The notes below the pieces were generated by a model, which was given only the letters and a program-made list of their open reading frames with translations, did no database searches and was not told where the DNA came from. From positions 62,001-126,000 of the forward strand of contig NZ_SPQK01000001.1 of NCBI RefSeq assembly GCF_004570875.1: a DNA stretch of 64,000 nt, written 5' to 3'. Of this stretch, positions 1 through 64,000 are shown one piece after another (position 1 is the stretch's first letter; each line of letters starts with the position of its first letter). The position numbers were made by a program, and so were the translations under genes. The DNA is from Blastococcus sp. CT_GayMR16. GTDB taxonomy: Bacteria > Actinomycetota > Actinomycetes > Mycobacteriales > Geodermatophilaceae.

Positions 1-110
1 CGGACGCCGCCGCCGAGCAGCCGGACCACCACCACGATCACCAGCACAATCCCGATGAGCATCAGCAGCCAGAAAATCCACCCCCAGCCCATGCCCGATC
101 CGTAACCCAT
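1..110 (-). CDS. Small membrane protein, start only (SHOCT-type N-terminus)
   Basis: Only the first 36 or so residues are inside the window. They begin MGYGSGMGWGWIFWLL and continue as one long hydrophobic helix rich in Gly, Trp, Val and Leu. This is the usual N-terminus of small actinobacterial membrane proteins that end in a SHOCT domain, but the C-terminus is off the edge, so that assignment is inference. A GGAGGGA ribosome site lies 7 bases before the ATG; a GTG one codon earlier is possible. Confidence 0.55.
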   Translation of the reverse strand, partial: MGYGSGMGWGWIFWLLMLIGIVLVIVVVVRLLGGGV

Positions 111-218
111 CACGATGTCCCTCCTGGTCGACACTCTTGGCCGTGTGCGGGCAGCCGCCCGTTACGGGGTCATCTCTCGCGGTCCGCGCCGGAACCGCCG
201 TGGGCAGCGGATCGCCCC

Positions 219-440
219 TCAGCGCCGGCGGTCGCGCGCCGATGGTGCTTCCGATCCCGGCCGGCTCGGCGCCATCGACCGGAGGAGTAGGAGATCAGCC
301 AGGCGAGTCCGGGGGCAGGGTTCACCGCGAAGGCCACCACCCGCGCGGTGCTGCTCGACCAGCCACCGCCGACAAATGGCGGCCGTCGACCCTGGCCTCG
401 ACGAGCCGACCGAAAGGACGTGGTGCGCGGTGCCGGCCAT
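219..440 (-). CDS. Possible small hypothetical ORF, perhaps frameshifted
   Basis: A 73-codon frame starts at an ATG preceded at a normal distance by AAGGAGG. The first ~32 residues look protein-like, and a reasonable continuation (VVAFAVNPAPGLAWLISYSS) lies in another frame after about codon 33, so this may be a frameshifted remnant. I do not recognise it. The rest of 111-479 holds nothing else I can support. Confidence 0.25.
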   Translation of the reverse strand: MAGTAHHVLSVGSSRPGSTAAICRRWLVEQHRAGGGLRGEPCPRTRLADLLLLRSMAPSRPGSEAPSARDRRR

Positions 441-479
441 GGGTGCCGTCCTCCTTGTCATGTCGGTTGCCCGCTGGTC

Positions 480-1259
480 TCAGCCGGTCGCCGACGGGTT
501 GACCAGGGCCTGGACCACGACGAACGCTGCGACCGCGAACACGAGGTAGGCGAACCAGCGGCGAAGCCGTTCGGCCGGTAGCCGGGAGGCGAACTTCGCC
601 GACGCAAGCGAGCCGACCACCGCGGCCAGGGTGAAGGCCGCCGCGATCCGGTAGTCCAGCGCGGCATCGCCCGCGTGCGCGGCGAACCCGGCCACCGAGT
701 TGATCACGATAATGACCAGCGAGGTGCCGACGGCGACAGTCATCTCCAGCCCGAGCAGCAGAACCAGCGCGGGGATGATGAGGAAGCCGCCGCCGACCCC
801 GAACAGCCCGGTCAGGAAGCCGACCACCACGCCGGATCCGATGGCCTTGGGCAGGCACCCGCGCCAGTTCACCCCGCCACCGGGAAGGGCGCAGTCCCCG
901 CCGACCGCGGTCTGCTCACGCAGCATCCGCACCCCGGCGGCGACCATCAGCGCGGCGAACCCGATCAGCACGACCCGGGGGTCGAGCAGCCGGTTGACCG
1001 CGGCCCCGGCGAATGCGGCCCCCGCGCCCGCCGCCCCGAACACTCCGGCGATCCGCCAGGCAACCTGCCCCTGGCGCAGCCGCGGCAGAACGGCAGTGGC
1101 CGAGGAGACGCCGACGACGAGCAGGGACGTCGGGACGGCGACGGCCAGCGGAGTGCCCACGCCGTAGACCAGCGCGGGGACGGCGAGGATGGACCCACCC
1201 CCGCCGAGCAGCCCGAGCAGGATCCCGATGACCAGACCCAGGCCCAGCGCCGCGGCCAT
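480..1259 (-). CDS. TauE/SafE family sulfite/anion exporter
   Basis: A 259-residue polytopic membrane protein with about eight hydrophobic segments and the internal duplication of the TauE/SafE family: a glycine-rich GLLGGGGSILAVPAL near residue 20 and GLFGVGGGFLIIPAL near residue 155. The family exports sulfite, sulfonates or other sulfur anions. It is the last gene of a minus-strand run with rhodaneses and an MBL-rhodanese protein, 28 bases after the preceding stop, so export of sulfite or thiosulfate made by persulfide oxidation is the likely job. Family is secure; substrate is inferred from context. Confidence 0.9.
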   Translation of the reverse strand: MAAALGLGLVIGILLGLLGGGGSILAVPALVYGVGTPLAVAVPTSLLVVGVSSATAVLPRLRQGQVAWRIAGVFGAAGAGAAFAGAAVNRLLDPRVVLIGFAALMVAAGVRMLREQTAVGGDCALPGGGVNWRGCLPKAIGSGVVVGFLTGLFGVGGGFLIIPALVLLLGLEMTVAVGTSLVIIVINSVAGFAAHAGDAALDYRIAAAFTLAAVVGSLASAKFASRLPAERLRRWFAYLVFAVAAFVVVQALVNPSATG

Positions 1260-1287
1260 CAGCGTCCCTGCCCCCGCCCGTCGTCGG

Positions 1288-1878
1288 TCACGCCGCCCGC
1301 CGGCGTTCGGGCAGTTGGTCGATGACCTCGGCGGCGGTGCGCTGGTGGGGGCCGCGGTTGTGGGGCAGTGCGGCCAGGATCCGGCCCATGGTGCAGGTGT
1401 CGGTGAGCGCCGACAGGGTCAGGCCGGCGCCGACGCCACCGGCAAGAAGTGCTGCCTTGGGCGCGCGCAGACCCGCACCCACCCCGGCCACCACCAGCGA
1501 CCCGGCGACGAGGCGGACCTGCCGCTCCAGTGACCACCGCGTACGACCACGGATCACCTCGCCGCCGGCCGCGGCGTGCGCTGGGACGCCCCCGCCGAGC
1601 ACGTGCACGTTAGCCGCGCCGACACCGGTGAGACGCTGCTGCGCCTCGGCCGCCCGCGTCCCCGACTGGCACACCAGTACGACCTTGCGGTCCAGCCGTG
1701 CGGCGAGCTGGGCTGCGTGCTCGCCGAGCAGGTTCAGCGGAACGTTGTAGGAGCCGGCGATGTGCGCCGTCTCGTACTCCGCCGGGCTGCGGACGTCGAT
1801 CACGGTCACCGCGTCGGGGTCGCGCAGCCAGTCGAGCACGGTCGCCGCGTCGATACGGTCAGGGCTAGGGCTGTGCAT
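1288..1878 (-). CDS. Rhodanese domain with C-terminal membrane segment (YgaP-like)
   Basis: 196 residues. Residues 10-105 are a rhodanese domain with the active-site loop VCQSGTRA, nucleophile Cys70. Residues ~108-160 contain two hydrophobic stretches like the DUF2892 part of YgaP-type membrane rhodaneses. It would move sulfane sulfur at the inner face of the membrane. It lies between the MBL-rhodanese gene and the TauE exporter in the same direction, consistent with a persulfide-handling operon. Confidence 0.88.
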   Translation of the reverse strand: MHSPSPDRIDAATVLDWLRDPDAVTVIDVRSPAEYETAHIAGSYNVPLNLLGEHAAQLAARLDRKVVLVCQSGTRAAEAQQRLTGVGAANVHVLGGGVPAHAAAGGEVIRGRTRWSLERQVRLVAGSLVVAGVGAGLRAPKAALLAGGVGAGLTLSALTDTCTMGRILAALPHNRGPHQRTAAEVIDQLPERRRAA

Positions 1879-1927
1879 GGATGTCCTTCTCGGATGCGTG
1901 GGTGAGTGTCGTCGGTCGAGGTGCTGG

Positions 1928-3313
1928 TCAGGCGGAGTCGGCCCGGTTATCGGCTTCTGCCGGCCGTTCCTCCAGGCCCGCCGTGCCGGCGTTGTCGTAG
2001 GAGTCGTTGATCAGAACCACCTGCCGGCCTGGGCGGTCCAGGACGGAGGCGGCGATCGAGGCCCGGTAGCCCGAGCCGCAGTAGACCCACACCTCTCCCT
2101 CGGGCACCTCGTCGATCCGGTCGTCCAGCTGGTGCAGCGGGATGTGCCGGGAGCCGCGGACGTATCCCTGGGCGCGCTCGTCGTTGCGGCGGGCGTCGAG
2201 AACCTCCACCGGCCCCCGGTTCATGGCCGCGGCCAGCCCGCCGAAATCGGTCACCGGGTAGGACCGCAACGGCGCGCCGTCGGCCAGGGTCCCGATGTCG
2301 CCGACCGCGACGCCGGCGAGCTCGTCGACGCCGATCCGCACGAGTTCGCGGCGCGCGTCGGCGACCTGGTCCTCGCTCTCCCCGATCAGCGTCAGCGGCG
2401 TGCCGTAACGGTAGAGCCAGCCGAGGTAGGTGACGAAGTTGCTGGACAGCTCGAACCCCAGCGACCCCGTCAGGTGCCCGGCCGCGAACGCGGTGCGCTC
2501 CCGCAGGTCGACCACCCACTCCCCGACCTCGATCCGCCGGCGCAGCTCGCCGGGATCGACCGGTGCGGGCCGGGACAGGTCGACCGGCGCGGGGCCGCGG
2601 CGGTTGATCGGGCCCATGTGCGCGTAGTAGGCCGGGTAGGCGTCCAGGCCGGCCAGCAGGGTGTCGACGTAGTCCTGCTCGGCCAGGGTGAGCGCCGGGT
2701 TGACCTTGACCTGGTCCCCGACGGTGGAGTCGGTCCCGCTGGTCGGGGTGGCGGAGCAGAAGCTGCCGAACCCGTGGGTGGGGAACACCGCCGCCTCGGC
2801 GGGCAGTTCGCGGGCCAGACGCTGCACCGAGTGGTACTGGGCATGGGTCAGGCCGAGGGTGTCCTCGGGGGCCACCAGGTCGGTGCGGCCGGTCGCGCCG
2901 TAGAGCATCGACCCGCCGGTGAAGACGCCCTGCACCTCGCCCTCGGCGTCCTCCAGTGCATAGCTGACGTGGTGGTGCGTATGTCCTGGGGTGTGCAGCA
3001 CCCGAAGCCGCATCGTTCCCGCCTCGAACACCTCCCCGTCGCTCACCGCGAGGTGGTCGAACTCGACGTCGCTGCCCTCGGCCAGCACGTAGGCCGCGCG
3101 CGTCTGCCTGGACAGCTCCAGACCGCCGGTCACGTAGTCGTTGTGCACGTGGGTCTCCAGCACGTGCGTCACCCGTACCCCGCGCTCGGCGACCAAGGCC
3201 TGGACGCGGTCGATGTCGCGCTGCGGGTCGACCACGACGGCGACGTCGCCATCGGAGACCAGGTAGCTGCGGTCCCCCAGGCTGGAGGTCTCGATGGTCT
3301 CGATCCGGATCAT
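1928..3313 (-). CDS. MBL-fold persulfide dioxygenase-like protein with two rhodanese domains
   Basis: 461 residues. Residues 1-240 are a metallo-beta-lactamase fold with the metal loop THVHND (His55, His57, Asp59) and a later TPGHT motif, as in ETHE1/BlH persulfide dioxygenases. Residues ~265-350 are a rhodanese fold without a catalytic Cys. Residues ~365-450 are an active rhodanese with VYCGSGYRA (Cys412). The expected role is oxidation of glutathione- or other low-molecular-weight persulfide to sulfite. A CsoR/CstR-type inverted repeat lies 18 bases upstream of the ATG, so it is probably controlled by the repressor at 3753-4019. A second, divergent copy is at 8091-9437. Confidence 0.9.
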   Translation of the reverse strand: MIRIETIETSSLGDRSYLVSDGDVAVVVDPQRDIDRVQALVAERGVRVTHVLETHVHNDYVTGGLELSRQTRAAYVLAEGSDVEFDHLAVSDGEVFEAGTMRLRVLHTPGHTHHHVSYALEDAEGEVQGVFTGGSMLYGATGRTDLVAPEDTLGLTHAQYHSVQRLARELPAEAAVFPTHGFGSFCSATPTSGTDSTVGDQVKVNPALTLAEQDYVDTLLAGLDAYPAYYAHMGPINRRGPAPVDLSRPAPVDPGELRRRIEVGEWVVDLRERTAFAAGHLTGSLGFELSSNFVTYLGWLYRYGTPLTLIGESEDQVADARRELVRIGVDELAGVAVGDIGTLADGAPLRSYPVTDFGGLAAAMNRGPVEVLDARRNDERAQGYVRGSRHIPLHQLDDRIDEVPEGEVWVYCGSGYRASIAASVLDRPGRQVVLINDSYDNAGTAGLEERPAEADNRADSA

Positions 3314-3330
3314 TTCTGCTGCCTCTTCCC

Positions 3331-3344
3331 TACCCCGTAGGGTA
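3331..3344 (-). promoter_or_regulatory. CsoR/CstR-type operator before the MBL-rhodanese gene
   Basis: TACCCCGTAGGGTA, an inverted repeat TACCC-n4-GGGTA, as expected for CsoR-family operators. It lies just upstream of the start at 3313 and resembles the palindrome in front of the repressor gene. Confidence 0.65.
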
Positions 3345-3374
3345 CTGGTCCGGTAAATGAAGATGGTTGCCGCT

Positions 3375-3692
3375 TCACGCGACGGTCCCCGGCCGGCCCT
3401 CCGGAGTGACGACCGGGAGTCCGGCGTTCGCCCACTGCTTCATGCCGCCGTCCATGGTCTGCGCGTCCCAGCCGGCCTGCGTGAGGAGCTCGGTCGCCTT
3501 GCCGGCGCGCCCGCCGCTGCGGCAGACGGTGACGACGGGACGCTCGCGGTCGAGTTCGCTGACGCGGGCCGACAGTTGCCCCAGCGGGATGTGGTGCGCG
3601 CCGTCGATCCGCCCGGCGGCCCATTCGTCGTCCTCTCGGACGTCGAGCAGCTGGACCTCGTCGCGGCGTCCGTACACGGTCGTGGGTTCCAT
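3375..3692 (-). CDS. Single-domain rhodanese
   Basis: A 105-residue stand-alone rhodanese with LLDVRE near the N-terminus, active-site loop VTVCRSGGRA (Cys57) and the typical DGGMKQW segment. Such small proteins carry persulfide sulfur in the cytoplasm. It sits between the CstR-like repressor and the MBL-rhodanese gene on the same strand, and probably relays persulfide to the dioxygenase. Confidence 0.9.
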   Translation of the reverse strand: MEPTTVYGRRDEVQLLDVREDDEWAAGRIDGAHHIPLGQLSARVSELDRERPVVTVCRSGGRAGKATELLTQAGWDAQTMDGGMKQWANAGLPVVTPEGRPGTVA

Positions 3693-3752
3693 CGGTGCTC
3701 CTTTCCTACGGATCTCCCTAGCCGCCGAGCGGCGACCGGGTCATGGCGTTCG

Positions 3753-4061
<309 letters not shown>

Positions 4062-4320
4062 TCAGGCTACCGGAATGTTCCCGGAGCCGCAGATCCCCTC
4101 CGCCCCGTGCACGAGATCGCTATCGCCCGGCGACTTCCGGCCCTTGTTACGACTCTGTACGACCGCCTTCAGGGGAAAGTTCTGACCACTGGGGCGGCCG
4201 CCGTGCTGGGAGTACGGGGTGCGGCACTGTTCGCAGCCGCGCCGTGAGCGGATCAATGATCTGCACGGTCGCCCAGCCGGGTCTTGACTCGACCGACCCG
4301 TAAGTCGTAGCTTTCCGTTC

Positions 4321-4644
4321 GTGTCCGCTTACCAAGCACGGGATGGCTGGGAGGCGCTCGGGGATCCCACCAGGCGCGCCATCGTGGCGTCCCTGGCCGA
4401 GCGACCGCGAGCTGTCGGCGAACTCGCCGACGAGCTGCCAATCAGCCGGCCCGCGGTATCCCAGCACCTGAAAGTGCTGAAAGAAGCCGGCCTGGTAACC
4501 GACCGCGCAGCCGGCACCCGCCGGGTCTACCGCCTCAGCCCGGAGGGCCTCGGCGCGCTTCGCGACCAGCTCGAGACGTTCTGGAACCGCGCGCTCGACG
4601 GCTATCAGGACATTGCCGAACAACCGACCGAGGAGAGGCCATGA
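4321..4644 (+). CDS. ArsR-family regulator paired with SRPBCC genes
   Basis: 107 residues from a GTG. A winged helix-turn-helix covers residues ~10-85 (LGDPTRRAIVASL, then SRPAVSQHLKVLKEAGLV). There are no cysteines and no obvious metal site. ArsR proteins of this short type are regularly coupled to AHSA1/SRPBCC genes, as here: the next start overlaps its stop (ATGA). It probably represses the three-gene cassette in response to an unknown small molecule. Confidence 0.85.
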   Translation: MSAYQARDGWEALGDPTRRAIVASLAERPRAVGELADELPISRPAVSQHLKVLKEAGLVTDRAAGTRRVYRLSPEGLGALRDQLETFWNRALDGYQDIAEQPTEERP

Positions 4645-5123
4645 CCCAAGCAGCTGACGTGGTGGTCCGGAGGCAGATCGTCGTCCAGGCACCGATCGAC
4701 AAGGCTTTCACGGCGTTCACCGAGCGCTTCGGCGACTTCAAGCCGCCGGAGCACAATCTGCTCGGCGTACCGATTGCCGAGACTGTGTTCGACCCGCAGG
4801 TGGGCGGCCACATCACCGACCGGGGCACCGACGGCAGCGAGTGCCGCTGGGCGACCGTACGGGCCTACGAACCCCCCACCCGAATCGTGTTCAGCTGGGA
4901 CATCAGCCCCCAGTGGCAGATCGAGACCGACCCGGACAACACCAGCGAGGTCGAGGTCCTGTTCATCGCCGAGACCTCGCAGCGCACCAGGGTGGAGCTC
5001 GAGCACCGCAACCTCGACCGGCACGGCGACGGTTGGCAGTCCGTACGCGACGGAATCGCCGACGACGCCGGCTGGACGCTGTACCTCGACCGCTATGCGG
5101 CCCTGTTGACGGCGGGCAGCTGA
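4641..5123 (+). CDS. SRPBCC (AHSA1-type) protein
   Basis: 160 residues with the START/SRPBCC helix-grip pattern: VVRRQIVVQAPIDKAFTAFTE at the start, a central GGHITDRGTDG, and TRVELEHRNLDRHGDGW near residue 115. These proteins bind hydrophobic ligands; substrate unknown. Translation is coupled to the ArsR gene by an ATGA overlap. Confidence 0.85.
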   Translation: MTQAADVVVRRQIVVQAPIDKAFTAFTERFGDFKPPEHNLLGVPIAETVFDPQVGGHITDRGTDGSECRWATVRAYEPPTRIVFSWDISPQWQIETDPDNTSEVEVLFIAETSQRTRVELEHRNLDRHGDGWQSVRDGIADDAGWTLYLDRYAALLTAGS

Positions 5124-5567
5124 GTGGCGCCGATCGTCACGACCACCGAGGTCGACCGGTCGGCGACCGACGTCTTCGCCTACGCGACCGACCCAACACT
5201 GTTCCCGGAGTGGCAGAAGGGCGTCGTGGATGGGCGCATGGACCACGCCGGGACCCCAGCCGTGGGCGCGCATTGCCTGACCACCCGGCGCATCGGAGGC
5301 ACCAGCCGGGCCTCGACCAGCGAACTCACCCACATCGACCCGCCGAGGACATGGGGCGTTCGTGGCATCGACGGACCTATCCGGGCCACCGTCGACGTCA
5401 CCGTCGAGCCGCTGACTGCCGACCGGTCACGCCTGACCATCGCCGTCGATTTCAACGGCCATGGCATCGGCAAGGTTCTCGTCCCGCTCGTGGTCCGCCG
5501 CGAGGCGCGGAAGGAGATGCCGGCCAATGTGGCGGCCCTGAAGCGACGCCTCGAAGGCACGCGGTAA
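5124..5567 (+). CDS. SRPBCC (polyketide-cyclase-like) protein
   Basis: 147 residues from a GTG that directly follows the preceding TGA. The fold is the same helix-grip family (TTEVDRSATDVFAYATDPTL at the N-terminus, a C-terminal helix ending in LKRRLEGTR). Third gene of the ArsR-SRPBCC-SRPBCC unit. The 240 bases downstream contain no gene I can support. Confidence 0.82.
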   Translation: MAPIVTTTEVDRSATDVFAYATDPTLFPEWQKGVVDGRMDHAGTPAVGAHCLTTRRIGGTSRASTSELTHIDPPRTWGVRGIDGPIRATVDVTVEPLTADRSRLTIAVDFNGHGIGKVLVPLVVRREARKEMPANVAALKRRLEGTR

Positions 5568-5806
5568 GTAGAGGCCCGCCTTAGACCCTGCGCGGCCATG
5601 CGGACTCGAGGCGGGGGCAGGCGCCGGACTCGAACTCGACAGGAAAAGCGCCCCGCCCAACGCGGGAGGCGTCTCGATCCCGTCGCTCGACGCCGTGCAG
5701 GGCGGCGTTCGGTTCCCCGTCACGGCCGGGTCAGTTCCCACGGTCGAAGGACGGCTGGGTGGCCGTCACCCGCTCGCTCATGGCTGCTGTACGGAGGGGC
5801 TGGCTC

Positions 5807-6424
5807 TTAGGAGTGGTGTGACACCGTCCCCCAAGCGGCGAAGATGCCGATTTTCGCGGTGACCCCGACCGAGGTCGTCGATGCAATGCACTACTGCATG
5901 CCGAGCGAGTCGTAGCCGTGGTGGACCAAGCGTGCCCTCGTGAAGAACTCCTCCACCTGGGCAGGGGTGAAGCCCAGCCAGAGGTCGGCCTGTTCCGTGC
6001 GCATCCACTCGTAGGAATGTTCCATCGCGTCGGTGACCGCGATCGTCCCGCCCGGCCGGACCACCCGCGCCATCTCGGTCACCATGGCCGCCGGGTCCGC
6101 TGCGTGGTGCAGCACCATGTTCGCCACCGCGATGTCCGCGCTGTCATCGGGCAGGGGGAGGTTGTCGAGGTCGCCTTCCATCAGGGTGACGTTGTGCACG
6201 TCGAGCGCGGCGAGGTTGTCGGCTGCCACGGCGAGCATCGCGGGAGAGTTGTCGACCCCGATCACATTGGCCACGCGGCCGGCGAGCCCCGCTGCGACGA
6301 AGCCGGTGCCGGTGCCGACGTCGATCACTGCGGAGTCGGGGCCGGCGGTGGTTCGCTGCGCCAGGGCCTCGATGACGTCAGCGTTGTAGAAGCTCGACCG
6401 CATCTGGTCCCACTGGACCGACAC
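5807..6424 (-). CDS. SAM-dependent methyltransferase with in-frame UAG (candidate selenoprotein)
   Basis: Class I methyltransferase: VIDVGTGTGFVAAGLA (SAM motif I) near residue 35, VIGVDNSPAML, and VRPGGTIAV near residue 125. The frame reaches TAG at 5891-5893 (codon 178), then continues for 27 sense codons (CIASTTSV, then AKIGIFAAWG, the usual final strand of this family) to TAA at 5807. In relatives, as I remember them, cysteine occurs at the position of the UAG, next to a second Cys. I read the UAG as selenocysteine, not termination. A second oddity: the usual N-terminal helix (VDSADVKAFFER, from a GTG at 6459) is one frame off and would join at 6424-6426. That is either a real one-base deletion or a sequence error; the coordinates use the in-frame GTG at 6424. 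Divergent from the ArsR-rhodanese gene. Confidence 0.6.
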
Positions 6425-6570
6425 CGCTCGAAGAACGCTTTGACGTCTGCACTGTCCACGCCCGCGAGCGTGGCACGGATCGGTCGGAGGCGCCGCCGCC
6501 GCCCCGAGCTCGCGTACAAATCCTCAAACGAACACTTGACTAAGGTGGGGTTCGGCGGGATGCTCTGCGC

Positions 6571-7242
6571 ATGAGCCGACAGGCGGCCAAGAATGTGCTC
6601 TTCGATGCCTTCGCCGAGACGGCGCAGGCGTTCGGCAGTGGCCGCCGTGCCGAGATCGTCGACGTGCTCGCCCAGGGCGAGCGACCGGTGGACGAGGTCG
6701 CTGCCCAGGTGGGGCAGAGCGTCGCGAACACGTCGCACCATCTGCGGACGCTGGCCCGCGCCGGGCTGGTGTCCACGCGTCGCGACGGCACGCACATCTA
6801 CTACCGGCTCGCGAGCGACCGGGTGGGCGAGCTCTGGGCAGCGCTGCGCGGCGTCGCCGTGCAACACGTCGCCGGCTTGGAGCAGCTGGCCACGGCGTAC
6901 CTCGGCGACCGCAGCGAGCTCAGGACGGTCGACCGGGCGGAGCTGGCGGCTCTGGTTGCCGACGGGGAGGTCATCGTGATCGATGTCCGGCCGGCGCCGG
7001 AGTACGCCGCCGGTCACATCCCCGGTGCCTGGTCGGTGCCGCCCGAGGAGGTGCAGCGCTACCTCAGCGAACTGCCCACGGGTCGGGAGGTCGTGGCCTA
7101 TTGCCGCGGGCCCTACTGCGTCTACGCCGACGATGCCGTGCGGGAACTGACCCGTCACGGCTTCCGGGCCCGGCGGCTCGAGGACGGGTTCCCGGAATGG
7201 AAGCGGGCCGGCCTGCCTGTAGCGGCCGGGGACAGGGGCTGA
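6571..7242 (+). CDS. ArsR repressor fused to a rhodanese domain
   Basis: 223 residues. Residues 10-90 form an ArsR winged helix (SVANTSHHLRTLARAGLV recognition region). Residues ~118-218 are a rhodanese with IDVRPAPEYAAGHIPGA and the active loop AYCRGPYCV (Cys178 and Cys183). The fusion suggests that persulfide chemistry on the rhodanese Cys alters DNA binding. It starts 112 bases from the divergent methyltransferase and 2 bases ahead of the UAG methyltransferase at 7245. A weak inverted repeat (TCAA-n8-TTGA, 6524-6539) in the gap is a possible operator. Confidence 0.9.
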   Translation: MSRQAAKNVLFDAFAETAQAFGSGRRAEIVDVLAQGERPVDEVAAQVGQSVANTSHHLRTLARAGLVSTRRDGTHIYYRLASDRVGELWAALRGVAVQHVAGLEQLATAYLGDRSELRTVDRAELAALVADGEVIVIDVRPAPEYAAGHIPGAWSVPPEEVQRYLSELPTGREVVAYCRGPYCVYADDAVRELTRHGFRARRLEDGFPEWKRAGLPVAAGDRG

Positions 7243-7244
7243 TC

Positions 7245-8033
7245 ATGTCGAGCACACCGGATCTGCTGGTCGATCCTGTCGCGCTGCGGGAGCAGGTGAA
7301 GGACAAGTACCGGGAGGTGGCCGCCGATCCGAGTCGGTCCTTCCACTTCCACACCGGACGCGGACTGGCCCGGCGACTCGGCTACGACGAGGACGCCGTG
7401 GCCGCGTTGCCCGACCGGGCCGTCGAATCGTTTGCGGGTGTGGCCAACCCCTTCGAGCGTCGTCGGCTCGCCCGTGGCGATCACGTCGTGGACATCGGCT
7501 CCGGCGCCGGGTTCGACTCCTTCCTGGCCGCCGCGCAGGTCGGGCACGCCGGCCGCGTTGTCGGCGTGGACATGACCCCGGAGATGCTGGCGAAGTCGAC
7601 CGCGACCGCCGCCGAACTCGGCCTCGACCACGTCGAGTTCCGTGCCGGCCTGGCCGAGTCCCTGCCGGTGGAGGATTCCTGGGCCGATGTCGTCATCTCC
7701 AACGGCGTCATCAACCTGTGCGCGGACAAGCGCGCCGTCCTCTCCGAGATCCGCCGCGTGCTCAAGCCCGGCGGCTGGCTTCAGTTCGCCGACATCGCCA
7801 ACGGCCTCCCGGTGCCGGAGGGCGCGCTTCGCGACATCGATCTGTGGACCGGCTAGATAGCCGGCGGGCTGCCCCGTGTGGGCTGGCAGAAGATGCTCAC
7901 CGAGATCGGCTTCACCGACATCGCCATCGGCGACCCGGTCGACACATTCGGCGGCGCCGGAGGCGAGACCAACGCGCGCGCCTACGAGGTGTACGGCTAC
8001 TCCTTCCTGGCGCGCAAGCCGGATGCCCACTAG
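7245..8033 (+). CDS. ArsM-like SAM methyltransferase with UAG at the catalytic-Cys position (candidate selenoprotein)
   Basis: 262 codons counting the UAG. SAM motif I is VVDIGSGAGFDSFLAA near residue 85, then VVGVDMTPEML and VLKPGGWLQFADI. The frame meets TAG at 7854-7856 (codon 204), then stays open for 58 codons to TAG at 8031, reading IAGGLPRVGWQKMLTEIGF and ending YGYSFLARKP, the normal C-terminus of this family. The local context LWTG-UAG-IAGGL matches the LWxxC(I/L)xGG segment of arsenite methyltransferases, where the Cys (human AS3MT Cys206) binds the metalloid. So the UAG replaces a catalytic Cys codon. A possible SECIS-like stem, GCCGGC pairing with GCTGGC, begins 3 bases after the UAG. 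It lies in one operon with an ArsR-rhodanese regulator and an MBL-rhodanese protein. Confidence 0.8.
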
Positions 8034-8090
8034 GTCCGCCCGAGTCACCGCACCGGCCACGGCGGTCCGGTCCACCAGGAGGCAGTCGTA

Positions 8091-9437
8091 GTGGTCGAGG
8101 TCATTCCGCTGGTCGACAGCGGGCTGGGTAACAGTGCCTACCTGGTCGGTATCGGCGGTGGCCGCGCGCTGGTGATCGACCCCAGCCGGGATCTGCGCGC
8201 GGTGGACGCCGCCGCCGAGCGGTACGGGCTCCACGTGGTCGCCGCGGCGGACACCCATCTGCACGCCGACTTCCTCACCGGGGCGACCCGGCTGGCCGCC
8301 CGCGACGACGCGACGGTGTATGCCTCGGCCGTCGGCGGGCGGGAGTTCCCCCACACCGGCCTGGGCGACGGCGACGAGGTCGACCTCGGCGGGCTGACGT
8401 TGCGGGCCTGGGCGACCCCGGGCCACACCGGCGAGCACGTCGCCTACCTGCTGCTCGACGGCGCGATGACCCTGGGGGTGTTCACCGGCGGCTCGCTGAT
8501 CGTCGGCGCCGCGGCCCGCACCGACCTGGCCTCACCGGAGCAGACCGAGCCGCTGGCTCGCGCCCAGTACGCCTCGCTGCAGCGGCTGGCCACGCTGCCC
8601 GACGACACCCCGGTGTGGCCGACGCACGGTGCCGGCTCGTTCTGCTCCGCGCCGCCGGGTGCGGAGCGGACCACCACCATCGGCCGCGAGAAGGCGTCCA
8701 ACCCGCTGCTGGCCGCACCCGATGAGGACGCGTTCGTCACCACGCTGCTGGGCAGCCTGGGCACGTTCCCGCCGTACTTTCTGCGACTGGCCGAGATCAA
8801 CCGCCGTGGGCCGGCACTCCCCCCGGCCGGCAACGCCCTGCCGTCGCTGACGGTTGATCAGGTGATGGGGGCCGCCGGCGCCGAGATGATCGACGTCCGT
8901 CCGCCCGTCGACTACGCCGCCGGGCACGTCCCCGGCTCGCTCGCCAACACCCTGAGGCCGGCGTTCGCGACCTGGCTGGGGTGGCTGGTCCCCGACCCCG
9001 CGACGCCGCTGATGTTCGTCCGCAACGACGATCAGGATCCCGAGGAGATCGTCTGGCAGGCGCGGAAAATCGGCTACGACCACCTCGTCGGCGAACTCGC
9101 CGGTGGCATCTCCGCCTGGGTCGCCGCCGGGCAGCCGGTCGCCACCGTCCCACTGCTGGACGCCGGCGACGTGGACCCCGCCCGGGTCGTCGACGTCCGG
9201 CAGGTGAGCGAGTACGCCGGCGGACACCTGCCGGCCGCCCGCAATGTCGAGCTCGGCTCGCTGCCCAGCGTGAACCTGCCGGCCGGGCCGGTGGTCACGA
9301 TGTGCGGGCACGGCGAGCGGGCCACCACCGCCGCCAGCGTGCTGGAGCGAGCCGGCCACTCCGGCGTCGCCGTCCTCGCCGCAGGCGCCGACGAGTGGGC
9401 GACGGCCACCGGCACCGCTCTCGAGGTGGCCGGGTGA
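8091..9437 (+). CDS. Second MBL-fold persulfide dioxygenase-like protein with two rhodanese domains
   Basis: 448 residues from a GTG. The MBL metal loop is DTHLHADF (His56, His58, Asp60), with TPGHTGEH later. Two rhodanese folds follow (~255-345, without catalytic Cys, and ~355-445 with TMCGHGERA, Cys405). It has the same architecture as 1928-3313 but is clearly a diverged paralogue. It lies between the UAG methyltransferase and an MFS transporter whose start overlaps its stop (GTGA). Confidence 0.9.
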   Translation: MVEVIPLVDSGLGNSAYLVGIGGGRALVIDPSRDLRAVDAAAERYGLHVVAAADTHLHADFLTGATRLAARDDATVYASAVGGREFPHTGLGDGDEVDLGGLTLRAWATPGHTGEHVAYLLLDGAMTLGVFTGGSLIVGAAARTDLASPEQTEPLARAQYASLQRLATLPDDTPVWPTHGAGSFCSAPPGAERTTTIGREKASNPLLAAPDEDAFVTTLLGSLGTFPPYFLRLAEINRRGPALPPAGNALPSLTVDQVMGAAGAEMIDVRPPVDYAAGHVPGSLANTLRPAFATWLGWLVPDPATPLMFVRNDDQDPEEIVWQARKIGYDHLVGELAGGISAWVAAGQPVATVPLLDAGDVDPARVVDVRQVSEYAGGHLPAARNVELGSLPSVNLPAGPVVTMCGHGERATTAASVLERAGHSGVAVLAAGADEWATATGTALEVAG

Positions 9438-10756
9438 GCGCACCGGTGGACGACGCCGGCGTCGCCTGGCCGAGGCCGGTCGGTGCACCGCCGGTGCGGC
9501 TCGGGCTGCGCGCCAACCATGCCCAGTTCATCCTGCTCGTCGCCGTCAACGCACTCGTCGGAGCGACGCTGGGCCAGGAGCGGACCGTCGTGCCGCTGCT
9601 CGCCGAGCAGACGTTCGGCCAGTCGGGCTTCAGCTCCGGACTGCTGTTCATCGTCGCGTTCGGGCTGGTGAAGGCCGTCACGAACTTCTTCGCGGGCACG
9701 TGGTCTGACCGGTTCGGCCGCAAGCCGGTGCTGGTCGCCGGGTGGCTGATCGCGTTGCCGGTGCCGGCCATCCTGATCTGGGGCCCGAGCTGGTGGTGGA
9801 TCGTCGCCGCCAACGTGCTGCTCGGCGTCAACCAGGGACTGACCTGGTCCACCACCGTGATCATGAAGATCGACCTGGTCGGCCCCAGCCGCCGCGGCCT
9901 CGCGATGGGGCTCAACGAGGCAGCCGGCTACGGGGCGGTCGCCGTCACCGCGCTGGCCACCGGCTGGCTGGCCGCGGCCTACGGGCTGCGCCCGGCGCCC
10001 TTCCTGCTCGGCGCCGCCGCCATCGCACTCGGCCTCGGCCTGTCTGGGCTGGCGGTCAAGGAGACCCTCGGGCACGCCCGACTCGAGGCCGCACAGCACG
10101 TCACGACCGACGGCGACCTGCACGCCGAACTGTCCACCCGCGAGGTCGCCGTCCTCACCTCGTTCCGGGAGCGGGCAATGTCTGCGGCCAGCCAGGCCGG
10201 CCTGGTCAACAACGTCAACGACGGCCTGGCCTGGGGCCTCTTCCCTGTGCTGTTCGTCAGCCACGGGCTGTCGGTCGGGCAGGTCGGGGTCCTGGCCGCG
10301 CTCTACCCGGCCGTGTGGGGGGCGGGACAGCTGATCACCGGCGCCCTGTCGGACCGGATCGGCCGCAAGTGGCTCATCGCCACCGGCATGTGGGTGCAGG
10401 CCGCCGCCCTCGGCCTGGGAGCGATCGGCACCACGTTCAGCAGCTGGGCCCTCGCGGCGGTGCTGCTCGGCGCCGGCACCGCGATGGTCTACCCGACACT
10501 GCTCGCCGTGATCGGCGACGTCGCCCACCCGGCCTGGCGCGCCCGCTCGGTAGGCGTGTACCGGCTGTGGCGCGACGGCGGGTTCGCCGTGGGTGCGCTG
10601 CTGGCCGGCGTCCTGGCCGACGCCTACGGGATCCTCACCGCGATCTGGGTCGTCGCCGCGCTGACCGGCGTCTCCGGCGTCGTCGTCGCGGTGCGGATGT
10701 ACGAGACGCACAGTCAGCCCGCCGGCGCCTCCGGTCCGGCCGGCCCGGTGGGATAG
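9434..10756 (+). CDS. MFS transporter
   Basis: 440 residues, 12 predicted membrane helices, with the MFS loop motif GTWSDRFGRKPVLVAG after helix 2 and a second copy GALSDRIGRKWLIATG in the C-terminal half. Starts at a GTG overlapping the MBL-rhodanese stop. Substrate unknown; position in the operon suggests export of a product of the methyltransferase or sulfur enzymes. Confidence 0.88.
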   Translation: MSAPVDDAGVAWPRPVGAPPVRLGLRANHAQFILLVAVNALVGATLGQERTVVPLLAEQTFGQSGFSSGLLFIVAFGLVKAVTNFFAGTWSDRFGRKPVLVAGWLIALPVPAILIWGPSWWWIVAANVLLGVNQGLTWSTTVIMKIDLVGPSRRGLAMGLNEAAGYGAVAVTALATGWLAAAYGLRPAPFLLGAAAIALGLGLSGLAVKETLGHARLEAAQHVTTDGDLHAELSTREVAVLTSFRERAMSAASQAGLVNNVNDGLAWGLFPVLFVSHGLSVGQVGVLAALYPAVWGAGQLITGALSDRIGRKWLIATGMWVQAAALGLGAIGTTFSSWALAAVLLGAGTAMVYPTLLAVIGDVAHPAWRARSVGVYRLWRDGGFAVGALLAGVLADAYGILTAIWVVAALTGVSGVVVAVRMYETHSQPAGASGPAGPVG

Positions 10757-10763
10757 TCCCCGC

Positions 10764-11405
10764 GTGGCAGGCTGCTGCAACCCGCGCGGATGCGACCGCA
10801 TGTTCGATCCCCCGTTCGCGAAGCGGATGGCCGCCCGCTACCGCAAGCGTGGCCTGGACACGACCGCCCGCCGGATGGTCGAACTGCTCAGTCCGGCCGG
10901 TGTGCAGGACGCGACCGTCCTGGAGATCGGCGGTGGGGCCGGCGAGATCCAGCTCGAGCTGCTGCGGGGCGGCGCGGCGTCGGCCACCAACCTCGAGCTG
11001 TCGCCGGCCTACGACGCCGAGGCTGCCCAGCTGCTCGCCGAGGCAGGGCTGGCCGACCGGGTGCAGCGCCGCCTCGTTGACATCGCCGCGGACCCCACCG
11101 CAGTTGAACCCGCCGACATCGTCGTCCTGCACCGCGTCGTCTGCTGCTATCCCGATTACGCGAAGCTCCTCGGCGCGGCCGCCGACCGCGCCCGCCAGCA
11201 GCTCGTGATCAGCTATCCACCGCGCAACCCGATCTCCCGGGCCTTCGTCGCCGGGCAGAACCTCGCGTTTCGACTGGCCGGCCGGGACTTCCGCACCTTC
11301 GTCCACCCCCCGATCGCAATGCTCGCGGTGCTTGCCGAGCACGGCCTCCACCCCTCCGCCGCATACCGCGGACCGGTGTGGCAGGTCGCGGCGGCCACCC
11401 GCTGA
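10764..11405 (+). CDS. SAM-dependent methyltransferase with N-terminal Cys cluster
   Basis: 213 residues from a GTG 7 bases after the MFS stop. SAM motif I is VLEIGGGAGEIQLEL near residue 53. The N-terminus has MAGCCNPRGCDRMF, three cysteines in eight residues, which could hold a metal or soft metalloid. VVCCYPDY is another Cys pair near residue 127. Likely the last gene of the operon from 6571; substrate not known. Confidence 0.82.
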   Translation: MAGCCNPRGCDRMFDPPFAKRMAARYRKRGLDTTARRMVELLSPAGVQDATVLEIGGGAGEIQLELLRGGAASATNLELSPAYDAEAAQLLAEAGLADRVQRRLVDIAADPTAVEPADIVVLHRVVCCYPDYAKLLGAAADRARQQLVISYPPRNPISRAFVAGQNLAFRLAGRDFRTFVHPPIAMLAVLAEHGLHPSAAYRGPVWQVAAATR

Positions 11406-11422
11406 ACGCCGAGAACGTGGCG

Positions 11423-11974
11423 ATGACCGCCTCCCCGAGGTCCCCGGTGGACCGACAGGCGATCAGCCGAGACCTCGAGACGTCCCGACGCCTATTGCAC
11501 GAGTTGCTCGTAGCCGGCACCGGTGATCTACGACGGCGCAGCGACGGCACCCGGTGGACCAACGAGCAGCTGCTGTTCCACATGGTCTTCGGCTTCATGG
11601 TCGTGCGGGTGCTGCTCCGGCTCGTCCGACTGCTCGGCAGGCTGCCGGCGACGGTGGGCGGCAGCTTCGCCGCCGTGCTCGACTCCGCCCGGCGCCCGTT
11701 CGACGTCGTCAACTACTGGGGATCCCGGGGCGCCGCGCTGGTGTTCGACCACGCCCGGATGGGTTGGATCTGCGACCGCACCATCACCGCCCTGCAGCGC
11801 CACCTGGCAGGGGAGTCCGAGGACAGCCTGCACCGCGGGATGGCCTTCCCGACCAGCTGGGACCCGTATTTCGCCCCGCACATGACGCTGGCCGACGTCT
11901 ACCGGTACCCGACCCGGCACTTCGAGCACCACCGTCGACAGCTCACCCTGCGCCCTGGTACCGGCAGCACCTGA
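11423..11974 (+). CDS. DinB-like four-helix protein
   Basis: 183 residues. It reads as a DinB/YfiT-type bundle: WTNEQLLFHMVFGFMVV near residue 48 and a C-terminal DVYRYPTRHFEHHRRQL, with the His positions typical of the family metal site. Chosen ATG follows the preceding stop by 17 bases; the ribosome site is weak. Function unknown; such proteins often act in thiol (mycothiol or bacillithiol) transfer. Confidence 0.72.
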   Translation: MTASPRSPVDRQAISRDLETSRRLLHELLVAGTGDLRRRSDGTRWTNEQLLFHMVFGFMVVRVLLRLVRLLGRLPATVGGSFAAVLDSARRPFDVVNYWGSRGAALVFDHARMGWICDRTITALQRHLAGESEDSLHRGMAFPTSWDPYFAPHMTLADVYRYPTRHFEHHRRQLTLRPGTGST

Positions 11975-12011
11975 CCGACACCAGCCGCCACCGCCCCCCG
12001 GGCCACCGACT

Positions 12012-12340
12012 GTGTCGCTGCTGTACCTCGACGGCTGCCCGAACTTGCGGAGGCCGACGCGTGCGTGCGCCGGGCTCTGCGCGAGGCCGGAGTGGCCGAG
12101 GACGTGCTGATTCTGCGCCGGGCGGAGGCTCCGGCGGAGGTGGCGCGGTTGTTGTCGGGGCTCGCCGACCGTGCTGGCCACCGGCGGGGACCCGATCACT
12201 GATCCTTTCCGCGCCGGTCGGGCTGGCCTGGTGTGCCGGACGACCCCGAGCTCAGCGGGGTCCCGAGGATCGATGAGTTGACCGCCGCCCTGCGCTACGC
12301 CCGGAAGCTGCCCGGACCCGCCCCGCCCTGTGACACTCGG
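12012..12340 (+). pseudogene. Thioredoxin-like protein remnant, several frameshifts
   Basis: Starts at a GTG with SLLYLDGCPN, the opening of the small one-Cys thioredoxin-like proteins found in mercury/metal gene sets. The later segments EADACVRRALREAGVAEDV, then LATGGDP, and finally VPDDPELSGVPRIDELTAALR follow in order but in different frames. At least two frameshifts, so a decayed gene. Confidence 0.65.
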
Positions 12341-12364
12341 CTCCGGATCGGAAGGGACGGTCAC

Positions 12365-12667
12365 GTGGCGGAGACGCAGTCAGCAGTCGACGAGTCGGCG
12401 GCCAAGTGCAGTGCTGGTGCTGCGGTCAGCGCCACCCCGCGGAGACCGTCGTACACCTGGGTGATCATCCCGAGGTCGCCTGTGTACCGGATGCGCCCAC
12501 TTCATGCACCAGCGGGCCGGGGCATCGAGGACACGCTGCAGCCCTCGCCCGCGGCCCGCGCGCGGGACGCGCTCTGGGCCATCCGGAGCGTGATCGTCGC
12601 GCGGCGCTGGCACGGCAGGCCGGTGATCGGTGGGGTGCTGCGATGGCTGGGGGCTCGCCTGCCGTGA
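12365..12667 (+). pseudogene. Zn-ribbon-like small protein, frameshifted
   Basis: Segment CWCCGQRHPAETVVHLGDHP has a CxxC knuckle and continues, after shifts near 12405 and 12480, into HFMHQRA and the C-terminus IEDTLQPSPAARARDALWAI. The order of pieces suggests one original gene of about 100 residues broken by two frameshifts. Confidence 0.55.
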
Positions 12668-12905
12668 GCACGGCCGGCTGGGACGCTCCACCGCATGACG
12701 GTGGCCCGCTCATTCTGCTGTCCCTGCTGGCAGCCGTGGCGGAGATCGGCGGCGCCTGGCTGCCTTTGGCGGGGCGTTCGTCGTCGGCAGCTTGGCCTGG
12801 GGCATGGTCGCCGACTGCTTCCGACGCGACCGCTATGACGTGATCGGCGCGCTCCTCTGCCTCGTTGGCGTGGTCGTGATCATGTCCGCCCCGCGACAGG
12901 CGTAG
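12664..12905 (+). pseudogene. YnfA/UPF0060 membrane protein, internally deleted
   Basis: The first part ([18 protein letters not shown]) is the first helix of YnfA. The end ([18 protein letters not shown], then [16 protein letters not shown]) is its last helix. The ~40 residues between are gone and the two parts are in different frames. YnfA is a four-helix SMR-like protein, so this copy cannot work. Confidence 0.75.
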
Positions 12906-13211
12906 GTGTCTCGTGCCAGGACGTTGCCCGGCTCGACCCCTCGAGCTGCTCACCCGGGCGACCGTCGCCGCCGAGATCGTCGTCCTCGCATGGTGGTCGT
13001 CGTGGGGCCGGCCGCCGGGCACCCGCAGGCCGCTCATCTGGCCCGCCTGACCGGGCACGGACTCTTCGGCGTGCTCCAGGCGGCCAGGTTCCTCTTTTCG
13101 CCTTCGCGTGATGGGGCTGGCCGTGCTGCGCTGCCGTGGCTGTCCCGTCACCACGTGAGAACGGGCTGACGCCAACATCTGCGGCCCGTCGACGACGATG
13201 GGTGTCGACTA

Positions 13212-13235
13212 CTATCTACGTATGCGCGCAGATAG
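13212..13235 (+). promoter_or_regulatory. ArsR-type operator over the start of the KmtR-like gene
   Basis: Inverted repeat CTATCT (13212-13217) and AGATAG (13230-13235) with 12 bases between, overlapping the proposed ATG at 13222. Position and form fit autoregulation by an ArsR/SmtB sensor. Confidence 0.5.
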
Positions 13236-13611
13236 CCAGTCTTGTCGGCGATCGCTTCCCGATGATCAGGTCGACCTCGTCGTCGAGGGATTCAGGATGC
13301 TGGCCGACGGCACTCGCGTGCGGATCCTGTGGGCGCTGATCGGCCGGGAGCTCGCGGTCAACGAGCTGGCCGCCGAAGTCGGGAAGCTGCCGGCGTCGGT
13401 GTCCCAGCATCTGGCCAAGCTGCGGATGACCCGGCTGGTGCAGACCCGCCGCGAGGGCACCCAGGTCTTCTACCGGCTGGAGAACGAGCACGTCGCCCAG
13501 TTGGTGACCGACGCGATCCACAACGCCGAACACACCAGCCCGGGTATCCCGGGGCATCACCTCGCCGACGCCGACCTCGTGCAGTTGCACCGTGACGTCG
13601 AGGGCGCCTGA
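13222..13611 (+). CDS. ArsR/SmtB metal sensor, KmtR/NmtR-like
   Basis: 130 residues. Winged helix with LPASVSQHLAKLRMTRLVQTRR as recognition region. The C-terminal helix and tail hold DAIHNAEH and GHHLADADLVQLH; such Asp/His sets form the helix-5 nickel/cobalt/zinc site of KmtR, NmtR and CzrA. It is followed one base later by a CDF exporter, the same pairing as mycobacterial KmtR with its CDF target. So Ni/Co or Zn efflux control is likely. Confidence 0.82.
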   Translation: MRADSQSCRRSLPDDQVDLVVEGFRMLADGTRVRILWALIGRELAVNELAAEVGKLPASVSQHLAKLRMTRLVQTRREGTQVFYRLENEHVAQLVTDAIHNAEHTSPGIPGHHLADADLVQLHRDVEGA

Positions 13612-13612
13612 G

Positions 13613-14632
13613 ATGACTCAGCACCAGGACCCCGACCATGCCGACCAGCACGGCGACGATCACCACGAGCACGCCGGCGGGGTGCGCGGCTGGCTGGGTG
13701 GACTGCTCTCCCCGCACAGCCACGACGCGGCCGATTCGGTGGACTCGGCGCTGGAGTCCTCGGCCCAGGGCATCCGGGCGGTGAAGATCAGTCTGATCGC
13801 CCTGACGGTTACCGCGGTCCTGCAGCTGCTGGTCGTCGCAGTCAGCGGGTCTGTGGCACTGCTGGCCGACACCATCCACAACGGCTCCGACGCTCTGACC
13901 GCGGTGCCCCTGTGGATCGCCTTCGTCGTCGGGCGGCGGGCCGCCACCCGCCGCTACACGTACGGATACGGCCGCGCCGAGGACCTGGCCGGGCTGTTCA
14001 TCGTCGCGATGATCGCCCTGTCCGCTGTCGTAGCCGGCGTCGAAGCGATCCGGCGCCTGATCGACCCCTCCCCCGTACAGCACCTGGGCTGGGTGGCGCT
14101 GGCCGGGCTGGTCGGGTTCGCGGGCAACGAACTGGTCGCCGTCTACCGGATCCGGGTCGGGCGCCAGATCGGCTCGGCGGCGCTGGTCGCCGACGGCCTG
14201 CACGCGCGAACCGACGGGCTGACCTCGCTCGCGGTGCTTGCCGGCGCCGGCGGGGTCGCAGCTGGGTTTCCCCTCGCCGACCCGATCGTCGGCCTGCTGA
14301 TCACCGTGGCGATCCTGTCGGTGCTGCGCACCGCCGTCCGCGACGTCTACCGGAGGCTGATGGATGCCGTCGACCCACACCTTGTCGACCAAGCCGAGGC
14401 GGTCCTCTTGGCCACGCCGGGCGTGACCGGGGTACGCCGAGTGCGGATGCGCTGGCTCGGCCACTCACTGCATGCCGAGGCCGACCTGGACATCGACGGC
14501 TCCGTGAGCCTCACCGACGCCCACACACTTGCCCACGACGCCGAGCACCGGCTCACCCACGAGGTGCCCAAGCTGCGCAGCGCGGCGATACACGCCTACC
14601 CCGCGTCCCGATACGACGTCATTTCAGGTTGA
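13613..14632 (+). CDS. Cation diffusion facilitator exporter
   Basis: 339 residues. His-rich N-terminus (HADQHGDDHHEH), then six helices with the CDF metal site ALLADTIHNGSDAL (residues ~84-97) and LVADGLHARTDGL, and a cytoplasmic C-terminal domain ending in a His/Asp-rich stretch. Controlled by the adjacent KmtR-like sensor; probable Ni/Co/Zn/Fe efflux. Confidence 0.9.
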   Translation: MTQHQDPDHADQHGDDHHEHAGGVRGWLGGLLSPHSHDAADSVDSALESSAQGIRAVKISLIALTVTAVLQLLVVAVSGSVALLADTIHNGSDALTAVPLWIAFVVGRRAATRRYTYGYGRAEDLAGLFIVAMIALSAVVAGVEAIRRLIDPSPVQHLGWVALAGLVGFAGNELVAVYRIRVGRQIGSAALVADGLHARTDGLTSLAVLAGAGGVAAGFPLADPIVGLLITVAILSVLRTAVRDVYRRLMDAVDPHLVDQAEAVLLATPGVTGVRRVRMRWLGHSLHAEADLDIDGSVSLTDAHTLAHDAEHRLTHEVPKLRSAAIHAYPASRYDVISG

Positions 14633-14699
14633 TCGCCTGTAAGGACAGGTGTGGACATTCCTCCAAGCAGGAGACACACGACCGTGTGATGCCGAGGCG

Positions 14700-15135
14700 A
14701 CCGGTGCCCGCGCCGATCGCGATGCCCGGGTCTGCCCGGGCGAGGGCCGGGGCGTCGTTGACCCCGTCGCCCACCAGGGCCACCTTCCTGCCGGCACGCC
14801 GCAGTTCGCCGACCGTGTCCGCCTTGTCCCCCGGCAGCACCTCGGCGATCACGCCGTCGCTGCCCAGCTGCGCGGCGATGCGCTCCGCCGTCGGCTGGTT
14901 GTCGCCCGTCAGCATGACGACCTCGATGCCGGACTCGGGCAGAGCAACCACCGCTACGGAGGCCGTCTCACGCGGGGCGTCGGCCAGGGCGATCACACCG
15001 GCACCACGACCTTCGACGGCGACGAGGACCGCGGTGCGGCCGGCGGCGGCCAGCTCGTCGCGACGTTCGGCGAGGTCCCTCAGGTCGATGCCCTCGGAGT
15101 CCATGAGCCGCCGGCAGACGATCCGCTCACTGGCC
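14700..15135 (-). pseudogene. P-type metal ATPase fragment (HAD domain)
   Basis: Residues read from RRLMDSEG through VVMLTGDNQPTAERI and [12 protein letters not shown] to IAIGAGT, then similarity stops. Neither the phosphorylation DKTG nor any membrane segment is left. It is very close to the same region of the ATPase at 17709-20237, so it is a remnant of a duplicated or recombined copy. Confidence 0.8.
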
Positions 15136-15164
15136 GAGGCACCAGGATCGAGCGCAGAGCCAGG

Positions 15165-15315
15165 GGGGCTGCCCGGCTCACTGCCGCATTGCGTCGGCGG
15201 TCCGTTGCTGCTGCTCCTCGTCGCGATCTTGTCGATCTACAAGCCCCGGGGGGTGAGGCGGTACGGCTGGCGCAAGCAGCAGGAAAGGCAACGCGACCAA
15301 CTCAAGGCGCCCACC
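15165..15315 (+). pseudogene. C-terminal fragment of a membrane protein like 39400-39930
   Basis: The frame reads LPGSLPHCVGG, a run of Leu, then SIYKPRG and RYGWRKQ, matching the last ~45 residues of the intact protein at 39400-39930. No upstream part is present; it abuts the ATPase fragment, so two unrelated remnants are joined here. Confidence 0.75.
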
Positions 15316-15395
15316 CCCTGGCGACATGACGTCTCCGTCCGACAGCGCCCTGCCCCCTCCAGGCCATCGCCGTTACTGGAACCGGACACGCGCAG

Positions 15396-15419
15396 CTGTA
15401 TTCAGCCAAAGCTGTACAG
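15396..15419 (+). promoter_or_regulatory. Possible CmtR-type operator
   Basis: Inverted repeat CTGTA (15396-15400) and TACAG (15415-15419), 11 bases before the start of the CmtR-like gene. Short arms, so tentative. Confidence 0.35.
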
Positions 15420-15429
15420 TCGCGTCGTG

Positions 15430-15756
15430 ATGCCAGTTCTGCACGCCGAGGTCCTTGCCCGCTTCGGCCATGCCCTGTCCGACCCCACCCGCACGCGGCT
15501 CCTGCTCGCGCTGCGAGAGGGCCCCGGTTATCCGGCCGAACTGGCCGAATCGCTCGGGGTGACCCGGCAGAACCTGTCCAACCATCTCGCGTGCCTGCGC
15601 GGCTGCGGCCTGGTCATCGCCGTCCCAGAGGGCCGACGCTCGCGCTACGAGCTGACAGACGCCCGCCTGGCGCACGCACTGGGCGACCTGCTGGGTGTCG
15701 TACTCGCCGTCGACCCCGACGCTTGCGCGGCCGCGGCGACCGAGGACTGCTGCTGA
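15430..15756 (+). CDS. cmtR: CmtR-like Cd/Pb-sensing ArsR repressor
   Basis: 108 residues. The recognition helix contains NLSNHLACLRGCGLV, with the CmtR cysteines equivalent to Cys57 and Cys61. The C-terminus DACAAAATEDCC supplies the third ligand (Cys102 in Mycobacterium CmtR). The body is closely like CmtR (FGHALSDPTRTRLLLALREG). Stop overlaps the next start (TGATG), so it is co-transcribed with a CDF exporter, presumably a Cd/Pb/Zn efflux unit. Confidence 0.88.
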   Translation: MPVLHAEVLARFGHALSDPTRTRLLLALREGPGYPAELAESLGVTRQNLSNHLACLRGCGLVIAVPEGRRSRYELTDARLAHALGDLLGVVLAVDPDACAAAATEDCC

Positions 15757-16502
15757 TGAGCGCCCAGTTCCTGCCCCTGATGCCTTCCACGACGGCGGCC
15801 GACCCCTCCCCGGAGCGCCGCGCACTCTTGGGCCGTCGCATCAGGCTGTTCGTGATCGCGACGATCACCTACAACGTCATCGAGGCCGCGGTCGCGCTGA
15901 TCGCGGGCACGCGGGCCTCCTCCTCGGCGCTCATCGGCTTCGGCCTGGACTCGGTGATCGAGGTGACGTCCGCGTTGGCCGTCGGGTGGCAGTTCGCCGG
16001 CCGCGACCCCGAGGCCCGGGAGCGGGTGGCGCTCAAGGTCATCTCCGTGTCCTTCTTCGCTCTGGCCGCCTTCGTCGCCGTGGACGCCGTCCGCGCCCTC
16101 CTCGGTACCGGGGAGGCCGAGCACTCCCCCGTCGGGCTGGTGCTGGCGGCAGTGAGCCTGGCGATCATGCCGGTGCTGTCCTACGCGCAGCGCCGCGCGG
16201 GCCGCGAACTCAAATCAGCCTCCGCAGTCGCCGACTCCAAGCAGACGCTGCTCTGCACGTACCTGTCCGCCGTCCTGCTCGTCGGCCTGGCGCTCAACAG
16301 CCTGTTCGGCTGGTCCTGGGCCGATCCCATCTCTGCCCTCGTGATCGCCGCGGTAGCGGTCAAGGAGGGCCGGGAGGCATGGCGGGGCGACGCCTGCTGC
16401 TCTCCGGCCGCAGCACTCCGCCCTGGAGCGACCGCTGACGAGGACAACTGCGGCTGCGCACCAGACTGCGCCTGCTGCGGCCCTGCTGAAAGAGCGTTGT
16501 GA
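15756..16502 (+). CDS. CDF-like cation transporter with Cys-rich tail
   Basis: 248 residues with about five or six hydrophobic helices (TITYNVIEAAVALIAG, then GFGLDSVIEVTSAL, the CDF-type site) and no long cytoplasmic domain. The tail CGCAPDCACC at residues ~231-240 is a probable soft-metal ligand site. Coupled to the CmtR-like sensor. Confidence 0.85.
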   Translation: MSAQFLPLMPSTTAADPSPERRALLGRRIRLFVIATITYNVIEAAVALIAGTRASSSALIGFGLDSVIEVTSALAVGWQFAGRDPEARERVALKVISVSFFALAAFVAVDAVRALLGTGEAEHSPVGLVLAAVSLAIMPVLSYAQRRAGRELKSASAVADSKQTLLCTYLSAVLLVGLALNSLFGWSWADPISALVIAAVAVKEGREAWRGDACCSPAAALRPGATADEDNCGCAPDCACCGPAERAL

Positions 16503-16545
16503 GCATCGAGGCCCGAATCCTCGCGGCACCTGCATCGGTCTCCCA

Positions 16546-17481
16546 GTGAGCGGTGGCCACTCCCACGGCGGCGCGCAGCCCGGGGCGAGCACCCCCGACC
16601 ACCGCCGACGGCTCGTTCTGGTTCTCGGTCTCACTTTCACCGTGCTGCTCGTCGAGGTGGTCGGCGCGGTGATCTCAGGGAGCCTGGCGCTCCTGGCCGA
16701 CGCGGGGCACATGCTCACCGACGTCGCCGGCCTTGTCATCGCCCTCATCGCGGCGACGCTCGCCCTGCGACCGGCTACGGCCCAACGCACCTGGGGCTAC
16801 CGCCGAGCTGAGGTACTCGGGGCGACCTTGCAGGCGGCGGCACTGCTGGCCGTGGGCACCTACGTCCTCATCGAGGGTGTCCGCCGGCTCTTCGAGCCCC
16901 CGGAGATTGCCACGACCGCTGTGCTCGTTTTCGGCGTGGTCGGTCTGGTGGCCAATGCGGTCGGGATATTGATCCTGACCAGGGGCGGTCGCAGCAGCAA
17001 CGTCAACATGCGGGCGGCGTTCCTGGAGGTCGTGAACGACACCCTCGGGTCGGTCGCCGTTCTGGTGGCCGCCTCCGTCATCGTGCTGACCGGCTGGCAG
17101 CAGGCGGACGCTGTGGCCTCCCTCTTCATCGCCGTGCTGATCATCCCCCGGACGCTTAAGTTGCTGCGCGAGACCGTCTCCGTGCTCCTGGAGAGCACAC
17201 CTCCCGGCGTGGACCTCGAGGACATCCGCAGGCACCTGGCTGCTCTGCCCCACGTCCTTGAGGTCCACGACCTGCATGCTTCGCAGATCACGAGCGGGTT
17301 GCCGGTGCTCAGTGCGCACGTGGTGGTCGAGGACTCCTGCTTCCTCGATGGGCATGCACCACAAATCCTCGACCAACTACAGAACTGCGTGGCCGAGCAC
17401 TTTGCGGTGGGCGTGGAGCACTCCACATTCCAGCTGGAGAGTCCGGCGCACACCGCACACGAGGCCGCCGCGCACGACTGA
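16546..17481 (+). CDS. CDF zinc/cadmium exporter (CzcD-like)
   Basis: 311 residues from a GTG. HSHG near the N-terminus, LLADAGHMLTDVAGL (HxxxD site, residues ~49-63) and EVVNDTLGSVAVL (second site), then a C-terminal cytoplasmic domain with HDLHASQI and HVVVED. This is the CzcD branch, distinct from the two preceding CDF proteins. The 227 bases to the convergent ATPase hold only a 52-codon frame (17511-17668) that I do not support as a gene. Confidence 0.92.
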   Translation: MSGGHSHGGAQPGASTPDHRRRLVLVLGLTFTVLLVEVVGAVISGSLALLADAGHMLTDVAGLVIALIAATLALRPATAQRTWGYRRAEVLGATLQAAALLAVGTYVLIEGVRRLFEPPEIATTAVLVFGVVGLVANAVGILILTRGGRSSNVNMRAAFLEVVNDTLGSVAVLVAASVIVLTGWQQADAVASLFIAVLIIPRTLKLLRETVSVLLESTPPGVDLEDIRRHLAALPHVLEVHDLHASQITSGLPVLSAHVVVEDSCFLDGHAPQILDQLQNCVAEHFAVGVEHSTFQLESPAHTAHEAAAHD

Positions 17482-17708
17482 CCGGGGCCGGCGGGGGGAC
17501 TGACCAACTGGTGGCGCTCGCGATCACCAGCGGCCTCCGGTGGCCGCCCGAGCTCATCGTCGGCGCGCCGGCATTCTCCGCCCTGCTGGGCGCCGCCTGG
17601 GGCCTCGTGGCCGGTTCGTCTACAGCCGTCTCGGACGCACGGCAGCTTTCCGGTAGCCCGGCCTGAGGAAGCATTCAGCCCGGCGACAGCCCGCCGCTGC
17701 CGACAGGC

Positions 17709-20237
17709 TCAGTGGGTGCTGACCGGCGCCGGCGCCGGTGCCGGCGCGGTGGGCGTCGTGGCCCCACTTGGCGTCTCCGGCTCCGGCGCAGGGAGCCTGA
17801 GCCGCTTGAGGAGCAGAGCGTTGACCGCCACGATCAGCGAGGACCCGGACATGGACAACGCGGCGATTTCCGGGCGCAGGACGAGGCCGAACGCAGGAGC
17901 GAACACACCGGCCGCGATCGGCAGCGCGATCGCGTTGTAGCCGATCGCCCAGCCGAGGTTCTGCCGCATCTTCCGCACAGTTCCTCGCCCGATGCTGAGG
18001 GCGACGGGAACGTCGAGGGGATCAGACCGCATCAGGACGAGGTCAGCGGTCTCGATGGCCACATCCGTGCCGGCGCCGATCGCGATACCGATGTCGGCCT
18101 GAGCGAGGGCGGGAGCGTCGTTGACGCCGTCCCCGACCATGCCGACCTTCTTGCCCTGGCGCTGGAGCTCGGCGACTTTGTCCGCCTTGTCCCCGGGCAG
18201 GACCTCGGCGATCACGGTGTCGATGCCCAACTGGGCGGCGATCCGCTCCGCCGTCGCCTGATTGTCGCCGGTGAGCATGACGACCTCGATGCCTGACTCG
18301 TGCATGGCCGCCACAGCCGCTGCCGCGGTCTCGCGAGCCGCGTCGGCCAGGGCGATCACGCCCGCGCCTTCGCCGTCGACGGCGACCAGCACTGCCGTGC
18401 GCCCGGCGGCAGCCAGCTCGTCGCGGCGATCGGCGAGGTCGCCGAGCTGGACACCCTCAGCGTCCATGAGGCGCCGGTTGCCGACGAGCACACGACGGCC
18501 CGAGACATCGGCGACGGCACCCTGTCCGGGCACGTTGCGGAAGTCCGAGGCCGTCAGACGCGGAACTCCCAGCGCCGCCGCATGCTCGACGACGGCTCGG
18601 GCAAGGGGGTGCTCGGACTCTCGTTCGACGGCGGCAGTGAGCGCCAGCATGTCCTCGTCGGACAACCCGCGGCTCACGACGTCGGTGACCTCGGGCTGAC
18701 CCTTGGTCAACGTGCCGGTCTTGTCCATCACGACGGTGTCGATCCGCGCGGCCGTCTCCAGTGCGGTGGCGTTCTTGAAGAGGACGCCACGCTTGGCACC
18801 CAGGCCCGTCCCGACCATGATCGCGGTCGGCGTGGCCAGGCCCAGCGCGTCGGGGCAGGTGATCACGACGACGGTGATCGCGAACAGCATGGCCACCTGA
18901 ACGCTCTCGCCGGCCAGCAACCACGCCAGGAACGTGGCGGCCCCACCGATCAGGGCGACGAGCACCAGCCAGAACGCCGCCCGGTCCGCCAGACGCTGAC
19001 CCGGCGCCTTGGAGTTCTGAGCCTGCTGCACCAACGCGACGATCTGCGCCAGCGTCGTGTCAGCACCCACCTTCGTCGCTCGAACTCGGAGCGTCCCGGT
19101 GGTGTTGATGGAAGCGCCGATGACTTCCGATCCGATGGTCTTGGCAACGGGAAGGCTCTCGCCGGTGACCATGGACTCGTCGACCTCGGACTCGCCGTCC
19201 TCCACGGCACCGTCGACCGGGATGCGGGCGCCGGGGCGCACGAGCAGCAGGTCGCCGGCCTGGACCTCGGAGGTGGGCACCTCGACGGGTTCGCCGTCCC
19301 GCAGGACGACGGCCCTGGCCGGTGCGAGTTCGAGGAGGGTGCGGACTGCGTCGTTGGCGCCGCCGCGGGCGCGCATCTCGAACCAGTGACCGAGGAGGAC
19401 GAAGGCGGTCAGCACCGTGGCGGCCTCGTAGAAGACCTCTCCCCCACCGGTCAGCGTCACACCGACGCTGTACAGCCAGCCGGTTGCGACGCCGACGGCA
19501 ACCAGCACCATCATGTCGAGCGTGCGGTTCCGCAGGGCCCGGTAGGCGCCGTCGAAGAATATCCAGGCGGCGTAGAAGATCACCGGAAGCGACAAGATCA
19601 GCGAGAAGACATCGTCACGCAGACCGAAGGGCGCCGCGGTCTCGAAGCCGAGCACCTCCCGGCCGATCGGCGACCACAGCAGGATCGGGATCGACAGCAC
19701 AGCCGCCAAAATGAATCGGTTGCGCATGTCCCGGGTCATGTCGTCCATCGACATCCCCGCGTGGTGACCGCCGTGTCCCATTGCGTCTTGCGGCGACGGG
19801 CCGGTCTGCGCTCCCTGCTCCTCGTGCGCCATCGCTCTGTGCGTTCCGTGCCCCTCGCGGCCTGCTTCGCCGTGGGGCATCGCGCCGTGGTCGTGACCGG
19901 CCGCGGCGTGATCAGCCGTGCCAGCTGCGGGCCGGTGGCCGTCGTGAGTGCTGGCCTCGCTCATGGGGTCGCACATGTGCGTGGGAACGGACTGCCCGGC
20001 GCAGTGGTAGCCGCAGTCGCGCACCCAGCCGGTCAACTGGGCGACCGACGTGCGGCTCGGGTCATAGGTGACCGTCGCCGTCTGCGCCACCGGGTTGGCA
20101 TCCACGGCCAGGACGCCGGGCCTGCGGGAGAGGGCCGCCTCGACGACGGCCTTCGACGACCCGCGATGCACTCCGGAGACCTCGATGACGGTGGTTGCCG
20201 TCGTTCGTGCCACGTCACGTTCCGACTTCGTGGTCAT
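17709..20237 (-). CDS. P1B-type metal ATPase with CPD motif and degenerate HMA domain
   Basis: 842 residues. Residues ~15-75 have the HMA fold but VSGVHRGSSK where the CxxC should be, so no metal-binding cysteines. Residues ~85-165 are a His/Met-rich linker, as in CopB. Eight helices follow, with TGES actuator, the sixth-helix motif Cys461-Pro-Asp463 (CPD, not CPC, CPH or SPC), phosphorylation Asp505 in DKTGTLTKG and GDGVNDAPAL. Substrate therefore is not obvious; copper is likely because it follows CopA by 28 bases in the CsoR-linked operon. Confidence 0.9.
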   Translation of the reverse strand: MTTKSERDVARTTATTVIEVSGVHRGSSKAVVEAALSRRPGVLAVDANPVAQTATVTYDPSRTSVAQLTGWVRDCGYHCAGQSVPTHMCDPMSEASTHDGHRPAAGTADHAAAGHDHGAMPHGEAGREGHGTHRAMAHEEQGAQTGPSPQDAMGHGGHHAGMSMDDMTRDMRNRFILAAVLSIPILLWSPIGREVLGFETAAPFGLRDDVFSLILSLPVIFYAAWIFFDGAYRALRNRTLDMMVLVAVGVATGWLYSVGVTLTGGGEVFYEAATVLTAFVLLGHWFEMRARGGANDAVRTLLELAPARAVVLRDGEPVEVPTSEVQAGDLLLVRPGARIPVDGAVEDGESEVDESMVTGESLPVAKTIGSEVIGASINTTGTLRVRATKVGADTTLAQIVALVQQAQNSKAPGQRLADRAAFWLVLVALIGGAATFLAWLLAGESVQVAMLFAITVVVITCPDALGLATPTAIMVGTGLGAKRGVLFKNATALETAARIDTVVMDKTGTLTKGQPEVTDVVSRGLSDEDMLALTAAVERESEHPLARAVVEHAAALGVPRLTASDFRNVPGQGAVADVSGRRVLVGNRRLMDAEGVQLGDLADRRDELAAAGRTAVLVAVDGEGAGVIALADAARETAAAAVAAMHESGIEVVMLTGDNQATAERIAAQLGIDTVIAEVLPGDKADKVAELQRQGKKVGMVGDGVNDAPALAQADIGIAIGAGTDVAIETADLVLMRSDPLDVPVALSIGRGTVRKMRQNLGWAIGYNAIALPIAAGVFAPAFGLVLRPEIAALSMSGSSLIVAVNALLLKRLRLPAPEPETPSGATTPTAPAPAPAPVSTH

Positions 20238-20265
20238 GGCTGCTCCTCGTGTCGTGTGGCTGGGC

Positions 20266-22635
20266 TCAATTGGGGTTGGCGGTGCCTGACGAGCTCACCG
20301 CGGCTTGGCTCTGCGTGGCATGGGACAGGCGCGCCGCGGCCGGGCCACCGTCCGCCCGTGCGGAGGCCAGCGCCTTGAACCGGCGCAGCCGCAGACTGTT
20401 GGAAACGACGAACACGGACGAGAAGGCCATCGCGGCACCGGCGAGAAGCGGATTGAGCAGCCCGGCTGCTGCCAAGGGCAGGGCGGCGACGTTGTAAGCG
20501 AAGGCCCAGAAGAGGTTTCCCTTGATCGTGCTCAGGGTTTTCCGCGACAGCCTGATGGCGTCTGCCGCAGCCCGCAGGTCGCCGCGGACGAGGGTCAGAT
20601 CGCTCGCCTCGATCGCGACGTCCGCGCCGGTGCCCATGGCCAGTCCGAGGTCGGCCTGGGCGAGCGCTGCGGCGTCGTTGACGCCGTCGCCCACCATCGC
20701 CACGACCTTGCCTTCTGCCTGCAGCCGCTTGACGACGTCGACCTTGTCCTGCGGCAGGACCTCGGCGATCACCTGGTCGATCCCGACCTGGGAGGCCACC
20801 GAGCGGGCCACCGTCTCGTTGTCCCCGGTGAGGAGAACAGGTGTCAAGCCGAGGTCGCGCAGCTGCCGAACGGCTTCCGCGGAGGTGTCCTTGACGGCGT
20901 CGGCCACCACCAGGACTCCGCGGGCGGCCCCGTCCCAGCCGACGACCACGGCCGTCCTGCCGTCCGCCTCGGCGGAGGCCTTGGCAGCCTCGAGGTCGGC
21001 CGGCAGGTGCTGGGCCCACTCGGCCAGCAGACGGCTGCGACCGACGACGACCGAGTGCCCCTCGACGAGGCCCTGCACGCCGAGCCCCTCCACGTTGGTG
21101 AAGCTCTCGACCGGCGCCAAGTCCCCTAGGCGCTCGGTGGCGCCCCTGGTGATGGCCTGCGCGATCGGGTGCTCGGAGGCGTCCTCCAGCGCACCGGCCA
21201 GCCGAAGGACGGTGTCGGCGTCCTCGCCGTCGGTGGCCACGACGTCCAGCAGGGTCATCCGGCCGGTCGTGACCGTTCCGGTCTTGTCCAGAACGACGGT
21301 GTCGACCCTGCGGGTGGACTCCAGCACCTCCGGGCCCTTGATGAGGATGCCCAGCTGCGCGCCGCGTCCGGTGCCGACCATGAGGGCAGTCGGAGTCGCT
21401 AGCCCGAGCGCGCAGGGGCAGGCGATGATCAGGACGGCGACGGTGGCGGTGAAGCCGGCCGCCACGTCGGCGCCGATGCCGAGCCAGAAGCCGAGCGTCG
21501 CCACGGCAAGCGCGATGACCACCGGCACGAAGACGGCGGAGACGCGGTCTGCCAGGCGCTGCACCTCGGCCTTGCCGTTCTGCGCCTCCTCGACGAGCCG
21601 GGCCATCTGGGCCAGCTGGGTGTCGGAGCCGATGCGCGTGGCTCGAACCACGATGCGTCCGCCGGCATTCACGGTCGCTCCCACGACCGAGTCGCCCGAA
21701 GTGACCTCGACCGGCACGGACTCGCCGGTCAGCATCGAAGCGTCGACGGCTGAGGAACCTTCGGTGATGACACCGTCCGTGGCGATCTTCTCCCCCGGCC
21801 GGACGACGAACAGATCGCCGACGGCGAGGCGCTCGACGCTGATCCTCTCCTCGCGGCCGTTCCGCAGGACGGCGACGTCCTTCACACCGAGCTCGAGCAG
21901 CGCCCGCAGGGCCGCCCCGGCCCGACGCTTGGAGCGGGCCTCGAAGTACCGGCCGGCGAGGATGGCCGTGGTGACGCCCGCCGCGACCTCGAGGTAGATG
22001 TTCCCAGCGCCGTCGCCCGCGGCGATCGTGAGTTCGAACGGGTGGGTCATGCCCGGCGTGCCGGCCGACCCGAGGAACAGCGCGTACAGGGACCACCCGA
22101 ACGCGGCGAGAGTGCCCATCGACACCAGGGTGTCCATGGTCGACGTGCCGTGGCGCAGGTTCGTCCAGGCCGCACGGTGGAACGGCCAGGCCCCCCAGAC
22201 GACGACCGGTGCGGCCAGCGTCAGGGACAGCCACTGCCAGTAGGTGAATTGGAGAGCAGGGATCATCGCCATTGCAATGACGGGAACGGTCAGCGTCAGG
22301 GAGATCAGGAGCCGCTGCCGAAGGGCGCGCACGGGGTCGTTCGCGTCGGCCCCTGCGGCGCCTGGATCCTCGGCGCGCGGCGGCTGCGGCAACTGCGCCG
22401 TGTACCCAGCTTTCTCGACGGCGGCGACCAGGTCTTCCGGGCTGACGTCGGCCCCGAACGACACCCGGGCCTTCTCCGTCGCGTAGTTGACCGTGGCGGT
22501 GACGCCGTCCAGCTTGTTGAGCCGCTTCTCGACGCGGGCCGCGCACGATGCGCAGGTCATGCCGCCGATCGCCAGGTCGACCTGGTTGCCGCCGGCCGGA
22601 GAGGCCGGCGTCGTCTTACCTGTTGCGGCGCTCAT
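20266..22635 (-). CDS. copA: Copper-exporting P1B-1 ATPase
   Basis: 789 residues from the ATG at 22635 (GGGAG six bases upstream, and overlap with the preceding small ORF as TGATG). One HMA domain with GMTCASC (Cys28, Cys31), TGES, Cys406-Pro-Cys408 in helix 6, Asp450 of DKTGTVTTG, and [10 protein letters not shown]. All P1B-1 signatures for Cu(I) are intact. The operon order is CopZ, small protein, CopA, CPD-ATPase, with CsoR just upstream. Confidence 0.95.
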
Positions 22636-22841
22636 CAGATCTCCCGTTCCACGGTTCTCGTCGCGCGGTGGCTCCCACGCCTGCCCGTCGCTCTCACCGT
22701 TCTGCATCTCGTGCCCTCTCCCGACCTGAGTCGGCGCTGGTTGGCGTCGGAGACCGAGCGGTCGGTCCCGACGCCGAAGGCTGCTGCAAACACCACGGCC
22801 AGAAGGGCGCCGTAGCCGCCGAGCTTGGTGGGCGTGTTCAT
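22635..22841 (-). CDS. Short protein with membrane-anchor N-terminus, probably truncated
   Basis: 68 codons with a strong GGGAGGAA ribosome site. Residues 1-24 ([20 protein letters not shown] and on) are a typical signal or anchor; the rest is Arg/Ser-rich and does not look folded. Copper operons of relatives have, to my recollection, a longer secreted protein with this N-terminus at this place, so this is likely a deletion product that still leads translation into copA (1-base overlap). Confidence 0.6.
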
Positions 22842-22904
22842 CAGTTCCTCCCGGCCCGTTTGGGTGCCGCACCGCCACGGGTGGCGCGGCACCCCGGCAC
22901 GCTG

Positions 22905-23114
22905 TCAGGCGGTCGCGACCTGGTAGCCGGCCTCCTCGACGGCGGCGCGCACCGCGGCCTCGTCGACGTCGCTCTCGCTCGTCACGGTGAGGCCACCGCT
23001 CGCGAGGTCGACGTCCACCCCCGTCACGCCGGGGACCTGGTTCACCTCCTCACTGACCGAGTTGACGCAGTGGCCGCAGGTCATGCCGACGACGGTGAAG
23101 GTGGACGTGCTCAT
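22905..23114 (-). CDS. copZ: Copper chaperone (HMA domain)
   Basis: 69 residues, a single heavy-metal-associated domain with GMTCGHC near residue 10 and VEEAGYQVA at the end. AAAGGAC precedes the ATG at 23114. Delivers Cu(I) to CopA and probably to CsoR; sits between both genes. Confidence 0.92.
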
Positions 23115-23190
23115 CTGAAGGTGTCCTTTCGGGTCGATCTCGTTGTTCCGGTGTCTTCCGGCTTGGTGGAGGGGGTGCCGCAAGCGCGGA

Positions 23191-23496
23191 TCAGGAGCGC
23201 ACGAGGCGCGCAATGGCCTCCGATGCCTCGCGGACCTTGGCGTCCGCTTCGGGGCCTCCCGCAACAGCGGCCTGGACGACGCAGTGGCTCATGTGTTCCT
23301 CGAGGAGGCCGAGGGCGACCGACTGGAGTGCCTTCGTCATCGCCGACACCTGCGTGAGGATGTCGATGCAGTACTTCTCGTCTTCGACCATGCGCTGCAG
23401 ACCGCGGGCCTGACCTTCGATGCGACGCAGCCGCTTGAGGTAGTCGTCCTTGCGGTGGATGTACCCGTGCTGCCCCTCGACGTGTGCGCTGTCCAC
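23191..23496 (-). CDS. csoR: Cu(I)-sensing repressor CsoR
   Basis: 101 residues from a GTG. DUF156 helical fold with the full Cys-His-Cys set: Cys43 (KYCIDIL), His68 and Cys72 (EEHMSHC). That is the copper-sensing type, unlike the repressor at 3753-4019. It starts 40 bases from an operator shared with the divergent Csp-like gene and precedes the copZ-copA operon. Confidence 0.93.
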   Translation of the reverse strand: MDSAHVEGQHGYIHRKDDYLKRLRRIEGQARGLQRMVEDEKYCIDILTQVSAMTKALQSVALGLLEEHMSHCVVQAAVAGGPEADAKVREASEAIARLVRS

Positions 23497-23535
23497 TTCA
23501 CTCGCTCCTCTGTCGCAATGTCTCGACTAACACCA

Positions 23536-23550
23536 TACCCCCCTAGGGTG
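23536..23550. promoter_or_regulatory. CsoR operator between csoR and the Csp-like gene
   Basis: TACCCCCCTAGGGTG, C-tract and G-tract halves in the CsoR pattern. Its place between the divergent starts (23496 and 23669) allows control of both the copper efflux operon and the storage protein. Confidence 0.65.
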
Positions 23551-23668
23551 TTTCGTCAAGGAAGGCGCGAACAAGTGGACGAGTGCCCCTCCGAGGAGCG
23601 GGTAGTGCCACAAGGTCGGCCTTCGCGGGCGCAGCCAGCAGTCCCGTCGACACCGAGAGGAGCCCACC

Positions 23669-24076
23669 GTGAGCGTTGCGGGACAGATGCTGGACACCTA
23701 TCCGAAGGACCTCGGCGGCGTCGACCGCTCGAAGCTGCAGGCGTGCATCGAGGCCTGCTACGAGTGCGCGCAAGTGTGCACGGCGTGCGCGGACGCCTGT
23801 CTGAGCGAGGACATGGTCGCCGAGCTGACGAAGTGCATCCGGACCAACCTGGACTGCGCGGACGTCTGCGACACCACCGGCCGCGTGCTGTCTCGGCACA
23901 CGGGCTACGACGCCAACCTGACGCGCGCAGTCCTGGAGTCCTGCGCTGCCGCATGCAAGGCATGCGGCGACGAGTGCGCTCATCACGCCGACATGCACGA
24001 GCACTGCCGGGTCTGCGCGGAGTCCTGCCGTCGTTGCGAACAAGCGTGCCGCGAGCTCATCACCGCGCTCGGCTAG
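23669..24076 (+). CDS. Csp-like four-helix copper-storage protein (DUF326)
   Basis: 135 residues from a GTG, with about 17 cysteines spaced as CxxxC along amphipathic helices (CIEACYECAQVCTACADAC near residue 26, CKACGDEC and CRVCAESCRRCEQAC near the end). This is the four-helix, Cys-lined core of Csp proteins that hold many Cu(I) ions. There is no signal peptide, so a cytosolic Csp3-like form. Presumably CsoR-controlled. Confidence 0.9.
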   Translation: MSVAGQMLDTYPKDLGGVDRSKLQACIEACYECAQVCTACADACLSEDMVAELTKCIRTNLDCADVCDTTGRVLSRHTGYDANLTRAVLESCAAACKACGDECAHHADMHEHCRVCAESCRRCEQACRELITALG

Positions 24077-24108
24077 GACCTGTCGGATGCCTTCGCCGAC
24101 TTTCGGGT

Positions 24109-24999
24109 TCACAACTCGAGTAGGACAGCGAAGGTCTTCCCACCGTCCCGTGAATCGAGAACAGCGGCCGTCGTCACCGCGATCACGCGGGAGGCGCCAT
24201 CCCCAGTGCCCACGTACAGAGCTTGCGGAGCAGCCCTGAGCGCGGTGGTGTCCTGCCATGTCCTGCCTCCGTCAGCGCTGGTGAAGACGGTGCCATCCGG
24301 CCTGACCCCCACGGCGCTCTCGTCGGCGCCCCAGCCGACCAGCTGCAACACCGGCGCCCCGTCCACGAGTGACCAGGAAGCTCCCGCGTCGTTCGAACGG
24401 AGCAGACCCTGCTGGGTCGTCGCGAGCACCCGCTGACCGTCCGGCGAAGCTGAAAGGGAGGCGGGCTCGGCGGGAATCTCGAGTTCCTGCCATTCCCGGC
24501 CGTCGCCGCTGCGCGCCAGGGAGCCGTCGAAGCCCAGGACACCGGACGCGCTGACCGTGAGCGCATGAAAGTCCGACTGACCCTGCCGCGAGAGCGGCGT
24601 CCAGGTCTCACCGCCGTCGGTGCTCTCGATCAGGCCGACCGGCTGAGGCAGGTCGACGCCACTACCGGGGTGCCCGGACGCGAAGTAGTGACCGGGACCG
24701 GCCACGGCGAAGCCCATCAGGTCGATCGTCGGCCCCACCCTGGTCGACGCTGCATCCTCGTCAAGCCTGTACAGACCCTCGTGCGTTGCGATGACCACGG
24801 AATCATCAGCAGGATCCACCGCAACGCCGTGGACGTGCGCGAAGGGAAAGGATCCCGCCGCTGACGCCTCGGACGGTGAGTCATCAGCGGCCGATGAGCC
24901 ACAGGCCGTCAGAGTCAGCGCAACGCTGACGACTACGGCGCTGCAGCGCACGGCCCGCGACTCGATGCGGTGCCGCGCGAGCGGCAAGGCCCAGTTCAC
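24109..24999 (-). CDS. F510_1955-type BNR-repeat lipoprotein
   Basis: 296 residues from a GTG overlapping the ccdA stop (GTGA). Signal peptide with lipobox LTAC, a short Ser/Asp-rich linker, then beta-propeller repeats with Asp-box motifs (STDGGETWTPL, SNDAGASWSLV, SADGGRTWQDT, SRDGGKTFAVL). Motif HVHGVAVDP is typical of this family, which is often found with copper and cytochrome assembly genes. Likely an extracytoplasmic propeller protein of unknown ligand. Confidence 0.85.
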   Translation of the reverse strand: MNWALPLARHRIESRAVRCSAVVVSVALTLTACGSSAADDSPSEASAAGSFPFAHVHGVAVDPADDSVVIATHEGLYRLDEDAASTRVGPTIDLMGFAVAGPGHYFASGHPGSGVDLPQPVGLIESTDGGETWTPLSRQGQSDFHALTVSASGVLGFDGSLARSGDGREWQELEIPAEPASLSASPDGQRVLATTQQGLLRSNDAGASWSLVDGAPVLQLVGWGADESAVGVRPDGTVFTSADGGRTWQDTTALRAAPQALYVGTGDGASRVIAVTTAAVLDSRDGGKTFAVLLEL

Positions 25000-25868
25000 A
25001 AGAACGACGTCCCTAATCCGGTGGCGGCGAGCCACGCCCGCAGCCAGATCATCAATCCGTCCCACAGCCCGGTCAGCAACAGGAGCCCGAGTACGACCAG
25101 GAGTCCACCGCCCACTCGCATCACCGACCGGGCATGACGGCGGGCCCAGGCGGACATGCCGACGGCACGGCGGGCCCCGAGCGCCATCGCCAGGAACGGG
25201 ATGCCCAACCCCAGGCAATACGACAACCCGAGCACGGCGCCCCGGAGCGCGGACGCCTCGGTGTAGGCCAGGGTATTCACGGCGGCGAGCGTGGGTCCGA
25301 GGCACGGAGTCCAGCCCAGCCCGAACACGACTCCCAGCACCGGAGCGCCGCCCAGGCCTCCCGTCGGACGGTGCTGGAACCGACGCTCTCGCTGAAGCCA
25401 CGGGAGCCAGCCGAGGAAGGCCAGTCCCATGCCGATCGTGACCACGCCTGCGACCCGGGTGAGGACCGGAGCCCACTCGAGCAGGAGACGCCCGAGACCT
25501 CCGAAGAGTGCGCCGAAGGAGATGAAGACGGCGCTGAACCCGAGGACGAACAGGAAGGAGCCGAGAAGCACGCGATGTCTGCCGCGCCGCTTGACCGCCG
25601 CAGGGAGCACGGCCGTGCTGGTCGGAACGCCCCCGCCAGGCGCCTCGCCGGTGGCCGGCTCTCCAGGGACCGGCGCCCGTGGTGGCTCGCTCCCGTCCGT
25701 CGCGTCCGAGCCCGCCAGTCCCGCGATGTAGCTGAGGTAACCGGGGACCAATGGGAGGCAGCACGGTGACGCGAAACTGATCAGTCCGACCAGGGCCGCC
25801 ACTGCCATCGCCAGCAGCAGCGATCCGTCGGTCACGATTCCGGCGAGGTCTTCCGCGAGACCGGTCAC
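24996..25868 (-). CDS. ccdA: CcdA/DsbD-type thiol-disulfide membrane transporter
   Basis: 290 residues with about six to eight helices. The first redox Cys lies in FASPCCLPLVPGYLSYIAG (residues ~32-50), the second in GWTPCLGPTL near residue 188. A Pro/Gly-rich loop of ~40 residues separates helices 1 and 2, longer than usual. It carries electrons across the membrane for cytochrome c or extracytoplasmic thiol proteins. Translationally coupled on both sides (tlpA-like upstream, F510 gene downstream). Confidence 0.92.
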   Translation of the reverse strand: MTGLAEDLAGIVTDGSLLLAMAVAALVGLISFASPCCLPLVPGYLSYIAGLAGSDATDGSEPPRAPVPGEPATGEAPGGGVPTSTAVLPAAVKRRGRHRVLLGSFLFVLGFSAVFISFGALFGGLGRLLLEWAPVLTRVAGVVTIGMGLAFLGWLPWLQRERRFQHRPTGGLGGAPVLGVVFGLGWTPCLGPTLAAVNTLAYTEASALRGAVLGLSYCLGLGIPFLAMALGARRAVGMSAWARRHARSVMRVGGGLLVVLGLLLLTGLWDGLMIWLRAWLAATGLGTSFL

Positions 25869-26482
25869 GAGCCAGTCTCCTTCAGCAGGTTGGTGAGCGC
25901 CGTTCGAAGGTCCTCACGCGACACCGCTCCGGTGTAGACGGCTGCCACGCGACCCTCGCGGTCGACGACGATGGTCGACGGCACCACGTTGGCCGGAAAT
26001 CCGCGGAACGCGAGCGCGACTTCTCCCCGCGGGTCGAACAGGGACGGGTATTCGGCGCCCACGTTCGACATGAATGCACGGGCGAGCTGGCGGTCGTCCT
26101 TGACGTCCACGCCGAGGAACTGGACCCCCTGATCCCGCACTTCGGTGTAGACGGCCTGGAGATCAGGGGTCTCGACGCGACAGGGGGCGCACCAGGACCC
26201 CCAGAAGTTGATGACGGCGATGTCGCCCGCCAGCTCTTCCGAGTCGAAAGGCGTCCCGTCGAGAAGTTCTCCTTCAAACGGCGGGGCCACCGCACGGTCG
26301 GCCGGGTTGATCACGTGGGCGGCCTCAGTTGCGCCGGTGAAGCTGTACTCGCTCGCTCCCGAGCCTGCCGTGGCGCCGGACGAGCAGCCGGCCAGGCCCA
26401 CCGTGGCGATCACCGGGACGACGAGAACCCTCAAACGCCACTGCCGACGGGGACGCGTCCGCTGTGGGACGGGATCGCGCAT
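25865..26482 (-). CDS. TlpA/ResA-like thioredoxin lipoprotein
   Basis: 205 residues from the ATG with GGAGGA five bases upstream. Lipobox LAGC (Cys33) and thioredoxin active site FWGSWCAPC (Cys98, Cys101), with the redoxin fold up to residue ~200. ATGA overlap with ccdA shows that the pair works together: CcdA reduces this protein, which reduces apocytochrome or copper-site thiols. Confidence 0.92.
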   Translation of the reverse strand: MRDPVPQRTRPRRQWRLRVLVVPVIATVGLAGCSSGATAGSGASEYSFTGATEAAHVINPADRAVAPPFEGELLDGTPFDSEELAGDIAVINFWGSWCAPCRVETPDLQAVYTEVRDQGVQFLGVDVKDDRQLARAFMSNVGAEYPSLFDPRGEVALAFRGFPANVVPSTIVVDREGRVAAVYTGAVSREDLRTALTNLLKETGS

Positions 26483-26545
26483 CGAGTCCTCCGGACCCTT
26501 GACGTTGCCACCCACGTCTCTGATGGGTGACCGAGCAGAGTGGAT

Positions 26546-26582
26546 GGGTGGCGCTGCCGGCTAGCAACCGGCAGCGCCACCC
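26546..26582 (-). terminator. Strong hairpin terminator after the DUF305 gene
   Basis: A perfect 15-bp stem (26546-26560 with 26568-26582) and a 7-base loop. It lies just beyond the DUF305 stop and upstream of the TlpA-like operon. No clear U-tract follows, as is common in actinobacteria. Confidence 0.75.
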
Positions 26583-26591
26583 GGGGACGGA

Positions 26592-27215
26592 TCAGCCGCC
26601 GAGCTCGCTCAGCAGGCTCTGCATCTCCTCGATCTCCGCCGTCTGCGACTCGACGATGTTGGAGGCGAGTTCCACGGCGTCCTGATTGGACCCGTCGGCG
26701 ATCTCCGTCTGTGCCATCTCTACGGCGCCACGGTGGTGCTCGGTCATCATCTCGAGGAACATGCGGTCGAACTCGGCACCGGACGCCGCTTCGAGCGTGG
26801 CCATGTCCTCCTCGGACATGCTGCCCATGTCCATGGATCCAGAGCTGTGGTCCATGCCCTCCATGTCCATGGACTCCGGCGCCGGCTCGCCCCAGGTCTC
26901 CAGCCACCCCGTCATGGTCTCGATCTCCGGGTCCTGGGCAGCCTCGATCCGGCCGGCCAGATCGATGACCCGAGGGTCTTGGGCGCGACCGTCGGCGAGC
27001 TGGGCCATCGCGAGTGCGCCCTGGTGGTGCGGAATCATCCCCTGGACGAAGGTGACGTCGGCGTTGTTGTGGGCGGTCGCCTCGTCGGCGGATTCCGCGC
27101 TGCTGCTGCTGGCGGCATTGGAACCGGCATTGTCGTCAGAACAGCCGGCCAGGACGACGGCACCGATGAGAAGGCCGCCGGCCAGGCGGACGAGTCGAGT
27201 GGTCGTGCGAGTCAT
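26592..27215 (-). CDS. DUF305 lipoprotein
   Basis: 207 residues. Lipobox LAGC near residue 24, Ser-rich linker, then the DUF305 helical domain with GMIPHHQGALAMAQL and EHHRGAVEMAQ, the paired His motifs of the family. A Met/Asp-rich loop (MDMEGMDHSSGSMDMGSM) between the halves could bind copper. DUF305 proteins often occur with copper resistance genes; exact role not known. Confidence 0.9.
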   Translation of the reverse strand: MTRTTTRLVRLAGGLLIGAVVLAGCSDDNAGSNAASSSSAESADEATAHNNADVTFVQGMIPHHQGALAMAQLADGRAQDPRVIDLAGRIEAAQDPEIETMTGWLETWGEPAPESMDMEGMDHSSGSMDMGSMSEEDMATLEAASGAEFDRMFLEMMTEHHRGAVEMAQTEIADGSNQDAVELASNIVESQTAEIEEMQSLLSELGG

Positions 27216-27256
27216 TGCGTTACTCCTGTCAATGGGATGTAGGCATGCCAGATCGG

Positions 27257-27277
27257 CCCCGGACAGCGGGTCCGGGG
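27257..27277 (-). terminator. Hairpin after the DUF6153-like gene
   Basis: CCCCGGAC (27257-27264) pairs with GTCCGGGG (27270-27277) around a 5-base loop, starting 13 bases beyond the stop at 27291. Confidence 0.55.
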
Positions 27278-27290
27278 AGCGGTCTTCGGC

Positions 27291-27716
27291 CTAGATCCGC
27301 AGCAGACAGAGTGCGGACAGATCCGGTGGGCGAGGTGGCCTGAACCAGCCGCGTGCCCACGGCACTCCGCCGAGCACAGTGCGAACGGCAGCCATGTCCC
27401 CTCGACGGGCGAAGATGGCGGCAGTCAGCAGGCCGATGCCGGCGAGGATGACCGCAAGGCAGGCGGCAAAGGCATGCATCGCCATTTCGTGAGGAGCTGA
27501 CTGCCCGTCAGGCGCGACATCCCCTGCGACGAATGGGTGCACGGCGGCACCGTCGTCGGCACTGAGGCCGGCCACGCTGTCGGCCACCGCGGACGTCGCC
27601 GAAGCGTACGGCGCATGCGTCATGGCCGGTGCTGTGGAGCCCTCGGCGGCCATGGCCGGGATGCCGTGCATGGACAGCACGGCAGCAAGGAGGAGCAGCA
27701 CGGACAGTCGTCGCAC
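27291..27716 (-). CDS. DUF6153-like secreted/membrane protein
   Basis: 141 residues from a GTG with GGAGGGGGACCG before it. N-terminal signal helix ending AMA, a His-containing middle (MTHAPY; HEMAMHAF), a second helix (ACLAVILAGIGLLTAAIF), and the C-terminus PPDLSALCLLRI that marks this family. Function unknown; BlaI-type operator site 1 lies 37 bases upstream. Confidence 0.75.
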   Translation of the reverse strand: MRRLSVLLLLAAVLSMHGIPAMAAEGSTAPAMTHAPYASATSAVADSVAGLSADDGAAVHPFVAGDVAPDGQSAPHEMAMHAFAACLAVILAGIGLLTAAIFARRGDMAAVRTVLGGVPWARGWFRPPRPPDLSALCLLRI

Positions 27717-27752
27717 CGGTCCCCCTCCCCGTCTTCCGCTCTGGTCCACACC

Positions 27753-27771
27753 GTACTACGGGCCGTAGTAC
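27753..27771. promoter_or_regulatory. BlaI-type operator, site 1
   Basis: GTACTACGGGCCGTAGTAC, a palindrome with one central base. Core TACTA-n7-TAGTA. In front of the DUF6153-like gene. Confidence 0.75.
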
Positions 27772-27805
27772 GTGCCGCGCGCGCCGAGGAGGCAGCGCGC
27801 CCGGA

Positions 27806-28852
27806 TCAGAGGACTCGCCGGGCTCCCGCGTACCCCGCCATGTCGACGCTTCCCACCTTCACCGGCTCACCGGACGTCGATGCGTGCACCATCTTGCCGC
27901 CGCCGATGTAGATGCCGATGTGACTGACCGGGCTGTAGAAGTAGACGAGGTCACCGGGCTGGAGGTCGGCACGTGCGACCGCCTGTCCCATCGTCGATTG
28001 CATCTTGCTGGAGTGCGGCAGCTGTACGCCCGCGGCCGCGAACGCGTACTGCGTCAGGCCGGAGCAGTCGAACGAGTCCGGGCCGGCGGCCGCCCACACG
28101 TAGGGGTCCCCCAGCTGGGCCATGGCAGTGTCGACGATGGTCTGAGCGGCCGCGCTACCCGCGGCCACCGTGGCCGGTGGCGGCGCCTCCAGGGATGCGC
28201 CGCCATGCGCGTCGTCGGCCTGCTGCTGTTCCTCGGTACTCAGAGAGTTGTACTGCTGCTGGAATGCGGCGATCTGCGACTCGAGCTCGGTCTGCTTGGC
28301 GGCCACCGCGTTGACCTGGGCCTGCGCCTCGGCAGCCGCTACGTCGGCCGCGGTACGTGCGTCCTGAGCCGCCGTCCGGGCAGCGCTGACCCGCTCGAGG
28401 AGGTCATTGTGGTGGCCGGCGACAGTTTCGAGGAAGGAAACTCGGTCGAGCAGGTCCTCCGGGGAGCTACTGGTCATGAAGGCGCTCAGGGACGTCATCC
28501 CTCCGCCGGTGTAAGCGGATTCCGCGACTCCGGCGAGCTGATCCCTGAGGGTCGCGAGCTCCGCGTCTGCCGCTGCGATCTGGTCCGCGGCTGCGGAGAC
28601 CGCGCGCTGCTGCGTGGCAAGGATCTCCCGCGCCTCGTTGAACTCCTCGGTCAGCGCTTCAAGTTGATGACCTCGTTCGGCGACCAGCGAGGCCGCCTCC
28701 TCCGCGGTACCCGGATCACCGGGTGCGGCGGCCGCCGTGATCGGCGACAGCCCGATGACGCCCGCCCCAGCAAGGGACATGAGGACCATGAAGGTCGAGC
28801 GCTGAGGACGTCGGACATAGCGGGGCGCGCGCGAGTGCTGTGCAGTCGCCAC
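27806..28852 (-). CDS. NlpC/P60 peptidoglycan hydrolase with coiled coil
   Basis: 348 residues from a GTG. Signal peptide (residues ~15-43), long Ala/Glu coiled coil (~50-215, RipA/RipC-like), then NlpC/P60 domain with catalytic DCSGLTQYAF and later VSHIGIYIGGGKMVHA (Cys and His). A secreted D,L-endopeptidase for cell-wall turnover. Its leader contains a c-di-AMP riboswitch, the typical arrangement in actinobacteria. Confidence 0.93.
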   Translation of the reverse strand: MATAQHSRAPRYVRRPQRSTFMVLMSLAGAGVIGLSPITAAAAPGDPGTAEEAASLVAERGHQLEALTEEFNEAREILATQQRAVSAAADQIAAADAELATLRDQLAGVAESAYTGGGMTSLSAFMTSSSPEDLLDRVSFLETVAGHHNDLLERVSAARTAAQDARTAADVAAAEAQAQVNAVAAKQTELESQIAAFQQQYNSLSTEEQQQADDAHGGASLEAPPPATVAAGSAAAQTIVDTAMAQLGDPYVWAAAGPDSFDCSGLTQYAFAAAGVQLPHSSKMQSTMGQAVARADLQPGDLVYFYSPVSHIGIYIGGGKMVHASTSGEPVKVGSVDMAGYAGARRVL

Positions 28853-28877
28853 GAGTGGCGGCTCTCCTGTCTTCCAT

Positions 28878-29023
28878 GGCCGCCTACCGAGTTAGCTGAC
28901 GGATTCGGGCGGGAAGTCGCCCTACCCGGGCGCCGAAAGGTTCGGCGATCCAGGATTCACCCCAGTGCTGCGGTGGGTCCCCGGCCCCGGACGCGATGGA
29001 TGCGACACGGGCTCGGCGGCGTC
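28878..29023 (-). ncRNA. c-di-AMP riboswitch (ydaO-yuaA type)
   Basis: On the minus strand the leader holds the conserved blocks CGGGGACCCACC, GGGGTGAATCC, CCGAATCCGTCAGCTAACT and GGTAGGCGGC in the right order, the core of ydaO-type aptamers. It ends 26 bases before the NlpC/P60 start. These switches reduce expression of wall hydrolases when c-di-AMP is high. Boundaries are approximate. Confidence 0.88.
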
Positions 29024-29068
29024 CAGGCCGGGCCCCCTGCGGGAGCAGCTGAGCGACCGGACCAACCG

Positions 29069-29097
29069 AAGATAGCGGCGTTACCTTTCCGTGACAA
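29069..29097 (-). promoter_or_regulatory. Promoter for the riboswitch-NlpC transcript
   Basis: TTGTCA (29092-29097) and TATCTT (29069-29074) on the minus strand with a 17-base spacer, 45 bases before the aptamer. A good SigA-like match. Confidence 0.55.
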
Positions 29098-29192
29098 CAG
29101 GTCCTATGCGTGTCACATAGTTGGCCCTGTTCGTGACCCCGAACCCGGGGAGGCGACCATCGGGGACGCGACATCGAGGCCGGTCAGCAGAC

Positions 29193-29209
29193 CCCTATGT
29201 AGGGTAGTA
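29193..29209. promoter_or_regulatory. BlaI-type operator, site 2 (half conserved)
   Basis: CCCTA-n7-TAGTA. The right half matches the consensus, the left half only at the final TA. It lies 29 bases before the TlpA-like gene at 29238. Confidence 0.45.
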
Positions 29210-29237
29210 GGACGACCTCCGCCGCACGTCAGGATCG

Positions 29238-29855
29238 TTGTTGTCCCACAGCCGTCATCCGCTGCACCGCAGCGCCCTTCTCCTTGCGGCAGCGGTGGCC
29301 CTGAGCGGGTGCACCTCCCCAGACACCAGGAGCGACGCGGCAGCTTCGGCGCAGACGTACGACGCGGCCGACGTCGCCAGCTGCGATGCGGTCGGCGACG
29401 CGGGAGTGGGATCCGACCAGGGCGGCCTACCGGATCTTCAACTGCCGTGCCTCGGCGCGGGACCGGACGTGTCCCTCACTCACCTGGCAGGACGCCCGAC
29501 GCTCATCAACCTGTGGGCCAGTTGGTGTGGACCCTGCCGCGAGGAGATGCCCTTGCTGCAGGACGCCTTCGAGGAGGACGGGGACCAGATCCGCTTCCTG
29601 GGGATCGTCACGCGCGACGAGCCGTCCGTGGCCATCGACTTCGCCTCCACGATCGGGGCCGACTACCCCCATGCGGTGGACACGGACGGCGCCTTGCTCG
29701 ACGCCCTGGGCGTTCCTGGCCTTCCCGTGACCCTCGCGGTCGACGCCAGCGGACGGATCGTCGCCAAGCAGATCGGCCAGATGGACGCCTCCGAGCTGGC
29801 GTCACTCATGGATGCATTGATGGAGACGCCCCCTACCGAAGGGCCGACGAGGTAG
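29238..29855 (+). CDS. TlpA-like thioredoxin lipoprotein (second copy)
   Basis: 205 residues from a TTG. Lipobox LSGC (Cys25), active site LWASWCGPC (Cys97, Cys100), then VPGLPVTLAVD with the cis-Pro. Two extra cysteines (Cys49, Cys71) lie before the domain, as in some ResA-like proteins. It differs from the copy at 25865 and is under a BlaI-type operator, not in the ccdA operon. Confidence 0.88.
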   Translation: MLSHSRHPLHRSALLLAAAVALSGCTSPDTRSDAAASAQTYDAADVASCDAVGDAGVGSDQGGLPDLQLPCLGAGPDVSLTHLAGRPTLINLWASWCGPCREEMPLLQDAFEEDGDQIRFLGIVTRDEPSVAIDFASTIGADYPHAVDTDGALLDALGVPGLPVTLAVDASGRIVAKQIGQMDASELASLMDALMETPPTEGPTR

Positions 29856-29886
29856 CTCGCCATCTCGGGCCTCGGAGATCCCGCCG

Positions 29887-29905
29887 CTACTATCCGCACA
29901 AGTAG
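29887..29905. promoter_or_regulatory. BlaI-type operator, site 3 (autoregulatory)
   Basis: CTACTATCCGCACAAGTAG: inverted CTACT and AGTAG. Lies 67 bases before the BlaI-like gene. Confidence 0.65.
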
Positions 29906-29971
29906 TTTGTCGTTGACGGTGTCGGCTGGTGTTCGGGAGCCAGTTCCTCACCGACGAGGGGAGAACACGGC

Positions 29972-30334
29972 ATGCCACGCTTGGGCACGCTCGAGGCGGC
30001 CGTGATGGACGTCCTGTGGTCAGCCGACGGGCCCCTCACCGTCCGGGGAGTTCTGGACCGGATGCCTGCGAAGCGAAACCTGGCCTACACGACCGTCATG
30101 ACGGTCTTGACCAACCTGCACCGCAAGGGCATGGCCGACAGAGAGCCCGCCGGTCGGGCCTTCAGCTATCGCCCGACGCTCACACGGCAGGGAGCGGCAG
30201 CCGCCTCGTTGCGGGAGATCCTGGACGCCTCCGACGATCCTCAGTCCGTTCTCCTGCACTTCGCCGAGACGGCCACCGAGGAGGAGTCGGCAGTCCTGCG
30301 CGATGCGTTGGCGCGCCGCGAATCTGAGTCGTGA
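29972..30334 (+). CDS. BlaI/MecI/CopY-family repressor
   Basis: 120 residues. The winged helix covers residues 1-80 (LGTLEAAVMDVLWSADGPLTV, then LAYTTVMTVLTNLHRKGM, typical of Penicillinase_R), and a dimerisation helix follows. GAGGGGAG precedes the ATG. The next gene is an M56 protease with a GTGA overlap, the BlaI-BlaR1 arrangement. Ten matching operators within 13 kb predict that it controls most of the neighbouring envelope genes. Confidence 0.92.
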   Translation: MPRLGTLEAAVMDVLWSADGPLTVRGVLDRMPAKRNLAYTTVMTVLTNLHRKGMADREPAGRAFSYRPTLTRQGAAAASLREILDASDDPQSVLLHFAETATEEESAVLRDALARRESES

Positions 30335-31269
30335 CCGGGATTCTCGCCCTCCTGGTGGGCAGTGCGGTGGTGGGTCTCCATGGCCACCGGCCGCTGATGT
30401 GGCTGGCAGACAGGCGCGTCGACCCGACGGTCGTGTTGACCGGGTGGCTGCTGACCACCGTGGGACTGGTGGCGTCCGCGGTGGCCACGATCAGCCTGTT
30501 GGCGCTCCCCGCTGACGAGCACCACTCCTCGGGCATCTTCCGGTTGGCCGGAGGATGTTGGACGGCAATCTCCTCGGGATCCGTTCCGAGATGGCGAGAG
30601 GCTCTAGGAGCGTTGAGCGTTCTCGGCGCAACAGCCATCCTGCTGAGGCTCGCGTGGGCCACCAACCGGCGGATCGGGCGCCTCCGCGCGCAAGCACCGC
30701 ACGTGGCCCAGCTTCGCCTATTGGCCGGCCGTGCAGATCCGGAGGAGCCCCTGTGGGTTCGCGACGATCGGCCACTCGCCATGTCCATCGGCGGTCGTCC
30801 GGGTCTGATCGTCATGAGCGACAGCCTTCGGGACCGTCTCTCGCCGGAGGCGTTGGCCGCCGCGCTCGAGCACGAACGAGCGCACCTCCGTGGGCGGCAT
30901 CACGCGCTCATCGCCGTAGCGGAAATTTTTGCGACGGCCCTACCAATCTGCCCGTTGCTGCGAGCTGCCCCGAACGCCATCAAGGATCTCGTCGAGCTTG
31001 CGGCCGATGCTCAAGCGGCTCGGCGCTGCGGGTCGGACGCCGTTCGTGAGGCGCTGAGCCGACTGACAGGGCAAGCCGCTCCCGCTCTCGGGCTGGGCAT
31101 GGCTGGACGATTGACGCAGGCTCGACTCTCGCGTCTGGGGACAGGCAAGCCTGCGGGACACCGGGGTCTACGCCTAGTGGGATGCGTCGCCATTTCCCTC
31201 GGCGCGCTCATGCTCCCGGCGGCCGCCGGATGGCTGGCATTGAACATGGTCGGCTGCGTCGTCACCTGA
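30331..31269 (+). CDS. M56-family membrane metalloprotease (BlaR1/MecR1-like, no sensor domain)
   Basis: 312 residues. Helices at ~1-20, 35-60 and 95-112, then the zinc motif HERAH (His181-His185, HExxH) in LEHERAHLRGRHH, and a C-terminal helix. There is no penicillin-binding sensor domain, so beta-lactams are not an evident signal. It presumably cleaves the BlaI-like partner when an unknown envelope signal arrives. Confidence 0.9.
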   Translation: MTGILALLVGSAVVGLHGHRPLMWLADRRVDPTVVLTGWLLTTVGLVASAVATISLLALPADEHHSSGIFRLAGGCWTAISSGSVPRWREALGALSVLGATAILLRLAWATNRRIGRLRAQAPHVAQLRLLAGRADPEEPLWVRDDRPLAMSIGGRPGLIVMSDSLRDRLSPEALAAALEHERAHLRGRHHALIAVAEIFATALPICPLLRAAPNAIKDLVELAADAQAARRCGSDAVREALSRLTGQAAPALGLGMAGRLTQARLSRLGTGKPAGHRGLRLVGCVAISLGALMLPAAAGWLALNMVGCVVT

Positions 31270-31281
31270 GCTCCGCCCGAC

Positions 31282-31298
31282 TACTATGCGCGGTAGTG
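31282..31298. promoter_or_regulatory. BlaI-type operator, site 4
   Basis: TACTATGCGCGGTAGTG, TACTA-n7-TAGTG. Upstream of the leader ORF and the membrane gene at 31390. Confidence 0.7.
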
Positions 31299-31363
31299 CA
31301 ACCGCCCGCGGCAGCCCTCCGGGCGGTCGGACCGTGACGAACGCGAGGACGCGGAGGGGTCAG

Positions 31364-31393
31364 ATGAAGACCACCCGTCGATCGGCACCATGA
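31364..31393 (+). CDS. Nine-residue leader ORF overlapping the next gene
   Basis: ATG with GGAGGGG seven bases upstream, encoding MKTTRRSAP, and TGA overlapping the ATG at 31390 (ATGA). The main gene has no comparable ribosome site of its own, so translation is probably coupled through this leader. Confidence 0.55.
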   Translation: MKTTRRSAP

Positions 31394-31986
31394 CCAGTCG
31401 CCGCGGGGGAACATCCCTCCGAGACCTCTGGCCACCTCGACGCGTGGCCGTGGCGCTCATCGCAACGGTCGCCCTGGCCCTGGCCGTGGGCGTTCCGACC
31501 GGAATCATCCCGACGCCGCTGTACACCCGCATGACGCCGATCCAGTGGTGGAACTACCCCGGCTGGGCGGCCACGTCGATCCTCGGCGGCCTGGTCACTG
31601 CGACCTACATCCGTCGGCTTGGCGACGACTCCGCGCGGAGCGGGGCCGTCGCGGCCACCGGAGGCGGGCTCTTCGGGGCATTCGCCGTCGGCTGCCCGGT
31701 ATGCAACAAGCTCGTCGTCGCGACGCTGGGCGCGTCGGGCGCCATGACCATCTGGGCGCCGCTCCAGCCCGTACTCGCAGTGCTGACCGTCGTGGGCTTG
31801 TTCTGGGTGCTGCGACGTCGACTCACCAATGAGTACGCCTGCTCGGTAAGTGGATCACCACGCCCGGACGCCTCCGCTGCCGCGGGCAGGTCGCGCGAGG
31901 CTGATGCTGAGTCCTCGGCCTCCGAACCGTCGTCTTCCCTCACCGCAACCCTCGAACCGCAGAGGGCGAACGCCGCCCCCGACTGA
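31390..31986 (+). CDS. Membrane protein with CPVCNK motif
   Basis: 198 residues with four or five helices. The distinctive part is AVGCPVCNKLVVATLGASGA (Cys102, Cys105), a CxxC in or beside a membrane helix, so possible thiol redox or metal binding. The tail (~150-198) is Ser/Ala-rich and disordered. I have seen the family only as uncharacterised actinobacterial membrane protein; the redox idea is inference from the motif and neighbours. Confidence 0.75.
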   Translation: MTSRRGGTSLRDLWPPRRVAVALIATVALALAVGVPTGIIPTPLYTRMTPIQWWNYPGWAATSILGGLVTATYIRRLGDDSARSGAVAATGGGLFGAFAVGCPVCNKLVVATLGASGAMTIWAPLQPVLAVLTVVGLFWVLRRRLTNEYACSVSGSPRPDASAAAGRSREADAESSASEPSSSLTATLEPQRANAAPD

Positions 31987-32044
31987 ACGCACGGAGCGTG
32001 CTCGCCGGCCGGCGGATCGCACTGTCGCCTGACTCTGAGGCGCT

Positions 32045-32063
32045 CTACTATGAAGCCTAGTAG
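32045..32063. promoter_or_regulatory. BlaI-type operator, site 5
   Basis: CTACTATGAAGCCTAGTAG, a perfect TACTA-n7-TAGTA with an extra base pair on each side. Upstream of the resB remnant. Confidence 0.8.
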
Positions 32064-32126
32064 GCTCGCGGGCATGCGTCTCGCGGGGGCCGGTGCTCCG
32101 CTGGTCGGATTGCCCGGGTACGGCAC

Positions 32127-32546
32127 GTGACGCTCCTGCGCGATCGCCCAGGCGCCGGCATCGTAGGAAGCGGCGTCCGCTTGGTGCGGCGGCCGGGCCG
32201 GTGGGTGCGTCGATGGTGGCGGGCGCTGACGAGCATGCGGACGGCGATCATCCTGCTGTTCCTGCTCGCTCTGGCCGCGGTGCCAGATTCGCTACTCCCC
32301 CAACGGTCACTCAGCCCCAGCTCTGTGGCGATGTATTACCGCGACCACCCCGGTCTCGCGCCCGTCCTGGACCGCATGGGCATGTTCGAGGTGTTCTCAA
32401 GCCCGTGGTTCGCCGCGGTATACCTCCTGCTGTTCACCTCACTCCTGGGCTGCCTGCTCCCTCGGACGACGCCTCACGCGCCACACCAGCCACGACTCCG
32501 GCGTGACGCTGCGCGCCTTCTTTGCGGCGGCTTGGTCCCCCCCTAG
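32127..32546 (+). pseudogene. resB: Truncated ResB (cytochrome c maturation)
   Basis: The first ~110 residues match ResB: RALTSMRTAIILLFLLALAA, then PDSLLPQRSLSPSSV, and SPWFAAVYLLLFTSLLGCLL. The frame then ends after 139 residues with unrelated basic sequence. Full ResB has about 500 residues with a large periplasmic domain, so this is a remnant with its operator still in place. Confidence 0.85.
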
Positions 32547-32550
32547 GGTC

Positions 32551-32567
32551 TACGAAGCAGCGTAGTA
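32551..32567. promoter_or_regulatory. BlaI-type operator, site 6
   Basis: TACGAAGCAGCGTAGTA, TACGA-n7-TAGTA. Directly before the M23 peptidase gene. Confidence 0.65.
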
Positions 32568-32585
32568 ATGAACAGGGGGCTCGAG

Positions 32586-33281
32586 GTGCGGTCATGGTCG
32601 GGTCGACGTGGCCGACGCGCGCACCCACCGGGAGCGGTCAGCGACCGGGCTCCGGCCCTGCTGGCCGCGGCGGCGCTCGGCGCAGTCCTAGCAGGGGTGG
32701 TCACCGTCAACGGTTCGGCCCCCGACACCCAGCCGCTCGACGTCAGCGCGGCCTACGGGCTCGGCTCAGGAGACGCGGCAGAGTTCGCCGAGGAGACGGA
32801 CCCCCGGCGCAACGTGGCCCTCATGGCAGCCTCCGCCCGACTCGACGAGGTCCAGGCGAGCCGAGCCGTGCGCGAGGCCGAGGAAGCACAGCGGCGAAGC
32901 CTCCCGCTGCGCGGGCGCCTCACGACCGCCTTCACGATGCGCTGGGGGGAGATGCACTGGGGCATCGACATCGCCGCACCGATGATGACGCCGGAGTATG
33001 CGGCGGCTGCCGGCACGGTCCTCGAGGCCGGGCCGGCCTCCGGGTACGGGAATGTGGTCTACATCCAGCACCTCAACGGCGACGTGACGGTGTACGGACA
33101 CATGGAGGAAGTGCTCGTCGAGACCGGCCAGCAGGTGGAGAGCGGTCAGCTCATCGCCCGCGTCGGATCGCGAGGGTTCTCCACAGGCCCGCACCTTCAT
33201 TTCGAGGTGTGGGCCGGTGGACTCGACGGTCGACGGGTCGATCCCATCGACTGGTTGGCCGAGCAGGGCATCACGTTGTGA
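32586..33281 (+). CDS. Secreted/anchored M23 peptidase
   Basis: 231 residues from the GTG at 32586, with AGGGGG seven bases before it; an ATG at 32568 abuts the operator and is less likely. N-terminal helix (LLAAAALGAVLAGVV), linker, then an M23 (LytM) domain with HWGIDIAAPM and GPHLHFEV, the zinc ligands. A cell-wall endopeptidase. It is paralogous to the convergent M23 protein 17 bases downstream. Confidence 0.87.
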   Translation: MRSWSGRRGRRAHPPGAVSDRAPALLAAAALGAVLAGVVTVNGSAPDTQPLDVSAAYGLGSGDAAEFAEETDPRRNVALMAASARLDEVQASRAVREAEEAQRRSLPLRGRLTTAFTMRWGEMHWGIDIAAPMMTPEYAAAAGTVLEAGPASGYGNVVYIQHLNGDVTVYGHMEEVLVETGQQVESGQLIARVGSRGFSTGPHLHFEVWAGGLDGRRVDPIDWLAEQGITL

Positions 33282-33297
33282 GAGCCCACTAGGCCTG

Positions 33298-34134
33298 TTA
33301 AATCTGGACGCCCCACTGACGCAGGTAGCCCAGCGGGTCGACCGGTTCCCCGTTGAGACCCCCGATGCGAACCTCGAAATGAAGGTGCGGCCCAGTGGAC
33401 TGGCCGCGATTTCCGACCAGTGCGATGGTGTCGCCGGCCCGGACGACCTGACCGGCCGAGACCAGGATCTTCTCCATGTGGCCGTAGACGGTCACGTCGC
33501 CGTTGGCGTGCTGGATGTAGACAGCCAGCCCGAACCCGGAGGCCGGTCCGGCTTGGAGCACGATTCCGTCCATCGCCGCGAACTCGGGCGTCATCATCGG
33601 TGCGGCGAGATCTACCCCGGCGTGCAGCGTTCCCCAGCGCGGGCCGAAGGAACTAGTCATACGTGCGGCGTCGACGGGCATCACCGCGGTGGGCCTGGCG
33701 GCCTCTGCCGCCGCCTTCGCCTCAGCCGCCGCCCTCGCCTCAGCCTCCGCGCGCGCGGCCTGCTCGGCCTGGCCTTGCGCCTGGGCTGCAGCAGCCTGCT
33801 CCGTCTCACGCTCTGCTCTGCTGACCGCGAGCTGCTCGAGCAGGTCGCCCTCGCGGGTCAGCGATCGATCCTCCAGGGGGCTGGAGGAGTCGATCCCCAA
33901 GGCCCTGGCCACGCTCACCGATCGCGAGTCCGGTTGCGCGCCCTGCGCCGCCGCGGGCGGCTCGCCTGCAACGAGGACGGTCATACCGAGCAAGCCGGCT
34001 GTGGCGACGGCGAGCAGCGCACCTGGCCGAGCTGCCGCTCTTCGAGGGATTGCAGCCGAGGCGAGCGCGGCCGTGCCGGTGACCGGGGGCGCCGCGTCGT
34101 CGCCGAGAAGTCGTGCGTGGTTCAGGGTCGCCAC
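33298..34134 (-). CDS. M23 peptidase with coiled coil, riboswitch-controlled
   Basis: 278 residues. N-terminal signal/anchor (~35-62), Ala/Glu/Arg coiled coil (~95-150), M23 domain with LHAGVDLAAPM and GPHLHFEV. Leader has a c-di-AMP riboswitch, and upstream of that a BlaI-type operator. Tail-to-tail with its paralogue. Confidence 0.92.
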   Translation of the reverse strand: MATLNHARLLGDDAAPPVTGTAALASAAIPRRAAARPGALLAVATAGLLGMTVLVAGEPPAAAQGAQPDSRSVSVARALGIDSSSPLEDRSLTREGDLLEQLAVSRAERETEQAAAAQAQGQAEQAARAEAEARAAAEAKAAAEAARPTAVMPVDAARMTSSFGPRWGTLHAGVDLAAPMMTPEFAAMDGIVLQAGPASGFGLAVYIQHANGDVTVYGHMEKILVSAGQVVRAGDTIALVGNRGQSTGPHLHFEVRIGGLNGEPVDPLGYLRQWGVQI

Positions 34135-34159
34135 AGGTGGCGGCTCTCCGTTTCTTCCT

Positions 34160-34295
34160 GACCGCCTACCGAGTTAGCTGACGGGTTCGGGCTGGAAGTG
34201 CCCTACCTGGCGCGGGAAGAGCGCGCAGGATTCACCCCAGGGGATCCATGGGTCCCCGGTCCGTCACGTGTCACCGCGACGGTTCGGCGGTGTCC
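34160..34295 (-). ncRNA. c-di-AMP riboswitch (ydaO-yuaA type), second copy
   Basis: The same blocks as at 28878-29023 in the same order on the minus strand: CGGGGACCCATGG, GGGGTGAATCCTG, CCGAACCCGTCAGCTAACT, GGTAGGCGGTC. It ends 26 bases before the M23 start. The two aptamers differ in their variable arms, so both have been kept by selection, not recent duplication. Confidence 0.88.
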
Positions 34296-34348
34296 TTCCG
34301 AGGTCCTCGGTCGAGGAGCGGTGCCCGGTGGACAGATTCCGACACTAC

Positions 34349-34365
34349 TACGATGCGACTTAGTT
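34349..34365. promoter_or_regulatory. BlaI-type operator, site 7
   Basis: TACGATGCGACTTAGTT, TACGA-n7-TAGTT, 54 bases upstream of the second riboswitch on the minus strand. Confidence 0.55.
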
Positions 34366-34419
34366 GACACTTGTGCTCACCAGGCACCCAGCCCGCGGTC
34401 GGGCCAGAGAGCCTCGTGG

Positions 34420-35349
34420 TCACGAGCCGGCGTAGGAGTGCAGGCCCGTCGCTAGGTAGTTCACGTAGAGCAGGTTGAAGGTCATGGCGGTCGGGCCGAC
34501 CACGTTGATCCAGGCTGCGGGTCGGCCGCGCCAGCCCGCCCGTCGATCGAGCGTGCAGGTACGCGGCGTACATGACCCAGGCGATGAACGCCCAGGTCTC
34601 CTTCGGGTCCCAGCCCCAGAATCGTCCCCAGGCACTCTCTGCCCAGATGGCGCCAGCGATGACGGCGAACGTCCAGATGGGGAAGCCGAACACAGCGGTG
34701 CGGTGCCCGACCGCATCCAGCGCCGCCGCGCTCGAGTGACGGGAGGTCCAGCCGGAGATCGGGCCGCCGGCCGGACGCGAGGCCCCGTCGGCACGGAGGC
34801 GGAGGAGATCACGGAGGCGGAGGAGATACAGCGCGTTGGCGATACCGCTGACCATGAAGGTGCCGAAGCCGACCATTGCCGCGGTCACGTGAACGGCAAG
34901 CCACGCCGATCGGAGTGCGGCGACCAAGGGTCCCGCCGCGGTGTAGAGGAACAGGCCGATGAGAACGAGGGCTACAGCTGCGGGTCCGCGACGAACAGCC
35001 CCGGTCGCCTGCTCTCGCGAGACCGATGCAGCGTGACGAGGAAGGCGACGACTCCCACCAGGACGACAGCCGTACCGAACTCGTCCACGTTGCCCCAGGG
35101 CAGCCGTCGAGTCGCCAGTCCCCGAGTCACCAGGACGCCGGCCTGAGTCACAGCGCCGAGGAGGGTCAGCCCCACGGCGACGGTTCCGAGCGCCGCGCCA
35201 CGATGCGCCGCCGGAGGCCTGGTTCGGCCCGCAGTGCGACCGCGTGATGTCTGCGCGCCTCGCGAGGAGCCGGACAGGAACGTGGCCGGAACCGGGCGCA
35301 CGACAACTTGATCTTCGTCGGACAACGACGCAAGGGTCTCTGGCGCCAT
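34420..35349 (-). pseudogene. ccsA: CcsA/CcsB cytochrome c assembly protein, frameshifted
   Basis: From the ATG at 35349 (GGAGACTCCG before it) the protein has RLPWGNVDEFGTAVVLVGVV, then a shift near 35000, then LAVHVTAAMVGFGTFMVSG and the haem-handling WGRFWGWDPKETWAFIAW, then a one-base shift in a G-run near 34545, then INVVGPTAMTFNLLYVNYLA to the end. All expected CcsA parts are present in order, so two single-base shifts (or sequence errors) are all that separates it from function. Confidence 0.85.
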
Positions 35350-35392
35350 CGGAGTCTCCGATGGGATCGACCAGCGACATGCGCAGCCACGT

Positions 35393-35411
35393 CTACTATT
35401 TGTCATAGTAG
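35393..35411. promoter_or_regulatory. BlaI-type operator, site 8 (divergent)
   Basis: CTACTATTTGTCATAGTAG, arms extend one base further on both sides. The best match of the set. Lies between the divergent ccsA and Lgt-like genes and can serve both. Confidence 0.85.
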
Positions 35412-35503
35412 ATTCCGGAAGCCGTCGGCACGGAGCCAGCCTCTTGCCCTGGCAAGCCACGTGAGCGAGCCGGCAGCCCCGCCCGTCGTCCAGAGGTGAG
35501 CGA

Positions 35504-36937
35504 ATGTCCCCCAAGTCTTCTCGTCGAGGCTCGTCCGCCGGACGCGGACGCAAGCCAGTCAAGAACGCGAGGCCACCCCGGCCCTCTGCGTCAGCGTCCG
35601 CGCCGACGCGCGGGCGCCCGGCTGCCGTGACAGAAACGCCTGTGCTCAGCCAGCCCTTCGGCGCTTTTCAGCCAGCGTCGCCGAAGGCGGTTCCGGTCAA
35701 GCAGCCACTCGCCGTCCCGCCACCGACACCGACGGACAGCGATCCGCGGGCCGTCCAGCTGAGGGACGCCGCCCCCCGTGCCGATGGTCCCAACGCCCCG
35801 CTCGCGACCGTCCGGCCGGCCCTGGTCAAGGTCGCACCCACCCAGCCACTGACGGTGGCATCGTGGTCGTGCGAGCCGGCTCAAGACCTCGAACCCCAGG
35901 GGATGGGCCTGACCTACTGGTTCGATGCCGCACCATCGGGTGACCCCTACTCGGTCGCCGTCCGGTTCACGGGCAGACGTCTCCCTGCGACGGAACCCGG
36001 GCCGGCTGACTCGTTCCAGATCACCCAGACCCTCGACCGCGTCATCCCCGGCAGCGGTCGTATCGCCCTGACGGCCCGCGTGCCGAAGATCGCGCCCGGC
36101 GAGTGGCGCGTCACCGCCACACCCGTTCGCGATCAGTCGGACCCGGGCGCCGCAGCTGGTTCACCGCATGGTCCGGAACTGCTGCCGACGGCGACGGCCA
36201 CCGGAACGACGATGTACCTGCCGGCCGTGGGTGTGTGCGCTCCGGGAGTCCGCATGGGGGCGTGGCCCACGCTGGTGGGCCTGGGCGCACTCGTCGCCTT
36301 CGTCGTCCAAGGACTCCTCGCCGGCCAGCGTGGCCTCCCCACCGGACGAGTCCTCCTGGTCTCCGTCATCGCGGCATTGGTCGGTGTGGTCGGCGCCAAG
36401 ATGTACTACCTCGCCACCCACAGACAGGAAAAGGCACCCGTCCTCAGAGCGGGCATGTCGGTCCAGGGCTTCGTTCTCGCCGCCTTGACCACCCTCGTCC
36501 TCGCGGCGTGGTGGTCGAACATCCCGCTGGCCCCGATGCTCGATGCCAGCGCACCAGGACTTCTCTTCGGCATGTCGATCGGTCGGCTGGGCTGCCTGCT
36601 CGGGGGCTGCTGCGCCGGCCGCCCCACAGCATCCCGCTGGGGAGTCTGGTCATCGGACCGGCGGGTCGGCGTCCGGCGGATACCCGTCCAGCTGATGGAG
36701 TCGAGCATGGCCGGCGCCGTCGCCACCGCCACATTGATCGCCGCGGCCACCGTGAACCCGACCGTAGACGGGTTGCTACTCGTTGCCGGGCTCGCGGCCT
36801 ACATCCTCGGCCGTCAGTTGCTGTTCCCACTGCGCGGACTTCCGCGCCTGACCAGCTGGGGGCGGCGCACGACGCTGACCCTCTCCGCGCTCGTGCTCGT
36901 GGTGTCCCTCGCCATACTCGTCGATGCGCCCCTCTAG
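35504..36937 (+). CDS. Lgt-like (prolipoprotein diacylglyceryl transferase family) membrane protein
   Basis: 477 residues with GAGGTGAG before the ATG. Residues 1-110 are Pro/Ala/Arg-rich and disordered; 115-235 a soluble beta-rich part; 250-475 about seven helices with FGMSIGRLGCLLGGCCAGRP and RRIPVQLMES, the Lgt-family signature region in a diverged, Cys-rich form. Canonical Lgt has GRxGNF and no such N-terminus, so a different lipid or thiol role is possible. BlaI-type site 8 is upstream. Confidence 0.75.
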   Translation: MSPKSSRRGSSAGRGRKPVKNARPPRPSASASAPTRGRPAAVTETPVLSQPFGAFQPASPKAVPVKQPLAVPPPTPTDSDPRAVQLRDAAPRADGPNAPLATVRPALVKVAPTQPLTVASWSCEPAQDLEPQGMGLTYWFDAAPSGDPYSVAVRFTGRRLPATEPGPADSFQITQTLDRVIPGSGRIALTARVPKIAPGEWRVTATPVRDQSDPGAAAGSPHGPELLPTATATGTTMYLPAVGVCAPGVRMGAWPTLVGLGALVAFVVQGLLAGQRGLPTGRVLLVSVIAALVGVVGAKMYYLATHRQEKAPVLRAGMSVQGFVLAALTTLVLAAWWSNIPLAPMLDASAPGLLFGMSIGRLGCLLGGCCAGRPTASRWGVWSSDRRVGVRRIPVQLMESSMAGAVATATLIAAATVNPTVDGLLLVAGLAAYILGRQLLFPLRGLPRLTSWGRRTTLTLSALVLVVSLAILVDAPL

Positions 36938-37397
36938 CCCGGGCTGTCGCGGCAGGACGGTTCTCGTCGTGGCGGTGATCAGCGCGCTGGTCCTCGCAAC
37001 GGTGCTGGCCCTGATCTTGTGGCCGAACCCGCCCTCCCCACAGGGGAAGATCGCGCCCGCGGTGCTGCAGAGCTCGCCGCCGGCGCCGACCTACACGGAT
37101 GTGCCCGAGAACGAGGTGATCCAGGCCCACGCCGCGCTGCACGGCTTGGGCGAGGCGTGCGGAGTCGAGACGTCGTCCCGATCCCTGGAGACCGTAGAGC
37201 GCCAACTCGCCGTACTGCTGGCGTTCGCACGGAGCCATCCCGATGGCGCGTTCGAGATCGACGACGAGGACGGCGCCGCCCTGTCCCTGCTGCTCGTGCT
37301 GAAGGAAGAGCTACGGTCGTGCGATCCGTCCCAGCTCCCACGCGTCGAAGCACTGCTTCCTCCGCGGTTTCGGGGAAGTGAAAGTCCCGACTCATGA
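36924..37397 (+). CDS. Hypothetical membrane-anchored protein
   Basis: 157 residues, overlapping the Lgt-like gene by 14 bases. One N-terminal helix (VLVVAVISALVLATVLALIL) followed by a soluble helical domain with two Cys (GLGEACGVE; ELRSCDPS). No family recognised; co-transcribed with the preceding gene. Confidence 0.7.
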   Translation: MRPSSPGCRGRTVLVVAVISALVLATVLALILWPNPPSPQGKIAPAVLQSSPPAPTYTDVPENEVIQAHAALHGLGEACGVETSSRSLETVERQLAVLLAFARSHPDGAFEIDDEDGAALSLLLVLKEELRSCDPSQLPRVEALLPPRFRGSESPDS

Positions 37398-37452
37398 CGC
37401 CTGCTGTACCGGCGCCTCATCGAGCTACCGAGAGCGGCGGCGCAAACGCCGC

Positions 37453-37469
37453 TACGATGCTCAGTAGTT
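37453..37469. promoter_or_regulatory. BlaI-type operator, site 9
   Basis: TACGATGCTCAGTAGTT, TACGA-n7-TAGTT. 18 bases before the GTG of the VTT-domain protein. Confidence 0.6.
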
Positions 37470-37487
37470 GACCGCTCGGACGGAGTC

Positions 37488-38519
37488 GTGCGCTCCGCGG
37501 GCGATCCGGCCCCGGCCGACGGCCTGGCGAACCGGACTTCCTTCGATGCACAGACGGGCACCGCGGATCACCATGGCAAGCCCCGGCACCACCGCCTTGT
37601 CGCTCGCGAGGGCACCGCATCACGGCCCCGCCGCGGCGCACCGTCTCAGACGACCGGGCCGGATCTCACCGCCTTTCGGGCTCTCGGCGGCCCGCGGACT
37701 CGCGCAGTGGCCGGCCTTGCCGCCCCACGGTCTCCAAGCCCTGTGAGCGCCGGACGGCGCGACATGTGGCTGCGCGCGAGTGCCCTCGTAGCGCTGATCA
37801 CTGTCGGCACTGCCTTCGCGGCGACGACCTCCGTGCCAGACATCAGCGCCGTGCGAGCGTGGCTAAACGCGACGGGGCCTGCTGCGTGGTTGTTGATGGT
37901 CGTCGGCCTGGGGCTGGCTCTCGCGACGCCCCTCCCCCGTTCTGTCCTCTCGGTGCTGGTGGGCGCGGTCGCCGGATTCCCGCTCGGCCTCGGGATCGTC
38001 GTCATCGGCAGCGCCCTCGGCGGCGTGTTGGGCTACGGCGCGAGCCGTGTCCTCGGGCGGGCTGCGCTGGTGCAGGTAGCCGGCGTGCGGCTCGGCCCCA
38101 TAGAGGAGTTCCTGCGACGCCGTGGGTTCCCGGCGGTAGTCACCGCCAGGGTCATGCCGATGGTGCCGTTCATGGTGGTCAGTTACGCCGCCGGCCTGAC
38201 CGGTGTTCGGCTGGCCCCGTACACGGCCGGGACCCTGGTCGGCCTCCTGCCGGGATCGATCGTCTACGTGGCCATCGGCTCAGCCACGGCACTGGTCGAC
38301 TGGTCGACGCGGTCCGTCACCAGCGCAGTCGTGGTCGTCGGCGCCGTGATCATTGCCGGCGCGATGGTGACCTGGCGGCGCCGTCACCGCGAGGGGGCCC
38401 CCGACCCTCTGCACAGCCATCAGGCAAGTCGCACGGCGCGTGGAGCCTCGGGCACCGGTGACGCACGGTCAGGCACGCCGAATGCGGTCAGCGCTGGCGA
38501 TGCAGGCCAGCCAAGGTGA
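37488..38519 (+). CDS. TVP38/TMEM64 (VTT-domain) membrane protein
   Basis: 343 residues if started at the GTG at 37488 (GGACGGAG upstream); a GTG at 37743 gives 258 residues that begin right before the first helix. The VTT core is clear: ATPLPRSVLSVLVGAVAGFP, then GFPAVVTARVMPMVPFMVVS. Related proteins act in lipid scrambling or envelope homeostasis. It overlaps the TetR gene tail-to-tail by 32 bases. Confidence 0.85.
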   Translation: MRSAGDPAPADGLANRTSFDAQTGTADHHGKPRHHRLVAREGTASRPRRGAPSQTTGPDLTAFRALGGPRTRAVAGLAAPRSPSPVSAGRRDMWLRASALVALITVGTAFAATTSVPDISAVRAWLNATGPAAWLLMVVGLGLALATPLPRSVLSVLVGAVAGFPLGLGIVVIGSALGGVLGYGASRVLGRAALVQVAGVRLGPIEEFLRRRGFPAVVTARVMPMVPFMVVSYAAGLTGVRLAPYTAGTLVGLLPGSIVYVAIGSATALVDWSTRSVTSAVVVVGAVIIAGAMVTWRRRHREGAPDPLHSHQASRTARGASGTGDARSGTPNAVSAGDAGQPR

Positions 38520-39066
38520 CGGTGACGAGACGTTGGACCGCAGCCTGGGACGAGAGGCTGCCCGCGGCACCCAATGCGTGCAGGCAGTAGCTCGCGAGCT
38601 CGTCGGGCGCGACATCGTCACGGAGTTCCCCAGCCGCAGCGACCTCGCGCAGCACATCCTCGATCAGACCGACAAGCTGCTGCTGCGCTCGACTGACGTG
38701 ATCTCCCCGATGAAGGAGTGCGCCCATCTCCTCAGTGCCATGTTGTTCACGGCGGTACGCGATCATCGCGTACGCGTGCAGCACCGCCTCGAGCCGCTCA
38801 GCCGGGTCTCCCCCTCCGTCGCGGAGTTCAGCCAGGTGATGGAGGTGACCGGCGACGTGGCGCTGGTGAGAGGCGTACAGGATGGCTTCGACGTCGGGGA
38901 AGTACTTGTACAGCGTCGCGCGCCCAATGCCGGCCTTCTCGGCGATCTGCGACATGGTCACCGCGAGCAGCCCATGCTCGGCCACCAGTTGCCACGCCGC
39001 TTCCAGAATCGCGTCGTGAACGGTGCGCCGATGCTCCTCGATCGTCTGGGTCCACAGCTTGGGCAC
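38488..39066 (-). CDS. TetR/AcrR-family regulator
   Basis: 192 residues from a GTG. N-terminal HTH ILEAAWQLVAEHGLLAVTMS, then AEKAGIGRATLYKYFPDVEA. Ligand domain 60-190 unassigned. Divergent from the 71-residue membrane protein at 39188; a possible promoter (TTGACC at 39107-39112, TAGCGT at 39130) lies in the gap and could be its target. Confidence 0.88.
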   Translation of the reverse strand: MPKLWTQTIEEHRRTVHDAILEAAWQLVAEHGLLAVTMSQIAEKAGIGRATLYKYFPDVEAILYASHQRHVAGHLHHLAELRDGGGDPAERLEAVLHAYAMIAYRREQHGTEEMGALLHRGDHVSRAQQQLVGLIEDVLREVAAAGELRDDVAPDELASYCLHALGAAGSLSSQAAVQRLVTVTLAGLHRQR

Positions 39067-39187
39067 CGGCGAAGTATACGGGTCGTCACGGTCGAGACAC
39101 CATGAGTTGACCGAGACAGAGTGTATCGATAGCGTTCCGATCGCCGGACCGGCGACACATGCGTCCGCCCTTCAGGAAGGACCTCCC

Positions 39188-39403
39188 ATGGCCGAGCCAG
39201 GCCCTCGTTCAGAGGCCGCCCACGAGACCCCACCCCGCATGCCGCGCTGGGTCAAGATCGCCGCGATCGTCGTCGGCGTTCTCGTCCTGGTGTTCCTCGT
39301 GCTCCAGCTCACGGGCATCGCTGGTCAGCATGGTCCGGGCCGTCACTTCTCAGGGATGGGTCCGACCGGCACTACCGAGGCGGCCGCGCCCGCCGTCGGA
39401 TGA
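39188..39403 (+). CDS. Small single-helix membrane protein
   Basis: 71 residues with AGGAAGG upstream. Helix at ~22-43 (IAAIVVGVLVLVFLVLQLTG), then a Gly/His-rich tail (GQHGPGRHFSGMG). Its stop overlaps the next start (ATGA), so it probably works with that protein. Confidence 0.75.
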   Translation: MAEPGPRSEAAHETPPRMPRWVKIAAIVVGVLVLVFLVLQLTGIAGQHGPGRHFSGMGPTGTTEAAAPAVG

Positions 39404-39930
39404 CCATGCCGCCGCGGCTTCGCAAGGCGGTGCTGTCGACGCACGTGGCCACGTCGGTGGGCTGGCTTGGCGCCGTGGTCGCCTACATCACGCTCGACCT
39501 CACCGCCGTCACCAGTCGTGACGTCGAGCTGGTTCGGGGCGCCTACGTGGCCATGGAATTGATCGTGGGGTACGCGATCGTGCCGTTGGCCCTCGCCTCG
39601 GTGGCTGTCGGGATCGTCAACGCGGTCGGCACGTCGTGGGGCTTGTTCCAGCATTACTGGGTGCTCGTGAAGCTGCTTCTTACGCTCGTCGCAACCGGCG
39701 TCCTGTTGCTGGAAACACGAACTGTTCACTCCTTGGCTGACTCGGCGGCGACCGCTGTCGACCCACGGGACCTTCCCGGCTCGCTGCCACACTCCATCGG
39801 CGGGCTGCTTCTCTTGCTCCTGATCCTGTTCCTCTCGATCTACAAGCCGAGGGGACTGACCCGGTACGGCTGGCGGAAGCAGGGGGAACAGCGGCGGCAG
39901 CGCACGCAAGCCGCGGTGATCGAGAGATAG
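39400..39930 (+). CDS. Four-helix membrane protein (DUF2269-like)
   Basis: 176 residues with four helices; N-terminal STHVATSVGWLGAVVAYITL with a conserved His and the C-terminal SIYKPRGLTRYGWRKQ. The pattern resembles small DUF2269/CopD-like membrane proteins; function unknown. A fragment of a paralogue lies at 15165-15315. Confidence 0.75.
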   Translation: MTMPPRLRKAVLSTHVATSVGWLGAVVAYITLDLTAVTSRDVELVRGAYVAMELIVGYAIVPLALASVAVGIVNAVGTSWGLFQHYWVLVKLLLTLVATGVLLLETRTVHSLADSAATAVDPRDLPGSLPHSIGGLLLLLLILFLSIYKPRGLTRYGWRKQGEQRRQRTQAAVIER

Positions 39931-40039
39931 TTCTCACCTCGAAGCCGCCACCCTCGGCCCGGCCCAGGACGACCGGGACGGCGGGTCGCTCGCACTGTGC
40001 GTACCTGGAGTAATGACACGGGCCGCTGGGGCGGTCTCC

Positions 40040-40696
40040 TCAGGAACCCTCGGTGAGGAGCCCTCGAATGTCACTGATGTACTGGTCGACGGTCGTGCCT
40101 CCGCTGTGGAGAACGGTGGACTCGTCATCCGGGCCAAAGAGGTACACGACACCGCTGTGCTCCAGTTCGCCGTCCTCGTGCGTCGGCTCACCCGCCGGGT
40201 CGACGTGGCCTTCGGTTCGTGACAGGTGCAACTGGTCAAGCACTGTGTCCGTACGGCCGTCGCCTCCGATCAACCCTACGAAGTCTTCGTCGAACCGGTC
40301 GAGCCACTCGCGCAGAACCGCGGGGGTGTCGTTCTCCGGATCCTCGGTGACGAACACGACCGTGACCTTCTCGCGTTGCGACGCCGACAGCTCGCGTCTC
40401 GCCGTGGCTAGATCAGCCATGGTCGTCGGGCAGATGTCGGGACACTGCGTGTAGCCGAAGAACAGGGCCGTGACGCCCCCGTGGTCTGCCCGTAGGTCGT
40501 ACGGCCGGCCCTCTGTGTCGGTCAGCACCAGCGCTGGGCGCGGCACAGGGGGGTCGGTGAGCAGTGTTCCGGCGAAGCCGTCGGCCGACTGGGCGCTGAC
40601 GACTTCGCCGACTGGCCCATCGGCGGCCGTACTGGAGCAGCCGCCCAGGCTCACGAGTACCAGGGCGGCCGCGGCGCACCGGCGAACGGCGCGCAT
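40040..40696 (-). CDS. SCO1/SenC copper chaperone lipoprotein
   Basis: 218 residues. Lipobox LGGC (Cys20), thioredoxin fold with GYTQCPDICPT (Cys85, Cys89) and a later HSGVVYLFGPDD His, the three copper ligands of Sco. It inserts copper into the CuA site of cytochrome oxidase or handles its thiols. No good ribosome site; it may depend on translation of the remnant upstream. BlaI-type site 10 is in front of the unit. Confidence 0.92.
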   Translation of the reverse strand: MRAVRRCAAAALVLVSLGGCSSTAADGPVGEVVSAQSADGFAGTLLTDPPVPRPALVLTDTEGRPYDLRADHGGVTALFFGYTQCPDICPTTMADLATARRELSASQREKVTVVFVTEDPENDTPAVLREWLDRFDEDFVGLIGGDGRTDTVLDQLHLSRTEGHVDPAGEPTHEDGELEHSGVVYLFGPDDESTVLHSGGTTVDQYISDIRGLLTEGS

Positions 40697-40969
40697 TCTG
40701 CGTACCGAACCGTGAACGTCGCGCCGTCGTCGTCGCTGGTCCAGATCCCTGCGTCGGACACCGCCACGTACCCGGTCTCGACGCCCGGCAGAGGGAACGA
40801 CGGCAAACGCCTCCGGTTGACCTTTCACTGAGCCGTGCGCGGGTTCCGCGCCCACGTCCGCGCCGCTCGACGGACGCGGGCCCGATTCGCCGGAGCTCGA
40901 GGAGCAAGCAGCCGAGCTCAAAGATTGAGCCACCACCCCGGCGACGCAGGTGCGACGTGAACGAGACAT
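40697..40969 (-). pseudogene. Remnant of an F510-type BNR lipoprotein
   Basis: Starts as a lipoprotein (MSRSRRTCVAGVVAQSL with lipobox SAAC), reaches VKGQPEAFAVVPSAG, and in another frame ends VETGYVAVSDAGIWTSDDDG and ATFTVRYAE, an Asp-box repeat. Most of the propeller is missing. It resembles the intact gene at 24109-24999 and sits in the position of operon leader to SCO1. Confidence 0.65.
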
Positions 40970-41030
40970 GAGGCCTCCGGGGCCATGCGCTTACGGTGCA
41001 CCGTCGACGTCGAAGTACGCCTCCGGCACC

Positions 41031-41047
41031 TACCATGCTAGGTAGTG
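41031..41047. promoter_or_regulatory. BlaI-type operator, site 10
   Basis: TACCATGCTAGGTAGTG, TACCA-n7-TAGTG, 62 bases before the lipoprotein remnant-SCO1 unit on the minus strand. Confidence 0.6.
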
Positions 41048-41125
41048 CATTGAGCGCTGGCCGTGCGGGCTGAGTTGCGCCAGCGCTACGCGGCTCACCC
41101 TGCTCGGCCGCAGGCGGGACGCGGA

Positions 41126-42120
41126 TGGGACTGCCCGGACTTCGGTTGACTCTGTCCGGTAGGGGCGATCAGGTCGCGTGAGCGGCCCTGGTCAGTGTCT
41201 CGAATTCGATGGGGGTCATGCGGCCGAGGGTGTCTTGGCGTCGGCGGCGGTGATAGGTCCTCTCGATCCAGACGACGATGGCCAGCCGCAGCTGCTCTCG
41301 GGTCTGCCACCGCTGGCGATTGAGGACGTTCTTCTGCAGCAGACTGAAGAAGGACTCCATGGCGGCGTTGTCCGCGCAGGCCCCGACCCTGCCCATGGAG
41401 CCGCGCAGCTGCGCGTTCCGCAGGGCCCGGACGTAGGCATGGGAGCGGAATTGGCTGCCGCGGTCGGAGTGGACGATCGTGTCGACCGAGCCGCGGAGGG
41501 CCAGGGCGTTGGCCAGCGCGTTGACCGCGAGGCCGGCGGTCGTCCGCGGGCCGATGGAGTAGCCGACGATCCGCTTGGAGCAGGCGTCCTTGACCGCGCA
41601 GAGGCAGAGCTTGCCCTCTGCGGTGGGGTGCTCGGTGATGTCGGTCAACCAGAGCAGGTTCGGCGCCGGCGCGGTGAAGTCGCGCAGCACCAGGTCGCCG
41701 TGCACCGGCGGTCCGGGCTTGCGGTTCAGGCCGTGCTTATACGAGTGCACCGACCACAGCCGCTGCGATGTGCAGAGCCGGTTGACCCGGTTGCGGGAGG
41801 CCCGCACTCCCTCCTCGGTGACACTTGCGCAGCTCGCGGTTCTCCGCCTCGAGGTCACCGCCCGCACCGGCGTCACCGGTCGACGAGGGTCCGCCGGACA
41901 GGCCGTCGTCACGGTCGGCGATCTTCAACCACCGGGCGAGACAGGACTCAGAGACCCCGAAGCTCCTTGCGACCTGCGCGATCGACTGATCGCCCTGCCG
42001 GGCAACCGCGATGACGTCACGCCGGAACTCCTTCGGGAACGGCTTGGGCACGGTGCTGATCCTTCCAGCGAGGCCGCAGCCTCACAGGCAAGGAGTCAAC
42101 CGAACCCGGGGCAGTCCCCA
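41126..42120 (-). mobile_element. IS3-family insertion sequence, internally deleted
   Basis: Ends are imperfect inverted repeats of about 27 bases: left 41126-41152 (TGGGACTGCCC and TTCGGTTGACTC) and right 42093-42120. Length is about 995 bp, short for IS3 (1.2-1.5 kb). I see no convincing target duplication. Transposase genes are described separately. Confidence 0.8.
41169..42051 (-). pseudogene. IS3 OrfA and OrfB with internal deletion
   Basis: OrfA starts MPKPFPKEFRRDVIAVAR at 42051 with its HTH (VARSFGVSESCLARWLK) and reaches ENRELRK. OrfB joins in another frame near 41820 at EEGVRASRNRVNRL, so OrfA's end and OrfB's first part are lost. The DDE core remains: LWLTDITEH, IVHSDRGSQF, DNAAMESFF. 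Probably cannot transpose by itself. Confidence 0.82.
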
Positions 42121-42420
42121 TCGAGCAGTTGCTGGCTGTGCTGTTGTGAGGCCGCCGTGCCCGCCGGGATCAGTCGAGCGACGTCTCAGTGACATGCGAT
42201 TGCGGCAGCAGGACCAGGACCGCACCCGGTGTCCAACTCGGGAGCACGGCGTGCGCGTGGGTCTGCTTGCGCTGGGGACGACACCACGGATCAGCCGTCG
42301 CCGGTGGCGACCCTCGCAGGTCGGGGGCCCCGGTTTGAGAAGGCAATAAGTGGGGGTTAAGTGGGGCACCGCCACGACGGGCGTACCTAGGGCCCTCCGC
42401 AAGTCCGTGCCCTGCGCTTT

Positions 42421-42459
42421 TGCTCCCCCGAGTGGACTCGAACCACTAACCCTGCGATT
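42421..42459 (-). repeat. tRNA 3' fragment (tRNA-Asn-like), likely att scar
   Basis: On the minus strand AGTGG-TTCGAGT-CCACT forms a complete T arm, followed by CGGGGGA-G, an acceptor 3' strand that would need a 5' TCCCCCG. No matching 5' half is found. This is what integration of an element into a tRNA gene leaves. Similarity to actinobacterial tRNA-Asn is from memory. Confidence 0.6.
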
Positions 42460-42989
42460 TGATCTTGTGCAGTTGGGTCGCGTTGGGACACGTTGAAACC
42501 CCAGGTCAGGCCGGGTGCGAATCGTTGGTTGCGGCTGTTGGGGACGACTGGAAACGGGTGTATTGGGTGCGTAAAGGGTGCCCGATCCCGGGAGTCGAGC
42601 GCTTGCGACTGACCCTCCTCTCCCCCGCCGGCATGGTCGGATGCGGGCCTCCTGCCGTCTCGGTCGACCGGGAGCAGTAAGCCGTGTAAGGCGGCATTGG
42701 CGGGAGAGGAGCGCGCGGATGCGCTGCTCGCAGGCCGGGTGGGATGCGAGGAGCCGCCGCGGCCACCTGCAGGCGCCACAGGCCTCCTCGACGAGCAGCG
42801 CCCGTGGGTCTGCCGGCCGGGTGCTGACACGCGCGGTCCTCGCAATGGCCGCACAACCCCTGGGGCATGGGGCCGGTGCGCAACGCGTCTCCGACGCAGT
42901 CGATAGGAAAATCCGCCGCCCCTGTCACCAAACGGTCCGAAACAGCGCCTTCTCCGGGTGAGAGCAACAGCCGCCGGGTGGGAGCGCCG
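42460..42989. other. No gene recognised (post-att spacer)
   Basis: About 530 bases between the tRNA fragment and the gene at 42990. Frames in all directions are Arg/Ala-rich shadows without ribosome sites. The stretch 42121-42420 on the other side of the fragment is likewise empty. Confidence 0.5.
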
Positions 42990-43439
42990 ATGTCGAAGCA
43001 GGACCGGACCGCACGCACCACCGACACGTCACCCACTCCCGAATCGGACGACGCTGCTGAGCGCCGAGCGACCGGCGACAGCGACGACGTCGCGCCGATC
43101 GGACAGTCCGTCCGCCCCTGGGTTCTCCAGGCCCTCGTCGCCGCCTACGGCGGGGACACCTACCGGCTGCTTACCGATCTCGCGGACCTCCTCGAAGCGA
43201 GCGTCGCCTACGTCGACCGGCCCACCGTCGAGGCCCATCTGGAGCGACCGCTGTCCGACGGCGAATGGTCGGCGGTCGCCGCCCAGTTCACCGCCATGGC
43301 CTTCGACGAGCACGTCGGGGATGCCGGCACCCTTCGCACCGACTGGATCGAGAACAGGCTGCACCGAGCCTGCGTCGCCGGCCGCACCCTGCGCGCCACC
43401 GGTAGGTCGGGTCCACCGCGGCAGCCGAGGCGGCGATGA
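42990..43439 (+). CDS. Hypothetical accessory protein
   Basis: 149 residues, GGGAGCGCCG before the ATG. Disordered N-terminus (~1-38), then a helical domain (PWVLQALVAAYGGDTYRLLT, then WSAVAAQFTAMAFDEHV, WIENRLHRACV). No family recognised. Stop overlaps the next start (ATGA), so the two genes act together. Confidence 0.7.
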   Translation: MSKQDRTARTTDTSPTPESDDAAERRATGDSDDVAPIGQSVRPWVLQALVAAYGGDTYRLLTDLADLLEASVAYVDRPTVEAHLERPLSDGEWSAVAAQFTAMAFDEHVGDAGTLRTDWIENRLHRACVAGRTLRATGRSGPPRQPRRR

Positions 43440-44500
43440 AGGTCAGCCGCACCTGCCCGGCCTGCGGCTACACCGCCGACTACTCCAGCGCCCCACTCGC
43501 CAACGCTCGTCATCCTCGGCACTCGTGCGTCAAGCACCGGCGCGGCCTCGATCAAGCCCGCCGCCGAACCGAGCGACTTCTGGCGCGAGTGACGCGCGAG
43601 TGCACCCATCCGAAGGCTCGCCACGCACACGGAACCCGTGCCGCCTACGTCAAGGACCGTTGCCGTTGCACCAAGTGCAGCGCCGCCAACACCGCCGCCG
43701 GCCGCATCGTCACCCGAGAGCGGATGTACGGCCGCTGGCAGCCGTACATCGACGCCGACCCGGTCCGCCAGCACATCGCTGCCTTGCGTGCGGCCGGGAT
43801 CGGTGTCGAGCGCATCGCTGCCCTCGCCGGCCTCTCGGTCAGCCACACCCGTGAGCTGGCCGAGCCCGGCCGCGGCAAATCTCGAGGAACGCGGCGGGTC
43901 CGCCCAAGCACGGCCACGCGCGTGCTGAGCATCGGCATCAACGAGACCAGCCGGGCGCCGCACAGCCGCGTCGACGCCACCGGCACCCGCCGCCGCCTAC
44001 AAGCCCTCATCGCCATCGGCTGGCCGGCCAAGCTACTGGCGAACCTGCTCGGCCGCCGCCCGAACAGCCTCCAGCGCAGCATGACCGGCCAGTCGGTCAC
44101 CGCCCGCACCGCCCACGACATCGCGACCCTCTACGAGCGTCTGTGGAACAGCCGACCACCACGGATGACCGGCAAGCAACGTGCCGCCGCAGACGCCGCC
44201 CAAGCCCACGCCGCGGCACAAGGCTGGCCGACACCGCTGGCCTGGGACGACATCGACACCGACCCCACGCCGCCAGCCCTGACCGCCAGCCCTGTCCGAC
44301 AGCACGAGATGGACGAGATCGCCATTGAACGTGCCGTTGCCGGTGACAGCATCTCCTACGACGACCTCACCGCAGTCGAACAACAGGAGGTCGTCCGCCG
44401 TCTCACCGCCCACGGTAGCTCTATCCGAGAAATTGCTGCCCGGCTCGGCACCACGAAGCGCACCGTCTCCCGCCGGCGCGCATCCTTCGGCGCGGCTTAA
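43436..44500 (+). CDS. Zinc-finger/HTH protein of mobile-element type
   Basis: 354 residues. A CPACGY...C zinc knuckle at residues 7-31, a second CRCTKC set at ~75-80, a central helix-turn-helix (RIAALAGLSVSHTRELAEPG) and a C-terminal HTH (SIREIAARLGTTKRTVSRRR). Such multi-HTH proteins occur in actinobacterial ICEs and phages. Regulatory or replication-associated role is likely. Confidence 0.72.
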   Translation: MKVSRTCPACGYTADYSSAPLANARHPRHSCVKHRRGLDQARRRTERLLARVTRECTHPKARHAHGTRAAYVKDRCRCTKCSAANTAAGRIVTRERMYGRWQPYIDADPVRQHIAALRAAGIGVERIAALAGLSVSHTRELAEPGRGKSRGTRRVRPSTATRVLSIGINETSRAPHSRVDATGTRRRLQALIAIGWPAKLLANLLGRRPNSLQRSMTGQSVTARTAHDIATLYERLWNSRPPRMTGKQRAAADAAQAHAAAQGWPTPLAWDDIDTDPTPPALTASPVRQHEMDEIAIERAVAGDSISYDDLTAVEQQEVVRRLTAHGSSIREIAARLGTTKRTVSRRRASFGAA

Positions 44501-44591
44501 CCACCGAGCTGCCGACGGGCCCGGCCCTCACCGCAGCGACCGACCGGTTCGCAAAGTCCGAGGTCAGCCTCGGCGGCGACGAGGATCTCCA

Positions 44592-44635
44592 GCCTTTCAA
44601 GCTGGCCATGCCGGTTCGATCCCGGTCACCCGCTC
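44592..44635 (+). repeat. tRNA-Gly 3' half, left copy (attL-like)
   Basis: 44 bases identical except one position to 63016-63059. It folds as anticodon arm (CCAGC-CTTTCAA-GCTGG from 44589), T arm (GCCGG-TTCGATC-CCGGT) and acceptor strand CACCCGC, as in tRNA-Gly(TCC). The anticodon loop reads TTC in place of TCC, and no 5' half is present, so it is not a working tRNA. Confidence 0.8.
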
Positions 44636-44755
44636 CACATCCTGACCAGCGCGGATGCCCGTCTGCGCAGCTCAGTAGGGCTTTGGCGCTGCTCCCGTGC
44701 CTTAGCGGTGACTACCCCTGTTGACCACTGACCACCGGATATGGCCGGTGCTTAG

Positions 44756-44772
44756 GGCACGGTTAAGGCACG
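44756..44772 (+). repeat. Short direct repeat inside the left island end
   Basis: GGCACGGTTAAGGCACG, repeated with two mismatches at 62947-62963 inside the right end. A candidate integrase arm site. The stretch 44773-45083 shows no gene. Confidence 0.4.
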
Positions 44773-45083
44773 AAGTCGTTGCCGACGGCAGTGGGTGCCC
44801 GAGACGAATCGCCGCGAGTTTGCACACGCCGCCTCGGGCTCATCACTGCCGATCCCCCGAGGCTCCGATGGTCCGAGAGCCTGTGTAGTTGTATGGCGCC
44901 TTCGCCAGCGAGTGGGCCGTCGGTCAGGTCATCGCGGTCACCGATGACGACGCGGACACGCTGGACGCGACAGTCGTCGCCCCCCGCCCGGGCCTTGCCG
45001 ACCTTCAGGTGTGCACTGGGACCGCGTGCGACACCCGCGCCTGACAGCGCCGTCATCACACCAACCCCGTAGCGGCGTACTGC

Positions 45084-45812
45084 TCAGAGGATGGCCGCCA
45101 CCTCGGGAAGGACTTCCGCCAGGTCGATGAGCCGGACGTGTGCCGCCGCCTCTTCGGTGAACTGTCCGATCGGCGTGGTCAACGAACCGAACCGCTCTGC
45201 GAACAGCACCTGGGTCGACGGGGAGTTGTCCAGTCCCCAGGCCGCCCGCGCCGTTGTGGTGCGCAGGAACCGGATCGGCGCCTGCCCGACCACGTAGAGC
45301 TCGGGCACCCGGTCCCCGTCGGCCGCGGCGAGGTGCACGAGGTCATGGAACACGCCGCGCTTGCGCATCGCGTCCGCGCCGGACCAGCGGGCGAGCTTGA
45401 ACTCGGCCACCCGCCGGTCGGTCTCCAGGTCGTAGGGGCGGGACTCGTCGTTGCCAGCCGCCAAGGACGGTCGCCGCACGATGGTTTCGCCCGGCAGCAG
45501 GATGTGCGGCAGGCACAGCGTGATGGCGCAGGCGTGGATGAGGTCGTTGAGCCGGCCGAGGTCCCGGCGCACCAGGAGCGCGGACGCCAGCAGCGACGCG
45601 TCGATGCCGACCGCGTCGACGGCGGCAGCGGCCTCCTTCCCGCTGGCTCCAGCGAGCTCATGTTCCAGTGCGGCCACGACGTCGGTCAGCCGGCCGCCGC
45701 CGAGGAAGGCCAGCAGCCGGGTGAACGCGGCAGTCGACGCGTCTGGGGCGTCCGATGAACGGCGTTCGGACGGCACGTTGTCCAGGCCTCCGCGGGACAG
45801 CTCAGCCGTCAT
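45084..45812 (-). CDS. Hypothetical protein with PD-(D/E)XK-like motif
   Basis: 242 residues. Central segment SRPYDLETDRRVAEFKLARW (residues ~122-141) has an Asp, then a strand with Glu-x-Lys, the core pattern of PD-(D/E)XK nucleases. The rest is helical at the N-terminus and mixed at the C-terminus (FLRTTTARAAWGLDNSPST). No family recognised; a nuclease role is inference. Confidence 0.6.
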   Translation of the reverse strand: MTAELSRGGLDNVPSERRSSDAPDASTAAFTRLLAFLGGGRLTDVVAALEHELAGASGKEAAAAVDAVGIDASLLASALLVRRDLGRLNDLIHACAITLCLPHILLPGETIVRRPSLAAGNDESRPYDLETDRRVAEFKLARWSGADAMRKRGVFHDLVHLAAADGDRVPELYVVGQAPIRFLRTTTARAAWGLDNSPSTQVLFAERFGSLTTPIGQFTEEAAAHVRLIDLAEVLPEVAAIL

Positions 45813-46593
45813 CGCGCAGTGAGCTGAGCTCGGGAAGGGGGCCGGGGCATACGACGGTGCCGGTGACCGTCACCCACGTGACTTTCTCGTACAGGGAGAA
45901 GTCGCGAGGCACAGCGACGCTGACGAAGGAGAACGCGACCGCGGAGTTGTCGGTTGCACCGGCCGCTGCGATGTTGGGCTCGGCCTCTGTGCCGAACCCG
46001 GCAATCTCCACCGCCTCCCCGTCGGCGTCCACCGCGGCGATGGAGACGCCGATGCCTGCCGGGTTGTCGATGCTTCCGGTGCGCGTGACGCGGAGCGACC
46101 ACCCACCGTCGGGCAGCCCGTACTCCCCGACCCCGGCCTTGCTGGTTGCCATGTAGTTGAGGCCCGCCACCTCGATGCCGGCCCGGGGCTCAGGCTGGGC
46201 GTTGCAGCTGACGCCCACCCGCGGGTCGCTGCCGTCGAGGAGGAAGCCGCCGGTCCAGCCGCCGCGGACATCGACAGTGGCTGCGGGCATGCCCGGCGGT
46301 GGCACCGGCGGTAGGGGCGGCATGGTCGGCTCATCTGCCACGTCGCCGGCGTAGGCGATGGGGACGACGTCGAGCGGCGCCGGGCCCGGCGCCGTCGTCG
46401 GTGCAGTGGTGGCGGTGGGCGCCTGCCGGCTTGGCGCTGCAGACCGTTCGGGTCGTTCGGTGGCGTGGGGCGCGGAGGAGGAAGGTGCGGCCGCCGCGGT
46501 GGCCGGATCCGGCTTCTGGTCCTTATCGCTGCAGCTGCCGATGATGACCAGCGCCGGGATGACAGCTGCGGCCAGCCGCAATCCCCGCGCCAT
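45802..46593 (-). CDS. Lipoprotein of unknown function
   Basis: 263 residues from an ATG with GGGGGAG eight bases upstream. Lipobox IGSC near residue 20, Ala/Pro/Thr-rich linker to ~105, then a beta-rich domain with WTGGFLLDGSDPRVGVSC and YEKVTWVTVTGTVVCPG (probable disulfide). Overlaps the following gene by 11 bases. Confidence 0.75.
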   Translation of the reverse strand: MARGLRLAAAVIPALVIIGSCSDKDQKPDPATAAAAPSSSAPHATERPERSAAPSRQAPTATTAPTTAPGPAPLDVVPIAYAGDVADEPTMPPLPPVPPPGMPAATVDVRGGWTGGFLLDGSDPRVGVSCNAQPEPRAGIEVAGLNYMATSKAGVGEYGLPDGGWSLRVTRTGSIDNPAGIGVSIAAVDADGEAVEIAGFGTEAEPNIAAAGATDNSAVAFSFVSVAVPRDFSLYEKVTWVTVTGTVVCPGPLPELSSLRDDG

Positions 46594-46623
46594 CTTCCGC
46601 ACTCCCCCGCCTTCCCCGGACTG

Positions 46624-47160
46624 GTGAGCAGTCTGCCTGACTGGCGGCCGCCGCAGCGGTTGCTCCGCCGAGCCGAGCGGGCAGCTGTCACGGGAGCCGG
46701 GGCTGCTCCTCGGGCGGCTCCGTTCGCCTTCGCCGAGGTAACCGGCACCTCCGCCGAGGCGACCGCCCACCTTCGAGCGGTCAACGGCTGGTCGACCGGC
46801 GAGGTGGACGCCCACATCGATCGGGCCTTCGCACTATGGGAGCGGCGGTCCACTCATGAGTGGCGGCTCGACCTCAGCATGCTGACGAACGCCGGCATCA
46901 AGGTGGTGGAGCCGCCTGCCCCCGGGCGTAGGAGTGAGGAGAGCGCAGCACGCCTGGCGGTCAGGTGGCCCCTTCTGCCCACGGCCGTACACGGTGAACA
47001 AGGCAGCCAGACCGCCGCGGCGTACCGACGCGCTGGCGAAGGCCGCTCCGGACCCGAGCCGACCCGCAAGAAGGCGGGCCATGGGCGCCATGGCCGCCAT
47101 CTACGAGCGACAGACTCACCAGACTTGAGGCATCCAACTCTTGGCTCCATCGATTTCTGA
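46624..47160 (+). CDS. Possible hypothetical protein
   Basis: A 178-codon frame from a GTG, divergent from the lipoprotein. The section LRAVNGWSTGEVDAHIDRAF, then LTNAGIKVVEPP looks protein-like; the N- and C-terminal parts do not. No ribosome site. Doubtful. Confidence 0.35.
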   Translation: MSSLPDWRPPQRLLRRAERAAVTGAGAAPRAAPFAFAEVTGTSAEATAHLRAVNGWSTGEVDAHIDRAFALWERRSTHEWRLDLSMLTNAGIKVVEPPAPGRRSEESAARLAVRWPLLPTAVHGEQGSQTAAAYRRAGEGRSGPEPTRKKAGHGRHGRHLRATDSPDLRHPTLGSIDF

Positions 47161-47224
47161 CTAGCCAGCGCGCCCGACTCGACTACCCTCTCGGGAACAC
47201 GTCGGCGCCAACCTGGAGGGTGTC

Positions 47225-47662
47225 GTGGGCCTACTGGACCATCGGCGAACCTGGAGTTACGAAGTCTCCGCCTCACCCAGCGAATGCATTAAAGCATTTA
47301 CGTCTGCATTCAATGGGAAAGGCGGCCTGATGGCGAAAGCGCGCTGGAGCGTTAAGACAACCACAGGGTCCGCGACGGCAACATACGAGGGCAGGAGAGG
47401 TTTGGGGGCCATGGGCAGCATCCTGTCCCAGACGGCCGCTCAAGAAGCGGAAACTGCGATTGGGTCAGAAGTCACGTTCAGTATCGAAGGCACGAATGGC
47501 GGAAAGACGCGCTGCTCCATGGCCCTGGTTTCATCCGGGCGATCAGGAATCGGGGGACGTCTCGGCGCAACGTCGGACGCGCGCTTCATCCGGCCCTATA
47601 TGCAGGCGGTTAGTGAAGAGATGCGCAGGCTTGACCCAAACGCTCGCATCGAATCAGCCTGA
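47225..47662 (+). CDS. Hypothetical small protein
   Basis: 145 residues from a GTG with GGAGGGTGTC just before. Reads WSYEVSASPSECIKAFTSAF near the start and a beta-rich middle (KARWSVKTTTGSATATYEG), compatible with an SRPBCC-like fold but not convincing. Codon use is visibly less GC-biased than the core genes. Confidence 0.7.
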   Translation: MGLLDHRRTWSYEVSASPSECIKAFTSAFNGKGGLMAKARWSVKTTTGSATATYEGRRGLGAMGSILSQTAAQEAETAIGSEVTFSIEGTNGGKTRCSMALVSSGRSGIGGRLGATSDARFIRPYMQAVSEEMRRLDPNARIESA

Positions 47663-47815
47663 AGGACTTAGCCTCCTAGAGCTTGCCTTTCCTAGGATAT
47701 CTGTACTTAGCCAGTGTGGGACCTTCCGTTACGCCGGCCCCATGCGCCAAACCTCGGAACCGGCTGCAAACAACATATGGCGCTGCCCGTGAGACGCTCT
47801 TCCGAAAGCGCACTA

Positions 47816-48346
47816 CTACGAGACTTGTCGCAGCGATATTGACAAGATCTTACATGGCGAGGTGACCGGCGGCCTATGGTGCGGAGTAATACTCCCCTGG
47901 ACTAACAGGCAGCGATCCTGCCTGAGGATCACATCGAGCCCCGGGGGGAAGGGATTCTCGAGTGCATGCCTTAATAGGGACTCATCAGTCTCCCCTATGA
48001 GCTGGTCGCACAAGACCAGTGGGTCCGACAGGTCGCCTAGTGCTACCAGCGCGGTTACTGCCGAGTCCGGACGGTCCGAGTGCAGACCAGAGAAGTCTCC
48101 CTCGGCATAATCCAGGATCCATGCGCTGAGCACCGTATAGCGATGCATACCTTCCATCGTCAGGACTATTTCTCTAGGCCAAGCGTGGCGACTTTCATAC
48201 GGTGTCACTCGGTGCCGGGCCTTACCCAGCACCCCACCGTCAGGGCGCACCTGAGGGCCAGGACTATCGATAAGCAACGGAGCCGTCTTCAACGGCGCGG
48301 CTTCCGGTATCCAGTCGACGTCAGCCCAGGCATAGGGACTGACCAC
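47816..48346 (-). CDS. Fe(II)/2OG oxygenase-like protein of the RiPP-like cluster
   Basis: 176 residues from a GTG overlapping the preceding stop by one base. Metal-site pattern: FSGLHSDRPDSAVTALVALG (HxD) near residue 90, and GSITPHHRPP followed by ILSISLR near the end (distal His and a basic residue for 2-oxoglutarate). Short for the family, like PiuC/P4H-type cores. Last gene of the six-gene minus-strand operon; predicted to hydroxylate the peptide or its sugar. Confidence 0.62.
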   Translation of the reverse strand: MVSPYAWADVDWIPEAAPLKTAPLLIDSPGPQVRPDGGVLGKARHRVTPYESRHAWPREIVLTMEGMHRYTVLSAWILDYAEGDFSGLHSDRPDSAVTALVALGDLSDPLVLCDQLIGETDESLLRHALENPFPPGLDVILRQDRCLLVQGSITPHHRPPVTSPCKILSISLRQVS

Positions 48347-49401
48347 TACCCCACCCCCGGCAATACTCGTCCAACGATCTCCAGCGGCGCGCGAAAGTGT
48401 GAGTGCTCGCGCACTTCGATGGGACGCCTACTTTCCACCGTGAACCGATCCTTTCCATATCCGACGGCGTCGGTAACCACGCGGTTGACGAGATGACGAG
48501 CCGGACAGCGATGCGGTCCCCACCCGAAGCTATAGTCCGGCCACGGCTCCCCCCTGAGCGCCGTCTGGTGATTTGCCGCCGCGAAGGCGACAAATACGAG
48601 TTCTCCATGCTGCAACCGCTGGTCGGCGACCTCCACGTCCCGTCTCACGCTTCGGTAAAGACCAAGAAGCGGACTGTCCTCCATGATTGCGGACCGTCTC
48701 CTGCCTCTTCTCGAGCCATCCCCTTCGACGCCTGACAGCAACGCCAACCCGATCGCGGACGCCAAGGTGTCCTCCAGTGCAACCAAGAGGGCGGCCGCGA
48801 GACCGGCAATCTGACCGTCCACCTGATGAACCGGACGCCCCGACTCAACCAGGTCGAGATGCAGACCCGCCAACGGAGGCAGCTTTGCGCGCGGGACGAT
48901 GCGAGCGCTGCTCGCTTCGCCGATTCCCCCCAATAAGGCTTCGACTCGCGCCTCCAGCGACGGCCCGTGTGGGGGTCCGTTGATCGCCAGGACAGCATCT
49001 CGAACACTTTCTGCGATAGGCCGGCAGTACTGGCTCATGATGTCGACGGAGCGGCCTCCGTCAAGCCGACCGCCCACCTCGCGAACCAGCCCAGCAGATT
49101 CGTTGCGGACCCTTCTAAACACCTCGGAGAAGTGGGACATGAAGAGGCCCCGTTCGAACGAGTGTTGAGGCGGATCCACCGTGAGAAGGAAGTCAAGCCT
49201 GACGTCCCGGTGGCCAGGGACATTATTGGAGAACGACGCGACATCGTTGCAGATACGCATCACGTCGCGCGGACTGTGGACGATCCAAGTGCGTTTGTCG
49301 GAGCACCAGACGGGCCCGTCGATCGAAGCCAGCTGAGCCCAGGAGGACCTAGGAGCCGCAACCGAGGGCCAAGGCATATCTGGCCGGCTACGCATCATCA
49401 T
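48346..49401 (-). CDS. Cytochrome P450-like protein, non-canonical
   Basis: 351 residues from the first of three ATGs overlapping the upstream stop. The haem loop FGWGPHRCPARHL is intact, and the HFSEVFRRVRNESAGLV helix-C region is typical. But the K-helix ExxR is absent (LLGLYRSVRRD in that place), and the ~20 residues with the meander Arg before the haem loop are shortened. Either a diverged P450 with altered haem packing or a partly decayed one. It overlaps both neighbours and so belongs to the operon. Confidence 0.78.
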   Translation of the reverse strand: MMMRSRPDMPWPSVAAPRSSWAQLASIDGPVWCSDKRTWIVHSPRDVMRICNDVASFSNNVPGHRDVRLDFLLTVDPPQHSFERGLFMSHFSEVFRRVRNESAGLVREVGGRLDGGRSVDIMSQYCRPIAESVRDAVLAINGPPHGPSLEARVEALLGGIGEASSARIVPRAKLPPLAGLHLDLVESGRPVHQVDGQIAGLAAALLVALEDTLASAIGLALLSGVEGDGSRRGRRRSAIMEDSPLLGLYRSVRRDVEVADQRLQHGELVFVAFAAANHQTALRGEPWPDYSFGWGPHRCPARHLVNRVVTDAVGYGKDRFTVESRRPIEVREHSHFRAPLEIVGRVLPGVG

Positions 49402-50383
49402 GTGGAGGTTCCCAATTCGCCAAGTTAGCGGATTTCGAGACGAGAGCCTCCCCGATTGCAACTGTGACTGCCCCCTCGTACAGATCGTCGATCCACCACC
49501 AGGCGCCCGTTGCATTCAGGTCGAGGAACCAATGTCGCGCCTCCGAGTCCACCAAGATGTCGGCTGAGCAGAATCCAACTCCTAGGCTGGCAAGCAATGA
49601 CTCCAGCTTCATCAACACCTCTTGGGGGAGCGTGCAAGGCGAATACTTTGACATGCCGCCGTCGACGAGGCGGACGTCTAGTACGCCGGCAGGCTTTGAC
49701 GTCCCCGCCGCGAAGACGCGTGGCGCCGCACCAGATTCACCCCGTATCATGACGACACGTAGTTCTCGCTCGGATTCGAGTTTAGTCTGGTACAAGGCCG
49801 GTGAGGCGATCAGAGAGTCGTCCTTAGCGCCACTTAGATCTATTTCGACCGTTGTCGCCGCGTGACCCGTATCTCCAGCGCTCCATAACGCGGCGGAATC
49901 ACCTAGGTACTTCGCCAAAACCTGGGTCCCGAGTGATGCAACAACAGCCACCATCTCATTACCAGCGACCGTTGGGGGGACTTGCAGCCCAGCTTTACGC
50001 GCCATTGAGTACTGCAATACCTTATTCGCGGCCAGTTGGAGGGCGCCGGGCTTGGTAAGCCAGCAGGAGGGCTCCACGAGTTCCATAACGGCCTGCCACA
50101 GACGAAGACGGCTCGAATCCGCAGCAACTCTGGCGAGCGGATTTCCATGCCTTGCCTGTTCCATCGGCAGTTGATGGAGCCAGGCGGCCGATATCTGGCT
50201 TCCTGCGACTTCGCGCGCGTCACAATTGATGTTGAATGTGGTGCCACTTGGGGTCAACCCGATTGCAACACTAGCCTCGCCATGGCCCATATTGACCCGA
50301 ACCGCCGGGGCGTCGATGCTTCTTAGATGACGAATAACGCGGTCGGCTTCCGTTCCTTTCCTATGTGAGAAGACGGCGATCAA
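49388..50383 (-). CDS. ATP-grasp peptide ligase (graspetide-type maturase)
   Basis: 331 residues if the TTG at 50383 is used, which has GGAGGAGG four bases before it. The N-terminal pre-ATP-grasp part begins LIAVFSHRKGTEADRVIRHL. The ATP-grasp part has KPGALQLAANKVLQYSMARKAGL, the strand VLAKYLGD (ATP Lys) and the metal-binding end FLDLNATGAWWWID, which matches the (E/D)xN...G.(F/W)xW(I/L) ending of MvdD/TgmB-type ATP-grasp enzymes. These form ester or amide crosslinks in ribosomal peptides. The precursor candidate is at 52820-52954. Confidence 0.8.
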   Translation of the reverse strand: MIAVFSHRKGTEADRVIRHLRSIDAPAVRVNMGHGEASVAIGLTPSGTTFNINCDAREVAGSQISAAWLHQLPMEQARHGNPLARVAADSSRLRLWQAVMELVEPSCWLTKPGALQLAANKVLQYSMARKAGLQVPPTVAGNEMVAVVASLGTQVLAKYLGDSAALWSAGDTGHAATTVEIDLSGAKDDSLIASPALYQTKLESERELRVVMIRGESGAAPRVFAAGTSKPAGVLDVRLVDGGMSKYSPCTLPQEVLMKLESLLASLGVGFCSADILVDSEARHWFLDLNATGAWWWIDDLYEGAVTVAIGEALVSKSANLANWEPPHDDA

Positions 50384-52070
50384 TCGGACCTCCTCCGCAA
50401 CCTGGACTTCCCCTGGGGATGAACTCCACATAGCCATACTTCGACAAGATCGCGATGGCTAGAAGTGTCGCATCGTCGCTAACCCCAGCCGCTTGAGCCA
50501 ACTCATGAGGCTGCACGTAGGACCCATTTGACGCCAGCACCCTGGCGCAGCGTTCGATTACCCCAGCTCCAGGAAGATCGCTGATGACGTTGTCGATTAG
50601 GTCCGTCACCTTGAAGCGCTGGTGCGGTTGCCATGCAACCAGGTACATCGATGGATCCAATACCTGACTCGCGAAGCTCTGAAAAGGGCCGACACGGGAT
50701 TCCCTCGCCGACGGCTCACCAGTCGGGAAGCGGTCGGCAGGGGTCCTCTCACCGCCGCGCCGCCAGAGACTAACGTACTGCTCTGCAATAGACCTTGGTG
50801 CGAATTGCGTCAGAGCGTGTTCGCGAGCAGCGGTAGCCGTTCGTCGACGATGTTCGGGGTGTTCCACGAGCGCTCGGAGGCCGTTTGATAGGGCGCGACG
50901 GTCCACCCGGACCAACTGTGCATGGTGGAGATGGTCGGCCTCCCACGTGAGGAGGTGTCGCCACATGTCCTCGAGTCGGTCCGATCGGAGGTGTGTTGTG
51001 GGGAGAGCGATACCGGTCACGCCGTCGCGAATAAGAGTGCCTACGCCAGAATAGTCAGACACCAGACAGGGAAGGCCTGCCATCTGCGCCTCGCCGACGG
51101 TGAGTCCGAAGGCCTCCTGGTGACTGTCGAAGAGCCCCACAAATATGTCGGCTGCCCAAAGCGACTGCGTACGAACGTCGTCGTCGACATCGGCAAGAAT
51201 TTGCACACGCTCTGCTATGCCAAAGAGCTGCGCTTCCCTTGAGAGTTCTGCAGCGTAACCGCTTGAGTCGTCGCCGACTATCATAAGGCGAGCCGCCGCG
51301 CCTGTGCCTTGGCATATCTCGGCGAAGCTCCACAGGAGGGGTTCTAGCGTTGCTTTGTCAGAACGCGAGAGGCGCCCAAGGCTCAGTATAGTGATGTCAT
51401 CTGGTCGAAGACCGAAGCGCTCCCGGGCGGCAACTCTTTCCGGAATTGTTGGCGGTCGCCCTTCCACTGGGAGCGGAATCACTGGGATGCTGCCGGGCCA
51501 TTCTGGCGCGGCAGCATCTATCATCCATTCGAGCACCTGCCGTGCATGCGGCGAAGAGGCGATTATGGCGTCCTTTGGCTGCGCTTCTACGCGGTTTAGG
51601 ACGGACGCGGCCTGCAACAAATGCGAATAGCCGAGGGAGTGGTGATTGGAAGTCACAGGGATGCGCCTGCCCAGCGCACTTCTAATTGCGTACGGGGCCT
51701 GGTCGAAGACTTGGCCGACGTGGTGAATGATCGTCCGGGAGCTGTCGATGGTTAACGTCGGCAATTGTAAATAGTTGATTGTTCTAACGGGCGCACCAAG
51801 CCAGTGGCGAGCGCTTTCATCGAGACGTTTTTCGCCCTCGGGTGTGCTGACAAGAGTAAGAGCAACGCTATCAGTTTGAGATGCAAGGGCCTTCAGAAGT
51901 GACCATTGCGCCCGGAAGGCACCAAATCGTGGCCGAGCGGAGTCGTGGGCGGAGGGATGCGGGGCAACCGAGGGGTCGATGAACGCGACCACATCTAATC
52001 GGGAGTGTTCTTCAACGTCCTTCCGCCCCCGTCGAGGAGTCATCCCCTTTGCCGCACCTCCTGAAGTCAC
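50361..52070 (-). CDS. GT4-family glycosyltransferase with extra C-terminal domain
   Basis: 569 residues from a GTG overlapping the PhyH stop (GTGA). N-terminal Rossmann part with HHVGQVFDQ; C-terminal GT-B part with ILSLGRLSRSDKATLEPLLW, LMIVGDD and the EX7E motif EAFGLTVGE. Residues ~470-569 are an added helical part (FKVTDLIDNVISDLPGAG) that could bind the peptide leader. Predicted to glycosylate the RiPP product. Confidence 0.85.
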   Translation of the reverse strand: MTSGGAAKGMTPRRGRKDVEEHSRLDVVAFIDPSVAPHPSAHDSARPRFGAFRAQWSLLKALASQTDSVALTLVSTPEGEKRLDESARHWLGAPVRTINYLQLPTLTIDSSRTIIHHVGQVFDQAPYAIRSALGRRIPVTSNHHSLGYSHLLQAASVLNRVEAQPKDAIIASSPHARQVLEWMIDAAAPEWPGSIPVIPLPVEGRPPTIPERVAARERFGLRPDDITILSLGRLSRSDKATLEPLLWSFAEICQGTGAAARLMIVGDDSSGYAAELSREAQLFGIAERVQILADVDDDVRTQSLWAADIFVGLFDSHQEAFGLTVGEAQMAGLPCLVSDYSGVGTLIRDGVTGIALPTTHLRSDRLEDMWRHLLTWEADHLHHAQLVRVDRRALSNGLRALVEHPEHRRRTATAAREHALTQFAPRSIAEQYVSLWRRGGERTPADRFPTGEPSARESRVGPFQSFASQVLDPSMYLVAWQPHQRFKVTDLIDNVISDLPGAGVIERCARVLASNGSYVQPHELAQAAGVSDDATLLAIAILSKYGYVEFIPRGSPGCGGGPIDRRLLT

Positions 52071-52744
52071 GGGTGCAGCATGGCTACATGCCCTGGCGGC
52101 AGCCGCTTAAGAGTCTCCTCGGCTGCATGTGGCACAGTAGATAGGTTGGACCCGCGTCGCGCGTAGGAGATTGCGAGAGCATGTCTCGGCTGGCCCGTGC
52201 GATTCCTTGTACCGGAGTGCCAAAGACCGCCGCCAAAGAATATCGCTGAGCCAGCCCCCACTTGGAGGACGCGTTCACCAGGAACTGGTTCGAGCGGGTC
52301 CTCGGGAGCGGTCGGCGGTGTTTCTGACACGTGCGACCCAGGGACGACACGGGTCGCGCCATTGAGAGCCGTAAAGGGGACCAACGGCACAATGACGTTG
52401 AGCAACCGCGGAATGGCGCCGGGGGTGCCCGGGTCGTCAACATGCAAAACTTGTTCGCCGGCATCAGTAAGTGGCGCTCGGTATCTAGCACCCAGAAGGT
52501 AGAAGTCGCGTCCGAGACTAGCGGCTGCAACCGCGAGCAATCGGTCCGAGAACCAAACGCGGTCGAATGTGGGTCCCGCGTCCAACAGATGCTCCACGTG
52601 GAGCTTCCGTTGGGAGCGCCATGCCCCCGCTGCGGCGTCGCGCTCAGCTAGCTCGGCAAGCTCAGCCAATATCGGGCTGATGTGCCCCGGTTTGAGCACA
52701 CCCTCGAGAACGCAGTATCCGGAGGGATCGTTCGCCACATTCAT
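52067..52744 (-). CDS. Phytanoyl-CoA dioxygenase (PhyH)-family protein
   Basis: 225 residues. LHVDDPGTPGAI supplies the HxD pair (near residue 100), LWHSGTRNRTGQPRHALAIS the distal His and the 2-oxoglutarate Arg. PGSHVSE and the cupin-like GSAIFFGGGLWH are typical. First modification gene after the precursor; likely hydroxylates a precursor side chain. Confidence 0.85.
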   Translation of the reverse strand: MNVANDPSGYCVLEGVLKPGHISPILAELAELAERDAAAGAWRSQRKLHVEHLLDAGPTFDRVWFSDRLLAVAAASLGRDFYLLGARYRAPLTDAGEQVLHVDDPGTPGAIPRLLNVIVPLVPFTALNGATRVVPGSHVSETPPTAPEDPLEPVPGERVLQVGAGSAIFFGGGLWHSGTRNRTGQPRHALAISYARRGSNLSTVPHAAEETLKRLPPGHVAMLHP

Positions 52745-52773
52745 GTCAGGAAGAAGGACTTCCAGCTATGAGA

Positions 52774-52808
52774 CAGGGCCGAGTGGCGCGCAGCCGAGCG
52801 CGACCCTG
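52774..52808 (-). terminator. Possible partial terminator after the precursor gene
   Basis: CAGGG (52774-52778) and CCCTG (52804-52808) enclose an inner GCGC/GCGC pairing. A leaky stem between precursor and enzymes is common in RiPP operons. Weak by sequence alone. Confidence 0.3.
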
Positions 52809-52819
52809 CCCCCAGCTGC

Positions 52820-52954
52820 TCAGTTCTCCTGGTGATGCTTCTGAGGGGAGCGCTGAGCCTCACACTCGACGCTCCAGGTCTGCGCCTCCGGGTCATACGT
52901 GCCAGGCACCTCGATTGCCGGCAGTGTGACGATCATGTCTTCGAACAGGTCCAT
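52820..52954 (-). CDS. RiPP precursor peptide candidate (44 residues)
   Basis: Begins MDLFEDMIVTLPAIEVPGTY at 52954, then DPEAQTWSVECEAQRSP and a basic end. AAGGAG stands six bases before the ATG. YDPEAQ (residues 20-25) matches the YDPxxQ motif I recall from ATP-grasp target peptides of the GRASP_targ/TgmA type in actinobacteria. The leader would be residues 1-19 and the core the Ser/Thr/Lys/Glu-containing end. It heads the operon of ATP-grasp, GT, P450 and oxygenase genes. Confidence 0.75.
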   Translation of the reverse strand: MDLFEDMIVTLPAIEVPGTYDPEAQTWSVECEAQRSPQKHHQEN

Positions 52955-53768
52955 TTGCACTCCTTACTGGGAGCGGGTCGGGCCCGGAAGCTAGCACGGT
53001 CGGCAAGCCTGAGCGACTCGAACGGCGACCAGGAACGCTCACCGCGCTGCCGAGCGTGGCGACGGTGCGCCTGTGCGCGTTTGGTACCGAGTCGCGGCGA
53101 CCGTTCATGCCTACACGCATCACTCACTACGCCTCGTCAGCGCGCGCATCTCCCTGCTGCGGGGGCGGTCGGCAGCCACGGAGCTCGGTGGACGCGGACC
53201 GCCCGGCCGACTTCAAGCAGGCCAAGCTTGCGCGCTCGACAGCAGGCCGCGGCCCCGACGGCCGCGCGGTGCACGCCCGCCGAGCTGGACGCAGCGCTCG
53301 TCCGGATGAGGCTGGCCGCGGACCGCCCGGGCCGATGCCCAGGTCCGGCCGCGCAGCAACGAAGCCTCGCCGTCCCAGTGCGCGTAGACGAGCTGGACGC
53401 CGAGATCGCCCCGCCCACGCCATGGCCGCCAGCCGCGTCGGCCGGTGCGTCGAGCACCACCAGCGCCGCGCGCCGACCTACCGGCGGGCGCTAGTGCGGC
53501 GCCAGCCCGACCGGGCCGAGCAGAACGCAAGCACTCCGTCGGCTGCAGATGCGGATGACCAATAGATCCAATTTTGCGGCATTGTGACGCGATCCCGCGG
53601 CGTTGGGTGGGGCGTCCCGTCCGCGCGATTCCCGCCCTCGCCTAAAGGCCCGAGACTGCACCGCACCGAGACTGCCGCCAGCGTCGTGTCACTTCTGACA
53701 GAAAGGTCGTCTCCCTGCATCAACGATGCAACCCGATGTGGGACCCGCCTCGCTATTTGCAGGTGACG
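52955..53768. other. No gene recognised; upstream region of the RiPP-like operon
   Basis: About 810 bases. The first ~150 should contain the operon promoter. 53130-53500 returns to very high GC; a piece reading TPAELDAALVRMRLAADRPG suggests a relic, but no frame has a start with ribosome site. Confidence 0.5.
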
Positions 53769-54173
53769 TCACTTGGCGCCGGCCCTGTAGGTGGACTCGA
53801 ACCGCTCGATTGCGTCGAAGTATCGTGGCGCCTCGCCAGGACTCTCCATAGCGACCTGCCGAAGGTAGGCAGTCGCCCGTTCGACCTCCGTGGCCACGTC
53901 GAGCCGCGGATTGAGGGCTAGCGCAGCACCCAGCGAGCTGTTGAAACCGTCGAGAATCGGCTGATCCTGTGGCCCGGGCGATCTGATCCGGGAACCGGGC
54001 GATGCCATCACGCACATTGTGTGGATCTTGTCGATCGCTCGGCCGTAGGTCTGCAGCGCCCCGGCAAAGTCTCGGTTCCCGTACTGGTCGGCTGCCTCTT
54101 GTGCTAGCTGGTCCGGCATTTGCAGTGGCGCGGTCCGGCCTCGCCCGGCGGTCTTCTCCCGGAACCATCCCAT
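53769..54173 (-). CDS. Hypothetical TPR-like protein
   Basis: 134 residues, AAAGGGACGGG before the ATG. One TPR-like helix pair (AQEAADQYGNRDFAGALQTY) and a later helical part with ATAYLRQVAMESPGEAPRYF. No family recognised. It lies 12 bases after the gene at 54186-54527. Confidence 0.7.
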   Translation of the reverse strand: MGWFREKTAGRGRTAPLQMPDQLAQEAADQYGNRDFAGALQTYGRAIDKIHTMCVMASPGSRIRSPGPQDQPILDGFNSSLGAALALNPRLDVATEVERATAYLRQVAMESPGEAPRYFDAIERFESTYRAGAK

Positions 54174-54185
54174 AACCCGTCCCTT

Positions 54186-54527
54186 TCAACCGCCGTAGCT
54201 GCGACCACCGCATCCCCCGTAAGCAGTGACCTTCCGGTAGGGAGTGATACGGGTCAAGAGGAACGTGTCGCGAGTTGCGGCGCCGACAGTCGTCCTCCCT
54301 ATCGCCCGCGGCATGCCACATGAAACGCGGGTCCCACGGAGAAGACCGAGGTTCCAGGCGTCCGCTGCGATCTGTTGCACCAGTGGTCCCACCTGGCGAT
54401 CCCGCGCTTCGACCGTTCTCTGCGACGGCTCCAGAGCCCGGATGCCGACCGAACGGACTTGAGCGATGTTGACAGCTTGCCCCTCCTCGCCACGGGCATC
54501 CCATAGCGTCGACACGCCGAGCGACAC
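54186..54527 (-). CDS. Possible hypothetical protein
   Basis: 113 residues from a GTG; central section VRSVGIRALEPSQRTVEARD, then ARVSCGMPR-like GTRVSCGMPRAIGRTTVGAA and a Gly-rich end. Just upstream of the TPR-like gene on the same strand. Unknown; moderately likely to be real. Confidence 0.45.
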   Translation of the reverse strand: MSLGVSTLWDARGEEGQAVNIAQVRSVGIRALEPSQRTVEARDRQVGPLVQQIAADAWNLGLLRGTRVSCGMPRAIGRTTVGAATRDTFLLTRITPYRKVTAYGGCGGRSYGG

Positions 54528-54623
54528 GCAGGCCGCCGAGGCGGCGACTCTTCAACCCCTTGACGCAGCGATTCCACACCACCAAAGTCCCCGCCCACGC
54601 AACGACCCACGGGGGAGCACTGC

Positions 54624-54899
54624 ATGGAAGCGCTCGGGTTTGTCTACCTCGCCGGCTTCATCATCGCCTGGATCGTCCTCTACCACCGAGTCGGTTTCCC
54701 CGACGTCCAACCCGACTGGCGCGAGTTCGTCCTCGGCCACCCCACCGGGTTTGGTGGCTGGGCGATCGCGACCATCGCGAAGACCTGGTTTTGGCCGGCG
54801 ACCCTCGTCTTCTGGCTGGCCACTGGTTCGCCGGCCTCCAGGTGGAAGGCCGTCGACGAAATTAACGGTCACGAGACTCGCCGAATCCTTCGCGTCTGA
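54624..54899 (+). CDS. Small membrane protein
   Basis: 91 residues with GGGGGAG upstream. Helices at ~3-20 (LGFVYLAGFIIAWIVLY) and ~43-68 (GGWAIATIAKTWFWPATLVF). Function unknown. Confidence 0.72.
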   Translation: MEALGFVYLAGFIIAWIVLYHRVGFPDVQPDWREFVLGHPTGFGGWAIATIAKTWFWPATLVFWLATGSPASRWKAVDEINGHETRRILRV

Positions 54900-55128
54900 A
54901 CTGACGCGAGGACTGTTCCACTGCCAGTTCTAGGGGTTTCGTCTGGTTTTCGGACCACTGCTCGTGAAAGACGACGCGACTCAAGGAGTTCGACGTTCTA
55001 GAGTCGCTGCCTTGACGAGGGCGTCGGGCGCCTGGCGGCGGACCATGCACCTTCGCCATCTTGCTGGTCTCCCCAACAACCTGAGCCGCGCAAACGCATC
55101 CCGCCACGACACAGAGGTGATACATCGC

Positions 55129-55515
55129 ATGGCAATCTTTGGTCGACAGCGCGGTCAGGGCCGCAACTCAGGAGAGGCGGGCGCCTCGCTGATCGGCGAA
55201 TTAGAAGGATTCGGCCGGTTCTCGTTCGACCCGCAGAACCAACCACTTCCTGGGGACCTAGAGTTTCGAGCCTACCAAGTCGCACTGTCAGACCGGTCTG
55301 GGTTCCTCAAGGTAATGGCTGACGCTGCGACCCATGGCGGATGGATGGCGATAGGTGCGGAGAGGCTTGTCGTCAGCGTCATTGGCGGCGATCTTCCAGA
55401 CTCGGAATACGACTCGCTAATGCGGTCCGCCGTTGAGGCGATCCAACAGATGGGCTGCTGGCCGGCTCACGCCACCGGCTACGAGCATAGCTGGGCGATA
55501 CAACAGGCTCGGTGA
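55129..55515 (+). CDS. Hypothetical protein
   Basis: 128 residues, GAGGTGATA upstream of the ATG. Reads FGRFSFDPQNQPLPGDLEFR, then AADAATHGGWMAIG-type AERLVVSVIGGDLPDSEYD and AIQQMGCWPAHATGYE. No family recognised. Followed 54 bases later by a 43-residue basic peptide gene. Confidence 0.7.
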   Translation: MAIFGRQRGQGRNSGEAGASLIGELEGFGRFSFDPQNQPLPGDLEFRAYQVALSDRSGFLKVMADAATHGGWMAIGAERLVVSVIGGDLPDSEYDSLMRSAVEAIQQMGCWPAHATGYEHSWAIQQAR

Positions 55516-55569
55516 CCCGGCGAGGGAACTTCTGCCTGTCCTGGCAGAGAGTGTTCAGAGGGAGAAGAC

Positions 55570-55701
55570 ATGGCATACAACCCGGAGAAGACCCGCGCCA
55601 ACACCAGTGGCGAGACAAGTGGCAGCACCCCGAAGCCACCGGTCGACCCCAATAAGGCAAAGAAGGTCGGTGGCGCAGCGATCCGCGGCAGCGGCAAGTA
55701 G
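55570..55701 (+). CDS. Small basic protein (43 residues)
   Basis: GAGGGAGAAGAC precedes the ATG. Composition is Lys/Gly/Pro/Ser-rich with no hydrophobic core (starts MAYNPEKTRANTSGETSG, ends AAIRGSGK). Probably disordered; function unknown. Confidence 0.6.
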   Translation: MAYNPEKTRANTSGETSGSTPKPPVDPNKAKKVGGAAIRGSGK

Positions 55702-55769
55702 CAGCCGCGCAGGCGCAGCTGGGGCTTTCCTGTCCGGAGCCCCAGCTGCACCTGCAGAACCCGTAAACC

Positions 55770-56080
55770 AGGCAGCCGTCGGGGGGCCGGGCTGCTCATC
55801 CTCGGAACCGCGGCCTTCAGCGCGCTCGGGCTGGCGCTGACCGCGGTGTTGCCCTTGAGCAAGGCGGTGACCGCAGCTGGCCTTGCCAACCTGCTGCCGG
55901 TCGCGTTCTTCTCCGACGTCTTACCCAGCTGCGACCTCCCAGCAGCGACCTGCCAGCCAAGGCATCTCGCCAACGGCATGGTCGCGCTGCTGGACCCGGG
56001 TTGGGCCGTGCATCGGCTGCGGTGGGATCGCCGTTCTCACCGCCCGGCTGCTTGGCGTCGGTCTCCTCGCCTCGCGGGCT
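55770..56080 (+). pseudogene. ABC-2 transporter permease remnant
   Basis: LILGTAAFSALGLALTAVLP, then GLANLLPVAFFSDVL and PRHLANGMVALLDPG follow the last helices and the F(P/S)xRHLADAL ending of ABC-2 permeases, with loop deletions and a later frameshift. No upstream part or ATPase gene nearby. Confidence 0.55.
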
Positions 56081-56245
56081 TCTCCCGGACCGGATCCCGC
56101 CCGCGGATACGCGGACGGGCGTGACGGCAACTCTGCCGTCTCTTAAGCCGACGCTGGCCCACCCATGACCCGTCCCCGTCCCCGTCCCTGCCCCCGTCCC
56201 GAGGCTCATTCCCCGCGAGGCCAACCTGGGACGACTTTCCAAGAC

Positions 56246-58897
56246 CTACGCCACCCGGGCGTCGGCGGGGAACAGGTCGGCGAGGATGCCATTGGCTACC
56301 GCGAGCTGCTCGACGGTGCCGACCTCCAACGGCGAGGACTCTAGGAGCGGGGCGCCCAGACCCGCCTTGAACAGGAGGGGCTCGCCCGTCGCGGCGACGA
56401 TGCGCCAGTCGTAATCGGCGCCGAACAAGGCAACCGAGTCGGTGGACCGATACTGGCGAACAGCGACGACCAAGGAAGGGAGTCTCGGGTCGTTCAACGG
56501 GTCCTCGACACCCTTGACCCTGAGGCGAACCGAGGTGCGCTGACCAGCGGAGGTCGCCTCGAGGGTCAGCTGGATGAGGCCGAGGGCCGCTGCCCTCTGG
56601 TCACACCAGAGCATGTCGTCGATGAATTCGAGCGCCCCGAGCAGATCCATCTCGACCCGGCCACGGTCGACCGGGTGGCCGGTGGCCGCCAGGAACTCGA
56701 CCGTGCCATCGTCGACGTCGACGAGGTTTTTGTCGAAAGCGGCTTGCAGGTACGGCTGCCAGGCGACCACTCGCTCGCGGCGCCTGTCATCGGGCCGGAT
56801 GGCGAGCCAGCAGAGGGCGGTAATGCTCCGGGAGAAGTCACCGCCGAGCTGCACTTGGATCCGTTGGTCGGTGAGATCGATCTGGTCGAGCCAGCCATCC
56901 CCTTGGCCGGTTCCGACGAACGGCCGGAACCAACGGGCCCAAAGATCGTCAAGGTCGTCGCTGGTCAGCTCGATGACGGCGCCGGGGAGTGCTTTGTGGC
57001 ACCACAGTTGAGCGAAGATCGTCGCGACCATGGAGAGGTTGCCAAGCGGGGCGAGCGGGTCTACCCAGGACAGGCGCGGATCGGTCTGGGCAGCCGCCCA
57101 CCGTCGCAGCACATTCCGGGCGCGGACGCGCACCTTCGCCGTCGCGGACCAGCGCGCCCCCGTCCCGGACTCAGCGTTACGTGCGATGAGCTGGAGCAGC
57201 GACGCGTAGCGGGCGGGGGAAGCCTCTCCGGGTGCCCGGGCGAGCATCGCCTCGAGGAGCTCGATCAACGGTTCCGCGACGCCGTCGCCTCCGCAGAGGC
57301 GCTGCCCGAGCAGACGGGCGTAGGTACCAGCTCGCGGATCCCGGCCGAGCTTCTCCCGCTCAAGCCGGTTCCACAGGTCATCGTCGCCGTCATTGCCAGC
57401 GGCCTCGTCACGGGAGACGTCCCCAGCACCACCGGCGCCGGCGCGTTCGGAGACGTCCATGACGACGTTGCGGTGCAGGAACAGCAGCGCTTGGCCGAGC
57501 GGAGTGTCGAGGTCGGTAGTGGTGAGCTCGGCTGGCCGGCCGGTGCCGGTTTTCTCGCCCACCTGCAGGACGCGGTGCAGCGCGTCTGGGTCGTCGATGA
57601 CGACGTGGTTCGACACCACCTCGCCGACGCCGTCAACGAGGTGCACGAGGGGGCCGACGAGCGGGGCGGCGGTAGTCGACCCCTTCCCGTCTGGGACGAG
57701 AGCCTGAGTGCTCGCGTGGTCCGCGAGACGCCAGGTGTCGCCGAGCGCTGGCTCGGTGATGATGTGGACGCGACGGTCGGCGAGCAGAGTCGCTCTGGTG
57801 ATCCGGATCGGTCGAGGCGCTGGCGCCTCGCCTCCGGCGTCGAAGGTCAGGTCGGCGAGGGACATGAACGGCCGCGGCTCGGCGGTGGTCTCAGGAGGCG
57901 AGAACGCGTGTCGCAGCACGTCCGGCGAGAGGTCTGCGAACACCGCGAGCTCGACGTTGCCCAGCCCGGCTGGGAGGGTGAGTGCCGCGTGGGACAGGTT
58001 GGCGGAACCGGAGAGGAGCCAGCCCTCCTCCCCCGCGACTGCGCCGACGAGCTTGGCGTGAGTGAAGCGGTCCGGCACGTAGGCGAGCGTCTCGACTTCG
58101 GCTCCCCCGCCGGCGAGACGAGCGGCGAGACGGCCTCCGTCCACATTGGTGGAGCTGGCGAAATACAGGATTAGTCGCTTCGGCCTGAGGCGGTCGACGA
58201 GACGGCCCAAGGCGTCGCCCGCCTCGTCGTAGTAGGGCGCCGTGACGATCAGCTGGTCGACCGCGCCGGTACGGGCGATCACGGTGTCACAGAACTGGTC
58301 GGCGAGCGGCCGGTCCAGGTTGTGCCACAGCGGGGAGTCGGCGACCGCACTCGGTCCGGACAACTTCGGCAGGCGCTGTTCGAGGTCGGTGAAGCGCTCG
58401 GCGAGGAGGGTGTCGTCGACGGCATTGATGAGCCGGCGCATCCATGACCGCCAGGTGCGAATGGCGGCGTCCCCGTGCGGGGTCCCGGCGACGAAGGCGG
58501 TGAACACCTCGCGCCCGGCGTCGATGCCATTGGTCGACAGGTTCCCCGACCCGACGAGCAACTTCGCCGTGCGTGCCGTCACGGTGAGGTACGACTTTGG
58601 ATGGAAGCGGCCGGGCCCGACGCGAACACCGCGCAGCAGCCACCGGCGATTGACGGGCCCGAGGATCTCGATGCGTTCGGGCGGTACAGCGTCAAGGCTG
58701 GCGTCGAGACGGTCGCGGTCGGCGAGTACGACGGCGTTGAGCGGTGGATCACCGAGTCGGCCAAGCAGGTACTCGTTGAATAGGGCGAGGTCGAGGTTGT
58801 ACGTGGTTGCCCACAGTGCGACGCAGTCGGCGTGGAACAGCTCCGCGATCGGTTTGATGACGAGTGCCGGGTCGCTGTCCGGCGGGCCGGGGCTCAC
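56246..58897 (-). CDS. Phospholipase D-like domain protein, possible defence component
   Basis: 883 residues from a GTG overlapping the upstream stop (GTGA). Two PLD-type half sites: RFHPKSYL with LLVGSGNLSTNGI (~95-125) and RFTHAKLVG with LLSGSANLSHAAL (~275-310). The HxK pairs are present, but the Asp of HKD is not clear. The C-terminal ~500 residues are alpha-helical and unassigned. Large PLD proteins coupled to another large unknown protein are often anti-phage or DNA-handling modules. Confidence 0.75.
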   Translation of the reverse strand: MSPGPPDSDPALVIKPIAELFHADCVALWATTYNLDLALFNEYLLGRLGDPPLNAVVLADRDRLDASLDAVPPERIEILGPVNRRWLLRGVRVGPGRFHPKSYLTVTARTAKLLVGSGNLSTNGIDAGREVFTAFVAGTPHGDAAIRTWRSWMRRLINAVDDTLLAERFTDLEQRLPKLSGPSAVADSPLWHNLDRPLADQFCDTVIARTGAVDQLIVTAPYYDEAGDALGRLVDRLRPKRLILYFASSTNVDGGRLAARLAGGGAEVETLAYVPDRFTHAKLVGAVAGEEGWLLSGSANLSHAALTLPAGLGNVELAVFADLSPDVLRHAFSPPETTAEPRPFMSLADLTFDAGGEAPAPRPIRITRATLLADRRVHIITEPALGDTWRLADHASTQALVPDGKGSTTAAPLVGPLVHLVDGVGEVVSNHVVIDDPDALHRVLQVGEKTGTGRPAELTTTDLDTPLGQALLFLHRNVVMDVSERAGAGGAGDVSRDEAAGNDGDDDLWNRLEREKLGRDPRAGTYARLLGQRLCGGDGVAEPLIELLEAMLARAPGEASPARYASLLQLIARNAESGTGARWSATAKVRVRARNVLRRWAAAQTDPRLSWVDPLAPLGNLSMVATIFAQLWCHKALPGAVIELTSDDLDDLWARWFRPFVGTGQGDGWLDQIDLTDQRIQVQLGGDFSRSITALCWLAIRPDDRRRERVVAWQPYLQAAFDKNLVDVDDGTVEFLAATGHPVDRGRVEMDLLGALEFIDDMLWCDQRAAALGLIQLTLEATSAGQRTSVRLRVKGVEDPLNDPRLPSLVVAVRQYRSTDSVALFGADYDWRIVAATGEPLLFKAGLGAPLLESSPLEVGTVEQLAVANGILADLFPADARVA

Positions 58898-60597
58898 GGG
58901 AGCGTCTCCGCGATGAACGCCCGCCCTCGATCTGTCAGCACGGCATCGTTGTTGTCGCGGTCCCACAGGCCGAGGTCCGCGGTGAGCCGGGACAGCGGCT
59001 CATTGCGGATCGCAGCGAGGGGGAACCGCCCGATGCCGTTGTTGAAGAACCTGACTCGGCCGTCCTCCCAGCGGAAGCGGAACGTGTGCTCGGGCAACTT
59101 CGAGTATGCGATCCGCTCGTGGACGCTAACGATGAAGCGGTGCACGATCCACCAAAGCGTGTCAGCAACGGTGGGTGCCTCCGACAGGTGGGTGTTAAGC
59201 GCTTCGAGGACGGTGGCCAGCGACGGCTGCCAGTTGGACCGCACGTTTGAAGAGAGGATCCAGCCGGGGTCGGTGCGGCCGGATGCCCGGCGGTGGAGTT
59301 CCAGGAACACGATCAGCCCGCTGGTCGCAGTGTCGATGGTGTCGGTGGCGGCGCGCAGCACCTCGAGTGGCGCATCCTGTACTGGCAGCTCGACGCCGGG
59401 GAGCGAGATACCGCCGTCGGCGACGCGTGCGACGAGTTCCGCCGTCGCCAGGTCGGCTGTCAACGCCGGAGGGCCGCCGACCATCTCCCTGGCGATCGAC
59501 CGAACTCGCTCCCACGTGAGTCCCTCGCCCTGTCCGGTCAGCGACGCCCTGATCCCAGCCCGGCAGAACTCAGACCAGATGCTGCACAACGCGTCCTGCC
59601 AGACGTCCTTGGCCACCAGCCCGGCCCACTGCCCAGCAACTCGCTCGTGGTCGGCGGACCTGTACGGCAACGGCGGCGACCACAGCGCCTCCCGGTAAGC
59701 GCCCTCATCATCGACGACCTGGGGATCGCCGTCGATAAGCGTGAGGTAATGGGCGACGCTGCGTCGTCGCTGGGTCACCGCCGCGCCGGTCGCAACGGCG
59801 GCGATATCCGCCGCGTCCTCCTCGCCCGCTTCGGCGGCGTCGTCGCTGGGCTGCGCCGCCGGCGCGGGCGCCAGTGGTGGGTCGGGATCTTCGCCGAACA
59901 ACGCATCATGGACCGCATCGCGTTCGGCTCGGCGCTCGCTGAGCTGACAGAGGCAAGCGACGCGGGCGTACTCGACGAGGACGTCCCGCGGGATGGGATC
60001 GGTGGTGAGCATCCACGACGTCGCGTACTCAGTGCCTGCCACGGCATCTCTGAACGTGGAAGCGAGCCTGCGGGCGCGGTCGGTGCCGTAGAGCACGTCC
60101 ACCGTGATCGGCGTGTCGCCGAGCAGCGTGCCGGCTCGGGCGACGATGCCGAGCTCGGCGAGCGGGGATCGGTAGTAGAGCCCATAGCCACCGAAGGCGC
60201 TCTCCACGGACTGGCCTCGCGGGTAGGGCGGTTCCTGGTTGTTAACGATGCCGCGGAGGCTCTGGGCGCCGACCGGCCCGTACTCGCAGCCGTGGGGACA
60301 ATTCAGCACCGCGAGGCCGTACTCCCACTCGCGGGCCTTGATGAACGTTGACAGCGAGTTTCCGTCGGCGGGAAGGCGTAGCTCTCGATACTTGTCGAGG
60401 AGGTAGGCATGGAACGAGAAGTACCGGGCCTGCCGAGACAACTCGAGGATCCCTGGGAGCAGCCGGGGCATCAGACGGTCCTGTGTAGTCGTCTGTAACC
60501 CGAGGGGGTCGCGGCCCTCTTTCACGTCGAGTGACGCGCCAACCCACCGCGGGGGCCCGACGCGCGGTGGTGTTACGTCCCGCTCCGTGAGCGTCAT
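58894..60597 (-). CDS. Large hypothetical partner of the PLD protein
   Basis: 567 residues. N-terminal LLPGILELSRQARYFSFHAY recalls the opening of DUF6361-type proteins (weak memory-based link), NCPHGCEYGP near residue 100 could be a Cys site, and ~250-280 is an acidic linker. C-terminal WWIVHRFIVSVHERIAYSKL and FFNNGIGRFPLA. No enzyme motif seen. Coupled by GTGA to the PLD gene, so the two are one system. Confidence 0.7.
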   Translation of the reverse strand: MTLTERDVTPPRVGPPRWVGASLDVKEGRDPLGLQTTTQDRLMPRLLPGILELSRQARYFSFHAYLLDKYRELRLPADGNSLSTFIKAREWEYGLAVLNCPHGCEYGPVGAQSLRGIVNNQEPPYPRGQSVESAFGGYGLYYRSPLAELGIVARAGTLLGDTPITVDVLYGTDRARRLASTFRDAVAGTEYATSWMLTTDPIPRDVLVEYARVACLCQLSERRAERDAVHDALFGEDPDPPLAPAPAAQPSDDAAEAGEEDAADIAAVATGAAVTQRRRSVAHYLTLIDGDPQVVDDEGAYREALWSPPLPYRSADHERVAGQWAGLVAKDVWQDALCSIWSEFCRAGIRASLTGQGEGLTWERVRSIAREMVGGPPALTADLATAELVARVADGGISLPGVELPVQDAPLEVLRAATDTIDTATSGLIVFLELHRRASGRTDPGWILSSNVRSNWQPSLATVLEALNTHLSEAPTVADTLWWIVHRFIVSVHERIAYSKLPEHTFRFRWEDGRVRFFNNGIGRFPLAAIRNEPLSRLTADLGLWDRDNNDAVLTDRGRAFIAETLP

Positions 60598-60898
60598 CGT
60601 GACCTGGTCAGCAAGCCGCCAACTTTCACGTCCCTCATGGTGCCCAACGCGCGAAGGAGGCGCATTCCCCCTAACTAGTCCCCCCGATCGAGCCGACGAC
60701 CTCCAAGCTCACCCAGAAGGCGCCGAATGTCATCGGCGGACCCAGACTCATCACCACCGTGTACCAGTACGAGTCCTGAGCCAAGTCTCTGCGCGACGGG
60801 CCGCTCACGTGGCCGGACTCCCCTCCGGACAAGCCAAGGGAACTCTGGGCAGTAGCTAGGCCAGTAGCTAGGTGAGTCGCTGCCGCTATCGTCCGCCC
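60598..60898. other. Divergent intergenic region, no gene
   Basis: About 300 bases between the two divergent possible defence genes. No frame with start and ribosome site; should contain both promoters. Confidence 0.5.
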
Positions 60899-61594
60899 AT
60901 GGCGTCGTCGCTATCGATCAGCGTCCTCGAGCAGCGTTGGCCGCGGCTGTATCACCTGACGGAGATCGGGGCCTGGCCGTCGATCGAGCGCCACGGGCTC
61001 TTGTCGACGGCATCGCTGCTCGACGTGTACGGAGTCGTCGGCCCTGACCGCGAGCGCCTGCTGTGCCAGCGCCGGCCTGAGATGAGGCGCCTTGAGCGCT
61101 CGGACGTTGGAACCGCGTGGATACGCGACAACAAGCCGATGAACGAGACAGTCCTGCGCCGGACGCTGGTAGGCATGGACGTATCCGAGTACTACTGGGC
61201 ACTCAACCACCGAGTTTTCTTCTTCCTCGATGAGCCGCCGCTGCTCAGGCTCAGGAACGCGCCCCCCTACCGGGACCGAGCGCACGAGATGCTCGTCCTG
61301 GACACCGCTGCGCTCCTGGCGCGATATGGCCACATCGTCGAACTGTCGCCGTACAACAGCGGCGCCGTCCATCCCGGCGCGAAGGTGCAGCGTGGACCGA
61401 GGCCTTTCCTGCCCATCGGCGAGTACCCGTGGGATGAGCGTCGAGACAAGCGACCCTCCATCGCCGAACTGACGGTTCCTGGAGGGGTGCAGGACGTGAG
61501 TAGCCTGCTGATCGAGCGTAGGAGACTGCAGCCGGAGACCGGCGTCGCCAAAGCCGATACGGCTCACGATCTGCCGTGGTTTTGCGGTCGATGA
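60899..61594 (+). CDS. DUF7002-like protein, ADP-ribosyltransferase-fold-like N-terminus
   Basis: 231 residues. LYHLTEIGAWPSIERHGLLS near residue 20 matches the opening of DUF7002/DarT-like proteins, in which the His and the loop bind NAD. VFFFLDEPPLL and LVLDTAALLARYG follow in the middle. Could be a toxin or defence effector; no antitoxin is obvious next to it. ATG at 60899 preferred to the GTG at 60872. Confidence 0.65.
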   Translation: MASSLSISVLEQRWPRLYHLTEIGAWPSIERHGLLSTASLLDVYGVVGPDRERLLCQRRPEMRRLERSDVGTAWIRDNKPMNETVLRRTLVGMDVSEYYWALNHRVFFFLDEPPLLRLRNAPPYRDRAHEMLVLDTAALLARYGHIVELSPYNSGAVHPGAKVQRGPRPFLPIGEYPWDERRDKRPSIAELTVPGGVQDVSSLLIERRRLQPETGVAKADTAHDLPWFCGR

Positions 61595-61866
61595 AAGCTG
61601 GCTTCGTAGCTCGAGGGACCGAGTAGCCGCAGGGCTTACCCAGCGATTGCAGCGCCCGGTCGGGAACGACGAGGGCTAAAGGTGGGCCACAGGAGCCTGG
61701 GCACCCGGTCGGCGACGCAAGGCAGCCAGGCACGCACGAGCCTAGGAGGGCCCGCCACCACCGGCGATCGGCCCTCCAGTAGTTGCTGTAGCGGGAGTAC
61801 CGGCCGAACCAGCGCCATCGCGCTGCGTTCTTGCCCACGCACGGGGCCGGAGCTTTGACTGGGTGA

Positions 61867-62598
61867 TCAGGCAGCCCGTGGCAACCTGAGTACCTCGGCG
61901 ACCCTGTCGTTGCACAACGGCACGTACTGCCCGTCGACGGTTCGCCCTCCCCCGAAGAGCTCCACGACACGACCCGACGTCCGGTCATCGAGCAGGGAAG
62001 AGTCTGCCGCGAGCGCTCGGTTCACGTAGTCCACGACGTCCGGAGCCGCCAGTTCGGCAAGGGCGTTTCGCAGCTTCGAGTGAGCGTCGTCCTCGAGCTG
62101 AGCGCCCGAGAGTGCTCTGACGTTCTCGGCGATGACGGCCGCCGCCAGCATGATCTCCACGATGCGGCGCCGCGCCTCCGCGCTGCTCATCTTCGTCCGG
62201 TGCCCTTCGAGGGCGACCTCGACCTCGCTCGTGAACGCCGCGACCAACATCGAGGGCGCTTCGGACGTGACGGCTTCGTCGCCACTTGCTACCGCTCGCG
62301 CGGGCTCGGCCGCCGTTGCCGCGCGGTCCTTCCACCAGCTCGTGAGGCTCGGCAATCCCTTGAGACCACCGATGGTCAGCAGGACGCCGACGCCGAGGCC
62401 GACGACCACCCTGAGAAGGCCGGAGTCACCCTCGCCCTCGTCGACGGGACCCCCGAAGACCGCCTGTGTCTCCAGCTTGTTCGTGTCGTCAGAACGCGCG
62501 AGCGGGCTGGTGCCACCGGCTGAGAAATGCGTACCAGCGGGTCGCCCAACCCACATCGGCTCCCACAGCAGGTCGGGGTCCAGGTCCTCGAAGGTCAT
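61867..62598 (-). CDS. Hypothetical protein with one central helix
   Basis: 243 residues. Polar N-terminus (~1-60), one membrane segment (LLRVVVGLGVGVLLTIGGL, ~61-79), then a helical cytoplasmic domain (ARRRIVEIMLAAAVIAENVR). Unknown. The 270 bases downstream show no supported gene. Confidence 0.65.
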   Translation of the reverse strand: MTFEDLDPDLLWEPMWVGRPAGTHFSAGGTSPLARSDDTNKLETQAVFGGPVDEGEGDSGLLRVVVGLGVGVLLTIGGLKGLPSLTSWWKDRAATAAEPARAVASGDEAVTSEAPSMLVAAFTSEVEVALEGHRTKMSSAEARRRIVEIMLAAAVIAENVRALSGAQLEDDAHSKLRNALAELAAPDVVDYVNRALAADSSLLDDRTSGRVVELFGGGRTVDGQYVPLCNDRVAEVLRLPRAA

Positions 62599-63015
62599 TC
62601 TGCGACTGTAAGTGCGAGCGCTGACGATTCCTCGGAGGTCAGAGCCGTCGAGTCACGTACCACCCCTTCGAGGGAACCGTAAAATTGGCCGGTCCTGCCT
62701 GCGTCATGGCGCACAACTTGACCTACGGCGGGTGGCCACCCCACCCCTTACCGCTTCCGGACACCGGGGCCCACTCGGCGTCGGTGTCCAACGGGACTGC
62801 CCCAACTTCGGGTGAATCGTCGCCGTGGTGCCGCGGTCGTCTCGGCTATGGACCCCCTTGCTAGGTCGGGGGTCGAGGTGCCTGCGGCCAGGAACCTCCG
62901 CCAGGCCCCTGCGGCCTGCCCACACCGAGCGCCCGCTGGACACTGAGGCACGGGGAAGGCACGGTCCGGGGCCTGCCGCCCGCCTGACCAGCGCAGATGA
63001 CTGTCAAGAGCCCTC
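62599..63015. other. Right island end, no gene
   Basis: No supported gene. Contains GGCACGGGGAAGGCACG (62947-62963), the partner of the left-end short repeat, and a CCTGACCAGCGC-GATG segment (from 62982) that resembles 44641-44656 near the left copy. Confidence 0.45.
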
Positions 63016-63059
63016 GCCTTCCAAGCTGGCCATGCCGGTTCGATCCCGGTCACCCGCTC
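63016..63059 (+). repeat. tRNA-Gly 3' half, right copy (attR-like)
   Basis: Matches 44592-44635 at 43 of 44 positions. Here the loop reads CTTCCAA (TCC anticodon, proper tRNA-Gly), but the 5' anticodon strand and everything before are missing. With the left copy it bounds about 18.4 kb of accessory DNA. Confidence 0.8.
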
Positions 63060-63253
63060 TCGGCAGTGACCAGCCCGGGCCGATCAAGCCCGCACGCGGT
63101 GCCGCGGGTCCTCGACCGTGAACCGGTCAGCCACGGGACGAAGCAGGTTCAGACCAGAGCGGTCCGGCAGCGCGCGAGCATGTCGCGACGTACCCGACCT
63201 CGCCGCGGGAGAGCGGCGAAAGGATTTTCCTGCTCCAGTCCGCGCGGCGCGGC

Positions 63254-64000
63254 TCAGCCCCTCAGGTCGGTCACGACGGTCCGCCGGACGTCGTCGGACA
63301 GCGGTCCCTTGACGTACAGCTGAAGGCGCGTGAACACATCGCCATAGCGGCGCTGGATCTCTGCGGCGACCTTGTCGGGCTCCGCGACGACCGCGACGGC
63401 GTCGAGCAGTTCGTCATCGACGAGATCGCCCATCTCCCGCCAGCGGCCCGCCTTGGACATCACGTTCAGGTCGGTCTGCAGATCGCCCCATCCATGAAGG
63501 TCCAGGACCGGCCTGTAGGCCGGTGTGGAGGCGTAGAAGGCGAGCTGCTCCTTGGTCGCCTGCTTCACTGCTGCCATTTCCCGCTCGTCTGCTCCGGTAA
63601 CGACGAATGGCATGCCGCCCACCTCGAAGCCGTCCATGGACTTGCCCGCCGACGCGCGGCCGGCCGCGACGAGGGGCAGCGTCACTTCGCGCAGATAGCG
63701 CTCCGTCGTGAACCCATGGCACAGCAGCCCGTCACCCACCTGGCCGGCCACCTGGGTCATTGCCGCGCCCACTCCGGCGAGCAGGATGCCAGGCGTTCCG
63801 TGCGGGTTAGGGCCCGGATTGAACATCGGTGTCATCAGCGTGTGCCGGTAGAACTCGCCCTCGAAGTCGAGCGGGACACCCTCGTGCCAGGTCCGCCAGA
63901 TCGCTCGGATCGCCGTCACGAGCTCACGCATGCGAGCCGCCGGCTGCGACCAGGGCATCGAGAAGCGACGGGTGATGTGCGCCTTCACCTGCGAGCCGAG
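63254..64000 (-). CDS. F420-dependent LLM-class oxidoreductase (C-terminal part)
   Basis: Runs off the right edge, so the N-terminus is missing. Visible: TLMTPMFNPGPNPHGTPGIL, then LAGVGAAMTQVAGQVGDGLL (LLM fold) and the C-terminus YVKGPLSDDVRRTVVTDL. Resembles the F420-dependent subgroup common in actinobacteria. It lies outside the tRNA-Gly repeat and looks like core chromosome. Confidence 0.85.
   Translation of the reverse strand, partial: LGSQVKAHITRRFSMPWSQPAARMRELVTAIRAIWRTWHEGVPLDFEGEFYRHTLMTPMFNPGPNPHGTPGILLAGVGAAMTQVAGQVGDGLLCHGFTTERYLREVTLPLVAAGRASAGKSMDGFEVGGMPFVVTGADEREMAAVKQATKEQLAFYASTPAYRPVLDLHGWGDLQTDLNVMSKAGRWREMGDLVDDELLDAVAVVAEPDKVAAEIQRRYGDVFTRLQLYVKGPLSDDVRRTVVTDLRG

Follow-up and report, generated by a model that had tools for sequence, protein, structure and literature searches.

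An in-frame UAG codon very probably encodes selenocysteine in an ArsM-like methyltransferase of Blastococcus

UAG-decoding tRNA-Sec and UAG-encoded selenoproteins of the Geodermatophilaceae were reportedly described by Mukai et al. in 2016. In the passages devoted to this family, Santesmases et al. (2017; PMC5330540), who cite that study, place tRNA-Sec with a CUA anticodon in three Geodermatophilaceae genomes and UAG in the genes for formate dehydrogenase (FDH), UGSC, and AhpC, and a further paper states at the relevant point that UAG specifies selenocysteine (Sec) in Blastococcus (PMC5133445). Both agree with an earlier reading of the present DNA made without database searches (the sequence-only reading), which had referred to reports of UAG-Sec in Geodermatophilus and Blastococcus. 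Arsenite S-adenosylmethyltransferase, for its part, is named as a UGA selenoprotein family in passages of four papers (PMC2398784, PMC5029168, PMC9312934, and PMC13188914). UAG-Sec in the Geodermatophilaceae and UGA-Sec ArsM proteins are already known; what we add is a UAG-coded member, the history of its codon, and the context of its clade. Our literature search, which covered mainly open-access papers and in part only the top-ranked ones, returned no report of a UAG-encoded methyltransferase, and the gene described here appears to add a fourth UAG-Sec protein family for the Geodermatophilaceae to the three in the passages of PMC5330540. It shares with the system described there the CUA tRNA-Sec, the use of UAG for UGA at Sec sites, and the bacterial family itself; however, the proteins treated in those passages are FDH, UGSC-motif, and AhpC proteins, with no methyltransferase named, whereas the present comparison sets the UGA form of one gene against its UAG form within the family. 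With the ArsM UGA selenoproteins it has in common a Sec residue in an ArsM-like protein, including the UxxG motif given in a passage of PMC13188914. It differs from them in that the codon is UAG and probably also in that its clade lacks the other two arsenic cysteines.

The gene lies on the forward strand of a 64,000-nucleotide stretch of Blastococcus sp. CT_GayMR16 (hereafter the window), at positions 7245 to 8033, from an ATG start codon to a terminal TAG at 8031 to 8033. The sequence-only reading had described this frame as open except for a TAG at 7854, with the family C-terminus encoded after it. Reading the frame confirmed that its single internal stop is the TAG at 7854 to 7856, which is codon 204 of 263, and the C-terminus matches the one quoted. 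The position of this codon is highly restricted: each of the 110 loci compared (the best 80 loci of a wider scan of genome contigs plus 30 Geodermatophilaceae loci) has Cys or a stop there, and it is the sole invariant Cys of a 39-sequence alignment in which recoded stops were read as Cys, indicating that the TAG was not placed by chance. Each of the six family genomes with an orthologue (73 to 100% identity, the host genome included) has exactly one TAG in the gene, always at codon 204. The terminal stop of these orthologues is TAG in four of the six and TGA in two; since UAG also ends the same gene, it would be recoded in context and not reassigned. In the proposed mechanism, the UAG at codon 204 would be decoded as Sec by SelB and a tRNA-Sec with the anticodon CUA, giving a product of 262 residues. 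We consider it very probable that the gene encodes such a full-length UAG selenoprotein, a class I SAM methyltransferase of the ArsM superfamily with Sec204 inserted through SelB and the CUA tRNA-Sec. Gene structure, Sec machinery, codon-anticodon agreement, the Cys/UGA/UAG alternation, selection, and the predicted fold were all read from sequence, and from them we infer actual Sec insertion.

The closest solved structures were those of ArsM and AS3MT, which made up the top five profile matches and the top 13 Foldseek matches (TM-score of 0.60 to 0.71 by query). The fold is like that of ArsM in the crystal structures 4fr0, 4kw7, and 6cx6, from a red alga, and of human AS3MT (8xt7). In the profile alignment, Sec204 falls on ArsM C224 (as numbered in 4fr0 and 4kw7), whereas C72 is replaced by V66 and C174 by G154. 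These three ArsM cysteines are presumably the conserved As(III)-binding residues. No member of the Sec clade or its single-Cys relatives has a Cys at the C72 or C174 equivalent where the sites are covered, one sequence (L135) being uncovered at the first. With two of the three ArsM cysteines missing, a three-thiolate arsenite site is unavailable, and "ArsM-like" thus names the fold and not the substrate. Profile scores point the same way: the protein scored 210.7 bits against NF008823, below the cut-off of 263, and it fell under the cut-off of each of the best 25 of 33 matched NCBIfam families, as did three relatives. Along with NF008823, the best-scoring families were the ArsM-AhpD, MTase-UXPK-star, and ArsM-DUF2284 selenoproteins (NF041537, NF047649, and NF041536, respectively), but the scores for these lie far below their cut-offs and the protein has no AhpD, UXPK-star, or DUF2284 part. 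As far as its sequence indicates, then, the enzyme is no canonical arsenite methyltransferase. Sec204 would be the sole chalcogen residue kept, the other two arsenic ligands having been lost, and its selenolate may hold a soft substrate for methylation. The sequence-only reading had the UAG replace the metalloid-binding Cys of ArsM; the positional half of that claim stands, with Sec204 on C224, but the link to arsenic is weak given the Val and Gly at the other two sites. Standard annotation would either name members of this single-Sec/single-Cys ArsM-like clade arsenite methyltransferases or end the protein at residue 203. We think it unlikely that the enzyme is a genuine arsenite methyltransferase with Sec in place of one thiol ligand. 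Its nearest solved fold and its nearest family are those of ArsM, and arsenite S-adenosylmethyltransferase counts as a UGA selenoprotein family in passages of PMC2398784 and PMC5029168, but the lost cysteines and the subthreshold NF008823 score speak against it, as do neighbours that are recurrently sulfur-transfer genes; in a scan of ten window proteins, no arsenic family other than that of an ArsR-type regulator exceeded its cut-off. A second open reading frame with a methyltransferase domain lies just upstream on the reverse strand (5891 to 6424), with similarity to ArsM at 87 bits, below the cut-off.

The genes on either side, all on the forward strand, bear on the substrate. Directly upstream is an ArsR/SmtB-type regulator fused to a rhodanese domain (6571 to 7242), and directly downstream is a protein with an MBL-type N terminus and rhodanese domains (8091 to 9437); both are recurrent partners. 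An MFS transporter of uncertain start codon (9446 to 10756) is the fourth gene of the cassette. The MBL part of the downstream protein is GloB-like but below cut-off (TIGR03413, 71 bits), Pfam called the rhodanese part alone, and the protein resembles a sulfur dioxygenase only weakly (NF040641, 35 bits; cut-off 625). Among 43 other loci of the clade, we found ArsR-rhodanese genes at 10, DsrE at 8, OsmC at 8, MBL-rhodanese at 7, and MFS at 7, with at least one of these at 22 loci. At 41 three-Cys ArsM loci, in contrast, DsrE, OsmC, MBL-rhodanese, and MFS genes were found at none, and four loci matched the helix-turn-helix (HTH) part of the ArsR query alone. The difference (Fisher P = 1.4e-8, or 1.9e-4 without the two donor loci and with the HTH matches counted) is biased toward the clade, from which the query proteins were taken and five loci of which were read with longer flanks. 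The sulfur cassette was absent within 10 to 13 kb around the gene in two genomes (G107 and G058), and a DsrE query had no match in the window at E ≤ 1e-3. Because rhodanese, DsrE, OsmC, and MBL-rhodanese genes recur beside clade members, this neighbourhood suggests that the substrate is sulfane sulfur or sulfide (or selenide or tellurite) rather than arsenite, a sulfur-type reading to which we give a little less than an even chance. More tentatively, and with some doubt, the enzyme may be a Sec-dependent methyltransferase that acts on reactive sulfur, in the form of hydrosulfide or persulfide; its gene stands with those for the ArsR-rhodanese and MBL-rhodanese proteins, and its Sec codon would have gone from UGA to UAG along with the anticodon in one family. 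For the single-Sec/single-Cys clade, a sulfur-type substrate is a testable pointer. A selenide or tellurite methyltransferase acting as a soft-metalloid detoxifier would suit an active-site Sec and a fold akin to those of metalloid methyltransferases; we nevertheless regard it as improbable, as the neighbours suggest sulfane sulfur and the scan of ten window proteins revealed no Se- or Te-specific partner. In two genomes (G104, L112:3622-3978; G008, L113:6410-6775), the Sec methyltransferase gene is separated from the MBL-rhodanese gene by a DsrE-like gene. A second sulfur-type cluster is found near the Sec gene on the reverse strand of the window (1928 to 4061) and comprises an MBL-rhodanese gene (1931 to 3313), a single rhodanese gene (3378 to 3692), and a CsoR-type repressor gene (3756 to 4061).

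The sequence after the TAG shows signs of selection. Downstream of it, dN was below dS in all 15 orthologue pairs; dN/dS ranged from 0.05 to 0.68 there (the highest values in pairs with one orthologue, L013), compared with 0.12 to 0.31 upstream, where the downstream figures come from just 55 codons and a constrained SECIS would itself lower dS. Within codons 205 to 217, seven of the eight codons with an invariant degenerate residue do not vary among the six genes (Fisher P = 0.0014 versus the rest), although this region was picked post hoc and codons 181 to 200 are conserved too (10 of 16). The codon directly after the TAG is ATA (Ile) in all six orthologues, a triplet that serves for 1 of the 55 Ile residues encoded by six nearby genes. 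An AlphaFold2 model with Cys in place of Sec had a mean pLDDT of 93.9 and confident strands at residues 224 to 228 and 250 to 257, so that a product ending at residue 203 would lack some of the fold; in the model, the sequence after the TAG belongs to the predicted fold. A pseudogene or sequencing error, in which the TAG truncates the protein and the remainder is a relic, is very improbable: a stop does stand in frame, followed by an unexceptional hairpin, but six species share the codon, TGA or Cys occupies the position elsewhere, dN is below dS downstream, and the C-terminus lies in the predicted fold. The sequence-only reading, too, had thought a decayed gene unlikely, and the shared codon and the 15 pairs bear it out.

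Next, we turned to the Sec machinery of the host genome. Its tRNA-Sec gene (C11:255577-255668) scored 66.4 bits on the tRNA-Sec model and lies in the same contig as the window itself; ARAGORN read its anticodon as CTA, and a selA open reading frame lies 33 bp away. The genes selB (581 amino acids), selA (438 amino acids), and selD (335 amino acids) are all in the tRNA-Sec cluster, each above its NCBIfam cut-off. Thus, the genes for which the sequence-only reading had suggested a genome-wide search (selA, selB, selD, and a tRNA-Sec with a CUA anticodon) are all present, and the tRNA-Sec is of the UAG type, not solely the UGA type that would have spoken against a UAG selenoprotein. Decoding of the UAG by a suppressor or as pyrrolysine is hardly credible: ARAGORN labels the CUA tRNA "Pyl" on account of its anticodon, and a UAG-reading, pyrrolysine-type tRNA candidate is listed for Geodermatophilus obscurus without a synthetase in a passage of a 2013 paper on pyrrolysine genes (PMC3639795), but the tRNA scores as tRNA-Sec and adjoins selA, the host genome has no pylS (best match of 22.1 bits against a cut-off of 178.15, which 1 of 14 control genomes passes), and Lys occupies the position in none of the 110 loci. 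Elsewhere in the host genome, the alpha subunit of FDH, encoded by fdhA on contig C22 (L119:1933), matched NF041513 at 969 bits (as a gene fragment). This gene has TAG at its Sec site and a good hairpin, its loop GGTCT lying 18 nucleotides downstream. The UGSC protein of the host genome has Cys and no stop, and four CMD-family matches contain no internal stop.

Codon 204 and the tRNA-Sec anticodon can be compared across relatives. We found a full orthologue in 6 of 112 family genomes, and in each of these a TAG at codon 204 goes with a CTA tRNA-Sec. One further copy, in a genome with a TCA tRNA-Sec (G070), carries TGA at codon 204; it is incomplete, lying at a contig end, and has an apparent frame break upstream. 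The tRNA-Sec anticodon was read in 69 of the 112 genomes, of which 62 have CTA (one, G058, also TCA) and 7 have only TCA (G066, G068, G069, G070, G072, G073, and G074). Apart from G058, with its CTA gene and extra TCA gene, no genus among the 69 has both anticodons. Among the best 80 loci of the wider scan, codon 204 was TGA in 17, Cys in 62, and TAG in 1, the last being a Modestobacter gene, already represented among the family genomes by G104. A tRNA-Sec (E ≤ 1e-10) was present in 17 of 17 TGA genomes versus 2 of 13 Cys genomes (Fisher P = 1.4e-6), and SelA (E ≤ 1e-20) in 15 of 17 versus 2 of 13, where the 13 Cys genomes were hand-picked from the 62 and are mostly nearest relatives. The two TGA genomes with no SelA match at that threshold both have a tRNA-Sec, and every anticodon read in these 30 genomes is TCA. 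In every genome where both were read, the codon-204 triplet matches the tRNA-Sec anticodon. The locus is thereby a natural case in which the Sec codon tracks the tRNA-Sec anticodon across a UGA/UAG change in one family, with UAG still stopping the same gene. The alternation of Cys, UGA, and UAG among homologues that the sequence-only reading had proposed to look for was found at exactly position 204, and together with the machinery and the CUA tRNA-Sec it supports the selenoprotein proposed there. Among 397 genomes drawn from the order, matches at E ≤ 1e-55 were confined to the family. Two candidates were set aside: the TGA of the G020 homologue is off position, with Cys at the site and no stop in the aligned part, and a TAG-bearing match in G104 (contig C93, L108) likewise has no stop in its aligned part. 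Two loci, L125 and L138, showed two stops each in their alignments; in L138 (Dehalococcoidia UBA2160), a homologue of the UGA type, the additional stop interrupts the frame upstream of the Sec codon and is attributable to assembly error or decay.

In a 59-row tree, the TAG genes form one clade (support 99/82) nested in a Sec clade (99/95) that also holds two Cys branches (L130/L131/L134 and L143). The tree omits L123 (taken as the same gene as L010), L138 with its upstream stop, 31 of the 32 loci L171 to L202 (L185 was kept), and 18 family Cys loci (L016 and L022 to L038). Adjacent to the TAG clade stands the long branch L135, and the TGA copy from G070 (L115, an N-terminal piece only) joins at an unresolved fork close to that clade, not as its sister. 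The three codon states require four changes. With the canonical ArsM set as the outgroup, the tree reads as a passage from Cys to UGA-Sec and on to UAG-Sec, with some reversions to Cys, although it cannot prove direction.

The weakest link of the UAG-Sec case is the SECIS, which appears conserved in the UAG genes and covarying in their UGA relatives. The candidate (7857 to 7883, forward strand) consists of an 18-nucleotide spacer ending in GCCC at 7871 to 7874, the loop CGTGT at 7875 to 7879, and GGGC at 7880 to 7883. Its codons are nearly invariant in the six TAG orthologues, and the stem GCCC-CGTGY-GGGC is conserved, but the hairpin in these six genes was equalled by 61 to 107 of 300 mononucleotide shuffles. 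The sequence-only reading had put a SECIS-like stem 3 bases after the UAG and proposed folding the RNA after 7856. Some folds do pair from the third base, whereas the best-conserved candidate has its loop 18 nucleotides after the codon, and the conserved stem at 7871 to 7883 emerged from folding without exceeding the shuffles. In the UGA relatives (16 of the 17 TGA loci, L135 left out), a 7-bp hairpin starts 9 nucleotides after the codon, with the loop CGTGY or TGGAN; 96.4% of its cells are paired, and 14 cells carry a change on each side. In these two measures and in the covariation score, none of 500 shuffles was as high and every slid version was lower, whereas double-change pairs (350 of 500 shuffles) and further pair types (463 of 500) were not exceptional. 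Best-hairpin energies differed between 23 Sec genes (6 TAG and 17 TGA loci) and 21 single-Cys genes (Mann-Whitney P = 4e-8), and the outcome was unchanged against all 62 Cys loci.

One family genome presents a further arrangement. In G058 (L039:1169-2157), a UCA tRNA-Sec gene lies about 300 bp from an AhpD-like open reading frame that has an in-frame TGA in the context CFY-U-MESH and a hairpin after it. The same genome has a CUA tRNA-Sec (L103) and is thus a UAG-Sec genome. By the gene content of G058, UGA as well as UAG appears to be read there as Sec, by way of two tRNA-Sec genes; the UCA tRNA-Sec and the AhpD-like frame may have come in together as an imported UGA-Sec cassette, which would leave this genome with two codons for Sec.
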